DNA from: Terriglobia bacterium
GTDB taxonomy: Bacteria > Acidobacteriota > Vicinamibacteria > Vicinamibacterales > CAVVIG01
Length of the DNA: 59,687 bases
Direction: 5' to 3'
Assembly: GCA_020073005.1 (NCBI GenBank)
Contig: JAIQFX010000019.1
Location: forward strand, 1-59,687
Position numbers and translations under genes: made by a program. This document shows positions 1 to 59,687 of the stretch, one piece after another; the stretch's first letter is position 1, and each line of letters opens with the position of its first letter. A model generated the notes under the pieces. That model was not told where the DNA came from and ran no database searches. It worked only from the letters and a program-made list of their open reading frames with translations.

Positions 1-2
1 GA

Positions 3-1085
3 TTGTGCGCGACGAAGATCGGCGGCTGGGCGCCGCACGAGCTCCACGAGCACGAACAGGAAGAAGTCGCGCGTGACGAGGCCGAAGGCGTGCGGCTCGC
101 GTACGTCGCGGCGACGCGCGCGCGCGATCTGCTCGTCGTACCCGCGCTTGGCGACGAGCCATGGGAAGGCGGCTGGATCGGCCCGTTGAACGGCGCGCTG
201 TATCCGCCGATGACGTCGCGACGCGACGGAAAGCGCGGGCCGAAATGTCCGGCGTTCAAGTCGAAGGACTCCGTCCTGCGCCGGCCGAACGACGAGGTCG
301 CCCAGCCCGGCACGGTCGCGCCCGGCCTGCACGCGTTCGCGGATGCCGGCTACGCGGTCGTCTGGTGGGATCCGAACGCGCTCGCGCTTGGATTGACGCC
401 GACGTTCGGCGTCCGCCGCGAAGATCTCATCGTCAAGGACGTGCCGAAGAACGTCGTCGGCGACGGGCGGAGCAAGTACGACAATTGGCAACTCGCCCGT
501 GCTCGCGCTCGCGAAGCTGGCGCAATTCCTTCGCTCGCGGTGGCGACCGCGCGAGAAGTAAGTGAAAAGGAAGAAGGCGGAAGGCAGAAGGAAGCGTTCA
601 CGTTCGAGACCGTCGATCTGCGGTCACGCGGTGCGGAACGATCGGGTGGCGCGGAATTCGGTACGCTCGTTCACGCGATTCTGGCGCGGGCGCCGTTCGA
701 CGCGTCGCGGACAGTCATCGACGACATCGCATCGATCGAAGCGCGCGTGTGGGGGATGACCGAGGCGGACGCGGCCGCCGCAGCCGCGGTTGCCGCACGC
801 GTTCTCGAGCACGATCTATTGATGCGCGCCCGCGCGGCCGATGCGCGCGGCGCCTGCCGGCGGGAAACGCCGGTCACCTGCACGCTCGACGACGGCACGC
901 TCGTCGAGGGCATTGTCGATCTTGCGTTTGAAGACAGCGGCCGGTGGATCGTCGTCGACTACAAGACCGATCGCGAGATCGCCGGAGACGGCGAGGATCG
1001 ATATCGGCGGCAGATCTCGCTCTACGCCACGGCGATCGCGCGCGCGACGGGTCAGCCAGCCGAGTGTGTGTTGGTGCGGGTGTAG
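3..1085 (+). CDS. AddA-like helicase/nuclease, C-terminal part (5' end outside window)
   Basis: This is the 3' end of a UvrD-type helicase fused to a PD-(D/E)XK nuclease, as in AddA/RecB-like double-strand-break resection enzymes. The frame is open at the window edge. Visible are helicase motif VI (YVAATRARDLL, about residues 33-43) and, near the C-terminus, the nuclease signature: GTLVHAIL (His), then DLAFED and VVDYKTD, giving the D...D-X-K metal-binding triad. By family knowledge the enzyme unwinds and trims DNA ends with a partner (AddB) that would lie upstream, outside the window. At codons 188-199 the protein has a hydrophilic stretch (SEKEEGGRQKE) encoded by a period-7 repeat in the linker between the two domains. 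The gene ends 18 bp from the end of the convergent truncated peptidase gene. Confidence 0.82.
   Translation: MCATKIGGWAPHELHEHEQEEVARDEAEGVRLAYVAATRARDLLVVPALGDEPWEGGWIGPLNGALYPPMTSRRDGKRGPKCPAFKSKDSVLRRPNDEVAQPGTVAPGLHAFADAGYAVVWWDPNALALGLTPTFGVRREDLIVKDVPKNVVGDGRSKYDNWQLARARAREAGAIPSLAVATAREVSEKEEGGRQKEAFTFETVDLRSRGAERSGGAEFGTLVHAILARAPFDASRTVIDDIASIEARVWGMTEADAAAAAAVAARVLEHDLLMRARAADARGACRRETPVTCTLDDGTLVEGIVDLAFEDSGRWIVVDYKTDREIAGDGEDRYRRQISLYATAIARATGQPAECVLVRV
564..598 (+). repeat. Period-7 tandem repeat inside the addA-like gene
   Basis: Successive heptamers GAAAAGG, AAGAAGG, CGGAAGG, CAGAAGG and a partial AAGCG follow each other without gaps. The array is in frame and encodes the low-complexity linker between helicase and nuclease domains. 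It is one of about 18 short tandem arrays in the window. Confidence 0.6.
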
Positions 1086-1103
1086 CGGCGGTCGGCCCCG
1101 GCA

Positions 1104-1802
1104 TCAGTTCCCCAACAGCGCGAGGTAATAAAGGTTGCGCGCGACGACGATGCGGCCGGCGTTCGGCGCGTGAATGGGCGTCCCGCTCGGGCTCATGAAG
1201 TCCGCGCCGCCGTGCGGCGTGCGCGCCTTGCCGTTGAAGATGCTGCGCGAGCCAAACGCGCTGTTCGCCGTTCCGGGCACCGGCCGAACGAAGCGATCGC
1301 TCCACAGCCGCTGCGGCGCGGCAGACTTCCACACGTCGGCGAGCAATCGCGCCTCGCGCGCGATGCGCGCCTCTTCTGAAGGCGGTGGCGTGACGAACGC
1401 TTCGTCGACGGTGAGGCGGCGCGTGGGAAAACCGCGGGGTGTGACGATCAGGTCGTAGCGTGCATGCAGTCCGCCGGCGTCGACCGTCACAGGATACGTG
1501 CCCGGCTTGACGTCCAGGTCGATGCCGACGAGGGCGCGCCACTGACGATCGCGATCGGCGAACGGCGCCGCGTCGCGATCGAACGCGCGGACGGTCACGC
1601 GATCCGCGTGCTGCGGAAGCATGATGGTCAGCACGACGAGCTCGCCCGGCTGCATCGCCCGCGATCGCGCGGAGATCTCGATGCTGTCAACGGCCGTCAG
1701 GTGAGCGGTGCTCAGCACCAGGCACGCGGCGCCAAGCACGGCACCTCGCACTCCGCACCGCGCACCTCGCACCACGAGTGGCTTCACAGCTTCAGATCCC
1801 AT
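1104..1802 (-). pseudogene. Secreted M23-type metallopeptidase truncated inside its catalytic domain
   Basis: The product (232 aa) has a signal-like N-terminus, an Ig-like region (about residues 40-110) and the start of an M23/LytM domain with the first zinc motif (TPHGGADF, H-x3-D). The reading frame then stops at NLYYLALLGN. A complete M23 domain continues for roughly 70 more residues with a GNxVxIDHG strand, an HLS segment and the second zinc motif H-x-H. All of these are missing, so the protein should lack peptidase activity. The gene converges on the addA-like gene only 18 bp away, so the missing part is absent from the DNA rather than frameshifted into another frame nearby. The start overlaps the stop of the upstream MarR-GNAT gene, and GGAGG directly precedes the ATG. 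Real deletion or misassembly are both possible. Confidence 0.7.
1741..1775. repeat. Period-7 tandem repeat in the leader of the M23 gene
   Basis: Five consecutive heptamers on the + strand: GCACCTC, GCACTCC, GCACCGC, GCACCTC, GCACCAC. On the minus strand they encode the residues VVRGARCGVRGA just before the hydrophobic part of the signal peptide. Confidence 0.6.
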
Positions 1803-2731
1803 ACCTCCGCCACCAGATTCTTTCCGAAGCTTCTGTGTTTCCTGCGGCTGGAACGCTTGAAGCCAGCCCGCTCGTAGATCTGGCGCGCCGCGGTCAGCTC
1901 GCTCTGCGTCCACAACGTGATCTTGCGATATCCCGCGTCGCGCGCAACGCGAATGCATTCGTCGACCAGGCGCCGCCCGAGGCCGAGCCCGCGCGCGTCG
2001 GGCTCGACGAGCAGCAGCCGGAGCTTCGCGACCGTCGCCGACTTCCTCACGAGAAACACGGAGCCGACGATCTCGCCGCCGCGCTCGGCGATCCAGCAGC
2101 GCTCGCGCGCCGCGTCGAAGTGATCGAGGAAGTCCGCGACGATGCGCGCGACCAGCGCCTCGAATTCGTGGTTGTAGCCCCACTCCCGCGCGTAGAGCGC
2201 GCCGTGACGATGGACGACCCATCCCATGTCGCCGGGCCGGTGCGGTCGCAGGACGTACGGGTCGTTGACGCCCGAGGCGGCCGACGGCGCGTACCGCGGA
2301 TCCAGCAGACGCTGGATCGTGTCCATCGCGCCGACGACCTGACCCCGGTGCAGCGCGGGCAGCCGGTCCAGCATCGCGCCGACCTGCGCGCGCGCGCGTT
2401 GCTCGAGCGGCGCGAACGCGCGGCGGCCGCGCGTGGTGAGCGCGAGCCGGCTCTGCCGTCCGTCATCCGGTGAAGGCGCGCGCCGGATCAGGCGCAGACC
2501 TTCGAACCTGCGGAGGATGCGGCTGAGGTAGCCCGCGTCGAGGCCGAGATCGCGCCCGAGCTCGGTCGCGGTCGGCGACGCGCGGTGGGCGAGCTCGTAG
2601 AGGACGCGCATTTCGGCGAGCGAGAACGGGCTGTCCAGCAGGTGCTCGCCGAGAACGCCGATCTGCCGCGTGTAGAAGCGGTTGAACGCGCGGATGGCGT
2701 CGCGGTGGTCGTGCGCGGGGCCGGCGGTCAT
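1784..2731 (-). CDS. MarR-family regulator fused to a GNAT acetyltransferase
   Basis: A 315-residue two-domain protein. Residues 1 to about 145 form a MarR winged helix-turn-helix (TATELGRDLGLDAGYLSRILRRFE recognition region, then the wing ending DDGRQSRLALTTRGR). Residues about 160 to 315 form a GNAT domain with the acetyl-CoA pyrophosphate-binding loop ARGLGLGRR and the following helix. Such fusions are usually annotated 'bifunctional helix-turn-helix transcriptional regulator/GNAT family N-acetyltransferase'; the ligand and acetyl acceptor are unknown. The start is the ATG at 2731. An inverted repeat GTCAAC-N6-GTTGAC lies 12 bp upstream and suggests autoregulation. The stop codon overlaps the start of the truncated M23 gene, implying one transcript. 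Confidence 0.88.
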   Translation of the reverse strand: MTAGPAHDHRDAIRAFNRFYTRQIGVLGEHLLDSPFSLAEMRVLYELAHRASPTATELGRDLGLDAGYLSRILRRFEGLRLIRRAPSPDDGRQSRLALTTRGRRAFAPLEQRARAQVGAMLDRLPALHRGQVVGAMDTIQRLLDPRYAPSAASGVNDPYVLRPHRPGDMGWVVHRHGALYAREWGYNHEFEALVARIVADFLDHFDAARERCWIAERGGEIVGSVFLVRKSATVAKLRLLLVEPDARGLGLGRRLVDECIRVARDAGYRKITLWTQSELTAARQIYERAGFKRSSRRKHRSFGKNLVAEVWDLKL

Positions 2732-2742
2732 TGCCTGACATT

Positions 2743-2760
2743 GTCAACAGAGTAGTTGAC
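2743..2760. promoter_or_regulatory. Candidate MarR operator
   Basis: Perfect 6-bp inverted repeat GTCAAC-agagta-GTTGAC just upstream of the MarR-GNAT start codon. Position and symmetry fit the binding site of a MarR dimer acting on its own promoter. A further half-like TCAAG follows at 2765. Confidence 0.5.
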
Positions 2761-2817
2761 GGAGTCAAGTAATGACCGCACGCCGGAACGGGTCGCGCGA
2801 CGAGTCCCGCCTCGCGG

Positions 2818-3762
2818 CTATTTCGACGCGGGGCGGGTGAGCGGCGTCGCGACGTAGCCGTTGCGCGCGCGGACGCGGTCTTCGGTGCCGGTGATCTTCA
2901 CGCGGATGCTGTGGAACTGGCCGTCGGCCGCGTGCGGCGAGACGTAGCCGATCATGTACTGGCTGTTGAGCTCCTCGGCGATCCGCGCGGTCGCGTCCCG
3001 CAGCTCGTCCGACGTCTGCACGACCTCGGTCCGCCCGCCGCTCTCGGCGGTGATCTCGCGCAGTGCCTGCACGTTCACGCTCGTGTTGATGGCGCGGCGC
3101 CCGGGCGGATCGATCGCGATGGCGTAGACGAACGTGTCGCTTCTCAGGAGCGCGGTGTGCAGGTCGCGCAGCGTCGCGTTGCTCGCCGTGTCCGCGCCGT
3201 CCGAGATGACGACGATCGCCGCGCGGTCGCGCTCGCGTCGATCGATGAGCGGCAGCGACTCGACGATCGCGTCGTAGATCGCCGTGCCGCCCGACGGCTT
3301 GAGCGACTCGAGCGCGCGCTCGACCTCACCTTGCGCCCGCGTCCACCCGGTCATCGGGTGCGGCCGGTGGTTGAACGCCATCAGGAAGAACTCATCGGCG
3401 GGGTCGAGCAGATCGAACAGGAAGCGATCGACGGCGGCCCGCGCATCCTGAATCCGCTTGCCGAACATGCTGTCGCTGATGTCGATCAGCACGCCGAGGC
3501 CGATCGGCACGCGGTCGTGCGTGAAATTCGTGATCGGCTGGCGGACGTTGTCCTCGTACACCTCGAATGCCTCACGCGGCAGGCCGGTGACGAGGTGGCC
3601 GTCCTTGTCGAGCACGGTCGCCGTGATCGTGGTGACTTCGATGCCGGAGCGGAAGAGATGCGGATCGCGGAACCCCTGCGGAGTCGAGGCCGGCTGCTGG
3701 GCGCGGAGGGTCGCCGCGGCCACGACGCCGGTCAGAGCCACGCGCAGCACGAGGGCGCGCAC
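2818..3762 (-). CDS. Secreted VWFA-related Acidobacterial-domain protein
   Basis: A 314-residue exported protein with a hydrophobic N-terminal signal (LVLRVALTGVVAAATLRAQ). It contains a von Willebrand factor A domain from about residue 85, with an intact MIDAS-type motif DISDSM, the later SGGTAIYDA threonine segment and ISDGAD. Upstream of it is the characteristic 'VLDKDGHLVTGLPREAFEVYEDN' type strand, here seen as DKDGHLVTGL and FEVYEDN. This matches the TIGR03436 family, expanded in Acidobacteria, whose function is unknown; metal-dependent protein binding at the cell surface is a guess. The GTG at 3762 is the best start because the frame upstream lacks a better one. Two longer relatives lie at 51328-55257. 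Confidence 0.85.
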   Translation of the reverse strand: MRALVLRVALTGVVAAATLRAQQPASTPQGFRDPHLFRSGIEVTTITATVLDKDGHLVTGLPREAFEVYEDNVRQPITNFTHDRVPIGLGVLIDISDSMFGKRIQDARAAVDRFLFDLLDPADEFFLMAFNHRPHPMTGWTRAQGEVERALESLKPSGGTAIYDAIVESLPLIDRRERDRAAIVVISDGADTASNATLRDLHTALLRSDTFVYAIAIDPPGRRAINTSVNVQALREITAESGGRTEVVQTSDELRDATARIAEELNSQYMIGYVSPHAADGQFHSIRVKITGTEDRVRARNGYVATPLTRPASK

Positions 3763-3771
3763 GCTTCATGC

Positions 3772-3777
3772 TACACT
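3772..3777 (+). promoter_or_regulatory. Candidate -10 element for the leader peptide transcript
   Basis: TACACT lies 9 bp upstream of the GTG of the Cys-rich leader ORF, so the expected transcription start (about 3784) would make the leader almost leaderless. No convincing -35 was seen. Confidence 0.4.
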
Positions 3778-3785
3778 ACCGCGGC

Positions 3786-3881
3786 GTGAACGCCATCCGC
3801 TGTTGCGCATGCTCGTGTTGCCCGGCCGGGGACCTCTCCGGCCTTGCCCGCGGCGCGTCGACACGGATCGGGCCTTCCTAA
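3786..3881 (+). CDS. Cys-rich leader peptide 1 (putative cysteine attenuator)
   Basis: A 31-codon ORF beginning GTG and ending TAA, with peptide start (M)NAIRCCACSCCPAG: five Cys in seven residues (positions 6, 7, 9, 11, 12). It is followed 33 bp later by a strong intrinsic terminator and then the thioredoxin-fold gene at 3974. Within the leader, GGCCGG (3824-3829) can pair with CCGGCC (3838-3843), and the ACCTC in that loop (3832-3836) is complementary to GAGGT (3922-3926) in the terminator. Inference: ribosome stalling at Cys codons when Cys-tRNA is scarce could favour antitermination. The same arrangement recurs at 23592-23757 before the sulfite reductase operon, which is the main support. 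There is no clear Shine-Dalgarno. Confidence 0.62.
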   Translation: MNAIRCCACSCCPAGDLSGLARGASTRIGPS

Positions 3882-3913
3882 CTTCGGCACGATTCAGGTT
3901 CAGCGCAGCAGGC

Positions 3914-3946
3914 AGGCCCGGGAGGTTCACGCTTCCCGGGCCTTTT
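3914..3946 (+). terminator. Intrinsic terminator/attenuator 1
   Basis: Stem AGGCCCGGGA (3914-3923) pairs with TCCCGGGCCT (3934-3943), followed by TTTT-G-TTTT. It lies between the Cys-rich leader ORF and the downstream gene. It is almost identical, including the loop, to the terminator at 23723-23757; only one base differs across the hairpin. Confidence 0.85.
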
Positions 3947-3973
3947 GTTTTGTAGTTTTTGGGGGAGTCTCGC

Positions 3974-5212
3974 ATGAAAACGAAGATCTCGCTTCTGTTC
4001 GCGGCCGTCGTGCTTAGCCTCGTCGCGGTGCCGGCGCCAGCCGGCGCGCAGTCCCTCGCGGGCATGTGGGACGCCACGGTCATCGTCAACAACGCCGGTC
4101 TCGAGATTCCGTTCCGGATGGAGTTCTCGGGCTCCGGCAACAGCATCAAAGGGTCGTTCTTCAACGGCGACGAGAAGGTGACGTCCACGACCGGCAAGTT
4201 CGAGAACGGTGCGCTGCTGCTCGGCTTCGACGACATGGGCACGACGCTCGAAGCCACGCTGAAGGATGGCAAGCTGGAGGGCCGGTACGCACGCGGCACG
4301 CGCGGCAATCCCTACCCGTTCACCGCGAAGCGCTTCGCGCCCGCGCCGACCGGCGACAAGGACATCCCGTCGATCGCCGGACTCTGGACGATTCCCACGA
4401 CGAGCTCGAAGGGCGAGTCCGCCTGGCGCCTCATCGTCCGGCAGGCCGGCGCCGAGGTGTCGGCGTCGATTCTGCGCATCGACGGCGACACCGGCGCGCT
4501 GACCGGCTCGTACACGAACGGGAAGTTCGTCCTGAGCCACTTCTCGGGCATGCGTCCGGCGCGCCTGGAACTGACGCCGAACGCCGACGGCACGCTGTCG
4601 GTCGTCCAGAACACCGCCGCGCCGCTGAGCGCGGTGCGCGCCGAGCAGGCGCTCGCGAAGGGCTTGCCGCAACCGTCCGATCCCTCGCGCTTCACCAGCG
4701 TGAAAGATCCGAGCGAGCCGCTGCGCTTCTCCTTCCCGGATCTGACCGGGAAGCTCGTGTCCAACACCGACGCCCGCTTCCAGGGCAAAGTGCTCATCGT
4801 CAGCATCGGCGGCAGCTGGTGCCCGAACTGCCACGACGAGACGCCGTTCCTCGTGGAGCTGTACAAGAAGTACAAGAGCCGCGGGCTGGAAGTCGTCGAG
4901 TTGTCGTTCGAGGAAGAGGCGCAGCTCAAGAATCCCGTGCGCGTGAAAGCCTTCATCAAGAAGTACGGGATCGACTACACGGTGCTGCTGCCCGGCGAGC
5001 CGCGGCAGCTCAACGAGAAGATGCCGCAGGGCGTGAACCTCAATTCGTTCCCGACGACGTTCTTCCTCGGGCGCGACGGACGGGTCCGCAGCGCGCACGC
5101 CGGATTCCCGGGCGCGGCGAGCGGCAAGTTCCACACGGAAGCGAAGGAAGAGATCACGGCGCTCGTCGAGCGGCTGCTGGCCGAGCGCGCGCAGTCGTCC
5201 GCCGGACAGTAG
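3974..5212 (+). CDS. Secreted TlpA-like thioredoxin-fold protein
   Basis: A 412-residue exported protein with signal peptide (KTKISLLFAAVVLSLVAVPAPAGAQ). The N-terminal two-thirds are a beta-rich region of unknown function with two similar halves. The C-terminal 160 residues are a TlpA/AhpC-type thioredoxin fold with the active site SWCPNCHDE (redox pair CPNC) and the cis-Pro region NSFPTTFFLGRDGRV. By family knowledge it would act outside the cytoplasm on disulfides. The ATG at 3974 was chosen because GGGGGAG sits 8 bp upstream and the signal peptide begins there; an in-frame TTG at 3959 lies in the terminator tail. Position behind a Cys-rich leader and terminator suggests control by cysteine availability (inference). 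Confidence 0.85.
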   Translation: MKTKISLLFAAVVLSLVAVPAPAGAQSLAGMWDATVIVNNAGLEIPFRMEFSGSGNSIKGSFFNGDEKVTSTTGKFENGALLLGFDDMGTTLEATLKDGKLEGRYARGTRGNPYPFTAKRFAPAPTGDKDIPSIAGLWTIPTTSSKGESAWRLIVRQAGAEVSASILRIDGDTGALTGSYTNGKFVLSHFSGMRPARLELTPNADGTLSVVQNTAAPLSAVRAEQALAKGLPQPSDPSRFTSVKDPSEPLRFSFPDLTGKLVSNTDARFQGKVLIVSIGGSWCPNCHDETPFLVELYKKYKSRGLEVVELSFEEEAQLKNPVRVKAFIKKYGIDYTVLLPGEPRQLNEKMPQGVNLNSFPTTFFLGRDGRVRSAHAGFPGAASGKFHTEAKEEITALVERLLAERAQSSAGQ

Positions 5213-5231
5213 TGTCCCGGTGGCACGTGGC

Positions 5232-5249
5232 GTCCGGCTTGAGCCGGAC
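5232..5249. repeat. Perfect palindrome GTCCGGCT-TG-AGCCGGAC
   Basis: An 8-bp perfect inverted repeat with a 2-bp centre, 20 bp after the TlpA-like stop codon. It has no T-run, so it is a poor terminator. It may be a dispersed palindromic element, but only one copy is present here. Confidence 0.5.
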
Positions 5250-5255
5250 CCTTCG

Positions 5256-5900
5256 ATGATCGATCCTGGCGCATCGATCGGCGCGGTCCACCTCACCATC
5301 GCGGACCTCGACCGGTCGGTGCGCTTCTACGAGACCCGCCTCGGCTTCATCACGCATCATCGCGACGCGCGCACCGCGCGGCTCCGCGCCGACGCCGGCG
5401 TCGACGACGTGCTCGTCCTCACGCGATCGGAAACGGCGACGCGCGCGAGCGGCACGACCGGCTTGTATCACTTCGCGATTCCCGTGCCGACGCGCGGCGA
5501 TCTCGCGCGCTCGTTCCGGCGGCCGATCGAGACGCGCACCGGGATGCAGGGCGCGGCGGATCACGGCGTCAGCGAAGCGCTGTATCTCGCCGATCCGGAC
5601 GGCAACGGCATCGAGATCTATCGCGATCGACCGCGCGAGGAATGGCCGTTCTCGGCCGGTCGACTGCGGATGACGACGGAGGCGCTCGCGGTTGACGATC
5701 TGCGCGCGGAGGCGGGAACGGCGGGTGGGGAGCAACTGCCGCGCGGGACAATCATCGGGCACGTGCACCTGCACGTCGCGCGCGCGCTCGCCGCCGCCAC
5801 TGCATGTGTGCGCGCGGTCGGTTTGCCGCTCGAAGGCGCCGACTCGGGACTCCTCGTGCGCGATCCCTCGAACAACGCGGTCGTGTTCCGGGTCTCGTAG
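5256..5900 (+). CDS. VOC (glyoxalase/dioxygenase) protein with shortened second domain
   Basis: A 214-residue protein related to two-domain CatE-like ring-cleavage or glyoxalase proteins, which are usually near 280 residues. The first VOC module is complete: GAVHLTIADLDRSVRFYE, the FAIPVP strand and the metal ligand segment YLADPDGNGIEIYRD. The second begins IGHVHLHVA (residue about 168) but jumps almost at once to GLLVRDPSNNAVVF, missing about 60-70 residues of the middle. Metal binding by the second module is therefore unlikely to be normal. The ATG at 5256 starts exactly at the first VOC strand. Whether the product still works is unclear. Confidence 0.75.
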   Translation: MIDPGASIGAVHLTIADLDRSVRFYETRLGFITHHRDARTARLRADAGVDDVLVLTRSETATRASGTTGLYHFAIPVPTRGDLARSFRRPIETRTGMQGAADHGVSEALYLADPDGNGIEIYRDRPREEWPFSAGRLRMTTEALAVDDLRAEAGTAGGEQLPRGTIIGHVHLHVARALAAATACVRAVGLPLEGADSGLLVRDPSNNAVVFRVS

Positions 5901-7013
5901 CTACTGCGGCTTCGACTTCTTCGCGTCTTCGGCTTCTTTTTCCTTGAGCCGCGCGCCGCGCAGGATGTTGCCCATGGCGTAGTTGCCTTCGTGGCACGCG
6001 TACTCGTAGATCATGTCGCCGGTCGCCGGCCACGTGTACTCCGCGGTCCACGGCCTGGTCCACGTCGTCGGATCGTCAATCGTAAACTGGTAACGCAGCG
6101 TCTTCGCATCGACGCGCGTGAAGCGCTCGACGACGTGCAGGTTCACGCTCGAGCCGCGGAAGCGCGTCTTGTCGCTGAAGTTCGTCGTGTCCACGACGAG
6201 CGTGTCGCCGTCCCAGTGCCCGACCGAATCGCCCAGCCACTTGCGAATCGCCTGGGGCAGATGCTGCGCGTTCATCCGGACGATGCGCGCGTCGTGCACC
6301 ATCTCGGTCAGGATCATCACGTGGTCGGGCGTCTGCACGATCTGGTGCAGGTTGTTGTAGAAGTACGTCGGCAGAATCGGCGGACCCGACGTCGAGCTGA
6401 ATCCGAGCAGACACCGCTCGGCCAGCGGCCGGATCTCCGGGTCGTTGTACGCGTCCGGCCCTTCGAATCCCGGATCGTCCTCGCGCGCGGCGGCGTCCGA
6501 CGTCGGCCTCGCGTTGTAGTCGGCGCTGCTGCGGCGCTGGCGCGCGGCCTCGGTCAGCGGCGGGACGCGGCCGTCCGGCGGATCGATCAGGAGCGAGGCG
6601 CGCTTGCGGCCGTCGACCACGGTGTAGGTCGATCCCGGATCCAGCCAGAAATTGTTGTAGCCGCCGACGTTTCCGTACGGTCCGGGCGTGCCGTCGCCGC
6701 CCTTGGGCGGCGCGGCGCGATTGCCGTCGACCGGCGCGTTCCCGTTCTGCGTGCGCCTGGCCACGGCGATCTCGAGTTCCTTCGCCTGCTCGTCGGTCAA
6801 CACGAGTGGCGTGCCCGCCCGCCGCTCGAGCGGCGTCAGCGTGCCCAGGTCGTACGTGCCCTGCAGATCGGGACGGCCGTCCGGCGTTCGCGGCACGCCG
6901 CCCGCCAGAGCGGACCGTGTCGTCTGTCCCTGGACGTCGGCTTGCGTCACCGACAGCAGGGCGGTTGCGACCGAGAGGACGGCGATGAGCGTCAGACCGC
7001 GTGCACGCGTCAT
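5901..7013 (-). CDS. Secreted protein of unknown function, 'PDGRPDLQGT' family
   Basis: A 370-residue exported protein with signal peptide, then the motif TPDGRPDLQGTYD, a central ERCLLGFSSTSGPPILP segment, EMVHDARIVRMN, a WDGDTLVVDTTNF strand and a C-terminal YACHEGNYAMGNIL. This set of motifs recurs in secreted hypothetical proteins of Acidobacteria and Proteobacteria; no reaction is known to me. It is divergent from, and paralogous to, the gene at 7085. The ATG at 7013 has GAGG 8 bp upstream. The two genes share nearly all motifs, so a tandem-inverted duplication is likely. Confidence 0.75.
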   Translation of the reverse strand: MTRARGLTLIAVLSVATALLSVTQADVQGQTTRSALAGGVPRTPDGRPDLQGTYDLGTLTPLERRAGTPLVLTDEQAKELEIAVARRTQNGNAPVDGNRAAPPKGGDGTPGPYGNVGGYNNFWLDPGSTYTVVDGRKRASLLIDPPDGRVPPLTEAARQRRSSADYNARPTSDAAAREDDPGFEGPDAYNDPEIRPLAERCLLGFSSTSGPPILPTYFYNNLHQIVQTPDHVMILTEMVHDARIVRMNAQHLPQAIRKWLGDSVGHWDGDTLVVDTTNFSDKTRFRGSSVNLHVVERFTRVDAKTLRYQFTIDDPTTWTRPWTAEYTWPATGDMIYEYACHEGNYAMGNILRGARLKEKEAEDAKKSKPQ

Positions 7014-7051
7014 GAATAACCTCGCTGGGGACGAATTCTACGCCTTTCCGT

Positions 7052-7057
7052 TACAAT
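7052..7057 (+). promoter_or_regulatory. Candidate -10 element in the divergent spacer
   Basis: TACAAT in the 71-bp spacer between the two divergent paralogues, 28 bp before the ATG at 7085. No clear -35. Confidence 0.35.
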
Positions 7058-7084
7058 GTGGTCCACATGACGGAGACTTTTCCC

Positions 7085-8215
7085 ATGCGTGATCGATTGA
7101 TTGCCCTCGCCGGATCGCTCGCGGTAGCCACGGTCGCCGTGGGGCTGACGCCGCATTCGCTGGCCGCGCAGGCCGCGAAGCCGGCGGCCCCGAAGCCGGC
7201 AGCAAAGCCAGCCGCGCCGCCACGCGCGGCCGACGGTCATCCGGATTTCACGGGCTTCTACGACGTCGCGACGATGACGCCGGTCGAGCGGCCGAACGGC
7301 GCGCCGCTGGTGCTGAGCGACAAGGAAGCCGCCGCGATGGAGGCGTACGAGTACGCCCGGCAGGTGAAGAACGACGCGCCGATCGCGGGCGATCGGTCGG
7401 CGCCGCCGGTCGGCGGCGAGCAGACGCAGCCCAAGTCGTACCTCGAGTTCCTCGAGCGCGCCGGCGGCGGCGTCGTCGGCGGCTACAACAACTTCTGGCT
7501 CGCGGGCGGGATGAAGATGATCACGGTCGATGGACAGAAGCGCAGCTCGCTCGTCATCGATCCGCCGGACGGCAAGGTGCCGCCGATGAAGCAGGAAGCG
7601 CGCGACCGCAACGCCCGGTTCCTCGCCGGCGCCGTCAGTCCCGATGCGAGCGAGAGCGCGTCGGCGGGCCCGCCCGGAGCGTTCGACGGTCCGGAGCTGC
7701 GTCCGCTGGCCGAGCGCTGCCTCCTCGGGTTCGGCAACACGTCCGGACCGCCGACGCTGCCGAACTACTTCTACAACAACATGAAGCAGATCGTGCAGAC
7801 GAAGGACACGATCATGATCCTCAACGAGATGGTGCACGACGCGCGCATCATCCGGATGAACGCCGAGCATCTGCCGCAGAACATCCGCCGGTGGATGGGG
7901 GACTCGGTGGGCCGCTGGGAGGGCGACACGCTCGTCGTCGACACGACGAACTTCACGAGCAAGACGCAGTTCCGCGGATCGAGCGAGAACCTGCACGTCG
8001 TCGAGCGCTTCTCGTGGATGGACGGCAACCTGCGCTATCGCTTCACGGTCGACGATCCGTCGACGTGGGATCGTGCCTGGACCGGCGAGTATCCGTGGGT
8101 CGCCAGCACCGAGGGCCTCTACGAGTACGCGTGCCATGAAGGCAACTACGCGCTCGGCGACATGCTGCGCGGCGCGCGCGCGAAGGAAGCGGAGGACGCG
8201 GCGAAGAAGCCGTGA
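7085..8215 (+). CDS. Secreted protein of unknown function, paralogue of the divergent gene
   Basis: A 376-residue exported protein of the same family as 5901-7013: ADGHPDFTGFYD, VGGYNNFWLAGG, ERCLLGFGNTSGPPTLP, EMVHDARIIRMNAEHLPQ, WEGDTLVVDTTNF and YACHEGNYALGDML. An Ala/Pro/Lys-rich segment (AAKPAAPKPAAKPAAPP) follows the signal peptide. The ATG at 7085 is preceded by GGAG at 9 bp and opens the hydrophobic signal; an ATG at 7067 is the alternative. Its stop overlaps the GTG of the acyltransferase gene, so the two are probably co-transcribed. Confidence 0.75.
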   Translation: MRDRLIALAGSLAVATVAVGLTPHSLAAQAAKPAAPKPAAKPAAPPRAADGHPDFTGFYDVATMTPVERPNGAPLVLSDKEAAAMEAYEYARQVKNDAPIAGDRSAPPVGGEQTQPKSYLEFLERAGGGVVGGYNNFWLAGGMKMITVDGQKRSSLVIDPPDGKVPPMKQEARDRNARFLAGAVSPDASESASAGPPGAFDGPELRPLAERCLLGFGNTSGPPTLPNYFYNNMKQIVQTKDTIMILNEMVHDARIIRMNAEHLPQNIRRWMGDSVGRWEGDTLVVDTTNFTSKTQFRGSSENLHVVERFSWMDGNLRYRFTVDDPSTWDRAWTGEYPWVASTEGLYEYACHEGNYALGDMLRGARAKEAEDAAKKP

Positions 8216-10182
8216 GCGCTCCGGACGACTACCGGCCTGACATCGACGGCCTCCGCGCGGTGGCCGTCGGCGTCGTCATCCTCTTTCACGCCACGCCCGA
8301 CGTCCTGCCGGGCGGATTCATCGGCGTCGACGTTTTCTTCGTCGTCTCCGGCTATCTCATCACGTCGATCATCCTGAGGGAAATCCGCGGCGGCACGTTC
8401 ACGCTGCGGAATTTCTACGCGCGCCGGTGCCGGCGCATCCTGCCCGCGCTCGTCGTCGTGCTGGCGGCGACCTGGGCGATCGGGCGCGCGGCGCTTACGC
8501 AGGCGGACTTCCAGACGGTCGGCAAGCACATCCTCGGCGGATCCACGTTCACGTCGAACATCCTGCTGTGGCGCGAGACCGGGTACTTCGACATCGCGGC
8601 CGTCCGCAAGCCGCTGCTGCACCTGTGGTCGCTCGGCGTCGAAGAGCAGTTCTATCTGGTCTGGCCGCCGCTCGCGATGCTGGCGGTCGTGCGGCGTTGG
8701 CATCCGCTGTGGCTCTCCTCGATTCTCCTCGCCGGATCGCTGGCCCTGGCGATCGCGCTGTCGCCCGCGCACGGCGATGCGACGTTCTATCTCCTGCCCA
8801 TGCGGATGTGGGAGTTGCTGGTCGGCGCGGTGCTCGTTCAGCTGGAATGGCGCGCAGGCGGAGGGCCGGCACCCCGCCGGCCGAACAGCGTCTGGCGCGA
8901 GGCGCGGGCCGTCGTCGGTCTTCTGTTGATCGGCGCCGTCTGCTTCTTTGATCCCGGAACCGGACGCGCGCGCATCGGCTGGCTGGTCGCGCCGGTGCTG
9001 GGCGCGGCGCTCGTCATTTCCGCGAGAGGCGCGTGGGTCAACCGGCGTCTGCTCGCGCCGCGAGCGGTCGTCCTGATGGGATTGATCAGCTATCCGCTGT
9101 ACCTGTGGCACTGGCCGCTGCTCTCGGTCGTGACGCTCCTGGCCGGTCAGACGACGATGCAGCAGCTCGGATTGCTGAAGGCCGGCGCGGTGCTGCTCGC
9201 GTTCGTGCTCGCGGCGCTGACGTGGCGCTGGGTCGAGCTCCCGCTGCGCCGGCTCGCGACGCCGACGGCGGCGCGGCCTCGCCGCACCGAACAGGTGCTC
9301 GTGTTTTCCGCGTGCGTCCTGATCGCGATGAGCGTCGTCGGCGTGCGGACGTGGGATCGCGGGCGCAGGCCGCCTGAGGTGGACACCATCGCTGGCGACG
9401 AGCCGCTCCTCGATACCACCGCGCTGTTCCCCGGAGCCGACCATCCACGGATGTCGTCGGCGGATTCCGTCGTCGTGCTGCTCGGAGACAGCCACGCGAA
9501 TCATCTCGTGCCCGGCCTCGTGCCTGAGGCGCGCAAGCACAAGTTCGGTGTGACCTACATTGGACTCCCAGGGTGTCCCGGCGTCCCGCTCAGCACCAGT
9601 ATTTGGGGAGCTCCCGACATGTTCGAGCAATGCCAATCGCTGACGGACGCGACGCTGTCGCATTTCGTTCCCGATCCGACCGCGAAAATCTTCGTCTTCG
9701 CCGTCAGGGGCGGTCTCTATACGGTAGGGACCGACAGTGCCGACACGAAGACCGGCAAGCCGCGGGTCGAGGTCTCTCTCGAGACGCGCCAGCGCGTGTT
9801 GTTCGAAGGCTATACGAAGGTGATGAGCCAGCTCGAGCGCGCGGGAAAGCGGTTCGCGCTGGTCCAGGATGTCCCTGAGCTCGGCTTCGATCCGTACTAC
9901 TGCGAGGCGCGATTCGCGACGGCGAAGTTCATGGGGAACGAGTGTTCGATCGCGCGCGAGACCGTCGACGATCGCCAGCGAGACTATCGTCGCGTCGTCA
10001 CGCGGCTGCAGCAGGACCATCCGCAGCTGCTGGTGTTCGATCCGTTGCCGCTCTTCTGCGACAGCCGCTGGTGCTACGCGAAACGGAACGGCATGATGAT
10101 GTATCGGGACACCACGCATCTTTCGGCCGCCGGGAGCGCGCTCCTGGCCGAGGGGCTCGTCAAGATTCTATTCCGACCGTAG
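8212..10182 (+). CDS. Acyltransferase 3 / SGNH hydrolase fusion (OafA-type O-acetyltransferase)
   Basis: A 656-residue membrane protein. Residues 1 to about 370 are an acyltransferase-3 domain with about ten membrane segments, starting YRPDIDGLRAVAVG with the catalytic-type His in VVILFHATP and the FIGVDVFFVVSGYL motif. Residues about 400 to 656 are an extracytoplasmic SGNH domain: VVLLGDSHANH (Ser block) and RDTTHLSAAGS (Asp/His block). Relatives transfer acetyl groups from the cytoplasm to surface polysaccharide. The GTG start overlaps the preceding TGA (GTGA), implying coupling. The acceptor cannot be told. Confidence 0.9.
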   Translation: MSAPDDYRPDIDGLRAVAVGVVILFHATPDVLPGGFIGVDVFFVVSGYLITSIILREIRGGTFTLRNFYARRCRRILPALVVVLAATWAIGRAALTQADFQTVGKHILGGSTFTSNILLWRETGYFDIAAVRKPLLHLWSLGVEEQFYLVWPPLAMLAVVRRWHPLWLSSILLAGSLALAIALSPAHGDATFYLLPMRMWELLVGAVLVQLEWRAGGGPAPRRPNSVWREARAVVGLLLIGAVCFFDPGTGRARIGWLVAPVLGAALVISARGAWVNRRLLAPRAVVLMGLISYPLYLWHWPLLSVVTLLAGQTTMQQLGLLKAGAVLLAFVLAALTWRWVELPLRRLATPTAARPRRTEQVLVFSACVLIAMSVVGVRTWDRGRRPPEVDTIAGDEPLLDTTALFPGADHPRMSSADSVVVLLGDSHANHLVPGLVPEARKHKFGVTYIGLPGCPGVPLSTSIWGAPDMFEQCQSLTDATLSHFVPDPTAKIFVFAVRGGLYTVGTDSADTKTGKPRVEVSLETRQRVLFEGYTKVMSQLERAGKRFALVQDVPELGFDPYYCEARFATAKFMGNECSIARETVDDRQRDYRRVVTRLQQDHPQLLVFDPLPLFCDSRWCYAKRNGMMMYRDTTHLSAAGSALLAEGLVKILFRP

Positions 10183-10192
10183 GCGATCGGAT

Positions 10193-12355
10193 CTACTGCG
10201 GAGCCTTGGCTGCGCTGTTCGCCGTCTCGATGCGTGCGTAGTCGAATGCGACTGAGAGACACCGCGTGTCACTGCTTCCCGGCGCGACGACCGCGGGCAC
10301 GCCGCAATGGTTGAATTCGAAGTCCATGCGATTGACGCCCGGCACCAGGAATCTGTCGGGAATCGGGAACGTCTGCACGCTCCACCCATCCGGAAGAACC
10401 GTCGAGCCGATGGCCGTGCCGTTGACGGTCAGCGATAGGCGCTGCGGCGGCGCGCCGGCGTACGAGAACGGCTGGACCTTGAGCGTCAGGCCGACTGACT
10501 TGGCGTCACGCAAGTCGACCCACACGCGAGACGTCGTTCCTTCCGCCCACGCCGCCGTCAGCGCCTCCTGATCCCGGCGCTCGCTTTGCGCCCAGCCCAT
10601 CGTCAATGCCGGGTCGGGATGATCAGGAGAGAAGTCGAGGACGATCGGCAGTGGCGTCGCCGCGATCGTGCCCTCGACGCGATAGAAGATCGTTTCGCCG
10701 TCGTCAGCGAGGAGCCGGAGTGGAAACGCGTTGACGACGAGCGCCGCGAGCCGCCGCGACTGCGGCTCGCCGGCGATGCGGCGGTGAATGACGACGTAGC
10801 GAATATGGAAGAGCCGGAGGAAATCGCCGGCGTCGACCGCTTCGCCGGGATCGGTTTCCGGGGGATTCCTCAGCAGCTTCATCACCGGAAAGCTGTCAGC
10901 GAAGTCCTCGTACCACGGGTGCAGCCGATTCAGATATCCGCTCAGGAGTGGCTTGCCGTGCACTGTCTGGTAGTACTGATACATCGGCGTCGTCGTCGAG
11001 AGCGGGAGTTCCAGGACGGCGCCCGGATCGGGATCGCGCGCGATGTCACGATACGCAGCCGGAATCTGCGCGGCGAAGAGTGGAAACGGCAGAACGGCGA
11101 ATTCCGCGAGCGCGAGACCGATCGTTCCGATCAGAAGCGCTGAACGCGTCAGCCCGCTCCGCTCTCGCAGAAGCGCGGAGAGGCCGAGCGACGCGAGGAG
11201 CGCCAGCGCCAGCATCAGCGGCACGACGTACATGCTCAGGTCGCGGACGCCGGAGAACGGCGGGAGCCAGTAGATCAGATGTTGCGGGAGCGGGATGTTC
11301 CGATCGACGCCGCCGAGGTGAAGGAACGGTCCCAGCGCGAAGAAGAAGAAGACGACCGCGGACCAGGCCCAGGGCCGCGCCGCATGGCGCGCCGCCTTCG
11401 CGACCGCCACCGCTGCCAGCACGATCGGCGTGTACCCGAGATACGCCGTCTGCAGCGTGAAGTTGCCTCCGAATGACGCGCGAATCCCGCGGACGGCGCC
11501 GCCGAACAGCCAGTGATCGTACGCGGGCAGGAAGAAGGCGAGCGCGTCGACGCTCCAGTCCTTCATTTCGGCCAGAGACGACTGCAGCGGCGCGGCCGCG
11601 AGCCAGTTCCGCGTCGACGGAAGCAGGAACGGAATCGCCAGAATAATCGTGACGGGAATCACGACCGCCGCGAAACTGAGCGTCGGGACGACGAGCGCGC
11701 GGAGATCGAGTCGCCGTTCCGCGGACAGGAGAGACGCCAGCACGAGCACGCCGGTGAAGACGACCAGAAAGGCCGCGTAGTACCAGTACGACAGCATCGT
11801 GATGGCGAAGATGCCGCCGGCACGCAGCGCGTTCCCCTTCGTCGGATGGTCCAGCGTTTTGAGGACGAACAAGAGATAAAGCGGAATCCACGGAAGGCCA
11901 GTGACCACGTACAGGTGGCCCTGCAGGTTTGCGCCGACGATCGGCGAGAACGCGAAGACGACGCCGGCCAGCAGCGACGCCGCGCGATCGGCGGTCACGT
12001 ATTCCGCGAGGAGAAACGCGAAGTAGCCCGCGAAGGTGATCCCCAGCAACATCAGAATGTTGCCGACCGCGACCAGGTTCAGGGCCCCCAGCAGCGGAAG
12101 GGCCACTACGGCGGCGGATACAACCTGCACGATCGTCGGCAGGACGACGCCTGCCGGGTAGAAGATGAGCGTCGTGGACAGCGCGAGCGGAGGCCACAGG
12201 CCGACGCTTTTCTTCGCCAGCCACAAGGACCACAGCAGAAACCAGTACACGTGACGCCAGGGCTCGTTCTGCAGGTACTCGGGCATCGGCACGTGGCTCG
12301 ACAGCTTCGTGACGAGCGGAAACGTCATGCCGAGCGTGAGGACGCCGTAGAACAA
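10193..12355 (-). CDS. Large polytopic membrane protein, glycosyltransferase-C-like
   Basis: About 720 residues with some ten to twelve hydrophobic segments in the first 480, then a soluble C-terminal part. The segment LPPFSGVRDLSMYVVPLMLALA resembles a region found in multi-pass GT-C or YfhO-like proteins, so a role in polysaccharide or lipid-linked sugar transfer is possible but unproven. The frame runs upstream through the tRNA-Thr gene; because that tRNA is real, a start inside it is rejected. The first plausible start after it is the TTG at 12355 (FYGVLTLGMTFPLV), without a visible ribosome-binding site. It converges on the acyltransferase gene with a 10-bp gap. Confidence 0.65.
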   Translation of the reverse strand: MFYGVLTLGMTFPLVTKLSSHVPMPEYLQNEPWRHVYWFLLWSLWLAKKSVGLWPPLALSTTLIFYPAGVVLPTIVQVVSAAVVALPLLGALNLVAVGNILMLLGITFAGYFAFLLAEYVTADRAASLLAGVVFAFSPIVGANLQGHLYVVTGLPWIPLYLLFVLKTLDHPTKGNALRAGGIFAITMLSYWYYAAFLVVFTGVLVLASLLSAERRLDLRALVVPTLSFAAVVIPVTIILAIPFLLPSTRNWLAAAPLQSSLAEMKDWSVDALAFFLPAYDHWLFGGAVRGIRASFGGNFTLQTAYLGYTPIVLAAVAVAKAARHAARPWAWSAVVFFFFALGPFLHLGGVDRNIPLPQHLIYWLPPFSGVRDLSMYVVPLMLALALLASLGLSALLRERSGLTRSALLIGTIGLALAEFAVLPFPLFAAQIPAAYRDIARDPDPGAVLELPLSTTTPMYQYYQTVHGKPLLSGYLNRLHPWYEDFADSFPVMKLLRNPPETDPGEAVDAGDFLRLFHIRYVVIHRRIAGEPQSRRLAALVVNAFPLRLLADDGETIFYRVEGTIAATPLPIVLDFSPDHPDPALTMGWAQSERRDQEALTAAWAEGTTSRVWVDLRDAKSVGLTLKVQPFSYAGAPPQRLSLTVNGTAIGSTVLPDGWSVQTFPIPDRFLVPGVNRMDFEFNHCGVPAVVAPGSSDTRCLSVAFDYARIETANSAAKAPQ

Positions 12356-12375
12356 CGCGAAGGGGAGGGAGGATG

Positions 12376-12451
12376 TGGAGCCGGCGCGCGGACTCGAACC
12401 GCGGACCTGCTGATTACGAATCAGCTGCTCTACCAACTGAGCTACGCCGGC
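12376..12451 (-). tRNA. tRNA-Thr (anticodon CGT)
   Basis: Cloverleaf on the minus strand: acceptor GCCGGCG (12445-12451) pairs with CGCCGGC (12380-12386); D-arm with GTAGCTCAG; anticodon stem GCTGA/TCAGC with loop TTCGTAA, giving anticodon CGT; T-arm CGCGG-TTCGAGT-CCGCG. Discriminator T, and CCA is encoded at 12376-12378. Confidence 0.95.
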
Positions 12452-12472
12452 CAGGCGGCAACCCCCATAGTA

Positions 12473-13048
12473 CTACGGCTTCTTCTTCCGCAAGATCGGA
12501 ATATCCGGCCGCGGGTCGACGACGAAGCCGTCGCGGTTCGGCATCGTGATCCGCGGCAGCGTCGTCTGGCTCACGACGTCCTGTTCCTTGACGATGCCGT
12601 TCAGGTACAGCACGTAGGCCGTCACGCCGTAGATCTCGTCGGTCGTCATCGTGCCGGGATGATCGAACGGCATCGCGCGGTTGATGTAGTCCCACAGCGT
12701 CGTCGCGTACGGCCAGTAGCTGCCGACCGTCTTCAGCGGACGCGACGTGGCCAGCGATCCGCGTCCGCCCGCGAGCACGTCCTGCGGTCCTTCCGTGCCC
12801 GTTGGTCCGTGACACGTTTCGCACCGTCGCGTGTAGACCTCTTTGCCCGCGGCCGCCGTGCTGCTGCCCGGACGCAGACCCTTGCCGTCGGGCGTGACTT
12901 CGATGTCGATCGCTTTCAGTTCTTCAGCGGTTGGCGGTCGGCCGACGCCGTACGTCGGGGACTGCGCGACAAGGGAACGCTCGCCTGAAAGGCTCGCGCT
13001 GCAAAGAACCAGCGTCAGGATCGCGAGGCGCTCAAGCGCGATTGCCAT
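12473..13048 (-). CDS. c-type cytochrome, sulfite dehydrogenase electron acceptor (SoxD/SorB-like)
   Basis: A 191-residue exported monohaem cytochrome with haem motif RCETCHG and a distal methionine region (INRAMPFDHPGTM). The N-terminal YGVGRPPTAEELKAIDIEV and the C-terminal MPNRDGFVVDPRPDIP are typical of SoxD-like subunits. It overlaps the 3' end of the molybdopterin gene by 17 bp, so the two form an operon; the cytochrome probably takes electrons from sulfite oxidation in the periplasm. A 22-bp sequence also found in the siroheme synthase gene lies in its signal peptide region (SASLSGERS). Confidence 0.85.
   Translation of the reverse strand: MAIALERLAILTLVLCSASLSGERSLVAQSPTYGVGRPPTAEELKAIDIEVTPDGKGLRPGSSTAAAGKEVYTRRCETCHGPTGTEGPQDVLAGGRGSLATSRPLKTVGSYWPYATTLWDYINRAMPFDHPGTMTTDEIYGVTAYVLYLNGIVKEQDVVSQTTLPRITMPNRDGFVVDPRPDIPILRKKKP
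12979..13000. repeat. Dispersed 22-bp element, copy 1
   Basis: A 22-bp sequence (begins GCTCGCCTGAAAGG, ends CTCGCGCT) is identical to positions 23927-23948. It has a small internal hairpin GCCT-GAA-AGGC. Here it is in frame in the signal peptide region of the cytochrome gene (minus strand). Confidence 0.6.
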
Positions 13049-14261
13049 TGGTGATCTTTCCGTCGGCCGTGATCTTCCACGCCTGGATACCGTTGTTGTG
13101 ATAGTTGGAATTCAGGCCGCGAATCTCCACCAGCTGCGGCAGCGGCGGCTGTGTGTACCCGGTCTCGTCGGTACAGCGCGACGCGAAGAGCGCCTCCTTG
13201 CCGTCCCACTTCCACGTCCAGCGGAAACGCGTGTGGGCCTTCGGCAGGACGGGCGACTGCAGCTCCGCCGGCTGCCAGGTGTTGCCGCCGTCCATCGTGA
13301 TCTCGACGCTGGCGATCGCGCCGCGGCCAGACCACGCGATGCCGGTCAGTTCGTAGAGCCCCGGTCCCGGCAGCGTGTCGCCGCCGGACGGCCGCGTGAT
13401 GAGCGACTTCGGTTCCATGTCGAACGTGAACTGGCGCGCCGTGCCATCGGGCATCAGGTCGGTGTACTTCGACGTCTCCTCGCGCGACATCGCGGGCTGA
13501 TCCATCAGCTTCAGGCGGCGCAGCCACTTCACGTTCGAGTTGCCTTCCCATCCGGGCAGGAACAGCCGCATCGGGTAGCCCTGCTCGGGCCGCAGCGGTT
13601 CGCCGTTCTGCGCGTACGCGATGAACGCATCGTCCATCAGCTTTTTGATCGGGATGCTGCGCGACAGCTTGCACGCGTCGGCGCCTTCGGCGAGCGCCCA
13701 CGTCGCGGCGGGCTGGACGCCGCACTCGTTCAGCAGCAGCGCAACCGAGACGCCGGTCCACTCGCTGCAGCTCGTCAGTCCGTGCGAGCGCTGGACGTCG
13801 GTTTCCGCGCCGCCGCCGCGCCATTCGCTGCTGCTGTTGCCCGAGCACTCGAGGAAATGGATACGCGAGATCGACGGCATCCGCTTCAGATCAGCGACGG
13901 CGAAGGCGAGCGGCCGGTCGACGAGCCCGTGAATCGTCAGCGTGTGCGTCGCCGGATCGATCTCGGGCACGCCCGAGTGATGGCGTTCGAAGTGCAGCGA
14001 CGAGGGCGTGATGATTCCGTACGTATCGTGGAGCGGCGTGCGGCTCGACGCTTCCTCGAGCGGAACTTTGGTGTTCTGATTGAAGAACCGCGTCGTCTTT
14101 TCGAACTTCGATCGCGATCCGTACGGGCTGACGGCGGCGCCCAGCGCGCGCGGTTCGGCCGGCGCCGCGTCGGGCTTCGCGCGACAGGCGACGAGGGCCG
14201 CGCTCCACATTGCACCCAGGGCGCCCCGGCCGAGAAACCAGCGGCGCGATTTCGATTCCAT
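13032..14261 (-). CDS. soxC: SoxC-like molybdopterin sulfite dehydrogenase
   Basis: A 409-residue protein of the sulfite oxidase family with a twin-arginine-like leader (SRRWFLGRGALG), the Moco-ligand cysteine in FLECSGNSSSEW, substrate-site residues around RHHSGVPEIDP and the C-terminal dimerisation domain (GGNTWQPAELQ). It oxidises sulfite or a sulfane group outside the cytoplasm and passes electrons to the overlapping cytochrome c gene. No soxXYZAB genes are in the window, so an isolated sulfite dehydrogenase is more likely than a full Sox system. It is divergent from the MarR gene at 14324. Confidence 0.88.
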   Translation of the reverse strand: MESKSRRWFLGRGALGAMWSAALVACRAKPDAAPAEPRALGAAVSPYGSRSKFEKTTRFFNQNTKVPLEEASSRTPLHDTYGIITPSSLHFERHHSGVPEIDPATHTLTIHGLVDRPLAFAVADLKRMPSISRIHFLECSGNSSSEWRGGGAETDVQRSHGLTSCSEWTGVSVALLLNECGVQPAATWALAEGADACKLSRSIPIKKLMDDAFIAYAQNGEPLRPEQGYPMRLFLPGWEGNSNVKWLRRLKLMDQPAMSREETSKYTDLMPDGTARQFTFDMEPKSLITRPSGGDTLPGPGLYELTGIAWSGRGAIASVEITMDGGNTWQPAELQSPVLPKAHTRFRWTWKWDGKEALFASRCTDETGYTQPPLPQLVEIRGLNSNYHNNGIQAWKITADGKITNGNRA

Positions 14262-14280
14262 GGGCGCCTATTCTATGGCC

Positions 14281-14308
14281 TTGCGCAAGCGAGCCGCCGC
14301 AGTATGAT
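14281..14308 (+). promoter_or_regulatory. Candidate promoter of the MarR gene
   Basis: TTGCGC (14281-14286), 16-bp spacer, TATGAT (14303-14308). The predicted transcript start is about 9 bp before the ATG at 14324. Confidence 0.5.
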
Positions 14309-14323
14309 CCATGCCTGAACCAA

Positions 14324-14743
14324 ATGGCCGTCACCCAACAATCCTCGCTGTTCGCCGTCCTGCGTACCGCCAGCTGCCTGGAAAGCCGAGTCGAAGCGAG
14401 ACTCGCCGACATCGGCTTGTCCCTTCCGAAGCTCGCGGCGCTCCAGCGGTTGACGCAGGCGGGCGAGTCGCTGCCGCTGGGGCAGCTCGCGGAGAAGCTG
14501 GCGTGCGTGAAGTCGAACGTCACGCAGCTCGTCGATCGCCTGGAAGCCGATGGTCTCGTCGCTCGCACGGCCGATCCGAACGATGGCCGCTCGCGCATCG
14601 CCGTCCTGACCGCGGCCGGCCGAAGGGCCTTCGCGCGCGGCATCGGGATTCAGCGGCAGGCGGAGCAGGAACTCTTCAGTGTGCTCACGCCCGACGAATC
14701 CGATCATCTTCACCGGTTGCTCGCCAAACTCGACGCCCACTGA
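14324..14743 (+). CDS. MarR-family transcriptional regulator
   Basis: A 139-residue single-domain MarR protein. The helix-turn-helix is seen at PLGQLAEKLACVKSNVTQLVDRLEADGLV, here in two parts, followed by the wing DPNDGRSRIAVLTAAGRRA. It lies divergently from soxC with a 62-bp shared spacer, so it may control the sulfite dehydrogenase pair (inference). A single Cys (ACVKS) precedes the recognition helix and another (ASCLES) lies near the N-terminus; either could be redox sensing, but nothing proves it. Confidence 0.88.
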   Translation: MAVTQQSSLFAVLRTASCLESRVEARLADIGLSLPKLAALQRLTQAGESLPLGQLAEKLACVKSNVTQLVDRLEADGLVARTADPNDGRSRIAVLTAAGRRAFARGIGIQRQAEQELFSVLTPDESDHLHRLLAKLDAH

Positions 14744-14766
14744 ACCGGTCGCGGCGGCATCCGCGG

Positions 14767-14795
14767 TTGCCTCAAGTACGACGCTGCGCTACGAT
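14767..14795 (+). promoter_or_regulatory. Candidate uvrA promoter
   Basis: TTGCCT (14767-14772), 17-bp spacer, TACGAT (14790-14795), about 50 bp before the uvrA start. Confidence 0.55.
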
Positions 14796-14846
14796 GGGGG
14801 TTTAAGCGCTCCCCAAAGTTTGCAGCCATCAGGTCGTACACCGCGC

Positions 14847-17792
14847 ATGCCCGAAACCGTCACGTCCGAGGTTGCTCACGCCGCCAGTCTCGTCGTTCGC
14901 GGCGCCCGCACGCACAACCTCAAGGACATCGATCTCACGCTGCCGCTCGGCACGCTGATCATCGTCACGGGTGTCAGCGGATCGGGAAAATCGTCGCTCG
15001 CCTTCGACACAATCTACGCCGAGGGACAGCGCCGCTACGTGGAGTCGCTCTCGGCGTACGCGCGGCAGTTTCTCGAGCGGATGGAGAAGCCGGACGTCGA
15101 CCGCATCGACGGCATCTCGCCCGCCATCGCGATTCGCCAGAAGAACAGCATCCGCAATCCGCGTTCGACGGTCGGCACGACGACCGAGATTCACGACTAC
15201 ATGCGGCTGCTCTACGCGCGGGTCGGCCGGACGTTCTGCCGCAGCTGCGGACGCGAGGTCGTGCGGGAGACGGCGGAAGTCGTCGCGCAGCAGCTCCACG
15301 GATTGCCGGCCGGCACGCGGCTGCTTCTCGGATTCGATCTGCCCGTCGTCGACACGTCGGCGCCGATGCCCGACGCTCCCGACGTCGAGGAGTCCGTCGA
15401 AGAGCCAGGGGCGGACCCGACGGTCCGCCCGATCGAGGCCGTCGCTCCGTCGGTCATCGTCGAGACGATCGCGAACCTGCGCAAGAAAGGGTTCGCGCGC
15501 CTGTTGATCGACGGACGCGCGATCGCCTTCGACGATGTGAATCCCGCGGAGCTCACCGGGCGAACGCTGCTGCAGGTCGTCGTCGACCGCGTGCAGGTGA
15601 CTGGCGGGGACGACGTGCGCCACCGGCTCACCGATTCGATCGAGACGTCGTATCTGGAGGGCGGCGGCGCCGCGTGGGCCGTGGAGCAGTCGGCCACCAG
15701 CCACCAGCCACCAGCCACCTATCTTTTCTCCGAGCGCTTCGAATGCCGGCCGTGCGCCATCGCGTACGAAGATCCGCAGCCGCGGCTCTTCTCGTTCAAT
15801 AACCCGTTCGGCGCCTGTCCCACGTGCCACGGCTTCGGCAACATCATCGAGCTGGACATGGATTTGGTCGTTCCCGATCAGGCCAAGTCGATCCAGCAGG
15901 GCGCGATCGAGCCGTGGACCAAGCCGCACTATCGCGCGCAGCTCGCGGAGCTGAAGCGCGCGGCGAAGAAGGCGAAGATCCGGCTGGACGTGCCGTGGTC
16001 CGCGCTGACCGAAGAAGAAAGGCGGCTCGTCGTCGACGGCATCGACGACGGGAGCGAGTACGCGGGCGTGCGCGGATTCTTCCGCTGGCTCGAGCGCAAG
16101 AAGTACAAGGTCCACGTCCGCGTGTTCCTGAGCCGCTACCGCGGGTACCTCACGTGCCCGGACTGCGCCGGCGCGCGCCTACGGCGCGAGGCGCGCGACG
16201 TGCAGGTCGGCGGACGCACGATCGATCGCGTGTCGGCGCTGACCGTCAGCGAGGCGCAGCGCTTCTTCGCCGGCCTCGAGCTCAGCGAGAAGGAGGCCGC
16301 GATTGCCGACAAGGTACTGAAGGAGATCCGGCGGCGGCTCGGCTTCCTGAGCGACGTCGGCCTCGACTACCTGACGCTCGACCGCCTCTCGTCCACGCTC
16401 TCGGGCGGCGAAGCGCAGCGCATCAATCTGGCGACGTCGCTCGGCGCGGCGCTCGTCGGCACGCTCTACGTGCTCGATGAGCCGTCGATCGGGCTGCACT
16501 CGCGCGACAACCTGCGCCTCATCGCGATCCTGCGGCAGCTGCGCGATCAGGGCAACACCGTCCTCGTCGTCGAGCACGACGCCGACATGATCAGAGTCGC
16601 CGATCACATCGTCGATCTCGGGCTGGGCGCGGGCGAGCAGGGCGGGCGCGTCGTCTTTTCCGGAACGCTCGACGGGCTGCTGCAGGAGACGCGCTCGCTG
16701 ACGTCGAAGTACCTGCGGCAGGAGCTCGCGATCCCCGTGCCGCCCACGCGACGCCGCGGGACGGGACAGAAGATCAAGCTGCTCGGCGCCGCCGAGCACA
16801 ATCTCAAGAACGTCGACATTGCGATTCCACTGAACACATTAACGTGTGTCACCGGCGTCAGCGGCTCCGGCAAGTCCACAATCGTCCACGACGTGCTGTA
16901 CGCGGCCATCAAGCGCGCGAAGGGCGGCTGGGACAAGCGCGTCGGCACGTTCCGCGCGCTGGAAGGCGTCGAGTACGTCACCGACACCGTGCTCGTCGAT
17001 CAGGCGCCGATCGGCCGGACGCCGCGGTCCAACCCGGTCACGTATCTCAAGGCGTTCGATCCAATCCGCGAGCTGTTCGCGGCGACCAAGGACGCGCGCG
17101 CGCGCGGCTTGACCGCGAGTCACTTCTCCTTCAACGTGCCGGGCGGGCGCTGCGAGGCGTGCCAGGGCGAGGGTGAAGTCCGCGTCGAGATGCAGTTTCT
17201 GGCCGACGTCTTCGTGCCGTGCGATCAGTGCGACGGCAAGCGCTTCAAGCCGCAGGTGCTCGAGGTACGGTATCGCGGCCGCTCGATTCATCAGGTGCTC
17301 GATCTCACGGTGCGCGAGGCGCTGACGTTCTTCAGCAGCTCGCCGAAAGTGCTGCGCCGCCTGCAGGTGCTCGACGAAATCGGCCTCGGCTACCTGCGGC
17401 TCGGCCAGCCGGCGACGACGCTCTCGGGCGGCGAGGCGCAGCGCATCAAGATCGCGGCGCATTTGTCGTCGCACGGCGGCGAGCGTCTGCTCTACATCCT
17501 CGACGAGCCGACGACGGGTCTGCACTTCGACGACATCGCGAAGCTGCTGACGGCCTTCAAGAAGCTGCTCGAAGCAGGACACACGCTGCTCGTCATCGAG
17601 CACAACCTCGACGTGATCAAGACCGCCGATCACATCATCGACCTCGGGCCTGAAGGCGGCGAGGCGGGTGGCACGGTCGTCGCCATTGGAACGCCCGAGC
17701 AGGTCGCGCAGGTCGAGGCGTCGTACACCGGCCGCTACCTGCGTCCTGTGCTCGCCGAAGGCCGATCGCATGCGTATGCGGCGGGCCGCTAG
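14847..17792 (+). CDS. uvrA: Excinuclease ABC subunit A
   Basis: 981 residues, slightly longer than usual. Two ABC modules: Walker [10 protein letters not shown] (near residue 41) and GVSGSGKST, two signature motifs LSGGEAQR, Walker [10 protein letters not shown] and LDEPTTGLH, and zinc-finger cysteines CRSCG, CPTCHG, CEACQG and CDQCDG. UvrA finds bulky lesions and loads UvrB in nucleotide excision repair. The ATG at 14847 opens the family's usual N-terminus. A nine-residue insertion (SATSHQPPA, residues about 283-291), encoded by a heptamer repeat, sits before the [10 protein letters not shown] segment, in a region normally variable. uvrC lies 17 kb downstream, with a related insertion. The next gene overlaps its 3' end. 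Confidence 0.97.
15693..15720 (+). repeat. Period-7 tandem repeat inside uvrA
   Basis: Four heptamers GCCACCA, GCCACCA, GCCACCA, GCCACCT in frame. The unit is the same (shifted) as at 32644-32678, 36101-36135 and 46593-46671. Confidence 0.75.
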
Positions 17793-18396
17793 CCTCCCCC
17801 GATCCTTCTACGATCGTCCCACGCTCGACGTCGCGCGCGATCTGCTCGGGAAAGTGCTCGTCCATGAACGCCGCGGCGTCCGCACGAGCGGTGTCATCGT
17901 CGAAGTCGAGGCGTACATCGGCGAATCCGATCCCGCGTGCCACGCGGCGCCCGGACCGACACGCCGCAACGCGCCGATGTACGGCGAGCCGGGTCACGCG
18001 TACGTCTATCTGAACTACGGCATTCACTCGATGGTGAATGTCGTGACCGAATCGGCGGGATCGCCGGCCGCCGTGCTGATTCGCGCGCTGGATCCGTTGG
18101 AGGGAATCAGCATCATGCGCCGACGGCGTGGACGAGCGATGAAGGGCCGCCGCCGCGTGGCCGCCGCATCCATTGCGACTCGGGCACTCTGCAAAGGGCC
18201 CGGCAATCTGACAATGGCGATGGGCATCACGCTGGCGGACAACCGTCTGGATCTGACAGGCGATCGATTACGAATCGAGGATCACGGTCTGCGCGTCAGT
18301 GTGATTGACTGGAGTCCACGCATCGGCATTCGCGTCGGCACCGAACATCCATGGCGCGCGTTCGTCTCGGATCATCCCGCGGTATCACGGATATAG
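17770..18396 (+). CDS. DNA-3-methyladenine glycosylase, AAG/MPG type
   Basis: 208 residues, the usual length. Visible are the start RSFYDRPTLDVARDLLGKVL, the active-site region VIVEVEAYIGESDPACHA with the catalytic Glu, and the base-pocket strand HAYVYLNYGIHSMVNVV. It excises alkylated and deaminated purines in base excision repair. The start (ATG 17770, or ATG 17776) overlaps the uvrA 3' end, giving a small repair operon. The stop codon runs into a heptamer repeat. Confidence 0.93.
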   Translation: MRMRRAASLPRSFYDRPTLDVARDLLGKVLVHERRGVRTSGVIVEVEAYIGESDPACHAAPGPTRRNAPMYGEPGHAYVYLNYGIHSMVNVVTESAGSPAAVLIRALDPLEGISIMRRRRGRAMKGRRRVAAASIATRALCKGPGNLTMAMGITLADNRLDLTGDRLRIEDHGLRVSVIDWSPRIGIRVGTEHPWRAFVSDHPAVSRI

Positions 18397-18424
18397 CTCT
18401 CAGCTGTCAGCTCTCAGCTATCAG
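18395..18424. repeat. Period-7 tandem repeat after the glycosylase gene
   Basis: Heptamers AGCTCTC, AGCTGTC, AGCTCTC, AGCTATC, then AG. The array begins within the stop codon of the glycosylase gene and fills the gap to the convergent gene. Confidence 0.7.
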
Positions 18425-18429
18425 ATCGC

Positions 18430-18723
18430 TCAGAAGTTGAAATAGAAAACTGGGAACGCGGCAGCGAACGCCGCGCCGATTTGCAGCGCCAGCACCGGCA
18501 GCGCCTGTCGCGGATTCCGCGGGAGCGACGTCGCCGCGAAGAACATGATGATCGGCGCCTGTCCAGCCATCAGGAGCTGCCAGAGATGGGCGGCGGTTCC
18601 CTCATCGGCTTGTCGAGCCGTGCCGAACAAGGCAATGTAGATCACCAGGGTGGCTATCGCGGCGAATGACATCGCCACTGGCAGGAAGGCGCTCGGCTTC
18701 GTGATCATCGTCCAGAAATTCAT
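18430..18723 (-). CDS. Small membrane protein of unknown function
   Basis: 97 residues with about three hydrophobic segments (AFLPVAMSFAAIATLVIYIALF, a central MAGQAPIIMFFAA, and ALQIGAAFAAAFPVFYF). I do not recognise a family. The ATG at 18723 is preceded by GGTGAACC and lies 5 bp after the ankyrin gene stop, so the two are likely one transcript. Confidence 0.6.
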   Translation of the reverse strand: MNFWTMITKPSAFLPVAMSFAAIATLVIYIALFGTARQADEGTAAHLWQLLMAGQAPIIMFFAATSLPRNPRQALPVLALQIGAAFAAAFPVFYFNF

Positions 18724-18727
18724 CGGT

Positions 18728-19420
18728 TCACCCTTTCCTGTCGTCGTCGTGGCCCACGAGCGCGAGGACATCGGCGCAGCCGTGGAAGCGCGCCCACCAG
18801 AGCGCGTTGTGTCCCGCGATCGTGTCCGGCAGGCGCAGCTTCGGATCGTGCGCGAGCAGCGCGCGCACGGTGTCGGGATGACAACCGCCCAGCAACGGGC
18901 GATCGATGTCGCTCAGCGCGCCCCCGGACACCGCAATCGACAGCGCCGTCGAGCCGCCGAGACCGCGCACGGACGGATCCGCGCCGTGCGCGAGCAGCAG
19001 CGTGGCGATCGCCGGATCGCGATCGGCGGCCGCCATCATGAGCGGCGTGACCATCCGCGCCGGCTTGTTCGGGTCGACGCCGCGGTCGAGGAGCAGCCGC
19101 ACGGCGGCGGCCTGGTTCTTGTGAATCGCGTGGAACAGCGGCGTCCAGCCGTTCGCGACGTCGCGGGCGTTGAGGTCGGCGCCCCCGTCGAGCAGCGCCG
19201 CCATCGCGTCGACGGCGCCGGCCCGCGCCGCCCACATCAGCGACGTCAGCCCTTTCTCGTCGCGCTCGTCCGGCGCGTGTCCCTGCGCGAGGAGCTCGCG
19301 CACCGTGTCGGCGGCGTTGCGCGCGGCGACGAGCGCGAGCGGCAGGCTCGGAGGGGATTGGCAGGCGGACGCGGCGAGAAGCGCGGCGCCCATTCCCAGG
19401 AACAGCGCGTAACGGCGCAT
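18728..19420 (-). CDS. Exported ankyrin-repeat protein
   Basis: 230 residues with a lipoprotein-like signal (LLAASACQSP) and about five ankyrin repeats from residue 40 on (for example DEKGLTSLMWAARAGAVDAMAALLDGGA and NGWTPLFHAIHKNQAAAVRLLLDRG, seen in parts). Ankyrin repeats bind proteins; the partner is unknown. The ATG at 19420 has GGAGG 9 bp upstream. It is divergent from the permease-prefix gene. Confidence 0.82.
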   Translation of the reverse strand: MRRYALFLGMGAALLAASACQSPPSLPLALVAARNAADTVRELLAQGHAPDERDEKGLTSLMWAARAGAVDAMAALLDGGADLNARDVANGWTPLFHAIHKNQAAAVRLLLDRGVDPNKPARMVTPLMMAAADRDPAIATLLLAHGADPSVRGLGGSTALSIAVSGGALSDIDRPLLGGCHPDTVRALLAHDPKLRLPDTIAGHNALWWARFHGCADVLALVGHDDDRKG

Positions 19421-19435
19421 AGGCGTGACCTCCGC

Positions 19436-19471
19436 TTGAATACTACAAGAAAGAACTCTACAATGTAAAGT
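19436..19471 (+). promoter_or_regulatory. Promoter with overlapping PadR-like operator
   Basis: TTGAAT (19436-19441), exact 17-bp spacer, TACAAT (19459-19464). A 17-bp imperfect palindrome ACTCTACAATGTAAAGT (19455-19471) covers the -10. ATGT/ACAT-type palindromes of this kind are typical PadR sites. Confidence 0.65.
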
Positions 19472-19518
19472 ATTGGTGGAGGGAAGGCAGGACTTCTACG
19501 GATGAAGGAGTGCGCGGC

Positions 19519-20889
19519 ATGACGACCTTCGCCGATCGACCGCTCGAGGAGCAAATCGCGCAGTGGCGGGCGTACGTGCGCCGCCGGCAGGCCCTTCACG
19601 GTCCCGCGGTGGAGGCGCTCGAGGGACATCTCCGCGAGCAGCTGGTGGCGCTCACCGAGGCCGGCCTGGCAGGGGATGAAGCGTTCCTGGTCGCGGTCAA
19701 GCGCATGGGCAGCCTCGATGCGCCGTCACGCGAATTCGCACGCGCGCACTCCGAGCGGCTGTGGAAGCAGCTGGTCATCGCCCCCGACGCTGCCGATGAG
19801 TCGGCGAACACTCCGCACGCCGAAATGCTCGTCGTCCTGGGCCTTGCCATCGCCGCGGCGTTGGCCATCAAGGCGCCGGCGCTGTTCGGTCTTCGGATCG
19901 ACAGTGGTGACGAACCGTTCTACTTCCGCAACGCCAGTCTGTTCGTCCTGCCGCTGCTGACGATCTACTTCGCGTGGAAGCGTGGGTTGAGCGTTGCGAG
20001 CGGCGTCTGGCTCGCGCTGCCCTTTGCGGCCGGGGCTGTGTTCGCCAACGTCTTCCCCTTCCCCAAGGGCAGCAACACCGAGGTGCTGACCATTCTGCAC
20101 TTGCCAATCGCCCTGTGGCTGGGTGTGGGCGTCGCGTACGTCCGAGGCCGCTGGTTCGCCGACGGTGGGCGCATGAACTTCGTGCGGTTCTCGGGCGAGC
20201 TGGCGATTTACTACGTGCTCATCGCGCTCGGCGGGGGCGTCCTCACCGGCTTTACGGTCATGATGTTCAAGGCCATCGAGATGAACGCCGAGTGGTTCGT
20301 AGGCGGCTGGCTGATCCCATGCGGCGCGGCGGGGGCCGTCATCATCGGATCCTGGCTGGTGGAGGCGAAGCAAAGTGTCGTCGAGAACATGGCCCCGGTG
20401 CTGACCAGGCTGTTCACGCCGCTGTTCACAATTCTGCTACTGGTGTTTCTGGCGACGATGGCGTGGACAGGCAGCCCCATCAACGTGAAGCGGGAGGTAC
20501 TGATCGGCTTCGATCTGCTGCTCGCGGTCGTCGTTGGTCTGGTGCTCTACGCCGCCTCCGCGCGCGACCCGCAGGCACCCCCCGGCTTCTTCGACGGTCT
20601 GCAACTGTTGCTCGTGGTCAGCGCGCTCGTGGTCGATGGGGTCGCGCTCTGGGCGATCGCCGCCCGCATCTCCGAGTTTGGCTTCACTCCCAACCGGGCG
20701 GCGGCGCTTGGCGAGAACTTCATTCTGCTCGTCAACCTGGCGTGGTCGGCGTGGCTCTATGCGTCCTTCCTGCGTTATCGGGGCTCGTTTGCCGTCCTGG
20801 AGCGATGGCAGATCGCCTATCTCCCCGTGTACTCCGCGTGGGCGGCACTGGTGGTCGTCCTGTTCCCGCCCGTGTTCGGCTACCGTTGA
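19519..20889 (+). CDS. Permease-prefix-domain membrane protein
   Basis: 456 residues. The first 90 form a soluble 'permease prefix' domain (LEEQIAQWRAYVRRRQAL and LREQLVALTEAGLAGDEAF), followed by about eleven membrane segments. In Acidobacteria such genes usually sit directly behind a PadR regulator gene. Here no PadR gene remains between the operator-like promoter and the start. AAGGAG lies 8 bp before the ATG at 19519. The transport or sensing role is unknown. Confidence 0.75.
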   Translation: MTTFADRPLEEQIAQWRAYVRRRQALHGPAVEALEGHLREQLVALTEAGLAGDEAFLVAVKRMGSLDAPSREFARAHSERLWKQLVIAPDAADESANTPHAEMLVVLGLAIAAALAIKAPALFGLRIDSGDEPFYFRNASLFVLPLLTIYFAWKRGLSVASGVWLALPFAAGAVFANVFPFPKGSNTEVLTILHLPIALWLGVGVAYVRGRWFADGGRMNFVRFSGELAIYYVLIALGGGVLTGFTVMMFKAIEMNAEWFVGGWLIPCGAAGAVIIGSWLVEAKQSVVENMAPVLTRLFTPLFTILLLVFLATMAWTGSPINVKREVLIGFDLLLAVVVGLVLYAASARDPQAPPGFFDGLQLLLVVSALVVDGVALWAIAARISEFGFTPNRAAALGENFILLVNLAWSAWLYASFLRYRGSFAVLERWQIAYLPVYSAWAALVVVLFPPVFGYR

Positions 20890-20924
20890 TGGGCGACGGA
20901 TCTTCAACGGTTCGAGTTGGGTTG

Positions 20925-23522
20925 TCAGCGGGCGGCGAGCCACGTCGTCACGGCTGACGTCTGCGATTCCCTCAGCTCGATGCAGCTGTTGATCTGCTCC
21001 AGCGTCTGGTCCAGCGTGCGCGACGCCGCCGGCAGCGGATGCTTCGCGAAGAACGCGACGACCTCGTCGCGCGCGTGCGCGTCGCAGAAGCCGGCCAGCG
21101 CCCTGACGAGATTCGTATCGCCGCCGAAGATGCTCACCCTGGGCGCGAGCTCGGTCCAGTGGGCGTTCACGAACGCCCACGCTCGCGGCCGCGCGGCCGC
21201 GGTGGAGAAAAAGCGGCCGAGGAAGAGCGCCGCGTCCTGATTGCGCACCTGCGGCGAGAGCACGCGCTGCAGGCCGCGATCGATCAGCGCCGGATCCCGA
21301 AAGTTCGCCAGCGCGTAAAGATACCGATACTGATCCTCGGGCGACGGCGCGCGATCGGCGGCCGCCGCGAGCGCGTCGAAGAGCGCCGCGTCGCCGTGCT
21401 CGGCCGCGGTCCGGATGACGGACGCCGCCGTCGTCGGATCGAGCGCGGCGCCGCCCGCGAGCGCGCGATCGACCGCGCTTCGCGCCTTCGAGACGACGTC
21501 GGGATCGTTGCCGAAGCTGCCGAGCGCGGCGACGACCGTCGAGCGCAGCGTTCGACGCTCGTCGCTGTCGGACGCCGAGGCCGTCAGGCCCACCTCGTCG
21601 AACAGCGGCCGCAGCAATGCCCGCGCGAAGCGCTCGAAGGACGCGCGCGTCGTCTCTGTCGTCAGATAGGCGTGGATGAAGCCGAGGCGACTGGTCGCTT
21701 CCTGGAGAACACCGCTCGTGTGCTCCTTGCCGTACCCGGCCGCCAGTGTCAGGTAGTCGCCGATCGTGTGGCGACCCGCCCGCACCATCGCCCATTCATC
21801 GTCCAGGAGCATCAGTCGTTCTGACGCGTTGAGGTCCGTTTCCACGTGCGGCGCGATTCCGCGGAGGAGCTCTGGTGAATAGGCCGTCCGGTAGTACCCG
21901 CGGGCGCCCGCGTTGGCGAAGATCCACGGTGAACACGTGCCCGGCATCGTGATCTCGCGCGACGCGTCTGTCAGAACGTCGCACGTGGGCGAGGACTGCC
22001 CGGCGCCTTTCAGGCACACGGGAATCTGCCAGCGGCCCGCCTCCGTCGACGCGGCATTGGTGAAGAATCGCCGCTGCGTCAACGTGACGATCGTGCGATT
22101 GGCGACGCACGCGCTCGAGACATCCAGAAGCGGCACACCCGGCTGATTCACGAATGTCGGCAGAATGCGCTCGACCGGCTTGCCTGATGCCGACGAGATC
22201 GCCTTCCAGAGATCTTCTGACGCGGCGTTCTTGTACGCGTGCGCCTCCAGGTACGCGTTGATCCCGTTGCGAAACGCCTCAGGCCCGACGTAGTTCTCGA
22301 CCATGCGCAGGACGGCCGCGCCTTTCTCGTACGCGATCCCGTCGAACGCCTCGTCGATCTGCGCGGGCGTCTCCACGTCGGCGTGAATCGGCCGCGTCGA
22401 CCGCAGCGCGTCGAGATTGAGCGCGGACCGGTTTTCTTCCGTTTCATCGACGGCGATGTTCCAGTCGGCGCGCGTGGCCGCCAGCGGCTTGTTCGCCATC
22501 CACGTGGCGAAGCCCTCGTTCAGCCAGACGTCGTCCCACCACTGCATCGTCACGAGATCGCCGAACCACTGATGCGCCATCTCGTGCGCCAGGATCGATG
22601 CGATGGTCTTGCGCGTCGCGACGGACGCCGACTTGGAATCAGCGAGCAGATCGGTCTCGCGATAGAAGATCGCCGCCGTGTTTTCCATCGCGCCGGCGGC
22701 GAAGTCGGGGACGGCGACGACGTCGAGCTTCACGAACGGATACGTGATCGCGTAATAGCTGTTGTAGAACTTCAGGATCTGCTGCGCGGACTCGAGCGCG
22801 ATCTTTCCCAGGTCCGTCTTGTCCGGCGTCGCGCAGATGCGAATCGGAATGTTGTCCGCCGCGCCCTCGAGGCACTTGAAGTCGCCGACGGCCATCGCGA
22901 CCAGATACGACGACATCTTCGGCGACGTCGCGAACTTCATCGTGTGCTGCGTCAGGGCGGGGCCGGGCGTGTCGGAAAGGACCTTGCCGTTCGAGATCGC
23001 CGAGTCGCCGCGATCGATGGTCAGCGTCACGGCGAACGTCGCCTTGAAGGCCGGCTCGTCGAAGCAGGGGAACGCGCGACGCGCGTCGGTCGATTCGAAT
23101 TGCGTGACCGCGTACTTACGCGCCTTCGTCTTGCTGATGTAGAAGCCGCGCAGGTTCGTGCTCAACACACCCGAGTACCGGATGTGAATCGTCGACGGCC
23201 CCCTGGCCAGCGCGTTGCGCACGGTCAACGTCGCCGTCTGCGCGTTCTCGTCCAGAGCGACCGTCGCCGCCTGCACGGATGCGCCGTCGCCGATCGTCAC
23301 GTCGCGAAACGTGACATCGACGGCATTCAGGACGATGCGCGACGTCGGCTCCTCGATCTGAACCTGAATGGCCTCGGTGCCATCGAAGCGTTCGTGCAGC
23401 AGGTCGACGACGAACGCGAGATCGTAGTGAGTGGGAAGAACCGTGGATGGAAGCCGCTGGGCCGCTGCGGGCGATGCCGTCAGCGTGACGGCCGCGAGCA
23501 CGGCCGGGACGAAAACTCTCAT
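20925..23522 (-). CDS. M1-family zinc aminopeptidase, exported
   Basis: 865 residues with signal peptide. The exopeptidase motif AAGAMENTA (about residues 275-282), zinc site HEMAHQWFGD (about 311-320) and the third ligand in NEGFATWM follow in order, then an ERAP1-type helical C-terminal domain. It removes N-terminal residues from peptides, probably in the periplasm. The ATG at 23522 opens a good signal peptide (VFVPAVLAAVTLTASPAAAQ). It is divergent from the Cys-rich leader of the sulfite reductase operon. Confidence 0.93.
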   Translation of the reverse strand: MRVFVPAVLAAVTLTASPAAAQRLPSTVLPTHYDLAFVVDLLHERFDGTEAIQVQIEEPTSRIVLNAVDVTFRDVTIGDGASVQAATVALDENAQTATLTVRNALARGPSTIHIRYSGVLSTNLRGFYISKTKARKYAVTQFESTDARRAFPCFDEPAFKATFAVTLTIDRGDSAISNGKVLSDTPGPALTQHTMKFATSPKMSSYLVAMAVGDFKCLEGAADNIPIRICATPDKTDLGKIALESAQQILKFYNSYYAITYPFVKLDVVAVPDFAAGAMENTAAIFYRETDLLADSKSASVATRKTIASILAHEMAHQWFGDLVTMQWWDDVWLNEGFATWMANKPLAATRADWNIAVDETEENRSALNLDALRSTRPIHADVETPAQIDEAFDGIAYEKGAAVLRMVENYVGPEAFRNGINAYLEAHAYKNAASEDLWKAISSASGKPVERILPTFVNQPGVPLLDVSSACVANRTIVTLTQRRFFTNAASTEAGRWQIPVCLKGAGQSSPTCDVLTDASREITMPGTCSPWIFANAGARGYYRTAYSPELLRGIAPHVETDLNASERLMLLDDEWAMVRAGRHTIGDYLTLAAGYGKEHTSGVLQEATSRLGFIHAYLTTETTRASFERFARALLRPLFDEVGLTASASDSDERRTLRSTVVAALGSFGNDPDVVSKARSAVDRALAGGAALDPTTAASVIRTAAEHGDAALFDALAAAADRAPSPEDQYRYLYALANFRDPALIDRGLQRVLSPQVRNQDAALFLGRFFSTAAARPRAWAFVNAHWTELAPRVSIFGGDTNLVRALAGFCDAHARDEVVAFFAKHPLPAASRTLDQTLEQINSCIELRESQTSAVTTWLAAR

Positions 23523-23548
23523 GGTTGCAAGTGTAACGGGTGCGCGAC

Positions 23549-23577
23549 TTGACGCCGACGCTCGAAGAAGGTAAAAA
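23549..23577 (+). promoter_or_regulatory. Candidate promoter of the siroheme/sulfite reductase operon
   Basis: TTGACG (23549-23554), 17-bp spacer, TAAAAA (23572-23577). The expected transcription start is about 8 bp upstream of the Cys-rich leader ATG. Confidence 0.55.
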
Positions 23578-23591
23578 GTAGGGCATTCCTC

Positions 23592-23693
23592 ATGGGTCAG
23601 TCGACCTGCATGTGTAGCTGCTGTTGTTGCGGGCTCTCCGCGAGCCCCTGCGCCGGTGGTCTACGCGCGTGCATGCCGATGAACCTCATGTGA
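23592..23693 (+). CDS. Cys-rich leader peptide 2 (putative cysteine attenuator)
   Basis: A 33-codon ORF (ATG to TGA) with six Cys in eight residues at positions 6-13 (CMCSCCCC) and further Cys at 20 and 27. It lies between a TTGACG/TAAAAA promoter and an intrinsic terminator that precedes the siroheme synthase and sulfite reductase genes, whose pathway ends in cysteine. GGGCTC (23631-23636) can pair with GAGCCC (23642-23647) just after the Cys run; GAGCC there is also complementary to GGCTC (23734-23738) in the terminator hairpin. Inference: ribosome stalling on Cys codons frees GAGCC to disturb the terminator. Polycysteine leader ORFs with attenuation are known in mycobacteria; this would be an independent case working through a terminator. 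Confidence 0.72.
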   Translation: MGQSTCMCSCCCCGLSASPCAGGLRACMPMNLM

Positions 23694-23722
23694 TCTAGTT
23701 CATCAGCAACCAACGCAGACCC

Positions 23723-23757
23723 AAGGCCCGGGAGGCTCACGCTTCCCGGGCCTTTTT
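23723..23757 (+). terminator. Intrinsic terminator/attenuator 2
   Basis: Stem AAGGCCCGGGA (23723-23733) pairs with TCCCGGGCCTT (23744-23754), T-run to 23757. It ends only 6 bp before the ATG of the next gene and leaves no room for a usual ribosome-binding site there. It is nearly identical to the hairpin at 3914-3946. Confidence 0.88.
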
Positions 23758-23763
23758 GTTTTT

Positions 23764-24396
23764 ATGGCTGATTTGCTTCCGCTTTTCCTGAATCTGACCG
23801 ATCGATCGGCCGTTCTCGTCGGCGCCGGACGCGTCGCCGCGGGCAAGCTGCGACAGTTGCTCGCCGCCGGCGCGCGCGTGCGCATCGTCGCGCCGGAGAT
23901 CGGCGACGAGATTGCCGCGCTTGCTCGCTCGCCTGAAAGGCTCGCGCTACAACTCATCCGCCGTGGGTTCGTTCCGGAGGATCTCGACGGCGCATGGCTC
24001 GTCGTCGCGGCGGCGATACCAGCGGTCAATCGTCAGGTGGCCGAGGCTGCCGAGGCGCGACGCGTGTTCGTCAACGCCGTCGACGATCCACCCAATGCCA
24101 GCGCGTACCTGAGCGGCGTCATCCGGCGCGACGGCGTGACGCTGGCGATTTCGACGAGCGGCGACGCGCCGGCATTGACCGCGCTCCTGCGCGAGGGGCT
24201 GGACGCGCTGCTGCCGCGCGATCTGGACGCGTGGATGACACGCGCGCGCGCCGAACGCGTCGTCTGGCGCCGCGACGGCGTGCCGATGGACGACCGCAAG
24301 CCGCGCCTGTTGCGCGCGCTGAACGATCTCTACAACGCAACCGCTTCCGACCCGAACGTACCCTGGCTGAATGCACCGGAGGATTCGTGGCTGTAA
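23764..24396 (+). CDS. Precorrin-2 dehydrogenase / sirohydrochlorin ferrochelatase
   Basis: 210 residues matching the N-terminal CysG/Met8p module: LPLFLNLTDRSAVLVGAGRVAAGKL (NAD-binding GxGxxA loop), then NAVDDPPNASAYLSGVIRRDGV and the SGDAPALTALLRE segment. It oxidises precorrin-2 and inserts iron to make sirohaem, the cofactor of the reductase two genes downstream. The ATG at 23764 follows the terminator T-run directly and has no Shine-Dalgarno. A 22-bp sequence shared with the cytochrome gene encodes part of residues 55-61 (RSPERLA). It overlaps the next gene. Confidence 0.92.
   Translation: MADLLPLFLNLTDRSAVLVGAGRVAAGKLRQLLAAGARVRIVAPEIGDEIAALARSPERLALQLIRRGFVPEDLDGAWLVVAAAIPAVNRQVAEAAEARRVFVNAVDDPPNASAYLSGVIRRDGVTLAISTSGDAPALTALLREGLDALLPRDLDAWMTRARAERVVWRRDGVPMDDRKPRLLRALNDLYNATASDPNVPWLNAPEDSWL
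23927..23948. repeat. Dispersed 22-bp element, copy 2
   Basis: Identical to 12979-13000. It is in frame inside the siroheme synthase gene, in a different reading phase and orientation from copy 1, so protein homology does not explain it. Confidence 0.6.
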
Positions 24397-25169
24397 TGGG
24401 ACATGTTTCACTCGTGGGCGCCGGACCCGGCGACCCGGGACTGCTGACACGGACGGCCATCGCGCGCCTTCGCGCGGCGGACGTCGTGCTCTTCGACGCG
24501 CTGATCGACGAACGAATTCTGAAATACGCGAGGCGCGCGCAGCGCTTCTTCGTCGGCAAGCGCGCGGGCCGTCATGCGATGACGCAGACCGCCATCAACG
24601 CCGTGATGATTCGCGCGGCCCGCCGCGGCCGGCGTGTGGTTCGCCTCAAGGGCGGCGATCCGTTCGTGTTCGGACGCGGCGGCGAAGAAGCGCTCGCGCT
24701 GCGGCACGCCGGCGTTCCGTACGACGTCGTGCCGGGCGTCACCAACGCCGTGGCCGCGCCCGCGCTGGCCGGCATTCCGGTCACGCATCGCGGCCTCGCG
24801 TCCGCGTTTCTGGTCGTGTCGGGCCATGACGAAGAGGCGTTCGCGTCGGCGATCGCCGGCCTCGAGCCGAACGGCGTGACGGTCGTCGTGCTGATGGGCC
24901 TCGGCCGCTCGGCCGCGATCGCCTCGCGGCTGATCGATCGCGGGTGGTCGCGCGGCACGCCAGTGGCGATTGTCGTGGACGCGTCGCGGTCGCGGCAGCG
25001 GACCTGGCGCGGCACGCTCGATCAGCTCGCGCTGGACAGCGTCGAATGGGACGCGCGGAGCGCCGGAACGATCGTCATCGGCGCGGTTGCCGCACTCGCG
25101 GCGGCCGCGCCGGCGGCGTCGGCGAGCGCCGTGACCCGCGCGCTGGGAGGGCACCATGTCCGTGGTTGA
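24387..25169 (+). CDS. cobA: Uroporphyrinogen-III C-methyltransferase
   Basis: About 260 residues, the usual length for single-domain SUMT. Family blocks seen: VSLVGAGPGDPGLLT, VVLFDALID, RLKGGDPFVFGRGGEE, YDVVPGVTNAVAAPALAGIPVTHRG and VVVLMGLG. It makes precorrin-2 from uroporphyrinogen III with two SAM. The GTG at 24387 has GGAGG 4 bp upstream; an ATG at 24396 in the same frame is the alternative. It overlaps both neighbours, so siroheme synthase, this gene and the reductase are one operon. Confidence 0.93.
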   Translation: MAVMGHVSLVGAGPGDPGLLTRTAIARLRAADVVLFDALIDERILKYARRAQRFFVGKRAGRHAMTQTAINAVMIRAARRGRRVVRLKGGDPFVFGRGGEEALALRHAGVPYDVVPGVTNAVAAPALAGIPVTHRGLASAFLVVSGHDEEAFASAIAGLEPNGVTVVVLMGLGRSAAIASRLIDRGWSRGTPVAIVVDASRSRQRTWRGTLDQLALDSVEWDARSAGTIVIGAVAALAAAAPAASASAVTRALGGHHVRG

Positions 25170-26991
25170 TGATCCGAAGACCTTCGGGCGCGCGCGCCTG
25201 CCGTTCTCCAGCGTCGCGGATATCGACGAGTTCGTCACGACGCTCGAGCGCTACGAGCGCGGGGAGCTGACGCCGGATCAGTGGCGCGCGTTCCGGCTCG
25301 TGCGCGGCACGTACGGCCAGCGTCAGGCGGACGACGCGCAGATGCTGCGCGTGAAGATTCCGCAGGGCGTGCTGACGAGCGACCAGCTCGACGCGCTGGC
25401 CGACGTCGGCGAGCGCTACTCGCGCGGCTTCGGTCACATCACGACGCGCCAGAACGTCCAGTTCCATTTCGTGAAGCTCCACGACGTCGAGCCGGTGATG
25501 CGCCGTCTTGCCGGCGCCGGTCTGACGACGAGGGAAGCGTGCGGCAATTCGGTCCGCAACATCACCGCGTGCGCGTACGCGGGCGTCGCGGCCGACGAGC
25601 GCTTCGACGTCACGCCGTACGCCGAGGCGCTGACACGCTACCTGCTGCGCCATCCGCTTGCCTCCACGCTGCCGCGCAAGTTCAAGATCGCGTTCGAAGG
25701 CTGCGCGACCGATCACATCGCGATCGCGATCAACGACCTCGGGTTCCGCGCGCTCGTCGGACCGGACGGCGGCCGCGGGTTCCGCGTGACCGCGGGCGGT
25801 GGCACGGCGATCCTCGTCACGTCCGCCGGCGTGCTCCACGAATTTCTGCCGGCGTCGGAAATCTTTCGCGTCGCTGAAGCCGTGCTGCGCATCTTCCATC
25901 GGCTGGGCGATTACGAGCACAAGCAACGCAACCGGATGAAGTTCCTGATCAAGACGCTGGGCTGGACCCGGTGGCGCGAGGAATACGACCGCGAGCTGAC
26001 GGCGTGCCGGCTGCGCGGCCAGGTGCCGACGCTCGAAATCGATTCACCGGCGACGGAGCCGACGCCCGACTGGGCGAAGGACGTGCCGCCGCCGGTCGGT
26101 GACGTGGCCGAGCGCGTCGCGGCCGGCCGGACCACCGGTCCGGGCCTGACGCCGACGATCGCGCCGTTGCTCTTCGCCGGCGATGACGCGTACGCGCGCT
26201 GGCGCGTGACGAACACGCATCCGCAGAAGCAGTTCGGCTACGTCATCGCCGTGGCCAGCGTGCCGCTCGGCGATCTGACGGGCGAGCAGATGCGCGTCGT
26301 CGGCGAGCTCGCGCGCGCGTACGGCGACGGCACGGTCCGCGTCACGCTCGATCAGGATCTGCTGTTCAGGTGGGTGAATGCGTGCGACGTGCGCCAGCTC
26401 TACCGCCGGCTCGCGGCGGCCGGGCTGGGCCTCGCCGAAGCCGGCACGATCGCGAACGTGACGAGTTGCCCCGGCGCAGAAACGTGCCGGCTCGCCGTCA
26501 CGCAGTCGCGCGGACTCGGCCGGCTGCTCGAGGATCATCTGCGTGGGCGTCCGGACCTGATTGCCGCGGCCGACGGCGCGCGCATCAAGATCAGCGGCTG
26601 TCCGAACGGCTGCGGGCAGCACCACATCGCGACGCTCGGGTTTCAGGGCAGCGTGCGGCGGCTCGGATCGCGGGCCGTGCCGCAGTACTTCGTGATGGTC
26701 GGCGGCGGCGCGCACGATCGCGGCGCGTCGTTCGCGCGGCTGGCGGCGAAGATCCCGGCGCGGCGGATTCCGGACGCCGTCGAGCGGCTGATCGCGCTGT
26801 ACGCGCGCGAGCGCCAGCCCGGCGAATCGGCGACCGCGTTCTTCGGCCGCGTGGATCTGACCGTCGTGCGGGTCGAGCTGGCCGGCCTCGAGCGGCTGCA
26901 GCCGGGCGACGCGGTCCCGGCCGACTTCATCGATCTCGGCGAGGCGCACGAGTTCGCGCCCGAGGTGATGGAGGGTGAGTGCTCGGCCTAA
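25156..26991 (+). CDS. Ferredoxin-type sulfite/nitrite reductase (siroheme)
   Basis: 611 residues with the two-fold repeat of the nitrite/sulfite reductase family: the ferredoxin-like half-domains (GHITTRQNVQFHFV and the later TVRVTLDQDLLFRWV) and the siroheme-4Fe4S site SCPGAETCRLAVTQS (Cys near 438 and 444) with SGCPNGCGQHH (Cys near 481 and 485). It reduces sulfite to sulfide by six electrons. Operon position behind a Cys-rich attenuator favours assimilatory sulfite reduction over nitrite reduction. The ATG at 25156 follows GGGAGG and overlaps cobA by 14 bp. Confidence 0.93.
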   Translation: MSVVDDPKTFGRARLPFSSVADIDEFVTTLERYERGELTPDQWRAFRLVRGTYGQRQADDAQMLRVKIPQGVLTSDQLDALADVGERYSRGFGHITTRQNVQFHFVKLHDVEPVMRRLAGAGLTTREACGNSVRNITACAYAGVAADERFDVTPYAEALTRYLLRHPLASTLPRKFKIAFEGCATDHIAIAINDLGFRALVGPDGGRGFRVTAGGGTAILVTSAGVLHEFLPASEIFRVAEAVLRIFHRLGDYEHKQRNRMKFLIKTLGWTRWREEYDRELTACRLRGQVPTLEIDSPATEPTPDWAKDVPPPVGDVAERVAAGRTTGPGLTPTIAPLLFAGDDAYARWRVTNTHPQKQFGYVIAVASVPLGDLTGEQMRVVGELARAYGDGTVRVTLDQDLLFRWVNACDVRQLYRRLAAAGLGLAEAGTIANVTSCPGAETCRLAVTQSRGLGRLLEDHLRGRPDLIAAADGARIKISGCPNGCGQHHIATLGFQGSVRRLGSRAVPQYFVMVGGGAHDRGASFARLAAKIPARRIPDAVERLIALYARERQPGESATAFFGRVDLTVVRVELAGLERLQPGDAVPADFIDLGEAHEFAPEVMEGECSA

Positions 26992-27024
26992 ATCAACCAA
27001 TGTGGATATGTAGATGCCGATCTC

Positions 27025-27054
27025 TTGCTTTTGCCGAGCCGGCTTTGGTATAGT
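27025..27054 (+). promoter_or_regulatory. Candidate promoter of the riboswitch-hom transcript
   Basis: TTGCTT (27025-27030), 18-bp spacer, TATAGT (27049-27054), about 15-20 bp before the riboswitch begins. Confidence 0.5.
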
Positions 27055-27074
27055 TCCTCGACAACCGAATACGT

Positions 27075-27168
27075 ACTTCTTTATCCAGAGTGGCTGAGGG
27101 ACAGGCCCTGTGACGCCACGGCAACCACGCGACACCCGCGGTCGCGGTTCAGGTGCCAATTCCTTCCC
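27075..27168 (+). ncRNA. SAM-I (S-box) riboswitch
   Basis: The conserved S-box parts are in order: TTATCCAGAG, GAGGGACAGGCCC (kink-turn side), TGACGCC, CGGCAACC and AGGTGCCAATTCC. A variable P4-like stem ACCCGCGGTCGCGGT lies between. It senses S-adenosylmethionine and precedes the homoserine dehydrogenase gene by about 30 bp. Confidence 0.92.
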
Positions 27169-27182
27169 GGCCCGTTGCCGGG
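27166..27182 (+). promoter_or_regulatory. Expression-platform hairpin next to the hom ribosome-binding site
   Basis: CCCGGC-ccgtt-GCCGGG with no T-run. CCTTCCC (27162-27168) upstream is complementary to the GGGAGG (27191-27196) before the hom TTG start. Translation control therefore seems more likely than termination. Confidence 0.5.
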
Positions 27183-27200
27183 GGAGATGAGGGAGGCTCG

Positions 27201-28289
27201 TTGAGCCCGCTTCGAATTGCGCTTCTCGGCTATGGCACCGTCGGATCATCGGTCGTTCATCGTCTGACCCGTGCCGACGCCGTCCGCGATCTCACTCTCA
27301 CCCGCATCTTCGACCGCCGCGCTGACGTGAAGCGCCGGGCGCACGCCGACCTGCGTGGCGTGGCGTGGACCACGCGCATCGAGGACGCGCTGTGCAGCGA
27401 CGCCGACGTGATTGTTGAAACCATCGGCGGTCTCGAGCCGGCGTCCGGCTGGATTCAAGACGCGCTGCGCGCCGGCAAGTCCGTGGTCACGGCGAACAAG
27501 CAGGTCATCGCCCGCGACGGCGAGTGTCTGCTTCGGCTGGCCGCGCGGCAAGGGCGTCAACTCCGCTTCGAAGCCGCCATCGGCGGCGCGATGCCGATCG
27601 TGCGCGCGGTCGCCGACGGCCTGGCCGGCGATCGTCTGACGCGCATCGTCGCGATTCTCAACGGCACGACCAACGCGGTCCTCTCGAGGATGGACGCGAC
27701 GCGCTGCGCGATCGACGATGCGATCCGAGACGCGCAGAGGCGCGGGTACGCCGAGCAGGATCCGTGTCTCGACCTCGACGGCGACGATGCCCGCGCGAAG
27801 CTGGCGATTCTGTGCGGGCTCGCGTTCGGCCTGCGCGTGACGCCGGAGGAGATTGCCGCGCGATCGGCGGCATCGGTCACCAGCGCCGACGTCGAAGCCG
27901 CGCGCCGTGACGGCGCGACGATCCGCCAGTTGGCGTGTGCGTCCCATGACGCCGCGGACTCGACGCTGACCGCGTGGGTCGCGCCGGTCGCGGTGCCGCG
28001 CCACAGCATCTTCGGGCGGGCCACGGGTCCGCAGAACGCGGCGCTCATTACGGGCGCGCACGCGGGAGAGATTGGTGTGAGCGGCGCCGGTGCGGGCGGC
28101 GACGCGACCGCGGTCGCCGTCATCAGCGACCTCCTCGCCATCGCGCGTGATCGCGCTGCCATCGTGCCGGCGCTGATCCTGAAGCCGCCGAAGTGCATCC
28201 GCGGCTTCGGTGAGATTGCAGATTTCAGAATTCAGATTTCAGATTGCGAATCTCGGATGTCAGATTCTTTCCTCGCGGAGGCTGTGTGA
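27201..28289 (+). CDS. hom: Homoserine dehydrogenase
   Basis: 362 residues: NAD(P)-binding LRIALLGYGTVGSSVV, the substrate-site block RFEAAIGGAMPIVRAVADGL, ILNGTTNAVLSRM and the catalytic region YAEQDPCLDLDGDDARAKLAIL. It makes homoserine, the branch point to threonine and methionine. The TTG at 27201 has GGGAGG 4 bp upstream. A C-terminal ACT domain, common in this enzyme, is absent; instead the last 20 or so residues (IADFRIQISDCESRMSDSF) come from a heptamer repeat. The SAM riboswitch ties it to methionine supply. thrC follows with overlap. Confidence 0.95.
   Translation: MSPLRIALLGYGTVGSSVVHRLTRADAVRDLTLTRIFDRRADVKRRAHADLRGVAWTTRIEDALCSDADVIVETIGGLEPASGWIQDALRAGKSVVTANKQVIARDGECLLRLAARQGRQLRFEAAIGGAMPIVRAVADGLAGDRLTRIVAILNGTTNAVLSRMDATRCAIDDAIRDAQRRGYAEQDPCLDLDGDDARAKLAILCGLAFGLRVTPEEIAARSAASVTSADVEAARRDGATIRQLACASHDAADSTLTAWVAPVAVPRHSIFGRATGPQNAALITGAHAGEIGVSGAGAGGDATAVAVISDLLAIARDRAAIVPALILKPPKCIRGFGEIADFRIQISDCESRMSDSFLAEAV
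28216..28271 (+). repeat. Period-7 tandem repeat forming the hom C-terminus
   Basis: Eight consecutive heptamers, from TTGCAGA, TTTCAGA, ATTCAGA, TTTCAGA, TTGCGAA to TCTCGGA, TGTCAGA, TTCTTTC. The AT-rich composition contrasts with the flanking gene. It is read in frame as the end of the homoserine dehydrogenase. Confidence 0.8.
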
Positions 28290-29521
28290 GCGCTCTCATC
28301 GGACTGCAGTGTCACCTGTGCAAGACGATCTTCCCGGCCGAGGCGCTCTACGTGTGCGACCGCTGCCTCGGCCCGCTCGAGCCGGTCTACGACTACAGCG
28401 CCGTGAAGCTGACCCGCGAGACGATCGAGAAACGGCCGAAGAACCTGTGGCGCTATCGCGAGCTTCTGCCGATCGCGGGCGAGCCGCGCACCGGCTTCAA
28501 CTCGGGGTTCACGCCGCTCGTGCGCTGCGATCGGCTGGCGGAGCGGCTCGGCGTCAGCGAGCTCTATATAAAGGATGACTCGGTGAATCATCCGACGCTG
28601 TCCTACAAGGACCGCGTCGTCTCGGTCGCGGCGACGCGCGCGGTGGAGCTGGGCTTCAAGGTCCTGGCGTGCGCGTCGACGGGCAATCTGGCGAACAGCG
28701 TGGCGGCGCACGCCGCGCGGCTGGGCATCGAGTGCTGCGTGTTCATCCCGGACAATCTCGAGGCGGGGAAGCTGCTCGGCTCGGCGATCTTCAATCCGAC
28801 GATTCTGGCGATCGCCGGCAACTACGACGATGTGAACCGGCTCTGCACGCAGGTGGGCGATCGCTACGGCTGGGGCTTCGTCAACATCAACCTGCGCTCG
28901 TACTACGCGGAAGGCGCCAAGACGATGGGCTTCGAGATCGTCGAGCAGCTCGGGTGGACGTATCCGAAACACCTGGTCTCGCCGGTCGCCGGCGGCACGC
29001 TGCTGCCGAGAATCGTCCGCGGTTTGCGCGAGCTGCGCGAGGTCGGTCTCGTCGACGGCGAGCTGCCGCGCGTGTATGCGGCCCAGGCCGCGGGCTGCGC
29101 GCCGGTCGTGAACGCGATCCACGCCGGCCTCGATCATCCCGAGCCCGTGCGTCCCGACACGATCGCGAAGTCGCTCGCGATCGGGAATCCCGCGGACGGC
29201 TATCAGGTGATTCAGTGCATCCGTTCGACCGGCGGGACTGGTGCGGCCGTGACCGATCCGCAAATCGTCGACGCGATTCAGCTGCTCGCGGAAACCGAAG
29301 GGATCTTCACGGAGCCGGCCGGCGGGACCACGCTCGCCGCGGCGATCGAGTTGATCGGACGCGGCATCATCCCGCGCGACGAATCCATCGTCGTCTGCGT
29401 CACCGGGAATGGTTACAAGACCGCGGAAGTCGTCGCGGATCGCCTCGCGGCGCCGGTGCGGCTGAGCCGGTCGTTCAAGGACTTCGAAGCGTGGCACGAA
29501 GGGCGAAAGGCGATTGCCTAA
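28286..29521 (+). CDS. thrC: Threonine synthase
   Basis: 411 residues of the PLP fold type II family. An N-terminal zinc-ribbon-like segment (CHLCKTIF and VCDRCLGPLEP) precedes the PLP-lysine motif NHPTLSYKDRVVS and the phosphate-binding glycine loop VSPVAGGTLLP. It converts phosphohomoserine to threonine. The GTG at 28286 overlaps the hom stop (GTGTGA) and has GGAGG 7 bp upstream. Control by a SAM riboswitch would lower threonine synthesis when SAM is high, unless an internal promoter exists. Its stop overlaps the htrA stop tail to tail. Confidence 0.95.
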   Translation: MSALIGLQCHLCKTIFPAEALYVCDRCLGPLEPVYDYSAVKLTRETIEKRPKNLWRYRELLPIAGEPRTGFNSGFTPLVRCDRLAERLGVSELYIKDDSVNHPTLSYKDRVVSVAATRAVELGFKVLACASTGNLANSVAAHAARLGIECCVFIPDNLEAGKLLGSAIFNPTILAIAGNYDDVNRLCTQVGDRYGWGFVNINLRSYYAEGAKTMGFEIVEQLGWTYPKHLVSPVAGGTLLPRIVRGLRELREVGLVDGELPRVYAAQAAGCAPVVNAIHAGLDHPEPVRPDTIAKSLAIGNPADGYQVIQCIRSTGGTGAAVTDPQIVDAIQLLAETEGIFTEPAGGTTLAAAIELIGRGIIPRDESIVVCVTGNGYKTAEVVADRLAAPVRLSRSFKDFEAWHEGRKAIA

Positions 29522-30780
29522 CGTCGCGGGCGGGCTGACGAGCTCGAGACGATCGCCAGCTTGAACTCGATGCCGCGGCCGTTTCGGAACACCCGCACGG
29601 AGGCGGTCGTGCCGATCTTCGCGTCCGCGACCATGCGCGCGAACTGCGACGGGTCGGAAACCGGCTGGCCGTTGAACTGGACGATGACGTCGCCCGGACG
29701 GATGCCCGCGACGTAGGCTTCGGATCCGCGGCTCATCTGCGACACCACGGCGCCGTTGGTGTTCGGCGCGCCGACCTCTTCCGCAAGCTGCGGCGTCAGC
29801 TTCTCGATGCCGATGTAGCCGATCGATCCGCGGCGGACCTCGCCGTACTTCATCAGGTCGTCGACGACTTTCTTGGCGAGGTTGCTCGGCACCGCGAACC
29901 CGATGCCCTGATAGCCGCCGCTCTCGCTGTAGATGCCGGTGTTGATGCCGACCAGCTCGCCGCGCGTGTTGACCAGCGCGCCGCCGGAGTTCCCGGGATT
30001 GATCGCCGCGTCCGTCTGAATGAAGTCTTCGTAGTCCGCGAAGCCGAGCTGCGCGCGTCCGGTCGCGCTGACGATGCCGGCCGTCACGGTCTGGCTGAGT
30101 TGAAATGGACTGCCGATCGCCAGCACCCACTCGCCGACCTTCAGCTGACTTGAATCACCCCACGCCACCGCCGGCAGACCGGTGACGTTCACCTTGACGA
30201 GCGCGATATCGGTCGCTGGATCGGTGCCGACGATGCGTCCCTTCACCTCGCGCTTGTCCGGCAGCGTCGCGGTGACGTCCGTCACGGTCGCGCGGACGTT
30301 CTCGCCGATGACGTGGTTGTTCGTGACGATGTAGCCGTCGGCGGAGATGATCACGCCGGAGCCGAGGCTCAGCGACCGGCGATCGCGCGGCTGACCGAAG
30401 ACGTCATCGTCGCCGAAGAAGTAGCGGAAGAAAGGATCGCTCTGAAAGGGCGAGTTGCGACTGCGGACGACCTGCTGCGACGAGATGTTCGCGACGCCCT
30501 TGACCGCCTGGCCGGCCACGCGCGTGAAGTCCGGGCCGGACGCGGCAAGCGCGGGCGCCGCGGCGCCTGGTGCGGCGGTGCCGGGTGCCATGCTGGGTGC
30601 TGCGGTGCCTGGTGCCGCGGTGCTTGGTGCTGCGGTGCCCGGTTCACGCGCTTCCGCGCGCGCCGATTCGGCGGCGCGCGAATCGACCGCCGCGCGCATG
30701 CGTTCGGTCACGACGAGTCCGGCCACGAAGCCGGCGACGATCAGGACGAGGGAGAGGAAGATCCGGCGAAGGGCGATCAT
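29518..30780 (-). CDS. HtrA/DegP-like serine protease with one PDZ domain
   Basis: 420 residues: N-terminal membrane anchor (FLSLVLIVAGFVAGLVV), an Ala/Pro/Gly/Thr-rich linker made by a tandem repeat (residues about 40-70), trypsin-like domain with His (VTNNHVIG), Asp (ATDIALVKV) and Ser (NPGNSGGAL), and a C-terminal PDZ domain (GIRPGDVIVQFNGQPV). It degrades misfolded envelope proteins. The ATG at 30780 starts the anchor; in-frame codons upstream lie in the promoter region. It is divergent from efp. Confidence 0.94.
   Translation of the reverse strand: MIALRRIFLSLVLIVAGFVAGLVVTERMRAAVDSRAAESARAEAREPGTAAPSTAAPGTAAPSMAPGTAAPGAAAPALAASGPDFTRVAGQAVKGVANISSQQVVRSRNSPFQSDPFFRYFFGDDDVFGQPRDRRSLSLGSGVIISADGYIVTNNHVIGENVRATVTDVTATLPDKREVKGRIVGTDPATDIALVKVNVTGLPAVAWGDSSQLKVGEWVLAIGSPFQLSQTVTAGIVSATGRAQLGFADYEDFIQTDAAINPGNSGGALVNTRGELVGINTGIYSESGGYQGIGFAVPSNLAKKVVDDLMKYGEVRRGSIGYIGIEKLTPQLAEEVGAPNTNGAVVSQMSRGSEAYVAGIRPGDVIVQFNGQPVSDPSQFARMVADAKIGTTASVRVFRNGRGIEFKLAIVSSSSARPRR
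30579..30655. repeat. Tandem repeat coding the htrA linker
   Basis: GGTGC-type units alternate at 7 and 8 bp (for example GGTGCTGC, GGTGCCT, GGTGCCGC, GGTGCTT), giving a five-codon period read as AAPGT/AAPST on the minus strand. Confidence 0.75.
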
Positions 30781-30803
30781 GGCTGCGGCACCAGCGCTCC
30801 GTG

Positions 30804-30853
30804 GCGATCGTAGCATGTTTGCTCGGCGATCACCGATAATGTGCTACGATCGC
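30804..30853. promoter_or_regulatory. Mirror-symmetric divergent promoter between htrA and efp
   Basis: Perfect 12-bp inverted repeat: GCGATCGTAGCA (30804-30815) and TGCTACGATCGC (30842-30853), 26 bp apart. Each arm contains a -10-like TACGAT pointing outward, one to htrA and one to efp. Confidence 0.6.
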
Positions 30854-30906
30854 AAGGATATACGGGCGCGAAAGTGGCGCGCCTGCGTGAGGGATCCGAG
30901 AGCGCA

Positions 30907-31473
30907 ATGGCATCTTACGTTCAAGCGACACGATTGAGAAAAGGGATGCTGATCAAGGTCGGCAACGATCTGTTCCGCCTCCTCGAGCTGCATCATCTGA
31001 CGCCCGGCAACAAGCGCGCGCACATCCAGGTGCGCATGCGGAACATCCGCACGGCGGCGCTGGCCGATCAGAAGTTCCGCGCGGAGGAAGACGTCGAGCG
31101 CGCCTCGCTGGACGAGCGCGAAATGCAGTACATGTACAACGACGGCGACAGCTACTACTTCATGGACACGTCGACCTACGAGCAGGTGCACATTTCCGCG
31201 GAGGCGCTGGGCGATTCGAAGGACTACCTCATGCCCGAGGCGCTCATCCGCGTCGAGTTCTACGACGTCGAGCCGGTCGGCATCGAGCTGCCGCCGACGG
31301 TGGACCTCCTCGTGAAGGAGACCGTGCCGGGCATCAAGGGCGCGACGGCGAGCGCGCAGGTCAAGCCGGCGACGCTCGAGACGGGACTCGTGGTCAACGT
31401 GCCGTCGTTCGTCAACGAAGGCGACAAGATTCGCGTCAACACCGAAACCGGCGAGTATCAGTCGCGGGTCTGA
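30907..31473 (+). CDS. efp: Translation elongation factor P
   Basis: 188 residues, three OB-like domains. It relieves ribosome stalling at polyproline. The domain I loop reads [14 protein letters not shown]; aligned with the KPGKG type, the tip residue that is lysine 34 in E. coli is Asn here, followed by Lys-Arg. The ATG at 30907 opens the family N-terminus ([16 protein letters not shown]). The thymidine kinase gene follows after 2 bp. Confidence 0.95.
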
Positions 31474-31475
31474 CC

Positions 31476-32054
31476 ATGGACGTAATTCGCAGGGCGCCGC
31501 AGCACGGCTGGATCGAAGTCGTCACGGGCAGCATGTTCAGCGGGAAGAGCGAGGAGCTCATCCGCCGGCTGCGCCGCGCGCAGATCGCCCGCCAGAAGGT
31601 CCAGATCTTCAAGCCGCTCATCGACAACCGCTTCAGCGAAAATCACATCGTCTCGCACAGCGACATGCGGATCGAATCGCAGAACGTCGGGAATTCCGAC
31701 GAGCTGATCGCGGCCGTGACGGAGGAGACCGAGGTCGTCGGGATCGACGAAGGGCAGTTCTTCGACGCCAACCTGCCGGCGGCCTGCAACACGCTCGCGG
31801 GGCGCGGCAAGCGCGTCATCGTCGCGGGTCTCGATCAGGATTATCTCGGCCGGCCGTTCGAGCCGATGCCGCAGCTGCTCGCGATCGCGGAGTACATCAC
31901 CAAGACGCTGGCGATCTGCGTCGTCTGCGGCGATCCGGCGAATCACACGCAGCGGCTCGTGGCCAGCAGCGACCGCGTCCTCGTCGGCGCGACCGGCATG
32001 TACGAAGCGCGCTGCCGGCACTGCTTCGATCCCTCCCTCGCCACGCCGAAGTAG
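31476..32054 (+). CDS. tdk: Thymidine kinase
   Basis: 192 residues, type II thymidine kinase: P-loop [13 protein letters not shown], catalytic Glu in GIDEGQFF, the [13 protein letters not shown] lid region and zinc cysteines CVVCG and CRHC. It phosphorylates thymidine in the salvage route. The ATG lies 2 bp after the efp stop, so the genes are coupled. Confidence 0.95.
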
Positions 32055-32077
32055 GCCGGGGGCGGTAGAATCCCGCC

Positions 32078-32635
32078 GTGAACGCCCAGCCGCTCATCAC
32101 CGGCACGCTGTACCTGCTCGGCGCGGGATTCCTCGTGGCCAACGCGCGGCTGCTGATCGAGTACGCGCGATTCATCCGCCGGCGGCGCGGCGCCCTCCTG
32201 ATCTGGCCGCCGCCCAAGCCGCCGTACTACGGCATGGCGCTCGCGATCGGCGTGATGCTCGGGGTCCTCGTCTTCTACAAAGTCGTCGTCATTCACCGCC
32301 AGGCCTTCGGCGAGATCATGATGTTCGCGTATTACGCGTACCTCATGCCGCTCAGCAGCCGCATCCGGCGCGGTTTCTACGAAGACGGCATCTGGGCCGA
32401 CACAACCTTTATCAAGTACGAGGAGGTCGGCGGGATCAGCTGGCGGGAAGGCGAGCACGACGTCACGTTGATCGTCATCTCACGGCTGCGCAATCTTGCA
32501 CGGCGCCTCAAAGTGCCGGGCGACAAGTACGGCGCCGCGCGGCGTATCCTCAGGGACAAGATCGGCGAACACGCGATTCATTTCGGTGGCACCGGCCTCG
32601 ACCTCGGCGCTCAGGACGAGCGAGAGGTCGTCTAA
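32078..32635 (+). CDS. Membrane protein of unknown function
   Basis: 185 residues with three hydrophobic segments in the first 95 (LITGTLYLLGAGFLVANA, MALAIGVMLGVLVFYKVVVI, IMMFAYYAYLMPL), then a soluble part GFYEDGIWADTTFIKYEEVGG. That layout resembles DUF5673-like proteins, in which a GF-x-ED-G-I-W motif precedes a PH-like strand set. No function is known. The GTG start at 32078 has a TAGAAT -10-like sequence just upstream. Confidence 0.7.
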   Translation: MNAQPLITGTLYLLGAGFLVANARLLIEYARFIRRRRGALLIWPPPKPPYYGMALAIGVMLGVLVFYKVVVIHRQAFGEIMMFAYYAYLMPLSSRIRRGFYEDGIWADTTFIKYEEVGGISWREGEHDVTLIVISRLRNLARRLKVPGDKYGAARRILRDKIGEHAIHFGGTGLDLGAQDEREVV

Positions 32636-32643
32636 TTTCCGCG

Positions 32644-32678
32644 CACCAGCCACCAGCCTCCAGCCACCAGCCACTTCA
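32644..32678. repeat. Period-7 tandem repeat upstream of Ku
   Basis: CACCAGC, CACCAGC, CTCCAGC, CACCAGC, CACTTCA in the 61-bp gap before the Ku gene. Same unit as in uvrA, uvrC and the rpsA-HU gap. Confidence 0.75.
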
Positions 32679-32696
32679 ACCGATAGAGAAGCCGTT

Positions 32697-33536
32697 ATGG
32701 CAGCACGCGCCACCTGGAAGGGCTACCTCAAGATCAGCCTGGTGAACATCCCCATCAAGGTGTTCCCGGCGACGGAATCGAGCGGCGCGCTCTCGTTCAA
32801 TCAGCTCCACGGCGAGTGCCAGACGCGGATCCAGCAGAAGCGCTGGTGTCCGCACTGCAATCGCGAGGTGCCGAACACCGAAATCGTCAAGGGCTACGAG
32901 TTCGAGAAGGGCCGCTACGTCGTCCTGTCCGAGGACGATTTCGACAAGGTCCGTCCCGAATCGACGCGCGTCATCGATCTCGTGCAGTTCGCCGACGCGT
33001 CCTCGATCGATCCGATGTTCGTCGACCGCACGTACTATGTCGCGCCCGACGGCGGCGTCGCCGCCGGCGCGTTCGCCGTGATGCGCGACGGCATGGCGGG
33101 GAAGGTCGGCATCGGCAAGCTCGCGCTGTACGGACGCGAGTACCTCGTCGCCGTCCGGCCGCACGGCCGCGGCATCGTCATGCACACGCTGCATCACGCG
33201 GCGGAGATGCGCGGCATCGAGAGCGTCGAGGAGCTGAGCGCCGTTCCGGCGACGGTCAAGCCGGAAGAGATGAAGCTGGCGAAACAGGTCATCTCGACGT
33301 TCGAAGGGCCGCTGGACCTGTCGACCTACAAGGACGAGTATCGCGCCGGCCTGCAGCGGATCATCGACGCGAAGATCGCCGGCGAGGAGATCGTCGCGCC
33401 CGCGACGGAGGCCGCCCCCAAGGTCGTCAACCTGATGGAAGCGCTGCGGAAGAGCCTCGACACCGTCAGCGCGAAGAAAAAGACGCCCGCGAAAGCGGCC
33501 GTCGCCAAGCCAGCCGCGACGCGCAAGCGCGCGTAG
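32697..33536 (+). CDS. Non-homologous end-joining protein Ku
   Basis: 279 residues of bacterial Ku: TWKGYLKISLVNIPIKVFPA start, CPHCNREV zinc-like pair, EIVKGYEFEKGRYVVLSEDD, and the central beta-barrel block YYVAPDGGVAAGAFAVM. The C-terminus is Lys/Ala-rich (KKKTPAKAAVAKPAATRKRA), as in DNA-bridging tails. Ku binds broken ends and recruits LigD, which is not in the window. The remnant gene converges from the other side. Confidence 0.95.
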   Translation: MAARATWKGYLKISLVNIPIKVFPATESSGALSFNQLHGECQTRIQQKRWCPHCNREVPNTEIVKGYEFEKGRYVVLSEDDFDKVRPESTRVIDLVQFADASSIDPMFVDRTYYVAPDGGVAAGAFAVMRDGMAGKVGIGKLALYGREYLVAVRPHGRGIVMHTLHHAAEMRGIESVEELSAVPATVKPEEMKLAKQVISTFEGPLDLSTYKDEYRAGLQRIIDAKIAGEEIVAPATEAAPKVVNLMEALRKSLDTVSAKKKTPAKAAVAKPAATRKRA

Positions 33537-33808
33537 CTAATCCGAACCGCTGTCGCGCGGGCTCCGCGCCGCCTGGAATGCCGGATCCGGATAGTGGATC
33601 CGGTAGCACTCCGGACAGATGCCGTGCGAGAACTGGGCGTCCCTGTGCGCGCGCGCCGCAACCGCTCGAGCGCCAGCAGCGAGCCGGCGACGGCCAGCGC
33701 CCGCAACGCCACGCGCGGCCCCAGGTGCGCCCAGTCGCCGGCGTAGAGCGCGAGATCGGTCCGGACGTCGAAGGCGACCGGAAGCACCACGAGGATCGCC
33801 GAGAGCAT
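33537..33808 (-). pseudogene. Remnant of a membrane sensor protein, core deleted
   Basis: The upstream half reads HRRFAMLSAILVVLPVAFDV and on to ALAVAGSLLALERLRRAR, a membrane segment pair, in one frame. The downstream half reads DAQFSHGICPECYRIHYPD in another frame, ending at a TAG at 33537-33539. The motif SHGICPEC-x-x-x-x-YP is common at the C-terminal end of sensor kinases and response regulators with this layout. What normally joins the two parts is missing. The break lies near 33650. Confidence 0.5.
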
Positions 33809-33857
33809 AGCGAACCGCCGGTGACTGTCGAGGTGGACCCGATCGGGCGACGCGCCG

Positions 33858-34679
33858 TCAGTTGATCGGAAGCTGCCGCGCGATCCACGTGAGGAGACCG
33901 GGACCGGAGGCCGTGGGATCGCCGAGCCAGTCAGGCGGCGTGCACCAGACGAACGCGAGGATGGCGATGACCCAGAGATCGTAGGGCAGCGTCGCGCGCT
34001 CGTCGGTCCAGAAGAACGCGCGGTTGAAGAAGCCGGCGACGCCGTCGCGCGAGGGCATCGGGAGGCGGTTGAGCGCGAGGAACGTGTAGTAGATGCGGTT
34101 GGCGACGGCGAGGATCGACAGCACGAGCACGACCCACAGCACGCCCGCCATCCGGTTCGTCACGGCGCCGATCATGAACAGCACGATGCGCTCGGGCCGC
34201 TCCATGAAGCCGACCTTGCACTTCTCGACGAGCGACTCGGCGCGCGCGCGCGCGTAGCTCGTCATGATCGAGAAGATGAGCGTCAGCGCGGCGATCAGGA
34301 CGTAGTCGCTGCGGCCGAGCTTCGAGTACAGGAAGATCAGACCGGTCAGCAGCGCCAGATCGGAGAAGCGATCGAGCGTCGAGTCCCAGAACGCGCCGAA
34401 CTTCGACTGCAGCTGCAGCTCGTGCGCCACCTTGCCGTCGATGAAGTCGAAGATGTTGGCGACGAGCATGATGACGAACGCCAGCATGAACCGCCCGAGC
34501 GCCAGCGCCGACGCCGCCATGACGTTGATCACGACGCCGACGAACGTCAGGATGTTGGGGTGGATGCGCAGCTTCACGCACGCGGCGATGATCGCGCGCA
34601 GCGGAAACATGCAGACCGTCCCGATCAGGCCCGTGAACGTCACACGGTTCGGAGCGGAGCGCGGCTCTGGGCCGTTCAT
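33858..34679 (-). CDS. CDP-alcohol phosphatidyltransferase family protein
   Basis: About 273 residues with six hydrophobic segments. The family signature D-x2-D-G-x2-A-R-x8-G-x3-D-x3-D appears as DFIDGKVAHELQLQSKFGA followed by FWDSTLDR, with His in place of the usual Arg after Ala. Relatives transfer a phosphoalcohol from a CDP-activated donor in phospholipid synthesis; the acceptor is not clear. An ATG at 34679 or a GTG at 34700 could start it; neither has a good ribosome-binding site. It is divergent from uvrC. Confidence 0.87.
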   Translation of the reverse strand: MNGPEPRSAPNRVTFTGLIGTVCMFPLRAIIAACVKLRIHPNILTFVGVVINVMAASALALGRFMLAFVIMLVANIFDFIDGKVAHELQLQSKFGAFWDSTLDRFSDLALLTGLIFLYSKLGRSDYVLIAALTLIFSIMTSYARARAESLVEKCKVGFMERPERIVLFMIGAVTNRMAGVLWVVLVLSILAVANRIYYTFLALNRLPMPSRDGVAGFFNRAFFWTDERATLPYDLWVIAILAFVWCTPPDWLGDPTASGPGLLTWIARQLPIN

Positions 34680-34702
34680 GCGAAGCGGGGTGGCAGACAC
34701 CG

Positions 34703-34708
34703 TATAAT
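34703..34708 (+). promoter_or_regulatory. -10 element of uvrC
   Basis: A perfect TATAAT 42 bp before the uvrC ATG. The -35 is not obvious. Confidence 0.5.
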
Positions 34709-34749
34709 GGAGGGTTCAGGCACTGATCGGAAACGCGCCATAGTAGCGT

Positions 34750-36630
34750 ATGCCCATCCACGAACTCAAGGAGCAGATCGCGCGGTTGCCCGAGCAACCC
34801 GGCGTGTATCTGTACTTCAACGCGGAGGGCGACACGATTTATGTGGGCAAGGCGCGCGCGCTGCGCGACCGCGTCCGCACGTACCTGGGCGCGTACGGGT
34901 CCAGCCCGAAGACCGACGCGCTCCTGGACGAGGTCGTCCGCCTCGAGGTCATCGTCACCGACTCGGTGGTCGAGGCCCTGGCGCTGGAGAACAACCTCAT
35001 CAAGCAGCGGACGCCGAAGTACAACATCCTGCTCCGCGACGACAAGAACTATCCGTACCTGCAGCTGACGACCCACGAGCCGTTCCCGCGCGTCCTCGTC
35101 GCGCGCCGCGTCGAGCGCGACGGCAGCTTCTACGCCGGGCCGTTCCTGCCCGCGCATTTCGCGCGCCGGACGATGGCGCTGACGCACCGGTTGTTCGGCA
35201 TCCGGTCGTGCAACGAGGTCATCACCGGCAAGCGCGGGCGCCCGTGCCTCGAGTACGACATCAAGCGCTGCATCGCGCCGTGCGTCGACACGGTCTGCTC
35301 CGCGGACCAGTACTCGCGCGCGGTGGCGCTCACGCAGCTGTTCCTCGAAGGCAAGAACGACGAGCTCGTCAAGACCCTGCGCGCGCGCATGCAGGCGGCC
35401 GCCGACGGCGAGCGCTTCGAGGAAGCGGCGCAGCTGCGCGACGCGATGCGCACCGTCCAGGCGCTGCACGATCGCCAGCAGAAGATGGCCACGACCGAGC
35501 TCGGCCATCGCGACGTGTTCGGCCTCAAGCTCGGTCCGGCCGGAGCCGTGATCCAGGTCTTCCAGGTGCGCAGCGGCCGCGTCGTCGAGCGCGTCGCCCT
35601 CGGGACCGACGAGGCGATCGTCGGCTCGCGCGAAGGCGAGGTCCTCGCCGCGGCGATCCAGCAGTTCTACGAGCTGCGCGGCGTGCCGCCGGAGATTGTC
35701 GTCCCCGCCGAACCCGAAGAGCGCGACGCGCTCGAAAGCTGGCTCGCCGCGCGCGCCGGCCGGCGCGTGAAGATCGTCGCGCCGCAGCGCGGCGAGAAGC
35801 GCGGGCTCGTCGATCTGGCGACGCGCAACGCCGCGCTCGCGTATCAGACGCGCTTCAACGAAGCGCAGGCCGCGCAGTACGACGCGCTCGAAACGCTGCA
35901 GCACGTGCTCGCGCTGCCGGCGCTGCCGCGGCGGATCGAATGCTTCGATATCTCGACGATTCAGGGCAGCGAGACCGTGGCGTCGATGGTCGTGTGCGAG
36001 GACGGACGGATGCGCCCGGGGGAGTATCGGAAGTACCGTATTCAAGGCGGCTTGTGGCTGGTGGCTGGTGGCTCGAAGAAGCCAGCCATTGATCGCGCGG
36101 CACCAGTCACCAGTCACCAGTCACCAGCCACCAACAACGACTTCGCCGCCATGCACGAAGTCGTCCTCCGGCGATCCCGCAAGCTGCTCGAGCAGGGCGG
36201 ACCGTTTCCGGATCTCATGTTGATCGACGGCGGGAAGGGCCAGCTCACGGCGGCGTACACGGCGCTCGAGGCGCTGGGGCTGGCGAATCTCGTCGCGGTC
36301 GGGATCGCGAAGAAGGAAGAGCTGCTGTTCACCCGCGATCACGATCAGCCGATCGCGCTCGGGACCCACGATCCGGCGCTGCTGCTCGTCCAGCGGATTC
36401 GAGACGAGGCGCATCGCTTCGCCGTGACGTTCCACCGCCGCGCCCGCTCGATGCGCGATCTCCGTTCGGAGCTCGACGGCGTGCCCGGCATCGGGCCGCG
36501 CCGGCGGAGGACGCTGCTCACCACGTTCGGCAGCCTCGCCGGCGTGCGCCGCGCCACGCGCGAAGAGCTCGCGGCCGTCGTCGGCGTCAAAGCGGCCGAC
36601 GCGGTCCTCGCGCACTTCGCGCGCGCGTAG
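34750..36630 (+). CDS. uvrC: Excinuclease ABC subunit C
   Basis: 626 residues. GIY-YIG nuclease at the N-terminus (PGVYLYF and IYVGKARAL), cysteine cluster CLEYDIKRCIAPC, UVR helical motif around RFEEAAQLRDAMR, RNase H-like endonuclease domain (ECFDISTIQGSETVASMVV and LMLIDGGKGQL) and C-terminal helix-hairpin-helix (DGVPGIGPRRRRTLL). It makes both incisions in nucleotide excision repair. Between YRKYRIQ and DFAAMHEVV, normally adjacent in the RNase H-like domain, there is an insertion of about 27 residues (435-462) encoded by two inverted arms of heptamer repeats. The frame stays open, so the gene may remain functional. Confidence 0.97.
   Translation: MPIHELKEQIARLPEQPGVYLYFNAEGDTIYVGKARALRDRVRTYLGAYGSSPKTDALLDEVVRLEVIVTDSVVEALALENNLIKQRTPKYNILLRDDKNYPYLQLTTHEPFPRVLVARRVERDGSFYAGPFLPAHFARRTMALTHRLFGIRSCNEVITGKRGRPCLEYDIKRCIAPCVDTVCSADQYSRAVALTQLFLEGKNDELVKTLRARMQAAADGERFEEAAQLRDAMRTVQALHDRQQKMATTELGHRDVFGLKLGPAGAVIQVFQVRSGRVVERVALGTDEAIVGSREGEVLAAAIQQFYELRGVPPEIVVPAEPEERDALESWLAARAGRRVKIVAPQRGEKRGLVDLATRNAALAYQTRFNEAQAAQYDALETLQHVLALPALPRRIECFDISTIQGSETVASMVVCEDGRMRPGEYRKYRIQGGLWLVAGGSKKPAIDRAAPVTSHQSPATNNDFAAMHEVVLRRSRKLLEQGGPFPDLMLIDGGKGQLTAAYTALEALGLANLVAVGIAKKEELLFTRDHDQPIALGTHDPALLLVQRIRDEAHRFAVTFHRRARSMRDLRSELDGVPGIGPRRRRTLLTTFGSLAGVRRATREELAAVVGVKAADAVLAHFARA
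36054..36135 (+). repeat. Inverted pair of period-7 arrays inside uvrC
   Basis: Left arm GTGGCTG, GTGGCTG, GTGGCTC (36054-36074); right arm CACCAGT x3, CACCAGC, CACCAAC (36101-36135). The arms are complementary and could form a hairpin. The 82 bp keep the reading frame. Confidence 0.85.
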
Positions 36631-36637
36631 CGATCCT

Positions 36638-37999
36638 CTAGTACACGCGCGCCGCCAGGTTGGCGAACCAGAACCGGTCGAGCGCGTCCGCTCCCACCGT
36701 CATGAACGCGTTGAGGTAGTACGTGACCGGGCCGGTGCTTCCCGGAGTGAACACGGCGTGAAACGGCACCGTGAGATCGATGACGTCGGTCGGCGCTGCC
36801 GCCGAGACCGAGAACGGCGCGAAATACGGACCGCCGACGCCACCGCAATCGTTGGGCGCCGTGCCGATGAGGACGAATCCCGCGTCTCTGATTCCGCTCG
36901 TGTGATTGATCCTCAACCACGTGGTACCGCTGATTTCCACCGGATGGCCGGCCGTACCCGAGACCGTCACCACGCCGCCTGCGTAGTTCGTGCACGCGAG
37001 CCCAATCGGCGTGGCGTTCGATGACGTCGCCGCCACGAGCGTGACGCCTGGACCGGTCGGGCCGGTGGGGCCAGTGGCTCCCGCGGGACCCTGCGGTCCC
37101 TGGGCTCCCGGCGCACCCTGTGGACCCTGCGGTCCCGTCGCGCCCTGTGGCCCGGCGGTTCCCTGCGGACCGGTCGCGCCGTCCGCGCCTGCTGGTCCTT
37201 GCGCGCCCGTGGGCCCTTGCGCACCTGCCGGGCCCTGCGCGCCCGCGGGTCCCGCCTCGCCCGCGGCGCCGGCCTGCGCGAGCACGTTCCAGTCGGCGCT
37301 CGGCGGCTGACTGCCGGCGTTCGCGTTGATCGCGAGATAGCTCGCGCCGTTGAACGCGACCGCATCGTTCGCGACGTACGCCAGCGCGCCGTCCCAGTCG
37401 CCGCGCCAGTTGATGCCGATCGCGCCGGTCGCACCGGCAGCGCCGGCCGGACCCGCAGGACCTTGTGGTCCCATCGGGCCGACCGATCCTTGCGGTCCAG
37501 TGGCGCCGATCGCTCCCGCGATGCCGTTGGCGCCCGCAGGACCAGCGGGACCCGCGGCGCCTGTTGCGCCCGCCGCACCGGTCAGGCCATCCGCGCCCGC
37601 CGGGCCCGCGGGCCCCTTCGGTCCCATGGGCCCCGCAGGGCCTTTCGCGCCGACCGCGCCGATCGTGACGACGAACGTGCTGTTGTCCCAGGCGGACGGC
37701 CCGCACGACACGGTCACCACGTAGGTGCCCGGCGGAAAGGACGGCGGCAGGACGGCCAGGATCAGCTGCGGTGTGGCCGTCACGACCGTGAGTGGGTGGG
37801 ACGCGAACGTGACCACCGGCTGCGCGTCGAAATTCATTCCGCTGATGCCGAGCAGCTGATTGACCGGGTCGTAGGTCGTGGCCGTGATGGCGACTTGCGA
37901 TGGAGGACCGTAGGTCTTCTGCGCGCTCAGCGACGCGGTCACGGCCGTGACGGTCGAGCACAGAACCAGGACGAAGAGGGCGAGACGGGTGCGCATCAT
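36638..37999 (-). CDS. Secreted collagen-like protein
   Basis: About 453 residues. Signal peptide, an IPT/TIG-like N-terminal domain (residues about 35-110), a first Gly-X-Y collagen segment (about 113-192), a short module [19 protein letters not shown] resembling carbohydrate-binding type V/XII, a second Gly-X-Y segment (about 247-318) rich in GAQGPAGPQG, then a beta-rich C-terminus. Bacterial collagen-like proteins form surface fibres. ATG at 37999 follows AGAGG. It ends 8 bp from uvrC in convergent orientation. Confidence 0.88.
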
Positions 38000-38021
38000 A
38001 GGAACCTCTGGTACCGCCAAC

Positions 38022-38054
38022 GGATTACATTCCGGTCGGCGTGATTACATTCCG
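38022..38054. repeat. Direct repeat GATTACATTCCG upstream of the collagen-like gene
   Basis: Two identical 12-bp copies at 38022-38033 and 38043-38054, 21 bp apart (two helical turns), in the divergent spacer with the M50 gene. The spacing fits two bound regulator molecules on the same DNA face. On the minus strand each contains TGTAAT. Confidence 0.5.
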
Positions 38055-38096
38055 CGTGTTGCGTTTTTTACGGCCCGGCTTTAACCTGAGACTCCT

Positions 38097-38738
38097 TTGC
38101 TGGATATCCACTTCGCGCAAATCTTCATTGCGCTCATCGTGTTGCTGTTTTCGCTGACGGTGCACGAGACTGCGCACGCCTGGACGGCAAATCGGCTCGG
38201 CGATCCAACGGCGCGGTTGCTCGGACGCATTTCGTTCAATCCCCTGGTGCACGCCGATCCGATCGGCACGATCGTGTTTCCGCTCATCGCGGCGATCAGC
38301 GGCGCGCCGCTCATTGGATGGGCAAAACCTGTACCGGTCAGCGTGAACCGACTCGGACATCCGCGGCGTGATTACATGCTTGTCGCGGCGGCCGGACCGG
38401 CGAGCAATCTCGTGCTGGCTCTCGTCGCGGCGATCGCCCTGCGGCTCGTGACGGTGACACCGGTCACGCTCGGCGAGCCGAATATCTCGGCGCCGATCGC
38501 GTCGCTGCTGTCGCAGCTGCGGCAGCTCAACGTGCTGCTCGCCGTGTTCAACATGATTCCGATTCCGCCGCTCGACGGCGGCAACGTGCTCAGCGGTCTG
38601 CTGCCGCGCAATCTCGCGGGGACGTTCAATTTGATCCGTCCGTACGGCTTCATGCTGCTCTACGCGCTGATGCTCACCGGGACGCTCAGCGTGCTGGTCG
38701 GTCCGCCCTACACCTTCATCACCTCTTGGCTGCCGTGA
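38097..38738 (+). CDS. Site-2 protease family (M50) membrane metalloprotease
   Basis: 213 residues, about five membrane segments. Zinc site in LTVHETAHAWTANRLGDPTA (HExxH) and the third ligand in MIPIPPLDGGNVL. Such proteins cleave within membranes; no PDZ domain is present. The TTG at 38097 is the best start; ribosome-binding site weak. It is followed with overlap by trpS. Confidence 0.9.
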   Translation: MLDIHFAQIFIALIVLLFSLTVHETAHAWTANRLGDPTARLLGRISFNPLVHADPIGTIVFPLIAAISGAPLIGWAKPVPVSVNRLGHPRRDYMLVAAAGPASNLVLALVAAIALRLVTVTPVTLGEPNISAPIASLLSQLRQLNVLLAVFNMIPIPPLDGGNVLSGLLPRNLAGTFNLIRPYGFMLLYALMLTGTLSVLVGPPYTFITSWLP

Positions 38739-39742
38739 CTACTGGCCGCGTCGTTTCGGGCATGCGTCCGACGGGACGGCTGCATCTCGGCCACCTCGTG
38801 GGCGCGCTCGGCAACTGGGTGCCGCTGCAGACGAAGTACGACTGCTTTTATTTCGTCGCCGACTGGCACGCGCTGACGAGCGACTACGCCGACACGAGCC
38901 AGATCACCGCGTACGCGTACGACAACGTCGCGGACTGGATCGGCGCGGGCCTCGATCCGGAGAAGAGCACGTTCTTCATCCAGTCGCTCGTGCCCGAACA
39001 CGCGGAGCTGTACCTGCTGCTGTCGATGGTCGTGCCCGTGCCGTGGCTCGAGCGCGTGCCGACCTACAAGGAGCAGCAGGAGAACCTGAAGGACAAGGAC
39101 CTGTCGTCGATCGGGTTTCTCGGGTATCCGCTGCTGCAGACGGCGGACGTCGCGATCTACGACGCGCAGTTCGTGCCCGTCGGCGAAGATCAGGTGGCGC
39201 ACCTCGAGCTGGCGCGCGAGGTCGTGCGGCGGTTCAACAACGTCTTCGGCGCTGGAGGCGACGTGCTCGTCGAGCCCCAGCCGCTGCTCACGCCGTTCGG
39301 CCGCCTGCCGGGCCTCGACGGCGACAAGAAGATGAGCAAGAGCCTCGGCAACACGATTCACCTGTCGGATTCGCCCGACGAGGTGAAGAAGAAGGTGATG
39401 CGGATGTACACGGACCCGAAGCGGGTCCGCGCCGACATCCCTGGAACGGTCGAAGGCAATCCCGTGTTCACGTATCACGACGCGTTCAACGCGCACACGG
39501 CCGAAGTCGAGGATCTCAAGGCGCGATACCGCTCGGGAAAAGTCGGCGACGTGGAAGTGAAGACGAAGCTGGCCAACGCGCTGAACGCGCACCTCGATCC
39601 GATTCGCGAGCGGCGCGCGAAGGTGCTCGCCAATCCCGGGCGGCTGCGCGAGATCCTGTTCGACGGCTCGGCGCGCGCGCGCCGCGTGGCGGTCGAGACG
39701 CTGGAGCGCGTGCGCGACGCCGTGAAGATCTCGTACAAATGA
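38735..39742 (+). CDS. trpS: Tryptophanyl-tRNA synthetase
   Basis: 335 residues, class I synthetase: RPTGRLHLGHLVGAL (HIGH-type), the TDxQ-type region GEDQVAHLELAREV and KMSKSLGNTI. The GTG at 38735 overlaps the M50 stop (GTGA). It heads into scpA through an ATGA overlap, so M50-trpS-scpA-scpB is one operon. Confidence 0.96.
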   Translation: MTTGRVVSGMRPTGRLHLGHLVGALGNWVPLQTKYDCFYFVADWHALTSDYADTSQITAYAYDNVADWIGAGLDPEKSTFFIQSLVPEHAELYLLLSMVVPVPWLERVPTYKEQQENLKDKDLSSIGFLGYPLLQTADVAIYDAQFVPVGEDQVAHLELAREVVRRFNNVFGAGGDVLVEPQPLLTPFGRLPGLDGDKKMSKSLGNTIHLSDSPDEVKKKVMRMYTDPKRVRADIPGTVEGNPVFTYHDAFNAHTAEVEDLKARYRSGKVGDVEVKTKLANALNAHLDPIRERRAKVLANPGRLREILFDGSARARRVAVETLERVRDAVKISYK

Positions 39743-40545
39743 CCGAGTCCCATTCCGATTTCGAATCGGCGCCGGACGCCTTCCCGGTCAAGCTCGATCA
39801 ATTCGAGGGGCCGCTCGATCTGCTGCTGCACCTCATCAAGAAGAACGAGCTCAACATCCACGACATCCCCATCGCGCTGATCACGGCGCAGTATCTCGCG
39901 GCGATCGCGCTGCTGCAGGAGCTGAACCTCGACGTCGCCGGCGAGTTCCTCGTGATGGCGGCGACGCTGATTCACATCAAGTCGAAGATGCTGCTGCCGC
40001 GGCCGGAGACGGCGGCCGGCGTCGAGGGCGAGGAAGAAGATCCGCGCGACGCGCTCGTGCGGCGGCTCCTCGAGCACCAGAAGTTCAAGGCGGCGGCCGG
40101 CCTGCTGCACGAGCGCGAGCAGCTCCGCGCCGCGCAGTGGCTGCGCCCGGACGAGCGCGTGGCGGAAATCGCCGGCGCCGACTACGAGCCCGAGCTCGAA
40201 GTCGATCTCTTCAGCCTGCTCACCGCGTTCCAGGCCGTCGTGCAGCGCGCCAAGCTCCGGCCGAAGTACCTGCTGCCGCCCGAACAGATTTCCGTCGAAG
40301 CGCGCATCGAGCAACTGCTGTCGCGGCTGTCGGAAACCGAAGCGTGCGGCTTCGAAGATCTCTTCGCCGACACGCAGGATCGCGGCGGCCTGATCGTGAC
40401 GTTTCTCGCGCTGCTCGAAATGATCCGCCTGAAGCTGATCAGGGTCTTCCAGTCCGGCAGCTTCGGCCCGATCCGCGTGTACAAACGATCGCGGCCGTCC
40501 GACGCGCCGCACCCGATTGGCGATCCGGAGGGACATCGTGGCTGA
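39739..40545 (+). CDS. scpA: Segregation and condensation protein A
   Basis: 268 residues with the kleisin N-terminal motif FEGPLDLLLHLIKKNELNIHDIPI and a C-terminal winged helix (VTFLALLEMIRLKLIRVFQ). It bridges the SMC head pair in chromosome condensation. ATG at 39739 overlaps the trpS stop. It overlaps scpB by 8 bp. Confidence 0.95.
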   Translation: MTESHSDFESAPDAFPVKLDQFEGPLDLLLHLIKKNELNIHDIPIALITAQYLAAIALLQELNLDVAGEFLVMAATLIHIKSKMLLPRPETAAGVEGEEEDPRDALVRRLLEHQKFKAAAGLLHEREQLRAAQWLRPDERVAEIAGADYEPELEVDLFSLLTAFQAVVQRAKLRPKYLLPPEQISVEARIEQLLSRLSETEACGFEDLFADTQDRGGLIVTFLALLEMIRLKLIRVFQSGSFGPIRVYKRSRPSDAPHPIGDPEGHRG

Positions 40546-41269
40546 CGAGAAATTGCCGGATGGCGGGATGGCAGAAGGGCAGGAGGGCGAGGAAGGACAG
40601 CTGGGCCAGGCGGGGCAGGACGGAGCCGACCGCGAGAGCATGCCCAAGCGCGGCGCGGCCGAGCTGAAGGCGATCCTCGAGGCGCTGATCTTCGCGTCGC
40701 CCGAGCCGCTCACGCTGAAGGCGCTCGGCAAGCTGCTCGACAACGAGCCGAAGGAAGACGTCCAGGCGGCGCTGGCCGAGCTCAAGCAGGACTACGAGCG
40801 GCCGGGCGGACTGCAGCTCGTCGAGATCGCGGGCGGCTATCAGATCGTCACGCGCCAGGATCTGCACGACTGGGTGCGCCGGCTGTTCCACGAGCGCACG
40901 ACGCAGAAGCTGACGGTGCAGGGGCTCGAGACGCTGGCCGTGATCGCGTACCGCCAGCCCATCACCGCGCTCGAAATCACCGAGGTGCGCGGCGTGAACA
41001 CGTCAGGCGTGCTCAACACGCTGCTCGAGCGCCACCTGATCAAGATCGTCGGCCGCAAGCAGGTCGTCGGCCGGCCGTTTCTCTACGCGACGACACGCGA
41101 GTTCTTGATTCGGTTCGGCTTGAACGATCTCAGCGATCTGCCGAAGGTCGAGGACATGGCGGAAGCGCTCGGTCTCGAGGCACCGCTGCTCGTCGAGCAG
41201 ACGCCGAGCGAAGAGCAGTTGCCGCTCGAAGAGCCCGACGCGGAAGAGCCCGGCGAATCAGTCCACTGA
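40538..41269 (+). CDS. scpB: Segregation and condensation protein B
   Basis: 243 residues with two winged helices: LKAILEALIFASPEPLTLKAL and LETLAVIAYRQPITALEITEVRG, here seen in part, then GRPFLYATTREFL. It pairs with ScpA on SMC. The GTG at 40538 has GGAGG 6 bp upstream. Residues about 8-35 (GGMAEGQEGEEGQLGQAGQDG) are an acidic Gly/Gln-rich tail encoded by a short tandem repeat, not part of the usual ScpB. It is tail-to-tail overlapping with the pseudouridine synthase gene by 12 bp. Confidence 0.94.
   Translation: MADEKLPDGGMAEGQEGEEGQLGQAGQDGADRESMPKRGAAELKAILEALIFASPEPLTLKALGKLLDNEPKEDVQAALAELKQDYERPGGLQLVEIAGGYQIVTRQDLHDWVRRLFHERTTQKLTVQGLETLAVIAYRQPITALEITEVRGVNTSGVLNTLLERHLIKIVGRKQVVGRPFLYATTREFLIRFGLNDLSDLPKVEDMAEALGLEAPLLVEQTPSEEQLPLEEPDAEEPGESVH
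40558..40622 (+). repeat. Period-8 tandem repeat at the scpB N-terminus
   Basis: Octamers GGATGGCG, GGATGGCA, GAAGGGCA, GGAGGGCG, AGGAAGGA, then nonamers CAGCTGGGC, CAGGCGGGG, CAGGACGGA. Read in frame. Confidence 0.7.
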
Positions 41270-41986
41270 CGCGGCTTTTCGCAATCGCTCGACTTCGGCC
41301 GGCGTGAGGTCCCGCCAGTGACCGAGCTTCAGCCGCGTGTCCCTGATCGGCCCGATCGCGACGCGCCTGAGCTGTGCGACGGGATGGCCGATCGCCTCGC
41401 ACATCTTCCGGACCTGCCGGTTCCGCCCTTCGTGAATCGTCACGACCAGCGTCGCGTCCTTCGCCTCGCGTCCGTGCGGCTGCAGCTTCACCTGTGACGG
41501 TCCCGTGCGGCGGCCGTCGATGACGAGCCCGCGCGACAGGCGATCGAGATCGTGCGCGTCCGGAACGCCGAGGACGCGCGCCTCGTACACGCGCGCGACG
41601 CCGTGGCGCGGATGCGTGAGCTTCGCGGCGAGATCGCCGTCGTTGGTGAGCAGCAGCAGGCCCTCGGAGTCGAAATCGAGGCGGCCGACCGGATAGAGAT
41701 ACTCGGAAATGCCGCGCAGCAGATCGATGACCGTCGGCCGCCGCTCCGGATCCGATCGCGTCGTCATGTAGTGGCGGGGCTTGTTCAGCAGGATGTAGCG
41801 GTGCCGCTCGACGACCTTGACGCGGCGTCCGTCGACGCGGATGTCGTCGCGCGCGGGGTCGGCTTTCGTCCCGAGCTCGCGGACCGTCGCGCCGTTCACC
41901 GTGACGCGGCCCTCGAGCATCAACTGCTCGCTCGCGCGCCGCGACGCGATGCCGGCCTGGGACAAGATCTTCTGCAAGCGTTCCAT
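41258..41986 (-). CDS. Pseudouridine synthase, RluB/RsuA family
   Basis: 242 residues: S4 RNA-binding domain (MERLQKILSQAGIASRRASE), then the catalytic motif VGRLDFDSEGLLLLTNDG with Asp, and GRNRQVRKMCEAIGHPV. It isomerises uridines in rRNA. The ATG at 41986 matches the family start; the frame upstream runs into a repeat and is rejected. Confidence 0.94.
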   Translation of the reverse strand: MERLQKILSQAGIASRRASEQLMLEGRVTVNGATVRELGTKADPARDDIRVDGRRVKVVERHRYILLNKPRHYMTTRSDPERRPTVIDLLRGISEYLYPVGRLDFDSEGLLLLTNDGDLAAKLTHPRHGVARVYEARVLGVPDAHDLDRLSRGLVIDGRRTGPSQVKLQPHGREAKDATLVVTIHEGRNRQVRKMCEAIGHPVAQLRRVAIGPIRDTRLKLGHWRDLTPAEVERLRKAASVD

Positions 41987-42002
41987 CGTACTAAGACGTT
42001 GT

Positions 42003-42096
42003 ACCACGGGAGGACACGCGAGGACACTGAGGAGAGCACGTACCCGGTGAGCTAGTTTCACCCTGGTTCGTTTCTCCGTGTCCTCCGTGGTTTCTC
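42003..42096. repeat. Inverted period-9 repeat between the pseudouridine synthase and hydrolase genes
   Basis: Left ACCACGGGAGGACACGCG and AGGACACTGAGGAGA (42003-42035); right TTTCTCCGTGTCCTCCGTGG (42071-42090). The arms are largely complementary. The element fills most of the 114-bp gap. Confidence 0.75.
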
Positions 42097-42100
42097 TTCG

Positions 42101-43306
42101 TTAGCGGGCGAGCAGGTCGCCCCAGAACCCTGCGAGCTGCATTACATCACCGACGTGCGGCGGGCGGTCGGCCTCGGCGTGCGAGATCAAGCCGCTCAGC
42201 AGCAGGCGCACCGGCGCGTGGCCGCGCAGATCCCCGGCGAGATACTCCGACTCGATCGGCGGGATGACGTTGTCCTCGGCGCCGTGGAGCAGGAAGACCG
42301 GCGCCGACGGCTTGGGCGATCGCGCCGCCGAGAGCGACGCATCGCCGCCGTACGCCGAGACAAACGGCAGCAGCCGAGGGCCGAGGTGGACGACGTCGCG
42401 GTCGTTCACGTAGCGCAGCAGCGTCGCCGACGGTTCCGGCAGATGCGTCGCGACGTCGCGAAGCGCGGCGAACTCGACGTCGGCCTTCGGCTTGTCGACC
42501 GTGTCGAGCGCCGACGCGAGCAGGAACCGGTGAACGGCGGCGCGCAGCGTTTCGACCTGCGCGCGCGGCACGAGGCGATCGGCCGCGCCGAGCAGGATCA
42601 CCGCGACGCCGTAGTCGTGCGGCGGACGGACGAACGGCTGTTCGGCTCCCGCGCCGGCGATGTCCGCCAGATGGAGCTGCGGCGGCAACGGCTCGGTGCC
42701 CGTGCAGAGATAGCGCAGCACGCGCGGCAGATCGTCGTGTCCGCCGAACGAGAAGACGTACGCGACGCGGCCCGCGAGCGACGGCCGTCCCGCCGCGACG
42801 ATCGAGAGTCCGCCGCTGAAGCTGATCCCCATCAGGCCCACGGTCCGATCCGGCGCGAGGCCGGACGCCGTCGCGAGCCAGCCGGCGGCCTGTTCGATCG
42901 CGTCGGTGATCGCGGGCGTGATCTCGAAGCGCGACAGCTCCGGAATATCCGGTGTGACGACCGCGACGCCGCTCGCCGAGAGCTCGCGCGCCAGGCGGAC
43001 GAGCCGCGGCTCCTCGATGCCCGACGGATGCAGGCCCGACGTCAGCAGCGTCACGCGGCGCGGCGAATGCTCGGGCAGGTAGAGCCGCGCGCGAATCGGG
43101 CCGCGCGCGATGGGGATCGTGATGTCGCGCTCGCGCTCCGCGCCCGTGTCGATGTCGGCGAGGCGGCGCAGGCGTCCGTTCATGTCCGCCGCGCGGATCA
43201 CGAACGAGAGTCCGTGCACGAACGGACGAGCGGTGAGCGCGCCGGCGCCAACCGCCGCGACGATCACCGCCAGGACCGCAAGCCGCCGGCCGCGCATGAA
43301 GCGCAT
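42101..43306 (-). CDS. Alpha/beta hydrolase, membrane-anchored
   Basis: 401 residues with N-terminal hydrophobic segment (LAVLAVIVAAVGAGALTA). The nucleophile elbow GISFSGG, acid HGAEDNVIP and His in LISHAEAD give a serine hydrolase triad. The substrate is unknown. Downstream, separated by the repeat at 42003-42096, is the pseudouridine synthase gene on the same strand. Confidence 0.82.
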   Translation of the reverse strand: MRFMRGRRLAVLAVIVAAVGAGALTARPFVHGLSFVIRAADMNGRLRRLADIDTGAERERDITIPIARGPIRARLYLPEHSPRRVTLLTSGLHPSGIEEPRLVRLARELSASGVAVVTPDIPELSRFEITPAITDAIEQAAGWLATASGLAPDRTVGLMGISFSGGLSIVAAGRPSLAGRVAYVFSFGGHDDLPRVLRYLCTGTEPLPPQLHLADIAGAGAEQPFVRPPHDYGVAVILLGAADRLVPRAQVETLRAAVHRFLLASALDTVDKPKADVEFAALRDVATHLPEPSATLLRYVNDRDVVHLGPRLLPFVSAYGGDASLSAARSPKPSAPVFLLHGAEDNVIPPIESEYLAGDLRGHAPVRLLLSGLISHAEADRPPHVGDVMQLAGFWGDLLAR

Positions 43307-43316
43307 GTTAACCTTT

Positions 43317-43403
43317 GGGCGAGTGGGGCGGGTAAGTCAGGTCGGTCGGGTAGGGAAATGCTTTCCCCACCTGCCCCACCCGGCCCACCAGCCCTACCCG
43401 GCC
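43317..43403. repeat. Inverted period-9 repeat upstream of cmk
   Basis: Left GGGCGAGTG, GGGCGGGTA, AGTCAGGTC, GGTCGGGTA; right CACCTGCCC, CACCCGGCC, CACCAGCCC, TACCCGGCC. It fills the whole 98-bp gap and ends 1 bp before the cmk ATG. Confidence 0.75.
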
Positions 43404-43404
43404 T

Positions 43405-44061
43405 ATGAGACCATTAATCATCGCCATCGACGGCCCGTCCGGCGCGGGCAAAGGCACGGTCGCGCGCGCGATTGCCGCGCAGCTCGGCTACCGCCACGTC
43501 GACAGCGGCGCGATGTACCGGGCCGTCGGATGGAAGGCGCTGCGCGACTGCGTGCCGCTCGAAGACGAGGCCGCCGTGGCGACGCTGGCCGACGAGTCGA
43601 CGATCGACATCACGAGCGCGCACGTGCGCATCGACGGCATCGACGTGACGCGCGAGATCCGCACGCCGGAAATCGACCGGGCGGCGGCGGCCGTCGCGCG
43701 GCTGCCGCGCGTCCGCACGGTCCTGGTCGGCCGCCAGCGCCGGCTCGGGATCGATGGCTCGATCGTGATGGAAGGCCGCGATATCGGGACGGTGGTGTTC
43801 CCGCACGCCGACGTGAAGGTCTACCTCGACGCGTCGCCCGACGAGCGCGCCCGCCGCCGCGCGAACGATCCCGCGCATTCAGGCGGACCGAAGGGGCTGG
43901 CGGAGGTGGCGACGCTCCTCACCGAACGCGACGAACTCGACCGCACGCGCGCGACCTCGCCGCTCTACGCGGCCGAGGACGCGGTGGTGGTGGACACGAC
44001 AGGGAAGGGCGTCGAGGTGGTGGTCGCCGAGGTGATGGCGGTGATCAAACTGAAAAGTTAA
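43405..44061 (+). CDS. cmk: Cytidylate kinase
   Basis: 218 residues: P-loop [41 protein letters not shown] and the lid region [10 protein letters not shown]. It phosphorylates CMP and dCMP. The ATG directly follows a repeat and has no Shine-Dalgarno. The stop codon lies in another heptamer array. Confidence 0.96.
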
Positions 44062-44075
44062 AACTGAAAAGTTTC
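44048..44075. repeat. Period-7 repeat over the cmk stop codon
   Basis: AACTGAA, AAGTTAA, AACTGAA, AAGTTTC: a 14-bp unit of two heptamers given twice, AT-rich against a GC-rich background. Confidence 0.6.
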
Positions 44076-44086
44076 TCTTCCGCCGA

Positions 44087-44662
44087 CTATTTCCGTTCTT
44101 TATAGTCTTCCGCGGAGGCGGGGTCGTACTCCCACCGGTGCTTGTCGCGCTCGACGATCTTCTCGCTGCCTTTCAGTTCCTCGGTGTCCTCGTACTGCAC
44201 GCCGAGCGCCCGCCCGATGTCGTCGACGACTTCGAGATCCGGGCTCGGATTGTCGCCGCCCGCCGCTTCGTCGCCGGTGAAGTACGCATCCTCGACGTCG
44301 ACGTCCACGTCGCCGCCCGTGATCGACTCGGGCATGCCGGTGTGCATCCGCCGCTGATGCGCGATGTCGGCCCGGCCGCTGCGCGCGGCGGTGCCATGCC
44401 GCTCCAGGTCCAGCGACGACGGCGGCGTCTGCGCGACTTCGTCCGGCAGCATCCGGCGCTGGCGCTCGAGGCGCGGCGTCTTTGCCGGCCGTCGGGCGGC
44501 CCGCTTCGGCACCTTTATGGAGGATTTCGTCGCCTTCGCGGCCTGCTTTGCGGCCGGGCGCCGGGCCCGGCGGACCGCCCTCCGGGCGGGGCGCGCCTTG
44601 GTCGGCACTCGGCGGACCGGGATCGAGCGCTTCCGTGACTTCGCAGCCTTGCGTTTGGCCAT
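44087..44662 (-). CDS. DUF6335-like protein with histone-like basic tail
   Basis: 191 residues. The first 65 are Lys/Arg/Ala-rich (MAKRKAAKSRKRS, RRAVRRARRPAAKQAAKATK), like H1-type DNA-binding tails. The rest is acidic: MPESITGGDVDVDVEDAYF, PDLEVVDDIGRALGV and HRWEYDPASAEDY, resembling DUF6335 proteins known mainly from cyanobacteria; no function is known to me. The two oppositely charged halves might bind DNA and a partner. It is divergent from rpsA. Confidence 0.75.
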   Translation of the reverse strand: MAKRKAAKSRKRSIPVRRVPTKARPARRAVRRARRPAAKQAAKATKSSIKVPKRAARRPAKTPRLERQRRMLPDEVAQTPPSSLDLERHGTAARSGRADIAHQRRMHTGMPESITGGDVDVDVEDAYFTGDEAAGGDNPSPDLEVVDDIGRALGVQYEDTEELKGSEKIVERDKHRWEYDPASAEDYKERK

Positions 44663-44683
44663 GACGAGGTTCCTCTCAAAATC

Positions 44684-44713
44684 TTGACAGTATGGCGATA
44701 AGTGTCGTACTCT
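44684..44713 (+). promoter_or_regulatory. Candidate rpsA promoter
   Basis: Perfect TTGACA (44684-44689), 18-bp spacer, TACTCT (44708-44713). Confidence 0.5.
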
Positions 44714-44727
44714 CTGATGCTTATCGC
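44695..44727. promoter_or_regulatory. Inverted repeat GCGATAAG...CTTATCGC in the rpsA promoter
   Basis: Perfect 8-bp arms at 44695-44702 and 44720-44727 with a 17-bp centre, overlapping the -10 region and likely transcript start. It fits an operator or a 5' UTR stem for S1 autocontrol. Confidence 0.5.
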
Positions 44728-44804
44728 AATTTCCAAATACTCAGCGGTGCGCCGGGCCCGCCCCCAACCACCGGCAAAGTACGACACAGGAGGACGCGCA
44801 CGGC

Positions 44805-46592
<1,788 letters not shown>

Positions 46593-46671
46593 GTGACTGG
46601 TGGCTGGTGACTGGTGGCTGGAATTGCCAGGCCACTGGACGCCAGGCACCAGACACTAGCCACCAGCCACC
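46593..46671. repeat. Inverted period-7 repeat between rpsA and the HU gene
   Basis: GTGACTG, GTGGCTG, GTGACTG, GTGGCTG on the left; CCAGGCA, CCAGACA, CTAGCCA, CCAGCCA on the right. It starts right after the rpsA stop and fills the gap. Confidence 0.85.
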
Positions 46672-46680
46672 GAGGTTCTC

Positions 46681-47040
46681 ATGACTAGCGGCAGCATGAC
46701 GAAGGCGGAACTGGTCGAGGAAGTCTCGCGGGTGTCGGATCTCACCAAGAAGCACTCCGAGGTGATCGTCGACACCGTGTTCCGCAGCATCATCGAAGCG
46801 CTGCACCGCGGCGAGAAGATCGAGCTGCGCGGCTTCGGCAGCTTCCGCCTCCGCAAGCGCGAGCCGCGCAAGGGCCGCAATCCGAAGACCGGCGACAAGG
46901 TCGACGTGCCGCCGAAGAAAGTGCCGTACTTCAAGCCGGGCAAGGAACTGAAGGAACTCATCAATAAAGAGGTCACGCCGCCGGCGACGATCCCGCCGGC
47001 CCCGGCCGGCCCCGTGAATCCCGGCACGCCGGGCGTCTAA
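46681..47040 (+). CDS. HU/IHF-family DNA-binding protein
   Basis: 119 residues. MTKAELVEEVSRVSDLTKKH, then the beta-arm block RGFGSFRLRKREPRKGRNPKTGD give the HU/IHF fold that bends DNA. A Pro-rich tail of about 20 residues (PPATIPPAPAGPVNPGTP) extends the usual 95-residue length. GAGG lies 5 bp before the ATG. Confidence 0.94.
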   Translation: MTSGSMTKAELVEEVSRVSDLTKKHSEVIVDTVFRSIIEALHRGEKIELRGFGSFRLRKREPRKGRNPKTGDKVDVPPKKVPYFKPGKELKELINKEVTPPATIPPAPAGPVNPGTPGV

Positions 47041-47068
47041 GTCTGAGGCCGCCCTCAGCCCTCCGAAA

Positions 47069-47578
47069 GTGGATCGCCTCTGGTCTCCCTGGAGACTCGC
47101 GTACGTGACCGCAACGGGCAGCACAGACGCCGGCTGTATCTTCTGCGACGCGCACGCGCAGCCCGGGCGCCCCGGGAGCAACGATCTGATCCTCATTCGC
47201 GGCCGCGTCACCTTCGTCATCCTGAATCTCTATCCCTACAACAGCGGACACCTGATGGTCGTGCCGGCGCGACACGTCGCGACGCTGGCGCAGACGACGG
47301 CCGAGGAGCAGGCGGAGCTGATGCGGTTCACGCGTCACGCGGAGATCGCGCTGACGGAGGTCTACAAGCCGCAGGGCCTGAACATCGGCGTGAACCTCGG
47401 ACGTCCGGCCGGCGCCGGCGTGCTCGACCATCTGCACGTCCACGTCGTCCCGCGCTGGAACGGCGACACGAACTTCATGTCGGTGATCGGCGAGACGCGG
47501 GTACTCCCCGAGGAGCTGAGCGAGACCGCGAAGCGCCTTCGGCCTGTGTTCGAGCGCCTGTCCAGGAACGACGTTTAA
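47069..47578 (+). CDS. HIT-family hydrolase
   Basis: 169 residues with the histidine triad DHLHVHVVPRW and the first CIFCD zinc-like motif. Such proteins hydrolyse nucleoside phosphoramidates or dinucleoside polyphosphates. GTG start at 47069. The stop lies in a long inverted repeat. Confidence 0.93.
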   Translation: MDRLWSPWRLAYVTATGSTDAGCIFCDAHAQPGRPGSNDLILIRGRVTFVILNLYPYNSGHLMVVPARHVATLAQTTAEEQAELMRFTRHAEIALTEVYKPQGLNIGVNLGRPAGAGVLDHLHVHVVPRWNGDTNFMSVIGETRVLPEELSETAKRLRPVFERLSRNDV

Positions 47579-47667
47579 CCGCAGAGAGCGCGGAGATCGC
47601 GGAGAGAATAAGATGACGTACGTACATACCGTTCTCTGCGCTCTCAGCGTTCTCCGCGGTTAAACGT
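47571..47667. repeat. Inverted period-9 repeat filling the HIT-ACAD gap
   Basis: Outer arms ACGTTTAACCGC (47571-47582) and GCGGTTAAACGT (47656-47667) are perfect. Inside are nonamers CGCAGAGAG, CGCGGAGAT, CGCGGAGAG on the left and TTCTCTGCG, CTCTCAGCG, TTCTCCGCG on the right. It begins in the HIT 3' end and stops 2 bp before the next ATG. Confidence 0.88.
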
Positions 47668-47669
47668 CT

Positions 47670-48809
47670 ATGCACCTCGAACTCACGAAAGACCAAGAAG
47701 CCTTCAAGTCCTCGATTGAGACGTTCGCGCGCGACGTCGTCGCGCTGCGCGCGCCGGCCATCGACAAGTCCGGCGAGTTTCCGTCCGACGTCGTTCACGC
47801 CGCCGCGACGCGCGGCCTCTGCGGCGTCACGATTCCCAAAGCCTGGGGCGGACTCGGCCGCGATTACGTCAGCTACGCGCTCGCGCTCGAGGCGATCGCG
47901 CGCGCGAGCGCGACCGTCGCCGTCTCGCTCTCCGTCACCAATTCGCTCGTCGCCGAGCTGCTCGCGCACGCCGGGACCGACGCGCAGCGCGAGCGCTGGC
48001 TGCGGCGGCTCGCGAGCGGCGACGCGCTCGGCGCGTTCGCGTTGTCGGAACCGGAGTCGGGCACCGACGCCGCGAATCAGCAGACGCGCGCCGTGAAAAC
48101 GGCGGACGGCTATCGCATTGCCGGCCGCAAGGTCTGGGTCGCCAACGCCGAAGAGGCGGCGATCGCGATCGTGTTCGCCGCGACGCGGCCCGGCCTGCGC
48201 GGTCAGGGCATCACCGCGTTTCTCGTGCCGATGGACACGCCCGGCATCACCCGCACCGCGCGGCCCGATTCGCTCGGCGTGCGCGGCCTCGGCTGCATGG
48301 ATCTCGACTTCGACATCGAGGTCGGCGACGCGCAGGTGCTCGGCCCCGTCGACCAGGGATTCGCGCTGGCGATGTGGGCGCTCGACGGCGGGCGCATCGC
48401 GATTGCCGCGCAGGCGCTCGGCATCGGCGAAGCGGCGATTGCGGAAGCAATCGCCTATGCAAAGTCGCGCGAGCAGTTCGGCAAGCCGATCGCGAGCTAC
48501 CAGGCGATCCAGTGGATGCTGGCCGACATGGCGACCGAGATCGCCGCCGCGCGGATGCTCACGCTGAAGGCCGCGGCCGCGAAGGATTCGCAGGAAAAGT
48601 GCCGGGTCGAGGCGGCGATGGCGAAGCTCGCGGCGTCGGAAGCGGCGCACAAGGCCGCCGACAAGGCGATGCAGATCCTGGCGTCGGCCGGCTACAAGAG
48701 CGGATCCGTCGTCGAGCGCCTGTTCCGCGACGTGCGCGCGACGGAAATTTACCAGGGAACCTCCGAAGCCCAGCGTATGATTATCGCCGGAAGAATCCTG
48801 ACGGAGTGA
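47670..48809 (+). CDS. Acyl-CoA dehydrogenase
   Basis: 379 residues: FAD-binding block GAFALSEPESGTDA, FRDVRATEIYQGTSEAQRMII near the end with the catalytic-type Glu in EIYQGTSE. It oxidises acyl-CoA in fatty or branched-chain acid breakdown. No ribosome-binding site is visible because a repeat abuts the ATG. A second acyl-CoA dehydrogenase lies 1.3 kb away on the other strand. Confidence 0.94.
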   Translation: MHLELTKDQEAFKSSIETFARDVVALRAPAIDKSGEFPSDVVHAAATRGLCGVTIPKAWGGLGRDYVSYALALEAIARASATVAVSLSVTNSLVAELLAHAGTDAQRERWLRRLASGDALGAFALSEPESGTDAANQQTRAVKTADGYRIAGRKVWVANAEEAAIAIVFAATRPGLRGQGITAFLVPMDTPGITRTARPDSLGVRGLGCMDLDFDIEVGDAQVLGPVDQGFALAMWALDGGRIAIAAQALGIGEAAIAEAIAYAKSREQFGKPIASYQAIQWMLADMATEIAAARMLTLKAAAAKDSQEKCRVEAAMAKLAASEAAHKAADKAMQILASAGYKSGSVVERLFRDVRATEIYQGTSEAQRMIIAGRILTE

Positions 48810-48895
48810 ATGTGGTCATTGAGTCATCTGGTTACTGAGTCATTGCCTGAGCCCGAGCATTGACTCGATAACCAGATGACTCGATGACCCAATTC
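48808..48895. repeat. Inverted period-8 repeat, copy 1, upstream of the asparaginase-family gene
   Basis: Octamers GTCATTGA, GTCATCTG, GTTACTGA, GTCATTGC on the left; TGACTCGA, TAACCAGA, TGACTCGA, TGACCCAA on the right. The arms are complementary. A related element lies at 50025-50126. Confidence 0.88.
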
Positions 48896-48907
48896 GTGGG
48901 AGGACTT

Positions 48908-50023
48908 ATGAAACGACTGTCCCGCCGTGAATTCGTTCGGACGACGACTGCTGCTGGTGTGGCGGCGGCCGCTGTCCCGAAGACCCTGTTCGGTCAAGCG
49001 CCGGCGGTGATGACGAAGGGCGTGAAGCCCTGCGTTGTCGCGTCGGCCAACGGCAACTCCTCGAAGGACGAGAAGGGCATCACCTGCGTCCAGCGCGCCT
49101 TCACGATGATGACGCAGGGGAGCGACGTCCTCGACGCCCTGGTCTCCGGCGTCAGCATCGTCGAGCTCGATCCGAATCAGACCGGCGTCGGCTGGAGCGG
49201 CCTGCCGAACGCGGAAGGCGTCGTGCAGCTCGATGCGTCGTGCATGCACGGACCGAAGAAGCGCGCGGGCGCGGTGGCCGCGATCGAAGGCGTGCGCGCG
49301 CCGGCGCGCGTCGCGCAGCTGGTCGCGGACGAGACGGATCATCACCTGCTCGTCGGCAAGGGCGCGCAGGAATTCGCGCGGTCGATGGGGATCAAGATCG
49401 AAGAAGGCCTCATCAACGAGACGGCGCGCAAGCAGTGGCTGGAATGGAAGCGCCGCACCGATCCGCTGCACTACCTCGATCCGAAGAAGCGCGCGCAGGC
49501 GTGGTACGACACGGGCCTGCAGATGGTGCGCGAGGGCCTCATCGACGGCGAGCACTTCTGGGGCACGATCAACTGCGACGGTGTCAACGCGAAAGGCGAA
49601 ATCTGCGGCGTGACGACGACGAGCGGGCTGGCGTGGAAGATTCCGGGCCGCGCGGGCGACTCGCCGATTCTCGGCGCGGGCCTCTACGTGGACAACGAAG
49701 TCGGCGCGGCGGGATCGACGGGGCGCGGCGAGTCCAACCTCTACAACCTGAGCTCGTTCCTGATCGTCGAGGAGATGCGGCGCGGCGCGCACCCGAAGGA
49801 CGCGTGCATGACCGCGCTCAAGCGCGTCGCGAAGAACACGATCGAGAAGCGGCTGCTCAACGAGAAGGGGCAGCCGAACTTCGGGCTGAACTTCTATTGC
49901 CTGAACGCCAAGGGTGAGTACGCCGGCGTCGCGATGTACCAGTCGAGGTACGCGGTCTGCACCGAAAATGGGCCGCAGACGCTGACGACCGACGCGTTGT
50001 TTGAGGGGAGACCCAACGCGTGA
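48908..50023 (+). CDS. Glycosylasparaginase-type Ntn hydrolase, exported
   Basis: 371 residues with a twin-arginine-like leader (RLSRREFVRTTTAAG). The body matches N4-(beta-N-acetylglucosaminyl)-asparaginase: KIPGRAGDSPILGAGLYVDN and GAAGSTGRGE. The autocleavage Thr lies in HFWGTINCDG; the Asp that precedes Thr in animal enzymes (HDT) is Gly here. The ATG at 48908 follows GGGAGGA. Related period-8 elements flank the gene on both sides. Confidence 0.88.
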   Translation: MKRLSRREFVRTTTAAGVAAAAVPKTLFGQAPAVMTKGVKPCVVASANGNSSKDEKGITCVQRAFTMMTQGSDVLDALVSGVSIVELDPNQTGVGWSGLPNAEGVVQLDASCMHGPKKRAGAVAAIEGVRAPARVAQLVADETDHHLLVGKGAQEFARSMGIKIEEGLINETARKQWLEWKRRTDPLHYLDPKKRAQAWYDTGLQMVREGLIDGEHFWGTINCDGVNAKGEICGVTTTSGLAWKIPGRAGDSPILGAGLYVDNEVGAAGSTGRGESNLYNLSSFLIVEEMRRGAHPKDACMTALKRVAKNTIEKRLLNEKGQPNFGLNFYCLNAKGEYAGVAMYQSRYAVCTENGPQTLTTDALFEGRPNA

Positions 50024-50024
50024 C

Positions 50025-50126
50025 GGATGAATCTGGTCAGTGAGTCATCTGGTTATCTGGTCATTTGATTGTTTGATTGAATGGCAATGACTCGATCACC
50101 AGATGACTCGATGACCAAATTCATCC
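50025..50126. repeat. Inverted period-8 repeat, copy 2, downstream of the asparaginase-family gene
   Basis: GTCAGTGA, GTCATCTG, GTTATCTG, GTCATTTG on the left; TGACTCGA, TCACCAGA, TGACTCGA, TGACCAAA on the right. Outer arms GGATGAATCTGGTC and GACCAAATTCATCC match at 13 of 14. It runs over the stop codon of the convergent dehydrogenase gene. Confidence 0.88.
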
Positions 50127-51269
50127 AAGGATGTTCTTGGCGATCGTCTGTAGTTGGAGATTCGACGTCCCCTCGTAGATCTGACCGATCTTTGCGTCCC
50201 TGTACAGCTTCTCGACCGGGTAGTCCTTCACGAACCCGTAGCCGCCGAACAGATTGACCGCGAGCGACGTCACGCGCTCGGCCGCCTCCGACGACACGAT
50301 CTTGCACATCGCCGCTTCGGTGAGAAACGGCTGCTGCGCTTCGCGCAGCCGCGCCGCGTTGTAGACGAGGAGCCGCGCGGCTTCGAGATCCGTCGCCGCG
50401 CGCGCGATCTGGTGCTGCACGGCCTGGAACTCCGCGATCGGCTTGCCGAACTGCTTGCGATCTTTCGTGTATTTGATGGCGTGATCGAGCGCGCCCTGCG
50501 CGAGGCCGACCATCTGCGCGCCGATGCCGATGCGCCCTTCGTTCAGCGTCTCGATCGCGACCTTGTAGCCCTTCCCGACTTCGCCGAGCACGCTCGCGCG
50601 CGGCACGCGGCAGCCGTCGAAGAGCAGCTCGCACGTGCTGCTGGCGCGGATGCCGAGCTTGTCTTCTTTCTTCCCGACCGTGAAGCCGTCGGCGCCGCGT
50701 TCGACGAGGAACGCCGTGATGCCCTTGTAGCCCGCTTCCGGATTGACGGTCGCGAACACGATGAAGAGGTCCGCTTCGTTGCCGTTGGTGATCCACAGCT
50801 TGCGGCCGGTGAGCGCCCAGTGATCGCCGCGATCGGCCGCGCGCGTCGCCAGCGCGAACGCGTCGCTGCCCGAGCCGGCTTCCGACAGCGCGTACGCGCC
50901 GATGGCGCTCGCGGCCAGCTTCGTCAGGTGCTGCTGCTTCTGATCGTTCGTCCCCCAGCGCATGAGGGCGTTGATGACCAGCGTGTTCTGCACGTCGACC
51001 AGCACGCCGATCGACGGGTCGACGCGCGAGAGGGCCTCGATGCCGAGGATGGAATGAAAGAACGTCGCGCCGCTGCCGCCGTACGTCTCGGGGATTTCGA
51101 TCCCCATGACGCCAAGATCGAACAGTTTCCCGATGAGGTCGCGGGGAATCTTGGCGTGCTCGTCCATTTCCCGGACGAGCGGCCGGATCTCCCGATCCGC
51201 GAATTCGTAAACACTGTCGCGAAACAGGGATTCGTCTTCCGATAAGGAAGTCAGGGCAGGGCGGGTCAC
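50121..51269 (-). CDS. Acyl-CoA dehydrogenase
   Basis: 382 residues: AYALSEAGSGSDAFALAT, LTGRKLWITNGNEADLF, FGGYGFVKDYPVEKLYRDAKIGQIYEGTSNLQ with catalytic-type Glu in IYEGTS, seen in parts. Closest in look to short/medium-chain enzymes. The GTG at 51269 begins the family's usual N-terminus; no ribosome-binding site seen. It is divergent from a VWFA gene. Confidence 0.94.
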   Translation of the reverse strand: MTRPALTSLSEDESLFRDSVYEFADREIRPLVREMDEHAKIPRDLIGKLFDLGVMGIEIPETYGGSGATFFHSILGIEALSRVDPSIGVLVDVQNTLVINALMRWGTNDQKQQHLTKLAASAIGAYALSEAGSGSDAFALATRAADRGDHWALTGRKLWITNGNEADLFIVFATVNPEAGYKGITAFLVERGADGFTVGKKEDKLGIRASSTCELLFDGCRVPRASVLGEVGKGYKVAIETLNEGRIGIGAQMVGLAQGALDHAIKYTKDRKQFGKPIAEFQAVQHQIARAATDLEAARLLVYNAARLREAQQPFLTEAAMCKIVSSEAAERVTSLAVNLFGGYGFVKDYPVEKLYRDAKIGQIYEGTSNLQLQTIAKNILG

Positions 51270-51327
51270 GGGGGAAATGTTATCACCCGCGTCCGCGCCG
51301 CGCGGCAACAGGTCTAAGATAGAGGAT

Positions 51328-53445
51328 ATGGCGAGTTCGTTTCGCTCCATCGCCCTCACCGCCGCGGTTCTCGCCCTGGCGGGTGTCCATTCCGGTGCCC
51401 AGCAAGCACAACAGCCGCAGACGCCGCCGGCGTCGCAGGCGCCGGCCGATCAGCAGCAGCCGCCGCCGCCGATCTTCCGCGCCGGCATCAACTTCGTCCG
51501 CGTCGACGTCATCCTGACGGACAAGAACGGCAACCAGATCACCGATCTCAAGCCGTCGGACTTCGACGTCACCGAGGACAACAAGCCGCAGAAGATCGAA
51601 ACGTTCAAGCTCGTGAAGCTGGACGGCGGCGTGCAGGAATCGATCAAGGAGCCGCCGCGCCAGATCCGCACCGACTTCGACGAAGAGGCCGAAGCCGCGC
51701 GCGACGATGTCCGGCTGTTCGCGGTCTTTCTGGACGACTACCACGTGCGGCGCGGCTCGAGCATGTCGGTGCGCAAGCAGCTGACGCAATTCGTCGACAC
51801 GCAGATCGGGCCGAGCGACATGATCGGCGTCATGTATCCGCTCGAGTCGACCTATTCCGTGCGGATGACGCGCAATCACGCCGCCGTGTCGAAGGGCCTC
51901 GATCAGTTCCTCGGCCGCAAGTACGACTACCGCCCGATGAACGACATCGAAGAGCAGTACGCCCACTACCCGGCCGAGACCATCGAGATCATCCGCAACC
52001 AGGTGTCGCTCTCGGCGATCAAGGGGCTCATCGTGCACATGGGATCGCTGAAGGAGGGCCGCAAGTCGCTCATCCTCGTCAGCGAAGGCTACACGAACAT
52101 GCTGCCGCCGCAGATGCGCAACGCGGACGCGCAGATGCCCGGCCTCGGCAATCCGAATTTCAACAACCCGCTGGCCGGCGTCGGAGACCCCAACGAGGAT
52201 CGTGCGGCGTGGCAGGCCAAGATGGACATCGAGACGGACCTGCGCGACGTCTACGACCTCGCGAACAAGAACAACGTGTCCATCTACTCGGTGGACCCGC
52301 GCGGGCTGCCGGTGTTCGAGTTCGACATCAACGAGAGCGTGGGCGGGCAGACCGACTCGAAGTTCTTGAGCGAAACGCAGGACACGCTGCGCGAGCTCGC
52401 CGAGAACACCGACGGCCGCGCCATCGTGAACCGCAACGACATCGCCGGCGGCATGAAGCAGATCACGCGCGACGCGAGCGCCTACTACCTGCTCGGCTAC
52501 AACTCGTCGCAGGCGCCGTCGGACGGCAAGTTCCACGAGATCAAAGTCCGCGTGAAGCGTTCCGGCGTGCAGGTGCGCGCGCGCAAGGGCTACTGGGCCA
52601 TGACGGCCGACGACACCGCCCGCGCGCTGGCCGGGCCGAAACTGTTGGCGCCGAAGCCGGTCGAGGTCGCGCTGGCCGCCGCCACCGCGCGGCCGTCGAG
52701 CGCGAGCGTGATTCGCACGTGGATCGGAACCTCGCGCGGCGAGAACGGCAAGACGCGCGTCACCTTCGTGTGGGAGCCGCTCACGCGCGCGACGAGCGCG
52801 CGTTCAAACGAAGACCCGTCGCGTGTGTCGCTGATGGCCGTCGGGACCGACGGCATGCCGTTCTTCAGAGGACGCGTGCCGGACGTCGCCCTCGCCTCCA
52901 CATCCTCATCCGCTGCTCTCACGAATGGCGCAGCCGCGGGACAGCCGGCGAAAGGACCGATGCGCGTGACGTTCGACGCCGTGCCCGGCAAGATGCAGCT
53001 GCGCGTCTCGGTCGAAGGCGCCGGCGCGCAGGTGCTCGACTCGGAAACGCGCGAGATCACGATCCCCGACCTGACGTCGGGGCAGGCGGTCCTCGGCACG
53101 CCGGAAGTGCATCGCGCGCGCACCGCGCGCGAGTATCAGCAGTTGAAGGCGGACGCGGACGCCGTGCCGCTCGCGACGCGTGAATTCAGCCGCACCGATC
53201 GTCTGTTGATTCGCGTGCCGGCGTACGGACCCGCGGGAACGGCGCCCGCGCTGAACGTCCACCTGCTCAATCGCGCCGGCGCGCCGATGTCCGAGCTGCA
53301 GGCGAGTCCGGCGCCGGGCGCGGGCGAGCAGCAGATCGATCTGCCGCTGGCCGGTCTGGCCCCCGGCGAGTATCTCGTCGAGATCAAGTCCGGCGACGCC
53401 GGCGACGAGGCCAGGGAACTGGTCGGCTTCCGCGTCACCGGCTGA
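51328..53445 (+). CDS. Secreted VWFA-related Acidobacterial-domain protein, long form
   Basis: 705 residues with signal peptide, a Gln/Pro-rich spacer, ITDLKPSDFDVTEDNKPQKIE, the VWFA core from FAVFLDDYHV on (with a D-x-Y in place of a full D-x-S-x-S, so metal binding is doubtful), then RARKGYW and a C-terminal beta-rich part ending ELVGFRVTG. ATG at 51328 follows TAAGAT and GAGG. A second gene of the same type starts 15 bp after the stop, so they are a pair. Confidence 0.88.
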   Translation: MASSFRSIALTAAVLALAGVHSGAQQAQQPQTPPASQAPADQQQPPPPIFRAGINFVRVDVILTDKNGNQITDLKPSDFDVTEDNKPQKIETFKLVKLDGGVQESIKEPPRQIRTDFDEEAEAARDDVRLFAVFLDDYHVRRGSSMSVRKQLTQFVDTQIGPSDMIGVMYPLESTYSVRMTRNHAAVSKGLDQFLGRKYDYRPMNDIEEQYAHYPAETIEIIRNQVSLSAIKGLIVHMGSLKEGRKSLILVSEGYTNMLPPQMRNADAQMPGLGNPNFNNPLAGVGDPNEDRAAWQAKMDIETDLRDVYDLANKNNVSIYSVDPRGLPVFEFDINESVGGQTDSKFLSETQDTLRELAENTDGRAIVNRNDIAGGMKQITRDASAYYLLGYNSSQAPSDGKFHEIKVRVKRSGVQVRARKGYWAMTADDTARALAGPKLLAPKPVEVALAAATARPSSASVIRTWIGTSRGENGKTRVTFVWEPLTRATSARSNEDPSRVSLMAVGTDGMPFFRGRVPDVALASTSSSAALTNGAAAGQPAKGPMRVTFDAVPGKMQLRVSVEGAGAQVLDSETREITIPDLTSGQAVLGTPEVHRARTAREYQQLKADADAVPLATREFSRTDRLLIRVPAYGPAGTAPALNVHLLNRAGAPMSELQASPAPGAGEQQIDLPLAGLAPGEYLVEIKSGDAGDEARELVGFRVTG

Positions 53446-53460
53446 GCCACATTCTCTTAT

Positions 53461-55257
53461 ATGCGTGCCGCCCGCCTGGCTGCGGTCGCGATCGTGCTGT
53501 CGGCGCTCGGCGCCCACGCGTCTGCGCTCTTTACTCCGCAATCCGCGATCCGCGTTCCGCAATCTCAGCTAGTACAGATTGACGTGCTCGTCACGGACCC
53601 TCGCGGCCGCAGCGTCACCGACCTCACGTCCGCGGACTTCGAGCTGCGCGAGGAGGGCACCGCGCAGACGATCGAACAGCTCCGCTTCGTCCACGCCTCG
53701 GGCGGGCCCGGTGAACCTGATCATGACGTTCCGAGAGTGTTCGCCATCTTCCTCGACGAGTACCACGTCAGCCCCGGGGACCACGCCGATCGCGCGCGCG
53801 CGGCCGTGACGCAGTTCCTCGAGCGCGAGGTGCGGCCCGGCGATCTGATCGTCGCGATGAAGCCGCTCGACTCGCTGCTGGCGATCAGACTGACGGCCGA
53901 TCGCGACGCGGCGCGCCGGTCGATCGACAGCTTCGAGGGGCGCAAGGGCGACTACGAGCCGCGGAACGCCTACGAGCGCAACTACTTCGCCGGCGCGCCC
54001 GCGCGGATCGAGTCGGCGCGCAATCAGGTGGCGCTGTCGGCCTTGAACGCGCTCGCGATTCACATGGGCTCGCTGGCCGATCGCCGCAAGACGCTCGTCG
54101 TCGTGGCCGAAGGCATCGGACGCGCCGATCGGCGGAGAGGTCAGGAATTTCTGCCGTCGCTCGACACCGTCATTCGATCCGCGAATCGCGCCAACGTGTC
54201 GGTGTATCCGGTGGATCCGGCGGACGCTGCGGCCGCCGTGGCTGACGATCCCGCCGGCGCCGCGCTGCGCACGCTCGCCAGCGAGACCGACGGTCTGCTG
54301 ATCGACGGCGATCTCTCCGGCGGCCTGAGCCGCGCCGCCGCCGATGCGCAGGCGTACTACCTGCTCACGTACCGCTCGATGCGACCCGACGATGGCAAGT
54401 TCCATCCGGTGCAGGTGCAGGTGAAACGACCGGGCGTTCAGCTGCGCGCGCGCAAGGGCTACTGGGCGCCGTCGCCGGACGATGCGCTGCGCGCGGAGAT
54501 GCTGAAGGCGATCAACGAGCCGAAGCCGGTCGTGCCGCTCGAGCCGGCGCCGCACGCGAGCACGCTGATTCGTCCGTGGTTCGGCATGGAGCGCGGCGCG
54601 GGCGGGCGCACGCGCGTGACGTTCGTCTGGGAACCGGCGCCGCGCGTGCCGGGCGATCGCGTCCGTCACGTGCCGTCGCATCTCGTGCTCAAGGCGCTCG
54701 CGCCCGACGGTCAGGTGCTGTTCGAGGGTCCTGTCGCGCCGACGGGCGCGGGGACCGTCGACGAGCCCGGCACGACCGCCGCGCGCGTCGTGTTCGAGAC
54801 GCCGCCGGGACGGCTGCGGCTGCGCATGTCGATTCAGGACGCGGCGGAGCAGCCGATGGATCAGGACGTCCGCGAGATCTCCGTCCGCGATCTGCACAGC
54901 GGCGTCGTCGTCGGCACGCCGGAGGTGCTCCGCGCGCGCACCGCGAAGGACTTCCGCGCGCTCGAAACCGGCGCGGCCGTTCCGGTCTCGGCGCGCGAGT
55001 TCAGCCGGACCGAGCGCCTGCTGATTCGTTTTCGGGCGTTTGGACCGTCGAGCGACGCGCCCGCGGTCTCCGCGCGGCTGCTCGGACGGATGGGACAGGC
55101 GATGCGCGATCTCGCCATCACGAAAGGCGACGCGGACACCTATCTGATCGATCTGCCGCTCGCCGGGCTGGCCGCGGGCGACTACATCGTCGAAGTGACG
55201 GCGAAGAGCGGCGGGAAAGAGGCGGGCGACCGCGTCAGCTTCCGGGTCACCAGTTAG
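53461..55257 (+). CDS. Secreted VWFA-related Acidobacterial-domain protein
   Basis: 598 residues, paralogue of the preceding gene: SVTDLTSADFELREEGTAQ, FAIFLDEYHVSPGD, MGSLADRRKTLVVVAEG, RARKGYWAPS and a C-terminal VSFRVTS. The signal region is extended by a heptamer repeat (TPQSAIRVPQSQ). Function unknown; tandem location implies a joint role. Confidence 0.87.
   Translation: MRAARLAAVAIVLSALGAHASALFTPQSAIRVPQSQLVQIDVLVTDPRGRSVTDLTSADFELREEGTAQTIEQLRFVHASGGPGEPDHDVPRVFAIFLDEYHVSPGDHADRARAAVTQFLEREVRPGDLIVAMKPLDSLLAIRLTADRDAARRSIDSFEGRKGDYEPRNAYERNYFAGAPARIESARNQVALSALNALAIHMGSLADRRKTLVVVAEGIGRADRRRGQEFLPSLDTVIRSANRANVSVYPVDPADAAAAVADDPAGAALRTLASETDGLLIDGDLSGGLSRAAADAQAYYLLTYRSMRPDDGKFHPVQVQVKRPGVQLRARKGYWAPSPDDALRAEMLKAINEPKPVVPLEPAPHASTLIRPWFGMERGAGGRTRVTFVWEPAPRVPGDRVRHVPSHLVLKALAPDGQVLFEGPVAPTGAGTVDEPGTTAARVVFETPPGRLRLRMSIQDAAEQPMDQDVREISVRDLHSGVVVGTPEVLRARTAKDFRALETGAAVPVSAREFSRTERLLIRFRAFGPSSDAPAVSARLLGRMGQAMRDLAITKGDADTYLIDLPLAGLAAGDYIVEVTAKSGGKEAGDRVSFRVTS
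53533..53567. repeat. Period-7 repeat in the signal region of the second VWFA gene
   Basis: ACTCCGC, AATCCGC, GATCCGC, GTTCCGC, AATCTCA, in frame just after the signal peptide. Confidence 0.7.
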
Positions 55258-55275
55258 TGCCGGAAAGTCGGCACG
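55258..55275 (+). other. Hairpin after the VWFA pair
   Basis: GTGCCG-gaaagt-CGGCAC directly after the stop. Without a T-run it is only a possible weak terminator. The 140-bp rest of this gap up to gdhA holds a TTGACC but no clear promoter. Confidence 0.35.
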
Positions 55276-55364
55276 AATCGATGCCGCCGGACCGTCGGTT
55301 TCCGCAAGATACTCCAGGCCAGCGGGTTAGTCGGGCAGAGCGGCACGGCGTTTTCTTTGCTTGA

Positions 55365-56810
<1,446 letters not shown>

Positions 56811-56876
56811 TGTGATGATGTCGTGAGTGCGAGCGCCTCGTCTCTCTGACATCGCGCGGTTTCGCGTTCACGACAT
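56811..56876. repeat. Inverted period-8 repeat over the start of the PEP-binding gene
   Basis: TGTGATGA, TGTCGTGA, GTGCGAGC on the left; GATGTCGTGA (56818-56827) pairs with TCACGACATC (56867-56876). The GTG start of the next gene lies inside it. Confidence 0.55.
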
Positions 56877-59687
56877 CCTGCTCGTCTCGAGCATGTACGA
56901 CTCGTTCATCCTCGCGGAGGATGGCGAGCTGCAGGAGGTGATCCTCAAGGAGTTCCTGGACCTCAACGTCCGGCACACACCGGGGATCACCCACGTTTCC
57001 ACCGCGGACGAGGCCGTCGACCTCGCCCGCGACACCTCCCGCTACAACCTCGTCATCGCCTCGACGCTGCTCGGCGACGTCACGGCCGAGCGCCTCGCGC
57101 TCCGCCTGCGCGAGGAGGGCATCGACACGCCCGTCGTCGTCCTGGCGTACGACATGCGCGAAGTCGGCCAGATGGCGGCCGGCGCGGCCGCGTCGCCGGC
57201 GTCGTCCATAGAGCGCGTGTTCCTCTGGCAGGGCGACATCCGCCTCGTGCCGGCCATCGTCAAGGACGTCGAGGACCGGCGTAACGTCGCGCACGACACC
57301 GGCGTCCTCGGCGTGCAGGCGCTGCTCGTCATCGAAGACAACGTCCGCTACTACTCGTCGTTCCTGCCGACCATCCACACCGAGCTGATGCACCACGCGC
57401 ACAACCTGATGCCGGAGGGCGTGAACCTGTCGCACCGGCTGATGCGGCTGCAGGCGCAGCCGAAGGTGCTGCTGTGCCGGTCGTACGAGGAGGCGTGGGC
57501 GTACTTCGATTGCTACGAGGAGAACATCCTCGGCGTGATCTCGGACATCGAATTTCCGCGCGGCGGAAAACTGGCGGCGGACGCCGGTCTCGACTTCGCC
57601 CGGCGCGTGCGCGAGCGGCAGCCCGACGTGCCGGTGATGCTGCAGTCGAGCCGCGCGGAGAACCAGGAGCTCGCGCGATCGGTCGGCGCGTCGTTCCTGC
57701 AGAAGGGATCGCCGACGCTGCTGCAGCAGCTGCGCCGGTTCATGGCGGATCATCTCGGCTTCGGCGACTTCGTGTTCCGGCTGCCCGACGGCCGCGAGGT
57801 GAGCCGCGCGCACGATCTTCGCGAGCTCGAGGCGCAGCTCATCGCGGCGCCGGACGATTGCGTCGCGTTCCACGCCGAGCGCAATCACTTCTCGAAATGG
57901 TTCAAGGCGCGAACCGAGTTCGCGCTCGCGCACGACGTGCGGCCGCGCCGGGTCTCGGACTTCGAGACCGTCGGTCACCTGCGCAAGGAAATCCTGCGCG
58001 CGATCCGCGATCACCGCGAGCGGACGCGGCGCGGCACGGTCGTCGATTTCGATCGGACGACGTTCAATCCGCAGACGACGTTCTGCCGGATGGGCAGCGG
58101 ATCGTTAGGAGGCAAGGCGCGCGGCCTGGCGTTCGTCGATCTGCTGCTGAGCGAGTCGCGTATTGCCGAGCGGTTCCGTGACGTGACGATCGGCGTGCCG
58201 CCGTCGGTCGTGCTCGGCACCGACGTGTTCGACGAGTTCCTCGAGTGGAACAGACTGCGCGAGTTCGCGCTCGACAGCACGGACGAGGCGGAGCTGGAGC
58301 GGCGGTTCGTCGAAGGCGAACTGCCGGCGGCCGTCACACGCGACCTGCAGGCGCTCGTCGAGGCGATTCCGTATCCGCTGGCGGTGCGCTCGTCGAGCCT
58401 GCTCGAGGATTCGCAGTACCAGCCGTTCGCCGGCATCTACGACACGTTCATGCTGCCGAACGATCACCGGCGCGCGGACGTCAGGCTGCGGCAACTGCTG
58501 ACGGCGATCACGCGCGTCTACGCGTCGACGTTCAGCCAGGCGGCGAAGCGGTACTTCGCCGGCGGTCCGTACCGGCTCGAAGAAGAGAAGATGGCGGTCG
58601 TGCTGCAGCGGATCGTCGGCGTGACGCACGGCGCGCGGTTCTATCCCGACTTCGCCGGCGTCGCGCGGTCCTACAACTACTATCCGCTGCCGCCGATGAA
58701 ATCGGAGGACGGCATCGCCGCTGTCGCGCTGGGGCTGGGCGAAGCCGTCGTCGGCGGCGACAAGTGTTTCCGGTTCTGCCCGCGCTATCCGCGCAACATC
58801 GTCCAGTTCTCGACCGTGGCCGACACGCTCGCCAACGCGCAGCTCGAGTTCTACGCGCTCGAGCTCGGGCGCAAGGACAGCACGAGCCGGTTCGTGCCCG
58901 AGCGGTTTCCGCTCAGCGCGGCGGAGGAGGACGGTCCGCTCGCGCGCGTCGGGTCGACGTACTCGAAGGAGAACGACGCCGTGTATGACGGCGTGTCGCG
59001 GCCGGGCGTGCGGCTCGTGACGTTCGCGCCGGTGCTGAAGCACGGTGTGTTTCCGCTGGCCGAGCTGCTCGACGCGCTGCTCGGGATCGCGGTGAAGGCG
59101 ACGGGTGCGCCAGTAGAGATCGAGTTCGCGGTCAGCATGCCTGGCCGGGGCGCGCCGGCGGAGTTCGGCATCCTGCAGCTGCGGCCGCTCGCGCGGATTC
59201 GCGAGTCGCAGGATGCGCCGCTCGCGAAGGTGGACCGTGCGACGCTGATCTGCGAGAGCGCGAGCGTCCTCGGTCACGGGACGATTGATGATGTGCGCGA
59301 TGTCGTCGTCGTGGACATGCACCGGTTCGATCGCACGAAGGCGCGCGAGGTCGCGCAGATCGTCGCGCAGTTCAATCAGAAGCTCGTCGCCGCGCGGCGG
59401 CCGTATGTCTTGATCGGCGTCGGCCGGTGGGGATCGGCGGATCCGCTGCTCGGCGTGCCCGTGACGTGGGATCAGATTGCGGGCGCGCGGGCGATTGTCG
59501 AGGCCGGCTTCGCGGACATTCGCGTGACGCCGTCGCAGGGCAGTCACTTCTTCCAGAATCTGTCCGCGGGCAACGTCGGCTACTTCACCGTCAATCCGGA
59601 TGCGGGCGACGGCTTCGTCGACTGGGCGTGGCTCGCGGCGCAGCCCGCGGTCGAGCAGAAGGAGTGCGTGCGGCACCTGCGTTTTGA
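56827..59687 (+). CDS. Receiver/PEP-pyruvate-binding domain protein (3' end outside window)
   Basis: At least 953 residues, open at the right edge. Residues about 12-125 are a receiver-like domain lacking the phospho-Asp (VIASTLLG). Residues about 160-310 are a second receiver with LLVIEDNVRY, Asp in GVISDIEFPRG, MLQSS and FLQKGS. From about residue 425 comes a PPDK N-terminal/ATP-grasp-like domain: MGSGSLGGKARGLAF, PLAVRSSSLLEDSQYQPFAGIYDTF and FGILQLRPLARI. The GTG at 56827 is directly preceded by an in-frame TGA. A regulated phosphotransfer or dikinase-like step is suggested, not known. Confidence 0.88.
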   Translation, partial: MRAPRLSDIARFRVHDILLVSSMYDSFILAEDGELQEVILKEFLDLNVRHTPGITHVSTADEAVDLARDTSRYNLVIASTLLGDVTAERLALRLREEGIDTPVVVLAYDMREVGQMAAGAAASPASSIERVFLWQGDIRLVPAIVKDVEDRRNVAHDTGVLGVQALLVIEDNVRYYSSFLPTIHTELMHHAHNLMPEGVNLSHRLMRLQAQPKVLLCRSYEEAWAYFDCYEENILGVISDIEFPRGGKLAADAGLDFARRVRERQPDVPVMLQSSRAENQELARSVGASFLQKGSPTLLQQLRRFMADHLGFGDFVFRLPDGREVSRAHDLRELEAQLIAAPDDCVAFHAERNHFSKWFKARTEFALAHDVRPRRVSDFETVGHLRKEILRAIRDHRERTRRGTVVDFDRTTFNPQTTFCRMGSGSLGGKARGLAFVDLLLSESRIAERFRDVTIGVPPSVVLGTDVFDEFLEWNRLREFALDSTDEAELERRFVEGELPAAVTRDLQALVEAIPYPLAVRSSSLLEDSQYQPFAGIYDTFMLPNDHRRADVRLRQLLTAITRVYASTFSQAAKRYFAGGPYRLEEEKMAVVLQRIVGVTHGARFYPDFAGVARSYNYYPLPPMKSEDGIAAVALGLGEAVVGGDKCFRFCPRYPRNIVQFSTVADTLANAQLEFYALELGRKDSTSRFVPERFPLSAAEEDGPLARVGSTYSKENDAVYDGVSRPGVRLVTFAPVLKHGVFPLAELLDALLGIAVKATGAPVEIEFAVSMPGRGAPAEFGILQLRPLARIRESQDAPLAKVDRATLICESASVLGHGTIDDVRDVVVVDMHRFDRTKAREVAQIVAQFNQKLVAARRPYVLIGVGRWGSADPLLGVPVTWDQIAGARAIVEAGFADIRVTPSQGSHFFQNLSAGNVGYFTVNPDAGDGFVDWAWLAAQPAVEQKECVRHLRF

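Follow-up and report, generated by a model that had tools for sequence, protein, structure and literature searches.

A short reading frame crowded with Cys codons lies between a promoter and a terminator, ahead of genes for siroheme synthesis and a nitrite/sulfite reductase. The question raised by this locus is whether the arrangement lets the supply of cysteine decide if these genes are transcribed. It was found in a stretch of 59,687 nucleotides (the window) from contig JAIQFX010000019.1 of a Terriglobia bacterium (Acidobacteriota, Vicinamibacterales), where an initial annotation had read it as a cysteine attenuator. This reading is supported by comparison with relatives and by swap and shuffle controls on the competing structures, along with some weak or negative results given below. 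In all likelihood the leader would act as a ribosome-mediated transcription attenuator that reads charged tRNA-Cys.

Architecture of the leader

The features of the locus, and those of a second leader in the same window, are collected in Table 1. The proposed promoter is present, with a weak -10 box (four of six consensus matches), and ends 14 nt before the leader ORF; a promoter scan over 22500-25000 listed no promoter, including none at this position. The 33-codon ORF with its CMCSCCCC segment is also present as first described, and eight of its 33 residues are Cys (codons 6, 8, 10-13, 20 and 27). The last Cys codon of the run (23628-23630) is directly followed by the expected RNA stem, with arms GGGCTC (23631-23636) and GAGCCC (23642-23647). 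The terminator hairpin contains 14 pairs, 10 of them GC, followed by TTTGTTTTT. A strong terminator was correctly recognized, but its distance from the first gene, originally given as 6 bp, is 9 nt from the hairpin end to the ATG (23764), and the T-rich tract fills this gap. Because the gene to the left is divergent, the leader terminator does not serve it.

Table 1. Predicted features of the two polycysteine leaders and their neighbouring genes in the window
Feature	Position	Strand	Basis and remarks
Sigma-70-like promoter TTGACG-N17-TAAAAA	23549..23577	+	TTGACG 23549-23554, 17-nt spacer, TAAAAA 23572-23577
Polycysteine leader ORF, 33 codons, near-leaderless	23592..23693	+	ATG 23592 to TGA 23693; peptide MGQSTCMCSCCCCGLSASPCAGGLRACMPMNLM
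Regulatory Cys codons C-M-C-S-C-C-C-C, predicted stall site	23607..23630	+	Longest run 3-6 codons in the 17 family leaders
Hairpin 1:2 (GGGCTC/GAGCCC), putative anti-antiterminator	23631..23647	+	Fold -13.4 kcal/mol; partner-swap test
Antiterminator 5' strand (GAGCCCCUGCGCC and GGUCU; strand 2)	23642..23662	+	Duplex with 23717-23738; begins at expected exit from stalled ribosome
Antiterminator 3' strand, AGACC plus terminator 5' arm and loop	23717..23738	+	Duplex computation, swap test, pair counts
Intrinsic terminator hairpin and T-rich tract	23723..23763	+	Hairpin 23723-23754, terminator scan; pair counts
Precorrin-2 dehydrogenase (SirC / CysG N-terminal-like), first gene of operon	23764..24396	+	PF13241, TIGR01470
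Uroporphyrinogen-III C-methyltransferase (CobA/CysG C-terminal)	24396..25169	+	PF00590; NF004790, TIGR01469 above cut-off
Nitrite/sulfite reductase family protein	25156..26991	+	PF01077, PF03460; below NCBIfam equivalog cut-offs shown
M1 peptidase, left neighbour	20925-23522	-	Domain search
Second polycysteine leader ORF, GTG start, VNAIRCCACSCCPAGDLSGLARGASTRIGPS	3786..3881	+	Covariance model hit 3816-3951, E 1.6e-6
Terminator of second leader (GGCCCGGGAGGTTCACGCTTCCCGGGCC then TTTT)	3915..3946	+	Sequence; antiterminator duplex -34.6 kcal/mol, z -3.0
Redoxin (ResA/TlpA-like, WCPNC), gene behind second leader	3974..5212	+	PF08534, PF00578; NF002854 below its cut-off

The leader region folds at -83.8 kcal/mol, compared with -61.3 +/- 4.5 in dinucleotide shuffles (z -5.0). 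No Rfam family matches the leader at its gathering score, and the sub-threshold match with the lowest E-value reaches 19.5 bits against a 70-bit cut-off. The run of Cys codons is not rare by itself, because four successive TGY codons (TGYTGYTGYTGY) occur 56 times in the genome, fewer than the 114 occurrences of the reversed control. Thirty of the 56 places were inspected, and these include five short ORFs (<=60 codons) with a CCCC run. Only the window leader among the five has a strong terminator (-29.7) within 250 nt; the sole other hairpin found behind them has a value of -7.3. No other attenuator-like ORF was found at these 30 places.

The genes behind the leader are right in kind for the siroheme/sulfite reductase operon originally proposed. 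However, the choice of 'sulfite' over 'nitrite' is an interpretation, since the reductase scores under every NCBIfam equivalog cut-off shown; its product is probably an assimilatory sulfite reductase.

Distribution among relatives

A search of relatives for the reductase gave matches in 47 of 60, and the upstream regions of 37 places were taken. The family set consists of 25 loci, five of which end before the leader (L036, L039, L040, L042 and L064), leaving 20 with intact upstream sequence. Both the Cys run and the terminator are found at the corresponding place in 17 of these. Loss of the Cys codons with retention of the terminator, the pattern named beforehand as speaking against a cysteine attenuator, is the exception (two of 20); these two loci (L047 and L053) retain both the promoter and the terminator but have no run of Cys codons. 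The remaining locus (L052) has neither run nor terminator. In L043 the leader precedes cobA and no sirC was found there, while in two of the five cut-off genomes sirC-cobA lies on another contig with the leader present (L334 and L335).

The two exceptional loci fit an alternative in which the terminator is constitutive or answers some other signal (metal, or general ribosome stalling) and the Cys run is incidental or reports stress at Cys codons instead of the cysteine supply, and the redoxins and peroxiredoxins found behind such leaders would likewise fit oxidative stress. However, leaders from across the phylum repeatedly carry Cys codons at this position, and many of the downstream genes are cysteine-supply genes, which makes this alternative very unlikely. 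Nor do redox genes exclude a cysteine sensor, since such a sensor would also respond when the cysteine pool is oxidized. The terminator before sirC in L047 and L053 looks like a constitutive one from which the Cys leader has been lost. The genome of L047 retains a Cys leader ahead of its CysD-type gene (L308).

Beyond the family, a Cys-run ORF is found upstream in seven of 12 order-level sirC loci (L054, L055, L056, L059, L062, L063 and L058, the leader of the last being counted from L301). A draw of 396 genomes from the phylum contained 75 with a reductase match at E 1e-60 and yielded 58 new upstream regions, some of them shortened by contig ends. These were scanned for an ORF of <=60 codons that contains CCC, or four Cys within seven residues, and has a terminator of <=-12 kcal/mol within 200 nt behind it. 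The rule is passed by 23 of the 58 regions in sense orientation, compared with two of 58 in antisense. In a set of 80 named loci the corresponding counts are 13 and one, and here 11 of the 22 with Acidobacteriota-group titles pass as opposed to two of the 58 others (three of the 22 are titled Sulfopaludibacter, Blastocatellia and Terriglobia, which we take to be Acidobacteriota groups). One of the two others, L155 (titled Bacteroidetes), carries a CCACCCC leader and a terminator directly before the reductase gene; it looks like a genuine leader and, of the 80 named loci, would be the only convincing one not titled as Acidobacteriota. In L173, the other one, the terminator is weak and distant. 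The search for Cys-rich ORFs ahead of siroheme or sulfate genes of relatives, originally proposed as a check, thus finds them recurring across the phylum, and also before the other sulfur genes described below.

Reading frame and start site

The longest Cys run in the 17 family leaders spans three to six codons, with 34 TGC and 43 TGT codons in total, and nine runs of four Cys codons show six spellings. The Cys codons thus vary in spelling, so that it is the amino acid that is kept and not the DNA. The C/T changes show that the segment is coding but not in which frame, as they are equally silent in the Leu frame one position over, and the argument for the Cys frame therefore rests on counts of open frames. 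In all 21 leaders the Cys frame has a start codon and stays open, although an open Cys frame was itself a selection criterion for these leaders.

Two other readings of the repeats were rejected. A poly-Leu reading, in which the TGY repeats are taken as (C/T)TG one frame over, is open in only nine of the 21 leaders, and in the window this frame is closed by a TAG just before the run. The poly-Ala/Val frame is open in four of 21.

The residues that follow the run are partly conserved in close relatives. Together with the high Cys content of the peptide, this would suit a functional small Cys-rich protein, binding metal or redox-active, with a terminator that merely limits downstream expression. 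Between genera, however, the peptides outside the run differ strongly, and leaders of different operons encode different peptides with the Cys run as their common feature. In L031, from the same genus as the window, one extra C after the run frameshifts the tail of the peptide while the RNA segments are kept. With the pairing evidence from the RNA added (swap test, z-scores of 53 leaders and pair counts of hairpin 1:2, all given below), a small protein seems highly improbable.

Counted from the first T of the -35 box, the chosen start codon follows after 37-43 nt in 18 of the 19 leaders tested, most often after 39 nt (nine of 18); no -35 box was found for the remaining one, L046. The start codon taken for L048 was an in-frame one 12 nt downstream of the first, and the -10 boxes across leaders match the consensus at three to five of six positions. 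At the usual promoter spacing, the first transcribed nucleotide lies some 35-36 nt downstream of the base that opens the -35 box. The 5' untranslated region would then be only ~1-8 nt long, and the leader ORF may be translated as a leaderless or near-leaderless message.

Predicted competing RNA structures

In the window the best duplex between a strand beginning at 23641-23642 and the segment that includes the terminator 5' arm has an energy of -31.9 kcal/mol, and the terminator alone one of -32.0. The footprint of a ribosome reaches some 12 nt past the first nucleotide of its A site. At codon 13 the ribosome would therefore cover the first strand of hairpin 1:2 (strand 1), and strand 2 would be the first to emerge. 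In 17 of 21 leaders, the strand that pairs best with the terminator arm begins 9-14 nt behind the run; in the other four the offset is 6 (L049), 19 (L048), 32 (L059) and 38 nt (L045).

The strength of this duplex varies from leader to leader. When the intervening region of the 21 leaders was dinucleotide-shuffled, the observed energy was matched by <5% of the shuffles in only 10 leaders, and z is positive in three (L045, L048 and L050). A set of 53 further leaders, with shuffles that kept base composition only, gives a mean duplex z of -1.78, with 49 values below 0 and 26 at <=-1.64 (Wilcoxon p 9e-10). The non-Cys terminators of the fetched loci, which are few (23), have a mean z of -0.45, and five of them lie at <=-1.64; the difference from the Cys leaders is supported both by the ranks (Mann-Whitney p 8e-5) and by the counts (26 of 53 vs five of 23, Fisher p 0.04). 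The input to the set of 53 came from nine of the 13 named loci (L101, L110 and L114, as repeat genomes, and L173, as doubtful, were left out), 24 of the 34 regulon regions described below (21 passed the rule), and the 58 phylum loci, of which 23 passed and 22 rows were used, one being dropped for too short a middle region. On average, therefore, strand 2 and the terminator pair better than chance. In these 53 leaders the terminator begins a median of 85 nt after the run (quartiles 81-92) and the leader stop codon lies a median of 27 nt before it.

Swapping partner strands between leaders gives further evidence for the pairings, in statistics that ignore phylogeny. For 16 leaders the cognate mean is reached by 57 of 20000 permutations for hairpin 1:2, by three for strand 2 with the arm, and by 20 for the outer helix. 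The corresponding numbers for the 17 family leaders are 137, 617 and five of 20000.

The family alignment shows some covariation in hairpin 1:2 and in the terminator. Hairpin 1:2 has eight cells changed on both sides, a number that only one of 500 shuffles reaches; however, it does no better in this alignment than a register slid by +2 columns (pairing 73.3 vs 76.5% slid, covariation score 0.216 vs 0.222 slid). The terminator has 95.4% of its cells paired and three pairs changed on both sides, as reached by two of 500 shuffles. The inner antiterminator helix, between strand 2 and the arm, is paired in 91.6% of cells in the family, with covariation not beyond that of the shuffles. Pair counts could not be made for the outer helix, whose 3' strand the MAFFT alignment places wrongly, and the assessment of this helix therefore comes from the swap test. 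RNAalifold, applied to the whole leader, returns only the hairpin after the run and the terminator.

Equilibrium folding with a stalled ribosome in place did not flip the terminator, which wins in 21 of 21 leaders (P 0.87-1.00), and for this reason the tests on partner strands were used. It also follows that any switch must be kinetic and rest on the order of synthesis. With no ribosome, and before the 3' arm is made, the 5' arm is paired upstream at >=0.5 in 15 of the 21 leaders (0.62 in the window, again at equilibrium).

The position of the hairpin raises the alternative that the leader acts mainly on translation, the hairpin near the sirC start blocking ribosome loading and stalling opening it. 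In the window only 9 nt separate the hairpin from the sirC start, and this gap shows no clear Shine-Dalgarno sequence. Mycobacterial polycysteine short ORFs are described as regulating downstream translation in the relevant passages of PMC9031893 and PMC13236596. Over the 21 leaders, however, the distance from hairpin end to first gene spans -6 to 97 nt, so that occlusion of the start is not a constant feature, yet a hairpin with a T-rich tract is found in all 21 (the T run being required by the search). A mainly translational device is thus unlikely; a combined effect on transcription and translation in the window is possible.

Proposed mechanism

The window contains a leader ORF, predicted to be translated, with a conserved Cys cluster, an intrinsic terminator before the first gene and, at the level of sequence, an antiterminator that competes with this terminator and would be freed by stalling. 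From these parts a transcription attenuator can be proposed, in which stalling, termination and the response to cysteine are all predicted from sequence. RNA polymerase would start a few nucleotides before the leader ORF, and a ribosome would load at the near-5'-terminal start codon. When Cys-tRNA is plentiful, the ribosome would pass the Cys run, and hairpin 1:2 would fold behind it and hold the start of strand 2. With this sequence sequestered, the terminator would form and transcription would end before sirC. When Cys-tRNA is short, the ribosome would stall on codons 10-13 and cover strand 1. Strand 2, left free, could then pair with the antiterminator 3' strand before the 3' arm of the terminator is made, and the polymerase would read through to give the sirC-cobA-reductase transcript.

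The trp, his, leu and thr attenuators of enterobacteria combine a leader peptide rich in the regulatory amino acid with 1:2, 2:3 and 3:4 pairings and a T tract. The leader in the window differs from them in using cysteine as the amino acid, and in a start codon that apparently coincides with the RNA 5' end or lies close to it. Given the median of 27 nt between leader stop codon and terminator, it seems to be the stall on strand 1 that exerts control.

A second leader and a putative cysteine regulon

The leader before sirC is not a single element, as a second one is present in the same window ahead of a redoxin gene. It was found with a covariance model built from the family leaders and is listed with a GTG start; an ATG at 3768 is also in frame. 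The N-terminus of the redoxin looks by eye like a signal peptide. A relaxed search of the window's own genome with the model returned both leaders, matches antisense to them and one weak C41 match (E 0.02). The leaders before redoxin genes in L307, L312, L313 and L315 have the core CSCCPAG in common.

In the relatives, the model (from 17 leaders) finds matches in 42 of 60 genomes at E 0.01. There are at least 75 matches, some mutually antisense, and 40 of the 75 listed were examined with their flanks. A Cys-containing ORF is present in 34 of the 40 regions, with weak cases in L300, L306 and L328. No Cys ORF was found in the other six regions (L310, L311, L317, L323, L324 and L325), which are probably terminator-only matches.

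Of these 34 regions, 29 precede sulfur or thiol genes. Most frequent are genes for proteins with a PAPS-reductase domain (CysD/CysH type, eight) and redoxins (seven), followed by TauE/SafE (four), sirC or sirC-cobA (three), PALP enzymes that by eye are cysteine-synthase-like (three), PF03601 (YeiH-like, two) and 1-Cys peroxiredoxins (two). The others are a porin, an NMT1-like binding protein, two genes with no Pfam family, one of which is RimK-like by NCBIfam, and one that is cut off (L332). Among 30 PF01507 loci, a Cys leader and a strong terminator are found upstream in nine (L184, L185, L189, L191, L192, L201, L202, L204 and L205), most of them the same places as model matches; in L201 the gene behind the leader is TauE/SafE (L320). 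The device appears to recur with a different leader ahead of each operon, and the operons so controlled would make up a cysteine regulon of Acidobacteriota.

Some individual cases deserve mention. In L322 an MCTCACCC leader and a terminator precede a gene for a RimK-like ATP-grasp ligase (below the NCBIfam cut-off), possibly a thiol-peptide ligase as judged by its regulation. The 1-Cys peroxiredoxin genes of L306 and L328 lie behind short leaders with CSCC or SCC that have the stretch RRKAVWGLRG in common, and these leaders may represent a related but different device.

The cysS gene was considered as a further target and ruled out, a leader with terminator being found in none of 25 loci from relatives (first 1600 nt each, some with little upstream sequence; two of 27 loci, being partial, were left out of this control).

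The balance of these observations tips slightly towards a broader proposal, that many Acidobacteriota run their cysteine metabolism mainly by near-leaderless polycysteine attenuators, one per operon, putatively in place of a CysB- or CymR-type regulator. If true, such a regulon would comprise sulfate activation, sulfite reduction, sulfur transport, cysteine synthase and thiol-redox proteins. It would be controlled by RNA only and would give functions to unannotated genes (YeiH-like transporters, RimK-like ligases and redoxins). Little is known of how amino acid supply is controlled in Acidobacteriota, which are abundant and poorly cultured soil bacteria, and the leaders offer a concrete and testable candidate for a cysteine sensor together with a list of target operons. 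They also indicate a probable role in cysteine metabolism for several genes of uncertain function, namely the NIR/SIR reductase, the redoxins and transporters of the YeiH and TauE types.

Comparison with known cysteine leaders

Leader peptides rich in Cys are described from Mycobacterium, Propionibacterium acnes and Bifidobacterium longum in the relevant part of PMC1262725. According to the same part, Mycobacterium lacks a conserved hairpin able to serve as a terminator, and the abstract places the group among leader peptides without obvious terminators. Experiments by Canestrari et al. 2020 on leaderless polycysteine ORFs of M. smegmatis are reported in passages of PMC9031893, PMC13236596 and PMC9094748, the last of which also mentions six polycysteine ORFs predicted in M. 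tuberculosis. As far as these accounts go, the mycobacterial leaders, which are leaderless, resemble those described here in being short ORFs with contiguous Cys codons, several per genome, ahead of cysteine genes and with cysteine as the signal. They differ in being described as translation attenuators and in having no conserved terminator, whereas the Acidobacteriota leaders have an intrinsic terminator and a competing antiterminator. Because its terminator is conserved, the leader in the window was not filed as a member of the mycobacterial type. Polycysteine leaders occur in two distant phyla, Actinobacteria and Acidobacteriota, where they are apparently coupled to different read-outs.

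A closer parallel is uORFC-8-2 (PMC8632094), a motif predicted ahead of the Rhodobacterales cysS gene, in which a pair of tandem Cys codons is combined with a terminator. The mechanism predicted for it is likewise ribosome-mediated attenuation of transcription at Cys codons, through an intrinsic terminator. However, uORFC-8-2 is described for one gene, cysS, in alpha-proteobacteria, whereas the Acidobacteriota leaders mostly have runs of 3-7 Cys and precede sulfur-assimilation and thiol genes, with none at the 25 cysS loci. The leader in the window, with its run of four upstream of sirC, is accordingly no member of this group.

The principle is thus known, and one two-codon version with a terminator is predicted for a tRNA-synthetase gene (PMC8632094). 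The claim of novelty first made for the locus holds for its gene set, lineage and architecture, but not for attenuation at cysteine codons through a terminator as such. Among the matches listed, no open-access title or abstract deals with cysteine attenuators of Acidobacteriota, and none with terminator-type polycysteine attenuators ahead of sulfur genes. What would seem to be new, relative to these matches, are near-leaderless polycysteine transcription attenuators with a terminator that serve multiple operons in Acidobacteriota. In a 2010 screen, almost no predicted attenuators of Acidobacteria had associated functions, according to the pertinent section of PMC2965389.

Sulfur metabolism around the locus

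The window's own genome gave no match to PF01507 (the PAPS-reductase domain of CysH or CysD) despite its reductase operon, nor did four of 18 other family genomes searched (G004, G007, G011 and G017). This suggests that sulfur is taken from sulfite or organosulfur compounds, or else that the assemblies have gaps. A SAM-I riboswitch (RF00162, 85.9 bits) lies just 3' of the reductase gene at 27078-27193, followed by genes for homoserine dehydrogenase and threonine synthase. As it adjoins the operon behind the Cys leader, two putative RNA sensors for sulfur amino acids are located less than 4 kb apart.
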